Shown: piece after piece, positions 1 to 23,186 of the stretch | How the letters are laid out: the number at the start of each line of letters is the position of its first letter | How positions within the stretch are numbered: position 1 is the first letter of the stretch | Source of the DNA: a virus | Direction: 5' to 3' (one strand) | IMG/VR virus record: IMGVR_UViG_3300009285_006422 | Coordinates: 1-23,186 of that record | DNA: 23,186 bases | The notes under the pieces: generated by a model | The model's database searches: none | Told to the model about the DNA's origin: nothing | The model's input: only the letters and a program-made list of their open reading frames with translations | Translations under genes and position numbers: made by a program

Positions 1-92
1 ATGCAAGCATCGTGAGCAACGATAGATGGACATTGAATCAGTTGAAGTCCAAGGGCTACCTCTCGGGGACAATCAGCGGCACGCCGGATTAA
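1..92 (+). CDS. 3' end of an unidentified phage gene (partial)
   Basis: An open frame enters from the left edge (codons in phase from base 3) and ends at TAA 90-92. The 29 visible residues end ...KSKGYLSGTISGTPD. They are too few to assign a family. The position just before head-tail connector genes suggests a head or decoration protein, but that is inference only. Confidence 0.5.
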   Translation, partial: ASIVSNDRWTLNQLKSKGYLSGTISGTPD

Positions 93-114
93 CTACGAAG
101 TAAGGGAGGCGTAA

Positions 115-303
115 GTGTTAACGATACTATATAGCTTTAGTGCGGGCCTGTTGGGTGCAGGCTGCGGGTTGGTGATTTTTACCTTGTGGCGGGACCACCA
201 GAGGGTCACGGCGATTTGGAACCTCCTGAGCCGCCAGCAAGTCGCGAATCAACCGACCGCAAACACGCAGCCGAAAATCGAGAATGGAGAGATAAAGAAG
301 TGA
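115..303 (+). CDS. Small single-pass membrane protein
   Basis: This 62-residue product starts at GTG 115, placed by a GGAGG ribosome site at about 104-108. Residues 2-24 form one hydrophobic segment rich in Gly, Leu, Ile and Val, with a short basic/polar region after it (WRDHQR). The C-terminal half is polar and Asn/Gln-rich. The stop overlaps the next gene's probable start as GTGA, suggesting translational coupling to the glycosyltransferase gene. No family is recognised. It could be a membrane anchor or accessory protein for the downstream enzyme, but only adjacency supports that. Confidence 0.6.
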   Translation: MLTILYSFSAGLLGAGCGLVIFTLWRDHQRVTAIWNLLSRQQVANQPTANTQPKIENGEIKK

Positions 304-3300
304 GAAGGGGGCCTTTGGAATTGAAAATTTATCAGCTAGATGTGACCTTGTTCTGCTCTGGCATGCCCATGTCGGGCGAGTCGATCCCGTCAGGCAAGGC
401 GATTGGCGGCAGCGAGACATGCGCTGTGCAGGTGGCGCAGACGCTCGCCAAGAAGGGCCATAGGCCGATTATCTTCTGCAACACAGAGCAGGCACATGCC
501 CGCGACGGCGTAACGTACATCCCGATAGGATGGGTGCAGCAGCCAAATGGTGGCGCGTTTCCGAAGGGGTTCCTGGACTACGCACGATCCACTCCGCACG
601 ACCTGATGATAGTAATGCGAATACCGGGCATCATGTCGTGGGAGTTTAAATCTAAAGTCAATTTGCTCTGGCAGCACGACCTGGCGACCAGGACGGGGCC
701 CTCCAACTTTCACCCGACGTGCTGGAACACGGATCGAATCCTGGTGATCTCCGAGTTCATGAAACGGCAGTACCGGCAGGTTCACGGCGGGCCGGACGAG
801 CTGTATCACGTCACGCGGAACGGGATCGACCTGGAGTTGATCGACTCTGTGCCGGAGCAGGAGCGAGATCGCTACAAGATCATGTTCACGTCAAGGCCGG
901 AGCGCGGCTTGGACATCATGCTGCGAGAAGTCCTTCCTCGCATATTGGCGAAGGAACCCAAGGCGCAACTCTACATATCCCGCTACGACGACGTGGCGAC
1001 ACTGCCTCTATATGAGGAGTGCGTCAGAATGACGGCGCAGTTCGGGGACCGCGTAGTGAATCTCGGCAACTTGGGCAAGATGGAGCTTTATAAGCACTAT
1101 AAGCAGGCGAGAATCTTTGCATACAGCTCTGTTTTTGAAGAGGTGTCTTGCTTGACTTATTCGGAATTCACTGCCTGCCGGGGCGTCTTCATCGGACCGT
1201 GGAAGGGCGCAGTGCCGGAGACCGCCGGGGATACTGGCATATTGATCCGGGATGACGGGAGCATCGGTAGGGTAGGTGACCCATTGGACGACGGCTTCGG
1301 ACCAGTCTCGGCGAAGTTCTGTGACCGGATGGCCGACGAGATTGTGGATCTCATCCGCAACGATGAACGGTGGGAGCGGCTATCTAAGGCGGGGCGCAAG
1401 CGGGCAGAGACAAGGACATGGGACGCGGTAGCGGACGACTGGATCGCGCTCACGCATCAGCTCATAGAGCAGAGGACTTCCGATCCCAAGCGCGTGCTGA
1501 AGCACTTCCTGGTCAACTCCGACGTGGTGGCGGCGCAGAAGTACGCCGAAAGGACGGGCGAGGAGAAGCTCAAAAAGTCCGCGCAGAAGTACATCGACCG
1601 CTTCGTCCCGTTCATGAACGCCCCGGAGGCGGAGCGAAAACAAGAGATAGCGAAATTTTATGAAGAGCGGAGCGGCGGCAACATTGCCAACTGGCAGACG
1701 GCGTTCTGGGCCGACCGGGAACCGCGCCTCCAGATTCTCCGCGATTGGATCGCGCAGCACAAGGGGGAGGTCGAGACGGTCCTCGACTTCGGCTGCGCAC
1801 ACGGGGGGTACGCCCGCGCACTTACCAACGCCCCTATCTCCCTCCGGGTCTTGGGCGTGGACGTGTCCCCCAGCCTTATCAGGTGCGCTAATGAATTGAG
1901 GGCGGGCAAAATGCCGGACGGGAGCCCGGCGTGCCTGCATCCTGAGAATCTTGAGTTCATAGTTGCCGATGAGGATACGGATATCATAGGTAACTTAAAT
2001 CTTAACGACTCGACTTTTTTTACAAATGAAAGCGGATTGATTGACCTTGAAAGAAAGTTCGATATGGTCGTTTGCATGGAAACAATCGAACATCTTCCCA
2101 ATGCCGAGGAGGTGGTCAAGAAACTGGAGCGCCATTGCAAGCCCGGCGGCTGGATGTGTTTTACTATCCCGCATGGTCATAGAGAAAGAGACGAGTTCCT
2201 GACTAAAGGGGTCGCGCCGGTCCACGTCCGCTCATTCGATAGGCACGATTTGATTGATCTGTTTGGCCATCGGGAGGGCTTTCAGATAATTGCCTTCTCT
2301 GATTTCTTGGAGTTGGATTTTGACCGGACCTTCGCCGGGTGGTTCATGGTCTTCTACAAGAACGACGGCAAGGAGATCGGCGAGATCGACTGGGAACGGA
2401 AGTTTTTCTTGCAGGGGCCGCGTGAAACCGTCTCGGTCTGCATGATAACGAACAACGCTGAAAGCACGCTGCACAGAACGATCAAGTCCGTGCAGAAATT
2501 GGCAGACCAGATTATCGTGGTGGACAACGGCCCGTCGGTGGACTCGACTAAGGCCATCGCGAGGATGTACACGGACGAGGTACGGGACGGAACGAGCCCA
2601 TTCTGGTGCTACGTCCATAAACAGAGGCATCACCCGCTTGAGATCGCGCCAGGGGTCTGCGACCCGGCGGGATTCGAGACGCCGAGAAACGAGTCCACAC
2701 AGGGCGCGTGGGGAGACTGGATTTTTTGGATCGACAGCGATGAGAGTCTGCTGAACTGGCAGCAAGTGTGGCAGTACCTCCGCCCGAACTCCTACCTCGG
2801 CTACGCAGTCAACCAGCACCACCTCTCCGTCGATCCGCCAGGGTCACTCAGGAAGGACATTCCCGTGAGGCTGTTCAGGAATCATAGGGGGATGAAATTT
2901 TTCGGCCTCGTTCATGAGCACGGCGAGCTAGCCATCAACGCCGGGGTCGGAAGCCACGTAGTCTCGCTCCCTATAGATATTCACCACGACGGCTACCTGA
3001 CGGAGCCGATACGGCGCGGGAGGTTCCAGCGCAATATCCGGCTGCTTGAATGCGATAGGCTGAAGTATCCCGATAGGCTTCTCGGCATTTACCTCTACGA
3101 CGTGCGGGACAATATTCATATGGCGCGGTACGAGATAGAGCGGAGCGGTGGGCGGCTCACCGAACAGGGGGCCGAGTACTGCCGTAAGACTATTAGTGCT
3201 TTTCGTCAACACTTCCTGGGCAAGGACATCATGCTCGCCCAAGACGGCATGATATACTATTCCGACGCACTCGCTATGCTCGGTTTAGGCATCGAGGTCG

Positions 3301-3449
3301 CGCTGGATATCGACGTGAAATTGCAAGGGGCGCACCTGAACGGCGGCGGACAGAGATTTAGGGTGATGGACAGGGAAGAGGCGAAAGTCGTGACGGAGCA
3401 AATACTCAGGCAGAAGTTCGGCCCATTTGAGGGCCGATATATCGCCTAA
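300..3449 (+). CDS. Trimodular glycosyltransferase (GT4-like) / SAM methyltransferase / GT2-like glycosyltransferase
   Basis: About 1049 residues. Residues 1-420 look like a GT4 (GT-B fold) glycosyltransferase: SRPERGLD near residue 197 and an E-x7-E type segment with FEEVSCLTYSEF near 279, followed by a GAVPE loop. Residues 480-670 are a class I SAM-dependent methyltransferase: motif I VLDFGCAHGG at 494 and the motif ETIEHLP near 594. Residues 710-1000 are a GT2-like (GT-A) domain: VSVCMITNNAE near 711 and a DSD metal motif at 812-814. The predicted job is assembling and methylating a glycan, perhaps on the virion, since it lies among head-tail genes. I prefer GTG 300 because it overlaps the previous stop (GTGA) and has GGAG at 286-289. 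TTG 321 (MKIYQ...) is an alternative. The open frame runs back to ATG 186, but that part only shadows the previous gene. Confidence 0.85.
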   Translation: MRRGPLELKIYQLDVTLFCSGMPMSGESIPSGKAIGGSETCAVQVAQTLAKKGHRPIIFCNTEQAHARDGVTYIPIGWVQQPNGGAFPKGFLDYARSTPHDLMIVMRIPGIMSWEFKSKVNLLWQHDLATRTGPSNFHPTCWNTDRILVISEFMKRQYRQVHGGPDELYHVTRNGIDLELIDSVPEQERDRYKIMFTSRPERGLDIMLREVLPRILAKEPKAQLYISRYDDVATLPLYEECVRMTAQFGDRVVNLGNLGKMELYKHYKQARIFAYSSVFEEVSCLTYSEFTACRGVFIGPWKGAVPETAGDTGILIRDDGSIGRVGDPLDDGFGPVSAKFCDRMADEIVDLIRNDERWERLSKAGRKRAETRTWDAVADDWIALTHQLIEQRTSDPKRVLKHFLVNSDVVAAQKYAERTGEEKLKKSAQKYIDRFVPFMNAPEAERKQEIAKFYEERSGGNIANWQTAFWADREPRLQILRDWIAQHKGEVETVLDFGCAHGGYARALTNAPISLRVLGVDVSPSLIRCANELRAGKMPDGSPACLHPENLEFIVADEDTDIIGNLNLNDSTFFTNESGLIDLERKFDMVVCMETIEHLPNAEEVVKKLERHCKPGGWMCFTIPHGHRERDEFLTKGVAPVHVRSFDRHDLIDLFGHREGFQIIAFSDFLELDFDRTFAGWFMVFYKNDGKEIGEIDWERKFFLQGPRETVSVCMITNNAESTLHRTIKSVQKLADQIIVVDNGPSVDSTKAIARMYTDEVRDGTSPFWCYVHKQRHHPLEIAPGVCDPAGFETPRNESTQGAWGDWIFWIDSDESLLNWQQVWQYLRPNSYLGYAVNQHHLSVDPPGSLRKDIPVRLFRNHRGMKFFGLVHEHGELAINAGVGSHVVSLPIDIHHDGYLTEPIRRGRFQRNIRLLECDRLKYPDRLLGIYLYDVRDNIHMARYEIERSGGRLTEQGAEYCRKTISAFRQHFLGKDIMLAQDGMIYYSDALAMLGLGIEVALDIDVKLQGAHLNGGGQRFRVMDREEAKVVTEQILRQKFGPFEGRYIA

Positions 3450-3469
3450 AAGAATTAGGGACAACTACC

Positions 3470-4333
3470 GTGCCGATAGATATTATAGGACAGGCCGCCA
3501 GGGTAGATATAGTCGGCCAGACGCAGCGGTTCCAGTCAGAGGGGCTGGAGAAGTTCTCGCTCGTCTCGACGGCGACGATCCCGGCCACGGTCCAGCACAT
3601 ACTATACAACACGGACGGGGCCACGCTCGCGCCCGTAGCCGTACAGTCCGGTCTAACCGTGACCGTCTCGGCGCTGGCGGCGAACGTGGGATCGGTCGGA
3701 CTATTTTACGTCAATCGCCAGATGCCGACCTCGGTCGGGTTCTACACCTACGAGTGGCGACTGTTCGGCTCCAGCGGGGCGTCGTCGGGAACTGTTGCGG
3801 CTAGCCTGTTTACACCCCTGCGCGGCGAGTTCGAGATATTCAAGACGGAGGCGGCGAGCTTCTTCACTTACGGCGTCAAGGAGGAGGTCATGCGGCGGGC
3901 GCGGCAGTTAGTCGGGCGCGGGGACATAAGCGAACGCGACGTGAGGCCGTTCATGGAGGCCGGGGACGGCTGGATAGACTCGAAGATCGGGAAGATCATC
4001 GGAGTCCCGCTGACCCCGGTTCCGTTCTCCGTGCGGGAGATGTCGAACCGCATGGCGATCTACTTCCTCTACAACGCATATTACAGCGGCCAGAAGAGCG
4101 ATGAGCCTCCGGCCACAGTCAGGCAGTTCGACAAGGACAACGAATTCCTGGACGGCGTGGTGGAGGGCAAGTGGGCGCTTGCTGGTAGCGGCGTGTCGTT
4201 CATCTTCGAGCAGCCCGTCTCCGTGATAACCGGCGGCACGGCGGACGGCAAGCCAGCGTTCGGCAGGAGCGACTGGGAGGACCAGCGAATAGATCCGAAC
4301 ATCCTGGACTTCGAGAACGACGAGAGGAGTTGA
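3470..4333 (+). CDS. Head-tail adaptor protein, DUF1320/Mu gp36-like, with an extra N-terminal domain
   Basis: 287 residues from GTG 3470, with AGGG at 3457-3460 as ribosome site. The C-terminal ~170 residues fit the DUF1320 (Mu gp36) pattern: a WIDSKIGKIIGVPLTPVPFSVRE stretch like the family's D-x-Y-L...PL..VP, a helical MAIYFLYNAYYS segment, then DKDNEFLDGVVEGKWAL like the family's D..x-x-L-x-x-v-x-x-G-k..L. These proteins join the connector to the tail. The first ~115 residues are Ser/Thr/Val-rich and probably all beta, a domain not usual in this family. It begins the connector block and is followed two bases after its stop by the next gene. Confidence 0.65.
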   Translation: MPIDIIGQAARVDIVGQTQRFQSEGLEKFSLVSTATIPATVQHILYNTDGATLAPVAVQSGLTVTVSALAANVGSVGLFYVNRQMPTSVGFYTYEWRLFGSSGASSGTVAASLFTPLRGEFEIFKTEAASFFTYGVKEEVMRRARQLVGRGDISERDVRPFMEAGDGWIDSKIGKIIGVPLTPVPFSVREMSNRMAIYFLYNAYYSGQKSDEPPATVRQFDKDNEFLDGVVEGKWALAGSGVSFIFEQPVSVITGGTADGKPAFGRSDWEDQRIDPNILDFENDERS

Positions 4334-4334
4334 T

Positions 4335-5027
4335 ATGCAGGTGGAATATCCGCGAGTCGCAGAATGGTTCGTCAATTCGTGGGCAGGGTGGTTTTTCCTG
4401 CTGGCAGGATCTATTTGGGTTCTGACGATCATCTGGGAATTTCTGCGCTGGATCTGTTCGATAATCGCCGGGTCTTTCGTCAGCGGCGGAACGGAGACGG
4501 CTCAGAAATGTCCATGCTGCGGGTCAAGACACGAGCACGATTGCTGCTGCGGCTGTTTCCCCGCGTGTAGGCGGACATGCTACCAATGCGGAGCCTGCAC
4601 GGCGCATTGTAAATGCGTTATAGGTGAAACGGAATCGTATTTGAGGACGACAGGAGGAACGGTTGGAGGAGCTAAGATGCACAGAAAGGAACTGGATGGA
4701 CTCCTGGGAAATTGCGAAATGGAATGTGCCGTCGAGATCATGCTCCAAAAGTCAGAAGTCACAAAAATTCCATTCGAGAGATTGTGGATGAAGCGGGCTG
4801 ATTTCCAGGGAAGCGATTTAATAGGTTTTCGTCTTTTAATCGATGCCAACTGTTTTCGCCCAGGATATCCAAACGGATATTTCTGGCCGAACGAAAGACT
4901 TATCGGCATAATGAGGGAAAGGTTATCTTGGGCACAAATGCCGAATCCGCCATCATCCGAAGAGAGGTATTTTAAATATAGGAGAGAGCTTGCCGCAGAC
5001 ACTATGCGGATTATATTCCAGAGGTAG
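4335..5027 (+). CDS. Membrane protein with dense cysteine cluster (putative zinc-binding)
   Basis: 230 residues from ATG 4335, with GAGGAG at 4324-4329. Residues ~14-47 are hydrophobic and could cross the membrane once or twice. Residues ~59-94 hold a dense set of Cys and His (CPCC, HEHDCCCGC, CRRTCYQC, CTAHCKC), which suggests two or more Zn or metal centres. The C-terminal ~116 residues are soluble, contain several scattered Cys, and match no family I know. Such a protein is unexpected between connector genes. An in-frame ATG at 4677 has a strong ribosome site (GGAGGA at 4665-4670, spacer 6), so the soluble domain may also be made separately. Confidence 0.7.
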   Translation: MQVEYPRVAEWFVNSWAGWFFLLAGSIWVLTIIWEFLRWICSIIAGSFVSGGTETAQKCPCCGSRHEHDCCCGCFPACRRTCYQCGACTAHCKCVIGETESYLRTTGGTVGGAKMHRKELDGLLGNCEMECAVEIMLQKSEVTKIPFERLWMKRADFQGSDLIGFRLLIDANCFRPGYPNGYFWPNERLIGIMRERLSWAQMPNPPSSEERYFKYRRELAADTMRIIFQR

Positions 5028-5030
5028 TTA

Positions 5031-5702
5031 ATGCCTGACGGCATAGAGATGAAAATTAAGGTACGCGGGATGCGCCAGGTCCAGCAGATGCTCTGGCGGC
5101 TCGCCGCGTCGGTCGGGAGAGGGGGCGGGGGCGGCGGCGGCGGCGGCAGCATGGCCCTGCACGCCCGCTACGCCATCATCGCCTCACAGTGGATAGATAG
5201 GAACTTCCAGCAGCAGGGAGGGCTGGTCGGGGGATGGAGATCGCTCAGACCCAATACTATTGCTGGGCGGCGAAAAGGGTCGAGCGTCATCTTGCAGGAT
5301 ACGGGATTACTTAGAGCTAGTTTTCTTCCCGCATGGGATGATAAGAAGGCCGTCGTAGGCAGCGCCCGGAAGGTTTCATTGTGGCACGAGAAGGGAACTA
5401 AGGGCAGCCCGGAGACGCCGTACCCGATAAGACCGAAGAAGCCCGGAGGAGTTCTAGCCTTTCCAGTTGCGGCGGGCACTGCGGGCGGAAGTTTAGTACC
5501 AGTACTCCCGAAGGGCTATAAAAAGGGTGATCTCATTTTCGGGAAGAAACTTAAATCGCACACAATGATGTTCAGAAGAATGGTCATGCATCCGGGACTT
5601 CCCAGGAGGATCATGTTACCCACAGAGCAAAATCTTATGCCGGCACTCTTGAAGACCACACTCAGCTACATCCGTGAGCAGGAGAGGAGGGGCGGAGAGT
5701 AG
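5031..5702 (+). CDS. Phage virion morphogenesis protein (Mu gpG / phage_tail_S type)
   Basis: 223 residues. The core matches the Mu gpG/P2 gpS-like family: a helical N-terminus, W-x-S-L-x-P-x-T...R-x-G (WRSLRPNTIAGRRKG), ILQDTGLLRASF, LWHEKGT, and the C-terminal HPGLPRRIMLP that mirrors the family's HPG-x-P-x-R-x-F/I-L. Members act in tail completion or head-tail joining. An uninterrupted run of nine Gly (about residues 31-39, from a GGC/GGG repeat at 5117-5148) sits between the first helix and the core and is not typical. The start ATG 5031 lies 3 bases after the previous stop. Confidence 0.85.
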   Translation: MPDGIEMKIKVRGMRQVQQMLWRLAASVGRGGGGGGGGGSMALHARYAIIASQWIDRNFQQQGGLVGGWRSLRPNTIAGRRKGSSVILQDTGLLRASFLPAWDDKKAVVGSARKVSLWHEKGTKGSPETPYPIRPKKPGGVLAFPVAAGTAGGSLVPVLPKGYKKGDLIFGKKLKSHTMMFRRMVMHPGLPRRIMLPTEQNLMPALLKTTLSYIREQERRGGE

Positions 5703-5703
5703 G

Positions 5704-6177
5704 ATGCCGATGTTCGACATTATGGGGCAGCTCATTCGCCCGCTCGGAGAGCGATTGAAGTCCGATCCGAGATTCGGAGTGGGAGGCATCCACGTCTTCT
5801 ACGACAGGAAAGACGACGAGATAGTGGAGCAGCGGCTCATGCCCGCCGTCAACTATTTCTTACAGCCGGACTGGGAGGACATAACGAGGGGGTCGAACAC
5901 GGCGAGCCTCAACGACCGTAAGCTGACGGCGCAAGTCGGTTTCGGCCTATGGTCCTTCGCCCTCGATAAGGAGAGGCTGGACGAGGCGCTTTTCCTGATG
6001 GCCGGGAACCTGATCGACTTCCTGCGAGAGGCGACGGACTTCGACAGGACGACGGGCGTAGCGGTAGTCGGTCCGATACGATGGACGCCGGTGGCGGCCT
6101 TCGGAGAGGATAACAACATGGTCGGGACTCAGCGGATTATTGCGACTCTGGAACTTTGGTCCGGCGCGGGGGTGTAA
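5704..6177 (+). CDS. Tail completion / tail terminator-like protein
   Basis: 157 residues from ATG 5704, preceded by GGCGGAGAG as ribosome site. In-frame GTG 5674 lies upstream but would overlap the previous gene by 29 bases. The sequence has the layout of small tail-terminator or minor tail proteins: an N-terminal helix (LIRPLGERLKSDPRFG), a central beta region, and a C-terminal strand ending in ...QRIIATLELWSG. No catalytic motif is visible. The main support is position, after a gpG-like protein and before the tail tube. The exact family is uncertain. Confidence 0.6.
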   Translation: MPMFDIMGQLIRPLGERLKSDPRFGVGGIHVFYDRKDDEIVEQRLMPAVNYFLQPDWEDITRGSNTASLNDRKLTAQVGFGLWSFALDKERLDEALFLMAGNLIDFLREATDFDRTTGVAVVGPIRWTPVAAFGEDNNMVGTQRIIATLELWSGAGV

Positions 6178-6178
6178 C

Positions 6179-6550
6179 ATGGACGAGAAAAAGTGCAAAC
6201 GATGCGGCGTCTTGAAGCTGCCCGGTGAGTTCTACGATGACAAGGACTACCGCGACGACAAGAATCCTTGGTGCAAGGAGTGCGTGTCGAAATACAACAA
6301 GGAATATCGGGCGGCGCGAAAGGGAATCCGCAGCTACCCGCAGCGCGAGTACAACCAGATCCAGACCAGCACGGACTTGTCCTGCTCCGGCTGCCTGCGA
6401 GCCATAGGGATGTTTGAGAAATGCCTTGTCAGCGACGACGGAAAGTATTACCATGCGAACTGCAAACCAACGGATAGCCCCGAAGTAAAGGGAGACGTCA
6501 AGCCATCGGCGACATCGGGCGAGGGGAGAGGGATGGCGAGGAGTAGTTAG
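6179..6550 (+). CDS. Small zinc-finger protein (two Cys-rich motifs)
   Basis: 123 residues from ATG 6179; the frame is also open to TTG 6140, but ATG follows directly after the previous stop. Residues 6-37 read KCKRCGVLKLPGEFYDD...WCKECVSKYNKEYR, a CxxC...CxxC unit seen at the N-terminus of many phage HNH/endonuclease VII-type proteins. A second unit, CSGC-x-n-C...YYHANC, is LIM-like. No nuclease core follows, so it may be a stand-alone DNA- or protein-binding finger, or a worn-down endonuclease. It shares its first motif with the HNH gene at 7552. Confidence 0.65.
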   Translation: MDEKKCKRCGVLKLPGEFYDDKDYRDDKNPWCKECVSKYNKEYRAARKGIRSYPQREYNQIQTSTDLSCSGCLRAIGMFEKCLVSDDGKYYHANCKPTDSPEVKGDVKPSATSGEGRGMARSS

Positions 6551-7546
6551 ATGCCTGACGTTTTTCTTACGAGGAGGCAAATCCTTCTCGCTAAAATCGA
6601 AACCTCATACGGGACCGACGCGGTTCCGCAGGCGAGCAACAGCTACGAGGCCATCCGCCTCATCGACCCGTTCGTCCTGGACCTTAGTCAGGAGATGGTC
6701 GAGGTGTCCGGCGGGAATCTCTCTCGCGGCAGGTCGCGGCCCATCGCCACGGTGAGGCCGACGGGGATAACCTTCCGCAGCTACGTCCACGGTATAACGT
6801 CTCCGGCCTCCGGCTATATCTATACGGCAGCAGCCAAGCCCGCCCTCGGCGACCTGTTCCGCGCCTGCGCGATGTTCGAGACCCTGGAGACAGTGGGCTA
6901 CGCGGGCGGGCGATACCGCTACGCGCCTAGTGCGGACGTGGGATCGGACTCTTCCGTAACTATCGTCGCTCACCAGGACGGATTCGAACACAGGCTCCTC
7001 GGTTGTCGGGGGAACGTCAACTTCATCTTCCAGGCGTCGGCCCCGGTTATCGCCGAGTTCAATTTGCGCGGGATACTCTCAACGGAGGCGTCTACAACTA
7101 GGAGCGCGCCGACAGGACTACCGACAATCGTCCCGCCAAGGTGGATCGGCAGCGGCTCTATCTTCGTCGAGTCGCTTTCCGGTGTCGTGGAGAACCTCAA
7201 CTTCAACACCAACAACACGGTTTTCGAGGATCGCGCATCCAACGCATCGTCCGGCTCTGGTATAACGGCGATCATCCTAACGGATCGCGCGCCCGGCGGA
7301 TCGTTCGACCCGGAGGCGACAGATCCGGGGACCTTGAACTTCTTCGCGCAGTGGCGGGCGAGTTCCGGCGCGGTCCTGACCGTGCAGACGAACGTGACGA
7401 CGGGGAACCGATTTACGCTCACAGCATCGCAGCACGTATTTAAGAAGGTTGGTTGGGGGGATAAAAGTGGGCTCTCAATATTCGCCGTTGATTTTGAGGC
7501 TTACGAACGAGCAAACAACGACGACTGGAATTTACTCTTTGATTAA
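6551..7546 (+). CDS. Major tail tube protein
   Basis: 331 residues from ATG 6551. The N-terminus LTRRQILLAKIETSYGTDAVPQAS... is characteristic of phage tail tube proteins, which begin with R-x-L-L-A-K-x-E-x-x-Y-G-T-D. The rest is rich in Ser, Thr, Gly and Val and predicted beta. It would polymerise into the hollow tail tube around the tape measure. Its place, after the tail completion gene and before the chaperone pair, is canonical, although an HNH gene now lies between tube and chaperones. Confidence 0.85.
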   Translation: MPDVFLTRRQILLAKIETSYGTDAVPQASNSYEAIRLIDPFVLDLSQEMVEVSGGNLSRGRSRPIATVRPTGITFRSYVHGITSPASGYIYTAAAKPALGDLFRACAMFETLETVGYAGGRYRYAPSADVGSDSSVTIVAHQDGFEHRLLGCRGNVNFIFQASAPVIAEFNLRGILSTEASTTRSAPTGLPTIVPPRWIGSGSIFVESLSGVVENLNFNTNNTVFEDRASNASSGSGITAIILTDRAPGGSFDPEATDPGTLNFFAQWRASSGAVLTVQTNVTTGNRFTLTASQHVFKKVGWGDKSGLSIFAVDFEAYERANNDDWNLLFD

Positions 7547-7551
7547 TCTCT

Positions 7552-8094
7552 ATGAAATTTTGTTCAAGATGTAAATTGGAAAAGTCAAAATCGGAGTTCA
7601 GCAAACATAGCCGATCTCCCGATGGGCTCAATTCTCAGTGTAAGCAATGTAGGAATCAAACTTGCCAAGAATCGCTCAATAGACATAGAGATCATCGCCG
7701 ATTATATCTCCATACTCGATATCACTCTAATAAAAGGGAACGATTGAAGCTAATAAAGCGGCGATGGAAAGAACGCCACCCTGATGAAGTACGACTGCAT
7801 AAACGAATATCACAACGGCGACGGCAGACCAGAATGATTGGCACCATCACCGCCAAGCAATGGAAGCAGATCCTTCTCTTCTATGGCCGCGCCTGCGCTA
7901 TTTGCCATATACCGGAGTCCGAGGTTCCCTTGACTATAGATCATTTTATTCCGATATCCAAAGGTGGGAATAACTATTGGTACAACGTATGGCCTCTATG
8001 TCTTTCCTGTAATTCAAAAAAGCGCGACAAGATGCCAACGGAATCTCAACCGCCGCATGTTGCGGTAATGCGAAGGACAGGGACTTTTGATTAA
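7552..8094 (+). CDS. HNH homing-type endonuclease (free-standing)
   Basis: 180 residues. The N-terminus has a zinc finger (C4xxC7, C30xxC33). The middle is strongly basic (residues 45-95). The HNH core follows: C115xxC118, DH at 130-131, then WPLCLSCN with C150xxC153. This core resembles the second HNH domain of the protein at 8907 (both have QWK-x-I-L-x-F-Y, DH-x-x-P-x-x-x-G-G-x-x-x-W, and WPLC-x-x-CN-x-K). The gene is clearly more AT-rich than the tail genes around it, consistent with a recent mobile arrival. It sits between whole genes and does not interrupt one. Its start context (TCTATGaaatt) resembles that of the chaperone gene at 8220 (TCTATGgaatt). Confidence 0.9.
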   Translation: MKFCSRCKLEKSKSEFSKHSRSPDGLNSQCKQCRNQTCQESLNRHRDHRRLYLHTRYHSNKRERLKLIKRRWKERHPDEVRLHKRISQRRRQTRMIGTITAKQWKQILLFYGRACAICHIPESEVPLTIDHFIPISKGGNNYWYNVWPLCLSCNSKKRDKMPTESQPPHVAVMRRTGTFD

Positions 8095-8099
8095 ACTTG

Positions 8100-8198
8100 C
8101 GCGGCATATCACCGGCGCTGCCGGTAGTAAAGGTGCATAGAGGCTAACGTGGCCAGGGAAGTCCTCTTGGTCTCCCGGTTAAAATCCGGGGTGCCGCG
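8100..8198 (+). other. Cloverleaf-like structured RNA candidate between HNH gene and chaperone
   Basis: A 99-base stretch folds on paper into four helices. P1 pairs 8100-8107 with 8191-8198 (8 bp, one G-U). P2 is 8111-8116 with 8120-8125 (6 bp, 3-base loop). P3 is 8139-8143 with 8163-8167 (5 bp). P4 is 8174-8178 with 8186-8190 (5 bp, loop TTAAAAT). P4 abuts P1 with no linker and has a 7-base loop, exactly like the T-arm/acceptor of a tRNA. I found no 5-bp/7-base anticodon arm and no encoded CCA, so it is not a standard tRNA. It may be a decayed tRNA, a leader structure, or part of the HNH cassette. Confidence 0.3.
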
Positions 8199-8219
8199 AT
8201 AAAAAGAGGGGAGATTTCT

Positions 8220-8702
8220 ATGGAATTGGATTTAACCCGATTCAAAAAAACTATTAAGAGCCCTTTCAGCGGGCAGGATTATGAAATCGTGCGCGTAAGC
8301 CAGCGCGATCTATTCAATGAACTGGGCATCTTGCCTTTAATCGTGGCCGCGCCGGTGGAGGAGAGACTCGCCAAGATATCAGGCGAACTGAAGAAAAAAC
8401 TGGACAACCCGGATGAGGACTCCAAGGCGCGGCGGTTCCTATTGGAGCGCGGCGTGCGCCCGAAGATATGGTTCGGAGAGGAGTCGGAGTGCCCGGCGGG
8501 GCAGCTCCCGGCCTCATGCGCGGGCGACGACATCTACTGGCTAGCTAACCAAGTAACGGAGTTCGCCTTCGATCTGGACGGCCTGAAAGGGGACAAGTTT
8601 TTTCGCGGGGGAGACCCCGCTTCTCCTGGACCTGGTGGCCCGGAGGTACGGCCAGAGACCGTCATCCCTCCTGCAAACGGGGACGGAGCAGGGGATATTT
8701 AA
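8220..8702 (+). CDS. Tail assembly chaperone, short form (gpG-like)
   Basis: 160 residues from ATG 8220, with a strong AGAGGGGAG ribosome site at about 8206-8214. This is the non-shifted product of the tail chaperone pair, equivalent in role to lambda gpG; such proteins coat the tape measure during tube assembly. The N-terminus (DLTRFKKTIKSPFSGQDYEIVRVSQRDLFNELG) is typical of these proteins. After the T6 run at 8598-8603 the zero-frame tail (RGGDPASPGPGGPEVRPE...) is Pro/Gly-rich and looks like a read-out of a second coding frame. Confidence 0.8.
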   Translation: MELDLTRFKKTIKSPFSGQDYEIVRVSQRDLFNELGILPLIVAAPVEERLAKISGELKKKLDNPDEDSKARRFLLERGVRPKIWFGEESECPAGQLPASCAGDDIYWLANQVTEFAFDLDGLKGDKFFRGGDPASPGPGGPEVRPETVIPPANGDGAGDI

Positions 8703-8907
8703 GTCCGACGCTGAGCGGCTCTGGTTCGACGTGAACGTGGCGCTCTTGAGTATGGCGAACGACATGGAGGCGGCGAGGGGAGAGCAGCAGAAGGAGCTTG
8801 GTGGCCCTATATCCAACCGCAGGCAGGCGCGGGTCGCGGCGGAGATCGCTAAGAGGCAGGTCGAGGAGATGGAGCGGGACGCGCAGGGGACTTGGAGCAT
8901 TAGATAA
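8220..8907 (+). CDS. Tail assembly chaperone, frameshifted fusion (gpGT-like)
   Basis: The overlapping frame that ends at 8907 is open only from 8587, after TGA at 8584-8586. From 8602 it reads FAGETPLLLDLVARRYGQRPSSLL..., a chaperone 'T' domain that makes sense only as a continuation of the 8220 frame. The first potential start inside it (GTG 8635) would cut this conserved helix. The shift is +1 (equivalently -2) relative to 8220, giving about 228 residues. The C-terminal part is helical and charged (QKELGGPISNRRQARVAAEIAKRQVEEMERD). Its stop overlaps the next ATG as TAATG. Confidence 0.75.
8598..8620 (+). promoter_or_regulatory. Programmed +1/-2 ribosomal frameshift signal
   Basis: Zero-frame codons are AAG TTT TTT CGC. 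A Phe tRNA on the second TTT can move +1 onto TTC (8602-8604), after which the conserved frame GCG GGG GAG ACC continues. One base later a perfect 6-bp stem, 8605-8610 with 8615-8620, closes on a GAGA (GNRA) tetraloop. Together they form a compact slippery site plus stimulatory hairpin. Confidence 0.6.
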
Positions 8908-9941
8908 TGGCCGAGCAAAAAACATTGGCAAGAAAACAATTCGGCGAATTTATATGCCAGAATCCTCATTGCCAGAAAACATTCAGCGGCTATCGAGGGA
9001 ATAAGAATCATTACTGTTCCAAGCGCTGTAATAAAAGGATTCATCCTCAATTACAGGAAAAAATATGTGAGCGATGCGGCAACGCCTTTATTATGAAGGC
9101 CACAACCAATGCTGGACGATTCTGCTCAATGAGGTGCTTTAAGAACCCCGCAAAGATTTGCCAACATTGCGGACAGTCATATAATAAAACAGCCCGCTAT
9201 TATTGTTCAAAACGATGTGAGGCGAAAGCAAAGACAAAGTCTTTAGCAGAACGGTTCTGGACAAAGGTTCAAAAAACAGAAGCATGTTGGCTATGGTGCG
9301 GGAATGTAAATAGGGCCGGATACGGAACTATAGGTGTTGTCGGTACGAAGACCGTATTGGCTCATAGAGTATCCTATGAACTAGCCAAGGAGCCAATTTC
9401 AGAAGGGCATCTCTGTTTACATACCTGCGATAATCCCCGTTGCGTTAGACCGGATCATCTCAAACTCGGAACGCAGTTAGAAAATGTAAGAGATATGCAT
9501 GAAAAGCAAAGAGCGTCAAAAGTTTATCGCGGACAATCGGTCAGGATGCGACAGTGGAAATTAATTCTTGATTTCTATAAATATCGCTGCGGTCTGTGTG
9601 TACGCAATGATATTCGGCTTGTTAAGGATCATTATTTACCGCTCGCTAGAGGAGGAAAGACGCATTGGACTAATATATGGCCGCTCTGCGAAGACTGCAA
9701 TAGAAAAAAGGCTTCGAGAATTATCGACAATCAGATACTTCCTCACGTCGAACCATTGAGACATATTATAGAATCATTTCAAAGCTCACGAGTACGGCGC
9801 GGTGTTTATTGGAATAATGATCGTCACGCTTGGAGAGCACAAATTTATTTGAACCGCAAAAATGTTCAGGTTGGAACATTCAAATTAAAGGCAGATGCTA
9901 TCGAAGCATTTCGTACCGCATCGCCAGAATTGACTATTTAA
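8907..9941 (+). CDS. Composite endonuclease: zinc-finger array, HNH_3, second HNH, AP2 domain
   Basis: 344 residues. Residues 17-104 hold three repeated zinc-finger units, each a Cys pair followed ~15 residues later by C-S-x-x-C (C54xxC57/C73...C77; C85xxC88/C100...C104). Residues 117-200 form an HNH_3 domain: FWTKVQKTEACWLW, GYG, AHRVSYEL, HTCDNPRCVRPDHLKLGT. Residues 216-270 form a second, different HNH: C228xxC231, DH at 241-242, C261xxC264. Residues 298-337 match the AP2 DNA-binding fold (GVYWNNDRHAWRAQI...VGTFKLKADAIEAF). ATG 8907 overlaps the chaperone stop (TAATG), so translation is probably coupled. The gene is AT-rich and lies exactly between chaperone and tape measure, a homing-endonuclease placement. 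Confidence 0.9.
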   Translation: MAEQKTLARKQFGEFICQNPHCQKTFSGYRGNKNHYCSKRCNKRIHPQLQEKICERCGNAFIMKATTNAGRFCSMRCFKNPAKICQHCGQSYNKTARYYCSKRCEAKAKTKSLAERFWTKVQKTEACWLWCGNVNRAGYGTIGVVGTKTVLAHRVSYELAKEPISEGHLCLHTCDNPRCVRPDHLKLGTQLENVRDMHEKQRASKVYRGQSVRMRQWKLILDFYKYRCGLCVRNDIRLVKDHYLPLARGGKTHWTNIWPLCEDCNRKKASRIIDNQILPHVEPLRHIIESFQSSRVRRGVYWNNDRHAWRAQIYLNRKNVQVGTFKLKADAIEAFRTASPELTI

Positions 9942-9943
9942 TT

Positions 9944-11659
9944 ATGGCTCAAGAATCCAACATAATCCAGGTTGTCATCGAAAGCGTCAATAAGATGAGC
10001 GCGGATCTGCAACGGCTCGATGCAGAAATGGGCAAGTTCCAAGGCACGACCGATAGAACCGCAAAGAGTACTGGCATCGCCACGACTCAGTCCGTACGAT
10101 TTCACCAAGCCCTCATGCCATTAAATAGGGCGATAGGCACGGTATCTAACGCTGCCGCCAGACTCAATCCGGAGATAGGAATTCTTGTCAGTAATCTCGA
10201 CAATCTGACATTCGCAGCGGTTCGAGCCGCATCACATTCGCAGACGGCTGGGGGCGCCATCCTGGCCGCGTTCAAAGCCGTATTCAATCCGGTCACGTTG
10301 ATAGTGATAGGGTCCGTAACTGCTCTAAGCTACTTCATGTCTAAGATGATCGAAAGCCGCGAACAGGCGGAGAAGCTGAACATAGCCTTTAGGATGGGAA
10401 ACGTGGGAGCGTTTAGTCAAGCCATAATGGAAATAGAATTAAAACTAGATAAAGCTAAGCAGAGGCTCGTGGAAGTAATGAACGCGCTAAAGGTTGTCGC
10501 TCCAAGTCATCCTGGAGGTCCACCTCTACCTCAAACATCCGTCCAGATTTTAGCTGCCCAAAAAGAAGTCGCAGACATAGAAAAACAGAGAGCGGAACTC
10601 GGAGCTAAGGAGCGCGAACTGCGGGAGCGTGACTTTAACAAGGAGTTCCCGATCATAGAGAAGAATCTGCAAACGCAGCTTATGATGAATAAAACTCTCG
10701 ACGAGAGAATTAAGATCATGGTCGATATGCAGACAGCGCAGCTCAGGGTGCGCGGCGCAAGCGAAGAGGCTATCGCCGCGCTAGAACCAGACATAACGCG
10801 GATCGAAACTCTCAAGCAATTAAAAGTCGAGATGGAGAAGCATGCGGAAGCCCTGAAGGAGATGCGTCGTATAGAGGAAGAGGAAGCATTTTCACATCGT
10901 GACCTGCAAGAGGTACTGGTGAAGACGGATTGGGAGGCATACGAGGAGAGATTAAAACTCTTAGAAGATTTTAGAAGGAAGCGTGAAGAAGAATTTACGA
11001 AGATGACGGATATAGATTTACTCGATATTCAACGCGGCCCTGAGGAATTATTCAAGCTCGTCAAGAAAGCCGAGGAAGAGGCCGAGGAAGCCGCCGATCA
11101 GTACGCCAAGACATTCGCCGACCGCCTCGTCTCCGCTATGGAGGGCGAGAAGATGGATATCCAGGGAATCTTCCGCAGCATAGGGCGAGTCGCTATGATC
11201 GGGCTGATCGAAGAGTTAACCAAGATGGCGATTCTGGGACCGCTTAAGGAGATATTCGCGTCTGAAGCACTTTCGGGAGGTAAATCAAAGGGAGGTCTAC
11301 TGGGAGGTCTACTGGGAGGCATATTTGGAAGTATCTTCAGATTGTTCGGAGCTGGCAGCGGGACCATGCTTCCCGGCAACTTCGTCCCCATCGGCCCGCT
11401 CCGCAAGTTCGCCGCAGGCGGCATCGCGGGCGGCCCGACCCTCGGCGTGATAGGCGAGGAGGGGCCGGAGATCGTGGCCCGGATGAAGCCGGCGAGGCAG
11501 AGTGATATGGGCGGCGGGGACATCAAGCAGACCATATACCTGGTGGACGCGAGGCCGCCGAGGCTCGGCCCCAACGACGTCGTGCGCTATGTGACTGCGG
11601 ACATGCGCAGCGGCGGCAAGACGGCGGACGCCGTGCAGAATGTGATAAAGAGGACGTGA
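9944..11659 (+). CDS. Tail tape measure protein
   Basis: 571 residues from ATG 9944, which lies 2 bases after the endonuclease stop; the frame is open back to 9830 inside the endonuclease gene. The protein is mostly helical, with a hydrophobic segment at ~105-132 (ILAAFKAVFNPVTLIVIGSVTALSYF) and long charged coiled-coil regions at ~190-410. A typical tape-measure C-terminus follows: Gly-rich GGLLGGLLGGIFG, then KFAAGGIAGGPTLGVIGEEGPEIVAR at ~487-512. The length would suit a fairly short siphovirus tail. There is no good ribosome site before 9944, so expression probably depends on coupling to the inserted endonuclease gene. Confidence 0.9.
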   Translation: MAQESNIIQVVIESVNKMSADLQRLDAEMGKFQGTTDRTAKSTGIATTQSVRFHQALMPLNRAIGTVSNAAARLNPEIGILVSNLDNLTFAAVRAASHSQTAGGAILAAFKAVFNPVTLIVIGSVTALSYFMSKMIESREQAEKLNIAFRMGNVGAFSQAIMEIELKLDKAKQRLVEVMNALKVVAPSHPGGPPLPQTSVQILAAQKEVADIEKQRAELGAKERELRERDFNKEFPIIEKNLQTQLMMNKTLDERIKIMVDMQTAQLRVRGASEEAIAALEPDITRIETLKQLKVEMEKHAEALKEMRRIEEEEAFSHRDLQEVLVKTDWEAYEERLKLLEDFRRKREEEFTKMTDIDLLDIQRGPEELFKLVKKAEEEAEEAADQYAKTFADRLVSAMEGEKMDIQGIFRSIGRVAMIGLIEELTKMAILGPLKEIFASEALSGGKSKGGLLGGLLGGIFGSIFRLFGAGSGTMLPGNFVPIGPLRKFAAGGIAGGPTLGVIGEEGPEIVARMKPARQSDMGGGDIKQTIYLVDARPPRLGPNDVVRYVTADMRSGGKTADAVQNVIKRT

Positions 11660-11665
11660 GATTTC

Positions 11666-12235
11666 ACAACAAACTATATCAGATAATTTTAGATCGGGTT
11701 CTTCCGCATAGTATATTTGAAATATGACCGTCAGAGACTCTAAATTTTTTTGCCAACATTTTCGCTGTTACGATGTAAGGAATATGAAGTTTGCGAATCG
11801 TGCGAATATCATCGTCTGTAAGCCACCAGTGACGAATATGTCTACCTTTATTTATAGAATCCAGGGCATTATCTCTTTTTGTCCCCAAAAAAAGATGCTC
11901 GGGGCGGACACATGGCGGATTGTCGCAATGATGAAGCACGCACATGCCATTAGGGATAGGACCGTGATGGATTTGCCAGGATACGCGATGTGCTCCTCTA
12001 TTCTTTCCATCGTGAATCACCCCATAACCATCAAGAACCGTAGAACCAGTCCAAAGCCAACAATTCCTAGTCTTTTTAACTTTAATCCAAAATCGTTGTT
12101 CGAGCGTAAGCCCATGCCAACAAGCACGACTACAAAACTTGCAAGCTTCTTTTTTTATTGCGGATGGTTTTCTTTTGAATTCTTTCCCACATCTCTGACA
12201 ATTAAAAATCAGCATAGTCAAATTATACAACAAAC
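11666..12235. mobile_element. HNH cassette bounded by 9-bp direct repeats
   Basis: The reverse-strand HNH gene is framed by two copies of ACAACAAAC, at 11666-11674 and 12227-12235. They lie just outside the coding region, in otherwise short spacers between tape measure and distal tail gene. Removing the segment between them would leave an ordinary short spacer. They may mark a repair or insertion duplication, but a 9-bp A-rich match could be chance. Confidence 0.35.
11679..12215 (-). CDS. HNH_3 endonuclease with C-terminal helix-turn-helix, reverse strand
   Basis: 178 residues from ATG at 12215 (minus strand); the frame is open to TTG 12233 but the ATG fits the promoter. Residues 6-32 are a zinc finger (C6xxC9, C25xxC28, C32). 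Residues 42-118 are an HNH_3 core: FWIKVKKTRNCWLWTG, GYG, AHRVSW, HHCDNPPCVRPEHLFLGT. Residues ~132-172 (LTDDDIRTIRKLHI...AKMLAKKFRVSDGHISNILCGR) look like an HTH of the kind that ends many HNH homing enzymes. It is AT-rich and opposed to all tail genes. Its core is related to the first HNH of the 8907 protein and to the relic at 12932-13253. Confidence 0.9.
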   Translation of the reverse strand: MLIFNCQRCGKEFKRKPSAIKKEACKFCSRACWHGLTLEQRFWIKVKKTRNCWLWTGSTVLDGYGVIHDGKNRGAHRVSWQIHHGPIPNGMCVLHHCDNPPCVRPEHLFLGTKRDNALDSINKGRHIRHWWLTDDDIRTIRKLHIPYIVTAKMLAKKFRVSDGHISNILCGRTRSKII

Positions 12236-12250
12236 GGCGTGAAAATACAA
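12222..12250 (-). promoter_or_regulatory. Promoter of the reverse HNH gene, leaderless geometry
   Basis: On the minus strand: -35 TTGTAT (12250-12245), 17-base spacer, -10 TATAAT (12227-12222), then 6 bases to the ATG at 12215. The -35 is weak (3 of 6), but the -10 is perfect and spacing is ideal. Transcription should start at or next to the A of ATG, leaving no room for a ribosome site. Confidence 0.6.
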
Positions 12251-12251
12251 T

Positions 12252-12860
12252 ATGGCAGCAACGAGAACAATCGTCTTTACACCCTCAGTAGTCGAACGAG
12301 AGGCAATAACCTATACCTCCGCGACCGGATTCGACAACACCGGCCTGGCGGCGTACTTCAACCGGGCGTCGAGGCCCGCATACCGATTCACGATACGCAT
12401 GGACGCGCTCACGAAGTCGCAGGCGGAATCGCTGTCGGCTCTCCACGCGACGCTTATGGGCGGCCAGTCCTTTTTCTGGGACGGCGGGCCGTGGGGCGAT
12501 ATCCAGAACATGAGCCTCGTGGGCGAGGGGGACTCGCAGCGGCGGCAGTTCTTTCTGGGGAATCGGAACGTAGGCGCTGGCTCTGTCTCGATGCAAACTT
12601 TGCGAGGGGCAGTAAGTTCCGCGTGGGCGGCCAACTCGGCGAACGGATGGCCTTACTCGATAACGGCGGTCGCAGGAGTGGTGACATTCGCCAACTCCAC
12701 GAACACGATTCCCGCGTCCGGGGACGACGTGATGGGAAAGTGGGGGTGCAATTACCGATGTCATTTTTCGCCAGGGGGAATAAAAATAACGAATCAACAC
12801 CGAGGCGTATATTCTGTAGAACTTGCAATTACCGATGTCATTTTTCGCCAGGGGGAATAA
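12252..12860 (+). CDS. Distal tail protein, DUF2460-like, with a duplication-altered C-terminus
   Basis: 202 residues from ATG 12252. The order of features fits DUF2460 proteins, which follow the tape measure in gene transfer agents and many siphophages: an N-terminal strand region, an aromatic YRFTIRMDALTKSQAESLSALHATLMGGQSFFWDG segment, the VGEGDSQRRQFFLGN signature (like G-x-GDG...FqL), and a late PASGDDVM. The end is abnormal. A 77-bp tandem duplication shifts the frame, so the protein finishes ...YSVELAITDVIFRQGE. With one copy removed it would be 200 residues ending ...YSVELELTETAYTG at TAG 12931. The altered protein may still work, as only the last ~10 residues change. Confidence 0.8.
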   Translation: MAATRTIVFTPSVVEREAITYTSATGFDNTGLAAYFNRASRPAYRFTIRMDALTKSQAESLSALHATLMGGQSFFWDGGPWGDIQNMSLVGEGDSQRRQFFLGNRNVGAGSVSMQTLRGAVSSAWAANSANGWPYSITAVAGVVTFANSTNTIPASGDDVMGKWGCNYRCHFSPGGIKITNQHRGVYSVELAITDVIFRQGE

Positions 12861-12900
12861 AAATAACGAATCAACACCGAGGCGTATATTCTGTAGAACT
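12747..12900 (+). repeat. Exact 77-bp tandem duplication inside the distal tail gene
   Basis: Copies at 12747-12823 and 12824-12900 are identical by eye. 77 is not a multiple of 3, so the second copy is read out of frame and ends the gene early at 12860. Exact identity implies a very recent event, or an assembly error. Confidence 0.9.
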
Positions 12901-12931
12901 TGAGTTAACGGAAACGGCTTATACTGGCTAG

Positions 12932-13253
12932 AGCGGATTATCGCAATGATGACAAATAAAGAGGTCGGATGGAATTGGCCCATGAACTATAGAATAGGAA
13001 TATCTATGAGCAGGCATCATTCGACCATTAACAGACAAATAGCCATAGCCGCTCGTACTTTTGGAACCTTTCCAAATCCAACAAGAAATTACATCGGCCT
13101 TTTCAACCTTAGCCCAAAAACGGATGATAGGATTGATGCGCGAAGAACTTGGCGCTCGATGATAACATATAGCCGAGCAATATTTATGTGCACAATGTCT
13201 GTTGCTTGGTGCCTCAGAAAGTTCTCATGACAATAATCGCATATAAAATCCAT
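12932..13253 (-). pseudogene. Broken HNH_3 endonuclease relic, reverse strand
   Basis: On the minus strand, ATG 13253 begins MDFICDYCHENFLRHQATD, the first half of a zinc finger. The expected continuation HKYCSAICYHR is present in another frame, so there is a frameshift near 13200. The frame then reads FWAKVEKADVISCWIWKG, GYG, PAHRYSYSIVHGPIPS and HHCDNP, the first part of an HNH_3 domain closely like the gene at 11679. Homology stops abruptly after CDNP at about 12934, three bases from the distal tail stop codon; the rest of the domain is missing. It is therefore both frameshifted and truncated, yet keeps a near-consensus promoter. Confidence 0.85.
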
Positions 13254-13281
13254 AGCGATATTATAATGATAAGATCGCTAT
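13252..13281. promoter_or_regulatory. 8-bp inverted repeat around the relic's -10 box
   Basis: ATAGCGAT at 13252-13259 and ATCGCTAT at 13274-13281 are perfect inverted copies, separated by 14 bases that contain the -10 hexamer. This is an operator-like layout. It could instead form a hairpin in rightward transcripts; no T-tract follows, so it is not a standard terminator. Confidence 0.4.
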
Positions 13282-13288
13282 ATATCAA
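13260..13288 (-). promoter_or_regulatory. Promoter of the HNH relic, leaderless geometry
   Basis: On the minus strand: -35 TTGATA (13288-13283, 5 of 6), 17-base spacer, perfect -10 TATAAT (13265-13260), then 6 bases to ATG at 13253. The geometry equals that of the other two reverse genes in the window. Confidence 0.7.
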
Positions 13289-13296
13289 GAGGATTT

Positions 13297-13353
13297 ATGT
13301 CTGAAATCTATTCGGTGGAATTGAAATTAACCGAAACAGCTTTCACGGGGTGA
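13297..13353 (+). pseudogene. Second, diverged copy of the distal tail gene's 3' end (18 codons)
   Basis: ATG 13297 to TGA 13353 encodes MSEIYSVELKLTETAFTG. The last 14 residues match the original end of the distal tail protein (YSVELELTETAYTG, 12 of 14 identical). The DNA differs mostly at third codon positions, so this is a related allele and not a fresh copy. An AGAGGA site at 13288-13293 could allow translation of the fragment. The stop overlaps the next gene's ATG (TGATG), the arrangement expected if this copy is the one native to the downstream genes. Confidence 0.75.
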
Positions 13354-13463
13354 TGCCTTGGGTAATGAAATGCCCGAAATGCGACTCAGACATAAGCAAG
13401 GAAGACCCGATGGACTTGTGGGTGTGCTGGAAATGCGGATGGGCAAGAAAGGACAGGATGTAA
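13353..13463 (+). CDS. Very small zinc-ribbon protein (36 residues)
   Basis: ATG 13353 overlaps the preceding stop as TGATG. The product MPWVMKCPKCDS...VCWKCGWARKDRM has two CxxC/CxxC-type knuckles (CPKC and CWKC), a complete minimal zinc ribbon. Nothing else is in the chain. It opens the lysis cassette, one base before the next ATG. Function unknown; many phages encode such ribbons. Confidence 0.65.
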   Translation: MPWVMKCPKCDSDISKEDPMDLWVCWKCGWARKDRM

Positions 13464-13464
13464 T

Positions 13465-13695
13465 ATGACTGGAGTAGAGCCTCAGACGGTATTTGAGGGA
13501 TACATCAAGGGGAACATAGAGGAGCTGCGACGCGAGATGCGTGACGTAAAACAATCTATAATGGCCCTTGAAGAAAAAATCGTTGACATGGCAAATCAGG
13601 CGTCTTTTTCTCGCGGCAAAATGATCGGATGGGGCAGCGCATTCGGCGTCATGGGCGGCATCAGCGCTGCAATAATAAAAGCCCTTTGGAGGTGA
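13465..13695 (+). CDS. XhlA-like holin-associated protein
   Basis: 76 residues. Residues ~10-45 form a charged amphipathic/coiled-coil helix (GNIEELRREMRDVKQSIMALEEKIVDM). Residues ~53-74 are one hydrophobic, Gly-rich membrane segment (MIGWGSAFGVMGGISAAIIKALW). This helix-then-anchor layout and length fit the haemolysin XhlA/holin-accessory family. It starts the lysis gene run and is followed by a multi-pass membrane protein with a perfect ribosome site. Confidence 0.65.
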   Translation: MTGVEPQTVFEGYIKGNIEELRREMRDVKQSIMALEEKIVDMANQASFSRGKMIGWGSAFGVMGGISAAIIKALWR

Positions 13696-13698
13696 TTG

Positions 13699-14046
13699 AT
13701 GCGTGATAGATATAGGCGGGCAAAGAAATACTTCCTAGCCAGAAGCAGGGATGCCCTCGCAGAAGTTTATAGGCTCAAGTGGGCCATAGGAATAAGCATC
13801 GGCGCGATGTTCCTGCTTGATGCCTATGGGATAAATCCAATGAACCGTTGGGCATTGCTGGCGCATAAATTCTCTACCATCACATTGGCCGTGATAGCCG
13901 CTCACCTTATCCGCCGGGAGATTTTCCCGTACATAGACTTATCCACAGCGTTGACGAGCCGAGACTGGGGGCACGCTGTTGGCTCGGCCATAGTAGTTTC
14001 AATTTTGATGGCGGCGATAATTTTGGGAGTCGCTCTTGGATTATAA
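13699..14046 (+). CDS. Multi-pass membrane protein, probable holin
   Basis: 115 residues from ATG 13699, with a textbook GGAGGTGAT site at 13688-13696. TTG 13696 is in frame but lies inside that site. Three membrane segments are visible: ~29-46 (WAIGISIGAMFLLDAYGI), ~55-74 (LAHKFSTITLAVIAAHLI) and ~95-115 (GSAIVVSILMAAIILGVALGL). The N-terminus is very basic. Size, topology and its place between an XhlA-like protein and a lytic enzyme make it the best holin candidate. The end overlaps the next gene by 11 bases. Confidence 0.65.
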   Translation: MRDRYRRAKKYFLARSRDALAEVYRLKWAIGISIGAMFLLDAYGINPMNRWALLAHKFSTITLAVIAAHLIRREIFPYIDLSTALTSRDWGHAVGSAIVVSILMAAIILGVALGL

Positions 14047-14674
14047 AAAGACCGCCGTATTTATAACGATAACTATTGCGCTGCTGATAGTGACGTTCTT
14101 GCTATCACGCGGGATACTCTATGCACATAAGAATGGGAGAATTGTCCCTCCTAGAGCGGCGCAATACCGACCTACAGTAATACGAGAGGTTAGATATTAT
14201 TGGGGATTTAGAGAGAATCCCTCGACTTTTCTTTCTCAGATTCACCAGGAGTCCGGCTTTAGAGAGGGCGCTAAGAGCGCCTTTGCCAGCGGCTTGACAC
14301 AATTCACGCCGGGGACCGCCGAATGGATTCAGAAACTTTATGCTAAGGATCTGCGGGAGACATGCCCGACTAATTCTGGCTGTCCATTAAATCCTAAATG
14401 GGCCATAAGAGCAATGGTAATGTACGATAAAAGACTGTGGGACCGATATCCATTTACGAGCGGAGATGACCGCTTTGGATTTACGCTCTCCTCTTATAAT
14501 GGGGGAAGTGGCTGGATAGATAAGGAACGACAAGCGGCGGCGCAGATGAATAAAGAAAGTAATAAATGGTTCAATGCTGTTGAGAAAACTTGTCTCCGTG
14601 CCAAATGGGCCTGCGATGAGAACAGGCAGTATCCCCGCAACATACTCTACAAGTGGAGGCATCACTACGAATGA
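14036..14674 (+). CDS. Membrane-anchored lytic transglycosylase (SLT/GH23 type), endolysin candidate
   Basis: 212 residues from TTG 14036, preceded by GGGAG at 14025-14029. Residues 5-27 are a signal-anchor (TAVFITITIALLIVTFLLSRG). The SLT motif follows: FLSQIHQESGF with the likely catalytic Glu72, then SAFASGLTQFTPGTAEW (family GLMQ...P-x-TA), and later LSSYNGGSGW (family A-YN-G). It would cleave peptidoglycan between MurNAc and GlcNAc. The N-terminal anchor suggests Sec-dependent export with later release, as in SAR endolysins. Several Cys in the C-terminal part could form disulfides in the periplasm. Confidence 0.85.
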   Translation: MDYKKTAVFITITIALLIVTFLLSRGILYAHKNGRIVPPRAAQYRPTVIREVRYYWGFRENPSTFLSQIHQESGFREGAKSAFASGLTQFTPGTAEWIQKLYAKDLRETCPTNSGCPLNPKWAIRAMVMYDKRLWDRYPFTSGDDRFGFTLSSYNGGSGWIDKERQAAAQMNKESNKWFNAVEKTCLRAKWACDENRQYPRNILYKWRHHYE

Positions 14675-14855
14675 TAAGTTTTTCTTAGGTCAGCGCGTCA
14701 GGGTAGGCATTAAGCACTGGCTGAGATCGAATGAAGCGGGCACCATAATAAAAATAAACGGTAAGTCTAGTCATCCATACCTCGTCGAGTTCAAACGGGT
14801 TTTTGTTGGCGGCGGGATAGATGGCAATAGGCTGTGGTGCGATGAGATTCAGTAA
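14616..14855 (+). CDS. Small beta-rich (KOW/SH3-like) protein, start uncertain
   Basis: The meaningful part is FFLGQRVRVGIKHWLRSNEAGTIIKINGK...YLVEFKRVF...NRLWCDEIQ, which resembles a KOW/SH3-like barrel. ATG 14616 or 14574 would overlap the transglycosylase gene. The attractive ATG at 14671 (ATGA overlap with the previous stop, GGAGG at 14655-14659) is out of frame with this domain and stops after five codons, next to a T5 run. Either a base was lost or gained there, or the start lies upstream at 14616. Function unknown. Confidence 0.55.
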   Translation: MRTGSIPATYSTSGGITTNDKFFLGQRVRVGIKHWLRSNEAGTIIKINGKSSHPYLVEFKRVFVGGGIDGNRLWCDEIQ

Positions 14856-14890
14856 TTGTGAACGTGGAAAAAGACTGAACGGAGATATTT

Positions 14891-15034
14891 ATGTTTGAAG
14901 CGATAGCATCCTTCTGGCACGAGACGGTTTTCTGGCTGATGATTATCGGTTGGCTAATCGTCTGTTATGATCACGCCGACAAGGTGCGAGCTATTTTCGA
15001 ATGGGCTATGACGAAGATTAAGACCGAGAAATGA
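14891..15034 (+). CDS. Small single-pass membrane protein (47 residues)
   Basis: ATG 14891 has GGAGA at 14881-14885. The product has one hydrophobic segment, about residues 10-27 (ETVFWLMIIGWLIVCYD), followed by a basic helix (HADKVRAIFEWAMTKIKTEK). It ends in an ATGA overlap with the spanin gene. Position and topology fit a small holin or antiholin, or a lysis accessory; no family is certain. Confidence 0.6.
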   Translation: MFEAIASFWHETVFWLMIIGWLIVCYDHADKVRAIFEWAMTKIKTEK

Positions 15035-15408
15035 TAACGCCGAAGCGCATAACAACGGCGGTCGCGGCGATAGTCCTCATCGGGCTAGTCGCATACTTCC
15101 GCTACGTCGGCACGTTTTCGCCCCTGCTCACGTCCGAGCAGCGGAGGACGATAGCCATGCAAGATGAGATAATCACCGACCTGGAGGCGCGGAACGAGAA
15201 GGCCGAAAAGGAAGTGAAGGCGGCGAAGGCGGCGCAAATAATCGCCGAGCGCAAAGAAAAGGAGGCGACGGGCAGGCTCGCGCAGCGGAACCAGGAAATA
15301 GCGGGGTGGGCCGCCAAATACGCCGAGCTAAAGTCCAGGCCCGCGATATTGGTCACGAAGGCGGGCGAGGCTAAAGACACGCTGAAGCAGATGGGGTGGT
15401 CGCGATGA
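15031..15408 (+). CDS. Rz-like inner-membrane spanin
   Basis: 125 residues. Residues ~8-24 are an N-terminal membrane anchor (TAVAAIVLIGLVAYFRY). Residues ~35-100 are a long Ala/Glu/Lys-rich coiled coil (DEIITDLEARNEKAEKEVKAAKAAQIIAERKEKEATGRLAQ). This is the standard i-spanin (Rz) architecture, which bridges to an outer-membrane partner and fuses the two membranes at lysis. It overlaps both neighbours by ATGA, so the set is translated together. It supports a diderm host. Confidence 0.7.
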   Translation: MITPKRITTAVAAIVLIGLVAYFRYVGTFSPLLTSEQRRTIAMQDEIITDLEARNEKAEKEVKAAKAAQIIAERKEKEATGRLAQRNQEIAGWAAKYAELKSRPAILVTKAGEAKDTLKQMGWSR

Positions 15409-15911
15409 AAAACAGAATCGCATCTATAATCTTTTTTGCCCTGATTGTTTTCTCCGCGACGTGCTTCGGGCAAGAGATACGGCCTATCCCCGGTATCCCG
15501 CTCAACCAGGGCCAGATCGCTCCGACCGACGGCGTTCTCTTCGGCAACGAGTCCTTAATCGCCCTAGCGAACGCGCTGAGAGAGGCGCTGACGCTGCACG
15601 AGAAGGTCAAGATCCTGGAGGGCCAGGCGGCGGCGCTAGCTGACGGTTCGGCGGAGAGGGACAACGTGATCGCCGCCTTGCAGGAGCAGAAAACGCAGAT
15701 GCGAATCGCCATAGACAAGCTGGAGTTCATTAACGCGAATCACAGGCTGATAGAGAATGCCCACAAGACGGCGAACGGCATCATACTTGACGCGCTCAAG
15801 GAGGCCCGCGAGGACAACAAGGCGCTGAGGTCGGAGCTCTGGTGGACGAAGATTTTCAGCGCGATCCCGATCATCGGGCTGATAGTTGCGGCGATACAGG
15901 CGGGACTCTAG
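15405..15911 (+). CDS. Exported coiled-coil protein with C-terminal anchor, spanin partner candidate
   Basis: 168 residues from ATG 15405 (ATGA overlap). Residues 1-20 are a signal peptide ending ...FSATC; Cys20 could be lipidated, although S-A-T-C is a poor lipobox. Residues ~50-140 are helical/coiled coil. Residues ~148-168 (FSAIPIIGLIVAAIQAGL) form a C-terminal membrane segment. An N-terminal export signal with a Cys, plus a C-terminal anchor, is the layout of unimolecular spanins, yet a full i-spanin is encoded just upstream. Its place as the last lysis gene makes an outer-membrane spanin role plausible. Confidence 0.55.
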   Translation: MKNRIASIIFFALIVFSATCFGQEIRPIPGIPLNQGQIAPTDGVLFGNESLIALANALREALTLHEKVKILEGQAAALADGSAERDNVIAALQEQKTQMRIAIDKLEFINANHRLIENAHKTANGIILDALKEAREDNKALRSELWWTKIFSAIPIIGLIVAAIQAGL

Positions 15912-15930
15912 ACGGAGGGAGGATTGCGAC

Positions 15931-16434
15931 ACGAAGACATTTTCCACCAGTCTGATCGCCCTCAAGAATGCGCTTTCTGGCGAACGCGCATGGGCGCACC
16001 TCGTTGAGATCGTAGTCAACGCCAATACTACAGCATATTTTACATCTTCGCCGGAGACTGTAACCCATAATGGGCGGACCTACGCGCCCGTCCCGATGGT
16101 AATCGGGCCGATAGAGACGCAGGCGACAGGCCAGCTCCCCACCATGACCGTAGATGTGTGGAACTTTCAGGGGCAGGCTTTCCAGTTCGCTAAGGACAAT
16201 GACCTAAGTCTGAATGACGTGACGGTGAGGGTCGTCAATCTCTCCCTCACTACGTCGGGCGCGGAGGACTCGATAAAGCTCCAGATACTGGGATCGGCGT
16301 TCACGGACGAGGTCGGGCGGTTCACGCTGGGACACGACTTCAACTACGACGCGGATGGACCTCGCAGGACGTATAACAGGAGGGATTTCCCGTCGATCCC
16401 ATATAATTTCCGCCAGTTTGCCATAATCGCATAG
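15931..16434 (+). CDS. Minor tail protein L-like / tail hub protein, apparent ACG start
   Basis: About 167 residues. The coding sense begins TKTFSTSLIALKNALSGERAWAHLVEI, as minor tail protein L and DUF1833-type proteins do, and continues ...TYAPVPMVIGPIETQATGQLPTMTVDVWN, also typical. There is no ATG, GTG or TTG at this point in frame. A GGAGG at 15918-15922 stands 8 bases before ACG 15931, which would give M-TKTFS in register if ACG serves as start or replaced ATG. The only standard alternative is TTG 15886, which lies inside the previous gene and lacks a ribosome site. The protein would connect the distal tail to the NlpC/gpJ tip. Confidence 0.75.
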   Translation, partial: TKTFSTSLIALKNALSGERAWAHLVEIVVNANTTAYFTSSPETVTHNGRTYAPVPMVIGPIETQATGQLPTMTVDVWNFQGQAFQFAKDNDLSLNDVTVRVVNLSLTTSGAEDSIKLQILGSAFTDEVGRFTLGHDFNYDADGPRRTYNRRDFPSIPYNFRQFAIIA

Positions 16435-16437
16435 ATA

Positions 16438-16827
16438 ATGAAAAATGACGATTTTATGCAATCGCTAGTTGGCATCCCCTATAAGGACGGCGGCCTATCA
16501 CCAAAGGAAGGAATGGACTGTTGGGGTCTATCCCGCTGGTGCATAAAAATTCTTACGGGAGTCGAGTTACCGGAGAAACCTATCGCATGGCGGCACTATG
16601 GATGCCTGTTAGGCAAGGACGCGAAAATAGAGCGTGGCGACCTCCTGTTTTTTACAGCCAGTCCGCCGGCCAACATACACATGGGCATTGCCATGTCATC
16701 CTCCGAGTTTATAAATGCCCGCCTTCAAGCTGGTCAGGTTGTCTGCGAGCCGATATCCAGATGGAAATCTCTTTTATTGAACGTGGGGCGCATTACGGGA
16801 AACACGACGCATGATCTTAGAGATTAG
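16438..16827 (+). CDS. NlpC/P60 tail-tip peptidase (gpK-like)
   Basis: 129 residues from ATG 16438. It has the NlpC/P60 layout: GIPYKDGGLSPKEGMDCWGL with the nucleophile Cys28, RGDLLFF before the second motif, and NIHMGIAMS with the catalytic His81. It would cut cell-wall peptides during DNA entry. It is shorter than lambda gpK, lacking the N-terminal Mov34 domain, as in gene transfer agents. It overlaps the gpJ-like gene by 17 bases, matching the K-I-J order of lambdoid tails. Confidence 0.9.
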   Translation: MKNDDFMQSLVGIPYKDGGLSPKEGMDCWGLSRWCIKILTGVELPEKPIAWRHYGCLLGKDAKIERGDLLFFTASPPANIHMGIAMSSSEFINARLQAGQVVCEPISRWKSLLLNVGRITGNTTHDLRD

Positions 16828-19800
16828 AGACATCCTGGAGCGGCAGACAGCCTATGGGCATATCAATGTCCCGCGCGGGATGACACTCGGTCAACTGTTC
16901 GACTCCGACAAAAAGATCACTTGGATCAAGAGCAGCATCACTACGGCGGATTTCAACGGCGTCCGCGTCGATAATTGGCAGGAAATTAGTCCGGCCAAAG
17001 GCGACAAGGTTAGATTGCAGATCATGCCGAAGCCGGATTTCGGAGCCAGCATCTGGGGGCCGATGTTGATGTCCCTGACTGCGGCGTGGCAAGGGGCATC
17101 GTGGGCTGGCATTATCATGGCCGCCCTTACCGTCGTCTCCGTCGGCCAGTTCGTCGCCGGACTGTTCATGACACCCAAGCCGCCGAAGCTCAATGTCGGC
17201 GGCGTAGCCGACAGTCCCACCTATTCATTTGAGGGGATACGTACAACTATAGTGCCAGGCAATCCAGTCCCCGTGATCTACGGCATGCATCGCGTCGGTG
17301 GACAGCTCCTCTCCATGACGACCGACGTGGCCTCCTCCGCAGGCGGAAGGCACTCCAAGAGCAGCCACGAGATTCGCATGCTCCTCGGCCTCGGTGAGGG
17401 ACCGATAACCGACGTGAACTGCGTCAAGATCAACGGCATCCTATCGGACACCTTCCCAGAGATAAATCTTGAAATTCGCACTGGCGGCTCTAGTCAGGCT
17501 CCTATAACCGGATTCGAGAAGATACGAAACACCTTCCGCGACGGGCGAGAGATAACCAGTTCGGCGATCACGTACACGACAAATGGAAACAGTCTGAGCA
17601 CGGTAGACCTCCAGATATCGGCCCAGAGAGGGATGTACATAACGAACAAATATGGCGCAGGCGACGACCAAACGATCCGGTACAGCGTAGAGCGCCGGCC
17701 AACGGGGACGACAACCTTCACCGCGGTCTCGACGATCGAGTGGTCGAACAATACCTACGCCGAGATGTGGGACGTCTATAAGATGGACGTGGATACGCCC
17801 GACCAGTACGACGTACGCATGACATGGCTCGCCGCGGGCAGAACAGGTGAGCGGGACGCCTACCAGATATGGCTTATGAACGTGACCGAGAGCACGGACA
17901 TGTCGGATACCTACTCCGGTACTGCTCTGCTCGCGCTCAAGGGGATAGCGACGGCCCAACTCCAGGGCGGCAGGCCGGACATGACGGCGCTGGTGCGCGG
18001 ACGCACGGTCAGGGCTTACTCAGATGAGACGACCTACGTTACTACATGGACGCGTAACCCGTCCTGGTGCGTGCTCGACTACATGACGAACTCGGTCTAC
18101 GGGATGGGCGCGTTCATAACGACATCGGATGTCAATATCCAGTCATTCATAGATTTCGCCACCCTCTGCACGTCCCAGGTCCCGAATGGGGCAGGCGGGC
18201 TGGAGAATCAGCACATGCTGGACCTCGTGATGGATGTGAAGAAGCCGCACTGGTCGTGGGTACTCGACACGCTGGCCAACTACCGCTCTGCCCTTATTTA
18301 CTCGCAGATGCAGTGGAAACTGATAAGCGACCGTGCCGACCTCCCGCTCCGGCAGGTCTTCCATTCCGGCAATATGGTCCCCGGCAGGACCACGGTCAAG
18401 ATGGGCAGCGACCCGCTTAGGCCGAACCAGGCCAACGTGCGCTTCGCCAACCAGAACCTCGAGTACGAGCAGGACGTGATCTATGTGCAGAACTCGGCGT
18501 CGGTTTATGGCGCGAATGATCCGATCAAAGATTTCGACATGGCGATGGTCGGCGTCGTAAGGGAATCCGAGGCGATACGGAATGGAGACTGGCAACTAAA
18601 CAGAAAACGCCAGGTAGTACGCGAGGTCTCGTGGGCGACCGGCCTGGAGGCCCTGGCCGTCGAGCCGGGCGACATGGCGCGGGTCGGGATAAAAACGTAT
18701 GGGGACGAGATGGGCTTCGGCGGCAGAGTTCTCGAAGGCGACGCGGCGCACATAACGCTCGACCGGGAGATAGTTGTCGGCTCTGGCTACACTTATGATT
18801 TGTTCGTCTGGCACATCGCCGTAGACAGCATGGAGTCGCGCACGCTGGCGAATACCGTAGCCGGGGGGAACTTGATGGCCACGTACATCGTCGCCAGCCC
18901 GACCGCCGCGTTCAACATCGTCCCGCAGGCCGGAGACAGGTGGGCCATCGGGATAACCTCTGAGGACCTGATGCTCGTGCGGGTGAAGTCCGTCGGGCGG
19001 AATGAGGCCGGACAGCACGAGCTGATGGGCGAGCAATTTGTGAGCTTGAATGTCACGACCCCGAGCCTGGCGTCCACCGGCACTACGGTGGACTTCGCCT
19101 CGCCCCCGCCGCAGCCGATAAGCGTCGTGGCGACCGAGGCAGCCGTCATGGGCAAGGACGGCAGCTTCACGTCCCGCGTGATCGTCGATGTCGGACCTCA
19201 CCCGGCTGTGGCGGCTGGACAGGCGACGGGAGTTGCCACGACTCCCTCTTTCACTCTCCAGTCCTCGCATACGGCGGTCGACGACGCGCTGAATAACGAG
19301 AATCTGCGGTTCATAACCGGGGCGGCGTCCGGCTACTACGGGCAGATCGGCTCGTGGAGATTCGGGACCGCCGTGGCCTCCGTCGTCCCGCAGTTCGCGA
19401 CGCCACCGAACAGCGGAGACCGATATCAAGTCGAGGTCAGGAACCCGGAATACGACGGCTTCGACCTCCTAGCCAGGACTGCCGCCGGAAGCGAGTTCTC
19501 GTTCATCGGCCAGTTCCTAGGGACGAGGGCGGAGATGACCGCCGTGCAGGATATGACCTATAATCTCAAGGTCGTCCCGTTCTCGCGGCGCGGCGTCAGG
19601 AACTACACGGGTAACTGGCTGCTCACCGTCACGACTACAGGCGACGTGACCGGGCCGGGAACGCCCTCCGGCCTTGTCGTCGGCTCTGCGACCGGCAAGC
19701 TCGTGCCGCTCACGTGGAACGCGAACAGCGAGGCGGACCTTAGCGAGTACCTCATCAATCGCAACACGGTGAACGCTTTCGGCACGTCATCGCTCATCGG

Positions 19801-21013
19801 CGAAGTTTCGGCGAACGTCTTCTTCGATAGCAACGTCACGCTCGGGAACACTTATGTTTATTGGGTGCGGGCCGTCGATGCGTCGAGCAACGTGTCTCCT
19901 GTTCACCCAGGCTCCACGGCTGGAATCGTCGCAGCGCCAATACTAGTCCCGAACACGGAGGTCTCCACTACCGCCCCTTCTGTTCTGGCAAGCCTCACGG
20001 CTTCCTTCCCGGAGACGTATCTCGCTGCGGACGGTACGGCCTATACCGTCGGGCGGATCTACTGGGTCAACCCCGCAGACACTAACAGGGCCTACACCGA
20101 TGTGCTCTATAAGCGGAGCAGCGCCGCCAACAGCGAGTGGATGATCGGGAACCAGACGCAGACCTCGTCATCCCGGATAGACGACCTCTCCATCGGCGTC
20201 AACTACGACTTCGGGGTGCGGGCCGTCTCCCGCTTCGGAGTCCAGGGAGCGATCATAACGGCGCAGAGCCAGACGGCGCTTGATACGACGGTCCCGGCGA
20301 CGCCGAGCGGGCTGGTAGCGGCCATCGGCACTGGGCGGCAAGTTCTGCTCGACTGGAGCGACAACACGGAGGCGGACCTCGCTTATTACGAGGTCTATCG
20401 TCATACGTCCAATCTGTTCGGCGGTGCGGTGAAGATCGCCAACGCGAACGTGAGCAGGTTCACTGACGTGGTAAGTGCTTTCGAGATTTCGTACTTCTAT
20501 TGGATACGGGCCTCTGACAGGTCAGGAAATCTGTCCCCTATCCATCCCGGTTCCACGGCGGGGGTGACTATCGTAGCGAGCATGATAATGACCGTGGACG
20601 TGAGCAGTAACGCAATAACGCAGATCCAGGAATTCGCCAATGACGCCGTTTCCTCCAAGATAACAACTACTGAGATGGACATATCTAATGGCGGAGTAGT
20701 CATCACTACTGGGGGCGGGCCGATTTTGATAATCGGGAAGGCGAAGGCGAAAAACGCCTTGGTAACCGGAGAAACGGATTCGACACTGCGGGTGCGACGG
20801 GGGACGGCGAACTCCAGCCCGCTGATAGACGAGGCGTCAGCCCGGCATCCGCGCCCAAGCGACGCCTACACGCTCATATGCAATAAGGTCGATCCTCAAC
20901 CAGCTGGAACCTACACTTACACTCTCAGGGGGTTGGCGGGGCCGGGCGGACCGGGCGGCGATCTTGTAACCTTCGAGTTCAGGAGGCTGCAAGTTATAGA
21001 GGTGAAAAAATAA
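16811..21013 (+). CDS. Tail tip host-specificity protein (gpI-gpJ fusion) with FN3 domains
   Basis: 1400 residues. Residues 1-76 resemble the beta-grasp of lambda gpI. Residues ~80-120 are hydrophobic (SIWGPMLMSLTAAWQGASWAGIIMAALTVVSVGQFVAGLFM), as in gpI tails. The gpJ core then begins: YSFEGIRTTIVPGNPVPVIYG..., ...LLGLGEGPI..., W..NPSWCVLDYMTN. Residues ~946-1035, a central weaker copy, and ~1160-1245 are fibronectin type III repeats, with repeated ends ...SNVSPVHPGSTAG and ...GNLSPIHPGSTAG. Residues ~1290-1400 form a C-terminal domain like the separate protein at 21448. The protein recognises the host and closes the tail tip. Confidence 0.92.
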   Translation: MILEIRDILERQTAYGHINVPRGMTLGQLFDSDKKITWIKSSITTADFNGVRVDNWQEISPAKGDKVRLQIMPKPDFGASIWGPMLMSLTAAWQGASWAGIIMAALTVVSVGQFVAGLFMTPKPPKLNVGGVADSPTYSFEGIRTTIVPGNPVPVIYGMHRVGGQLLSMTTDVASSAGGRHSKSSHEIRMLLGLGEGPITDVNCVKINGILSDTFPEINLEIRTGGSSQAPITGFEKIRNTFRDGREITSSAITYTTNGNSLSTVDLQISAQRGMYITNKYGAGDDQTIRYSVERRPTGTTTFTAVSTIEWSNNTYAEMWDVYKMDVDTPDQYDVRMTWLAAGRTGERDAYQIWLMNVTESTDMSDTYSGTALLALKGIATAQLQGGRPDMTALVRGRTVRAYSDETTYVTTWTRNPSWCVLDYMTNSVYGMGAFITTSDVNIQSFIDFATLCTSQVPNGAGGLENQHMLDLVMDVKKPHWSWVLDTLANYRSALIYSQMQWKLISDRADLPLRQVFHSGNMVPGRTTVKMGSDPLRPNQANVRFANQNLEYEQDVIYVQNSASVYGANDPIKDFDMAMVGVVRESEAIRNGDWQLNRKRQVVREVSWATGLEALAVEPGDMARVGIKTYGDEMGFGGRVLEGDAAHITLDREIVVGSGYTYDLFVWHIAVDSMESRTLANTVAGGNLMATYIVASPTAAFNIVPQAGDRWAIGITSEDLMLVRVKSVGRNEAGQHELMGEQFVSLNVTTPSLASTGTTVDFASPPPQPISVVATEAAVMGKDGSFTSRVIVDVGPHPAVAAGQATGVATTPSFTLQSSHTAVDDALNNENLRFITGAASGYYGQIGSWRFGTAVASVVPQFATPPNSGDRYQVEVRNPEYDGFDLLARTAAGSEFSFIGQFLGTRAEMTAVQDMTYNLKVVPFSRRGVRNYTGNWLLTVTTTGDVTGPGTPSGLVVGSATGKLVPLTWNANSEADLSEYLINRNTVNAFGTSSLIGEVSANVFFDSNVTLGNTYVYWVRAVDASSNVSPVHPGSTAGIVAAPILVPNTEVSTTAPSVLASLTASFPETYLAADGTAYTVGRIYWVNPADTNRAYTDVLYKRSSAANSEWMIGNQTQTSSSRIDDLSIGVNYDFGVRAVSRFGVQGAIITAQSQTALDTTVPATPSGLVAAIGTGRQVLLDWSDNTEADLAYYEVYRHTSNLFGGAVKIANANVSRFTDVVSAFEISYFYWIRASDRSGNLSPIHPGSTAGVTIVASMIMTVDVSSNAITQIQEFANDAVSSKITTTEMDISNGGVVITTGGGPILIIGKAKAKNALVTGETDSTLRVRRGTANSSPLIDEASARHPRPSDAYTLICNKVDPQPAGTYTYTLRGLAGPGGPGGDLVTFEFRRLQVIEVKK

Positions 21014-21015
21014 GC

Positions 21016-21438
21016 ATGCTAACTTTCGTTACATTCGAAACTGGCTCGATGGCCATAACCGGCAAATACGTCGTCGCCGATAGCGCTGACGCGGCCAACT
21101 ATTCGAACACGTTTACCGTATCGGTAAACAGTCTGCCCAATATAGAGTTTGCCAACAAGATTGCGAGCGGTGGCGCGGCGCTAGTCTCTAAAATCGTGTG
21201 CAGCATAACCGTCGCGCAGTCCATATTTCTGGGGAATGGAGTCGCCGTGTGCTCGATGCAAATCTCCCCGGTGTCGAACTCATGCGCGGTCGATATTGAA
21301 CACTTCGTCAGCAGATTCTCCGTGTCGTCGTCAGACCCCATCATCCTGCTAACATCCACCGTCAGCAAGTCGTTCGAAATCAAGATCCACGGCGACATCA
21401 ACCACTACGCGACGCCGATCACCGTCACGGCGACATAG
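21016..21438 (+). CDS. Probable tail tip-associated beta-rich protein
   Basis: 140 residues from ATG 21016, two bases after the gpJ stop. It is Ser/Thr/Val/Ile-rich with alternating hydrophobic residues, so probably all beta, with few charged residues. There is no known motif. The position directly after gpJ is where receptor-binding or tip-decoration proteins lie, which is the only functional hint. Confidence 0.6.
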   Translation: MLTFVTFETGSMAITGKYVVADSADAANYSNTFTVSVNSLPNIEFANKIASGGAALVSKIVCSITVAQSIFLGNGVAVCSMQISPVSNSCAVDIEHFVSRFSVSSSDPIILLTSTVSKSFEIKIHGDINHYATPITVTAT

Positions 21439-21447
21439 GAATTACTT

Positions 21448-21885
21448 ATGGGAACAGCAGCAAATTATACACCGACCCCGTATGTCAGGACCACGGATAT
21501 AGCTTCCAATGCCATATCAAATTTCGTGGAAGTCTCCAATGCGAATTCTCTCGGTCTCGTCAATAGTGGGACTATTGTTCTCCAGGGCGCGATCACGACC
21601 GGTGGCGGCATGGTTAACGTAATCGGCAAAATGACGTTTGCTGAAGGCGACGTGAGAGCGACCGGAGTTATTCGACTCAGGAGAGATGGGGCGGCGACTG
21701 GAACATTGTTAGACACGAGCAATATCTATATGGCGACCAGCGGACAGGAAATATTAGTGATGTTAAATAAACTCGACACGCCCGCAAGCGGCGTGCATAG
21801 TTATTCTATTACACAAGAAGATCAAGGTGGAGCCGGGACTTTCGTTAGAAATCGATCCCTACAGATGACGGAATACCTGCGATGA
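21448..21885 (+). CDS. Receptor-binding/tip protein, paralogue of the gpJ C-terminal domain
   Basis: 145 residues from ATG 21448. Its core ...GAITTGGGMVNVIGKMTFAEGDVRATGVIRLRRDGAATGTLLDTS... matches the gpJ end ...VVITTGGGPILIIGKAKAKNALVTGETDSTLRVRRGTANSSPLIDEA..., and both continue with a segment like VMLNKLDTPASGVHSYSI versus LICNKVDPQPAGTYTYTL, and finish near RSLQMTEYL versus RRLQVIEVK. It is therefore a free copy of the same beta domain, most likely involved in host binding. It overlaps the next gene by ATGA. Confidence 0.7.
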   Translation: MGTAANYTPTPYVRTTDIASNAISNFVEVSNANSLGLVNSGTIVLQGAITTGGGMVNVIGKMTFAEGDVRATGVIRLRRDGAATGTLLDTSNIYMATSGQEILVMLNKLDTPASGVHSYSITQEDQGGAGTFVRNRSLQMTEYLR

Positions 21886-22064
21886 AATATCTGGCGATAT
21901 ACGATCCAGTCACCAGCGAGATAAAGGCGAGGATAATTATATCCAGAGACGCTGATGCCAAGAAATGCGACAATTATATCGAGTTGACGCAGGAAGAATA
22001 CGAGGCGGAGATAGAGAGAACGCACAAAGTCAACTTGCGAACAAAGAAAATAGAGAGAAAGTGA
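21882..22064 (+). CDS. Small hypothetical protein after the tail tip genes
   Basis: 60 residues from ATG 21882 (ATGA overlap). The sequence MKYLAIYDPVTSEIKARIIIS...YIELTQEEYEAEIERTHKVN is a short beta hairpin-like start followed by a helix. Small genes of this layout often end phage tail-fibre operons, but I cannot name a family. It ends 8 bases before the convergent lipoprotein gene; I see no terminator between them. Confidence 0.6.
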   Translation: MKYLAIYDPVTSEIKARIIISRDADAKKCDNYIELTQEEYEAEIERTHKVNLRTKKIERK

Positions 22065-22072
22065 AAGTCAAG

Positions 22073-22543
22073 TTAGTTGAAAAATTCTTTGAGCCGCATT
22101 ACCACGGCCTCGATAGTCTCGCTATCGCGAATAGCGAATTCCTTGTCACGAAGAATAAAGATTTTATCCAGTCCAGATTGTCGCCATCCCTGATCCTCCG
22201 GGCTGCTCGTAAAGCCGTGAACCCAGGGGACGTCAACGTAATGCTTGAACTCGTGGACGAGCGCCATAGTATCGCCCTCTTGAATGTGGATGACCTCCCT
22301 ATTCCAATCGTAGAACGCCCCGACCCCTCGGTTAGGGTCAATCTTCTCGATAGAGGCGGAGAACGCCACGACATGCATCGGGATTCCGGCCAAGAGATCG
22401 TGCCTTGTAGAGTAGACTCTAATTTCGACTCCGGCCACGATTCCGGCCATCCGGAATTGCGGAGAAGAGGGCTTAAGTGTCACAGTCGCGCAGCCCCCTA
22501 TCAGGAGCGCGAGGGCGATCAAAAAATGTCTCATAATTTTCAT
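22073..22543 (-). CDS. Lipoprotein with HExxH zincin-like motif, reverse-strand moron
   Basis: 156 residues on the minus strand. Residues 1-17 are a lipoprotein signal (MRHFLIALALLIGGC) with Cys18 for lipid attachment. Residues 97-101 are H-E-F-K-H, the HExxH zinc-binding motif in a helix-like context (ALVHEFKHYVD). Glu135 (DKEFAI) is a possible third ligand. It would sit in the periplasm or on the outer membrane. It is opposed to the tail operon and has its own promoter, as expected of a moron expressed from a prophage. A role in superinfection exclusion or host envelope change is possible; protease activity is unproven. Confidence 0.8.
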   Translation of the reverse strand: MKIMRHFLIALALLIGGCATVTLKPSSPQFRMAGIVAGVEIRVYSTRHDLLAGIPMHVVAFSASIEKIDPNRGVGAFYDWNREVIHIQEGDTMALVHEFKHYVDVPWVHGFTSSPEDQGWRQSGLDKIFILRDKEFAIRDSETIEAVVMRLKEFFN

Positions 22544-22549
22544 GCCTAG

Positions 22550-22578
22550 ATTATATAACGTATCTTATAATGAGTCAA
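22550..22578 (-). promoter_or_regulatory. Strong sigma70-type promoter of the lipoprotein gene
   Basis: On the minus strand: -35 TTGACT (22578-22573, 5 of 6), 17-base spacer, perfect -10 TATAAT (22555-22550), then 6 bases to ATG at 22543. The transcript should begin at or beside the start codon. The -10 hexamer also forms an inverted pair with TATAAT at 22566-22571 on the plus strand. Confidence 0.8.
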
Positions 22579-22605
22579 GGGGCAAGTCCAGCCCGGAGAT
22601 CCGCC

Positions 22606-22794
22606 ATGACCCTTGACGAGCTGAGGCAGAGGGAGGATAGAATAAGGGCCGTAGTAGACGCCTGGACGGACGAGGACCGCCGGATCGCCTACGCCTACCT
22701 CCACAGGGGCTACGACATGCGGATAACGGACTGCGAGAAGGCGCTGGCAAGGGCGCTTCTGGGGGAGGACGGGGGCAGAGATAGAATGCGCTAG
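22606..22794 (+). CDS. Small helical hypothetical protein
   Basis: 62 residues from ATG 22606, supported by GGAG at 22595-22598 and by MTLDELRQREDRIRAVVDAWTDEDRRIAYAYLHRGYDMRITDCEKALARALLGED, which reads as a complete helical, highly charged protein. In-frame ATG 22570 lies within the opposing promoter and has no ribosome site. It has no recognised family. It begins the rightward block that continues with the ParB-like gene. Confidence 0.6.
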   Translation: MTLDELRQREDRIRAVVDAWTDEDRRIAYAYLHRGYDMRITDCEKALARALLGEDGGRDRMR

Positions 22795-22836
22795 AAGGAC
22801 TATTAGACCGCCCTAGACGGGCAAACGGTGAATCTT

Positions 22837-23186
22837 ATGGCGAAACCCAAGGGAAACCACGCAAAACGGCCGAAAGCCAAGAACGGGGCCAAGAGAGAGG
22901 CGAAGAGGAACGTCTCAATCATAAGCAGAGAAGATATCAAGCAAGACGAGAACAACGTCCGACGACACGATCTCCGGAACATCGGCATGATAGAAGAGGC
23001 GCTTCGAGATATCGGCGCGGCGAGATCGGGAGTCATAGATGAAAACGGCAGGGTCCTCGCCGGGAACGCGACCCTAGAGGCGCTCACTCAAGTTGGGATA
23101 AAAAAAATCGTGGTTGTAGACACGAAAGGAGACGAGTGGGTCGTGGTGAGGCGGAGAGGATTGACGGAGGAGCAGAAGGAGGGGTT
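22837..23186 (+). CDS. ParB-like N-terminal domain protein (partial, runs off the window)
   Basis: 116 residues are visible. After a basic N-terminus (residues 1-25), the segment from ~28 fits the ParB/Srx fold: NNVRRHDLRNIGMIEEALRDIGAARSGVIDENGRVLAGNATLEALTQVGIKKIVVV, including the family G-x-V-L-AGN-x-x motif and the segment DEWVVVRRRGLTEEQK. Phage proteins of this type often carry a C-terminal methyltransferase or helicase-linked region; that part is outside the window. Start ATG 22837; GTG 22828 is in frame but has no better ribosome site. Confidence 0.8.
   Translation, partial: MAKPKGNHAKRPKAKNGAKREAKRNVSIISREDIKQDENNVRRHDLRNIGMIEEALRDIGAARSGVIDENGRVLAGNATLEALTQVGIKKIVVVDTKGDEWVVVRRRGLTEEQKEG

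Follow-up and report, generated by a model that had tools for sequence, protein, structure and literature searches.

The window (the whole stretch of DNA analyzed here, a 23,186-bp linear virus record) encodes a putative distal tail protein whose gene has two versions of its 3′ end, with a relic of a homing endonuclease gene between them (Table 1). Residues 40–186 encoded by the body of this gene aligned with positions 38–193 of the 205 in the DUF2460 profile (PF09343; E = 0.005) at a score of 16.8 bits, which is below the curated cut-off of 30.4, and the position of the body in the tail module agrees with a DUF2460 distal tail assignment. Four HNH-type genes or relics are located within the tail module (7552–8094, 8907–9941, 11679–12233, and 12932–13253), and the two HNH genes on the plus strand of the window have a related C-terminal HNH domain in common (score 102). 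Holin-like and endolysin genes are also found inside this module (13465–15034), between the distal tail and hub genes, and have a lower GC3 than the tail genes. Elsewhere in the window, a gap 3′ of an HNH gene (8095–8219) contains GGTTAAAATCC and paired arms that appear tRNA-like by eye (ARAGORN reports no tRNA), and positions 186–3449 encode a 1087-aa protein comprising a family-4 glycosyltransferase, a methyltransferase, and a family-2 glycosyltransferase.

Table 1. Features of the distal tail gene locus in the window and of two comparable loci in other phages
Feature	Position	Strand	Remarks
Intact HNH_3 endonuclease gene	11679..12233	-	Flanked by tape measure and distal tail genes; relic belongs to the same family
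DUF2460-like distal tail gene body	12252..12746	+	Between tape measure and hub genes
77-bp duplication, first unit	12747..12823	+	Exact; in frame with body (..CNYRCHFSPGGIKITNQHRGVYSVEL)
77-bp duplication, second unit	12824..12900	+	Exact; out of frame with body
First gene end, YSVELELTETAYTG and stop	12887..12931	+	Candidate cassette-borne replacement 3′ end; AT-rich like the HNH genes, unlike the body
HNH_3-family homing endonuclease relic	12932..13253	-	Antisense to tail gene; frameshifted internally and lacking the C-terminal part of the HNH motif
Second gene end, MSEI-YSVELKLTETAFTG and stop	13297..13353	+	Candidate displaced native 3′ end
Small zinc-ribbon gene	13353..13463	+	Start overlaps stop of second end; assigned from sequence
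cta39025, mirror-image case	L027 (MW202476.1) 2325-3560	HNH antisense	HNH stop at end of displaced fragment
Jada, end-replacing HNH insertion in macro-domain gene	L102 (MZ820094.1) 1742-2391		HNH frame ends inside displaced native fragment

The original prediction held that the 3′ end of the tail gene occurs twice, with stops at 12931 and 13353, and both places were confirmed; the second end proper covers positions 13309–13353. The two ends are identical at 31 of 45 nucleotides and 12 of 14 residues. The degenerate pattern YSVELxLTETA matched twice in the window and in none of 100 shuffles, and the BLOSUM62 score of the second end was 63, compared to a maximum of 30 over 300 shuffles. Coding differences between the ends are concentrated at third codon positions (9/12; 2, 1, and 9 differences at codon positions 1, 2, and 3, P = 0.004), indicating that both versions diverged as working protein ends rather than as a decaying duplicate, and supporting the earlier proposal that the ends come from different lineages.

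The TGA of the second end overlaps the ATG of the zinc-ribbon gene (TGATG, 13351–13355), which suggests that the zinc-ribbon gene is the original downstream neighbor, and the junction looks as the original downstream border of the tail gene would. The same overlap, together with an ATG start after an AGAGG-like site, would also suit an 18-codon leader gene (MSEIYSVELKLTETAFTG) that is functional and has been retained to couple its translation to that of the zinc-ribbon gene. However, a leader would not need residue identity of this degree to a tail gene end, and the displaced ends in two other phages (Jada and cta39025, described below) show no leader role. We therefore regard a leader gene as very improbable.

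The region between the two ends matched positions 3–28 of the 46 in the HNH_3 profile (PF13392) at 17.8 bits, which does not reach the cut-off of 24.8, and was assigned to the HNH_3 family because of its matches to phage HNH proteins (41%–49% identity, E down to 2e-16). No open frame runs through both the zinc-binding N-terminus and the HNH domain, as a frameshift lies between the two parts and the relic is truncated after CDNP. The profile match, phage homologs, and truncation bear out the earlier description of a truncated HNH relic between the ends. The HNH domain was also correctly described as being cut beside the stop of the first copy, since the stops of the relic and of the tail gene overlap in a common CTAG palindrome (12928–12931). 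A group I intron or intein was rejected. Rfam scans gave no match to an intron family, and a stop codon parts the first end from the relic, so the gene is not rejoined by splicing. Duplicated gene ends were also sought around the other HNH genes of the window, including the intact gene at 11679–12233, and none were found.

Base composition changes abruptly within this region. GC content drops near position 12750 from 61.6% (GC3 75%) to ~41% (GC3 31%), with the best composition change point at 12750 (2-lnL interval 12724–12782). From there through the relic, the sequence retains ~41% GC, which is similar to the three intact HNH genes of the window (40%–44%) and unlike the body of the tail gene. 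The GC3 of the first end differs from that of the body (Fisher P = 2e-6). The second end is AT-rich too (GC3 7/14; P = 0.06 versus the body, for a shorter end), and hence cannot be paired with the GC-rich body with confidence, which we counted against the interpretation of the locus as an HNH cassette developed below.

An exact tandem duplication of 77 bp is located between the body and the remainder of the first end. Because 77 is not a multiple of 3, the body is out of frame with the first end, and the ORF starting at 12252 stops, as assembled, at 12860 (ending in ...YSVELAITDVIFRQGE). Without one of the 77-bp units, the gene would have the right length for a 200-aa protein that ends at 12931. 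The two-ended tail gene of the original prediction thus stood with regard to its ends, but not with regard to a first end in frame with the body as assembled, the 77-bp duplication having been missed. This difference in frame was also counted against the cassette interpretation.

The duplication could, with somewhat better than even probability, be an assembly artefact, in which contigs were joined at 12823/12824 and a 77-base overlap was left untrimmed, giving a false repeat or mixed strains. The repeat is exact, and its unit equals a k-mer length that is common in a widely used assembler. Moreover, the reading frame would be open were it not for the repeat, which coincides with the composition break. 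Across the ~630 kb of loci examined, no other exact tandem repeat of non-simple sequence has a unit of >21 bp. A literature search for tandem assembly artefacts of k-mer length returned nothing usable. Nonetheless, the 77-bp duplication may be genuine, having arisen with 2 bp of microhomology; if so, it would adjoin the putative cut site proposed below. On balance, we somewhat favor an untrimmed overlap at a strain fork over a real mutation. Any such artefact is limited to the 77-bp repeat and the junction with the body. The join lies to the left of both ends and of the relic, and so cannot have created them. Assembly chimerism was accordingly rejected as the origin of the two ends, and the artefact does not compete with a cassette interpretation of positions 12887–13353.

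The original prediction preferred to explain the locus as a recombination scar, whereby an illegitimate exchange joined a complete tail gene to the HNH remnant, second end, and lysis genes of another phage. Such an exchange would be consistent with the change in composition across the region, with a relic cut exactly at the tail gene stop, and with lysis genes that differ in GC3 from the tail genes. However, this would require that, in the phage contributing the right-hand part, an HNH gene was already present ~15 codons inside the tail gene, and that arrangement is itself the cassette state. For this reason, the two-ended anatomy was sought in other phages, in a small survey of one HNH family that covered 61 distinct HNH_3 loci, each including both flanks, in phages and IMG/VR contigs. 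Duplicated gene ends across the HNH gene were detected at 3 of the 61 loci (scores 147, 81, and 66; next best 52), where the 99th percentile of a cross-locus control was 50 and one low-complexity control pair reached 67. The three loci, at each of which a nuclease lies between two diverged ends of its target gene, are those of the window, siphovirus cta39025, and Streptomyces phage Jada, and the HNH gene is intact in the latter two. In cta39025, 21 codons of the 5′ end of a gene are present on both sides of an intact antisense HNH gene, and 14/22 differences between the copies are at third positions.

In Jada, an intact HNH gene (gp168) comes after a macro-domain gene and before a second copy of the last 29 codons of that macro-domain gene, with 23/29 differences between the two ends at third positions. 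This case can be tested because close relatives without the insertion exist. Phage Gilson carries a single, uninterrupted allele of the macro-domain gene, the end of which is identical to the displaced end of Jada at 87/87 positions and to the in-frame end of Jada at 58/87. The displaced end of Jada thus matches the empty allele of a relative, unlike its in-frame end. Identity between Jada and Gilson is perfect over 431 bp to the left and 753 bp to the right of the ~609-bp insertion. Phage Forrest has the same insertion as Jada, and the in-frame end of Jada is 86% identical to the gene end found in another lineage (phage Kenrey). Hence, the HNH gene of Jada entered together with a foreign end, whose use kept the reading frame complete, and the native end became displaced. 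In phages MeganTheeKilla and Phredrick (L104 and L105, 1064–1600), other small genes, none of them HNH, follow the macro-domain gene, and the junction between this gene and a downstream rIIA-like gene looks like an insertion hotspot.

That two unrelated phages have this layout together with an intact HNH gene, one of them as a clean insertion, argues against a recombination scar, which we consider unlikely. It is less probable than the alternative that the original prediction had placed second, a cassette carrying a spare 3′ end, which is favored by the comparison of Jada and Gilson and by the two cases with an intact HNH gene. The original prediction had proposed that a two-ended arrangement around an intact HNH gene, if carried by many relatives, would indicate a stable cassette and not a scar. 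Such an arrangement was found in other phages and in other genes, but the searches yielded no relatives of this phage in which it could occur.

Close relatives of the phage were sought in IMG/VR using the tail protein, the 77-mer, the J-like protein, the endolysin, the YSVELxLTETA pattern, and the zinc ribbon (which alone is too short as a protein query), and none were recovered. Searches of GTDB genomes with the HNH alignment and the J-like protein also identified no relative, nor did a search of cultured phages with the tail protein, up to E = 10. Relatives of the J-like protein in cultured phages share only ~25% identity with it. Relatives with a single uninterrupted tail gene followed by the zinc ribbon, which the original prediction suggested looking for, were not found in the collections searched. 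An empty or intact allele of the tail gene was thus not recovered from any relative, which we likewise counted against the cassette interpretation, and the insertion in the window is proposed by analogy.

Based on its anatomy and on this analogy, the locus in the window is probably the decayed footprint of an end-replacing HNH homing cassette. In such a scenario, an HNH nuclease would have introduced a break into the distal tail gene, near the YSVEL codons and ~15 codons ahead of the stop, and this break would have been repaired from another phage carrying the nuclease gene beside its own version of the 3′ end of the gene. The result would have been a body continuing into a foreign 3′ end and stop, followed by the HNH gene and then, beside the zinc ribbon, by the native 3′ end, now displaced. 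The tail gene would remain complete because the cassette supplies a new ending, which presumably lacks the cut site. Later, the nuclease gene would have lost its C-terminal part and gained a frameshift. The 3′ end of the HNH gene abuts the displaced fragment in Jada and cta39025, whereas it abuts the first end in the window. The first end of the window could therefore also be the native one, and this difference also counts against the cassette interpretation.

Comparable arrangements have been described outside phages. WHO elements of Torulaspora and Lachancea yeasts home into FBA1, where they substitute their own version for its 3′ end, and the old one persists as a fragment (PMC7282813). As proposed for the window, a nuclease gene is located 3′ of a target with a replaced end, the old end lies beyond the nuclease, and the nucleases decay to pseudogenes (PMC7282813). 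The WHO nucleases, however, are LAGLIDADG intein-like proteins fused to a zinc finger that target a yeast nuclear gene, while those of the phage cases are HNH_3; the nuclease of the window is thus not a member of the WHO family proper. In addition, cleavage and resistance of the new end were shown for WHO6 only (PMC7282813), and one of the phage cases replaces a 5′ end. The mORFs of fungal mitochondria (Allomyces and Glomus; atp6, atp9, cox2, and nad3) similarly combine a gene body, a foreign C-terminal end, an endonuclease ORF, and a displaced native end, where the native end matches relatives and the inserted end is diverged (PMC3630166). They differ in having LAGLIDADG or GIY-YIG nucleases, in residing in mitochondrial genes, and in that the inserted end and nuclease ORF are sometimes in phase with the gene (PMC3630166).

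Among phages, the free-standing seg and mob genes of T4-type genomes are likewise nuclease genes located in or near conserved genes, include HNH members, and spread by double-strand break repair with co-conversion of flanks (PMC2988022). However, these are described as inserted between genes or as splitting a gene so that two polypeptides result, and neither "duplicat" nor "fragment" occurs in the text of that review (PMC2988022). ShiLan-type hidden HNH insertions in phage methylase genes also place an HNH within a phage gene without an intron or intein, but are described as being read through in frame with the host gene, and the abstract of that report mentions no spare end (PMC11855218).

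No account of end replacement in phages was found in our literature search, in which coverage of subscription journals was thin. As a rule, a homing nuclease that lands inside a gene depends on an intron or intein, or else the gene is split. A nuclease that brings a spare gene end avoids introns, inteins, and gene splitting alike. It appears reasonably likely that phages carry a general class of end-replacing HNH cassettes with spare 3′ or 5′ ends, which swap the ends of both structural and metabolic genes between lineages and leave the old ends behind. With Jada and Gilson, a pair of cultured phages is at hand for a direct test of this idea. The same solution in yeast, in fungal mitochondria, and in at least three phages would constitute convergence. 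If true, these cassettes would allow mosaicism to arise within genes by a route that is independent of the similarly working systems of yeast and fungi, and end replacement would explain some of the mosaic breakpoints within phage genes.
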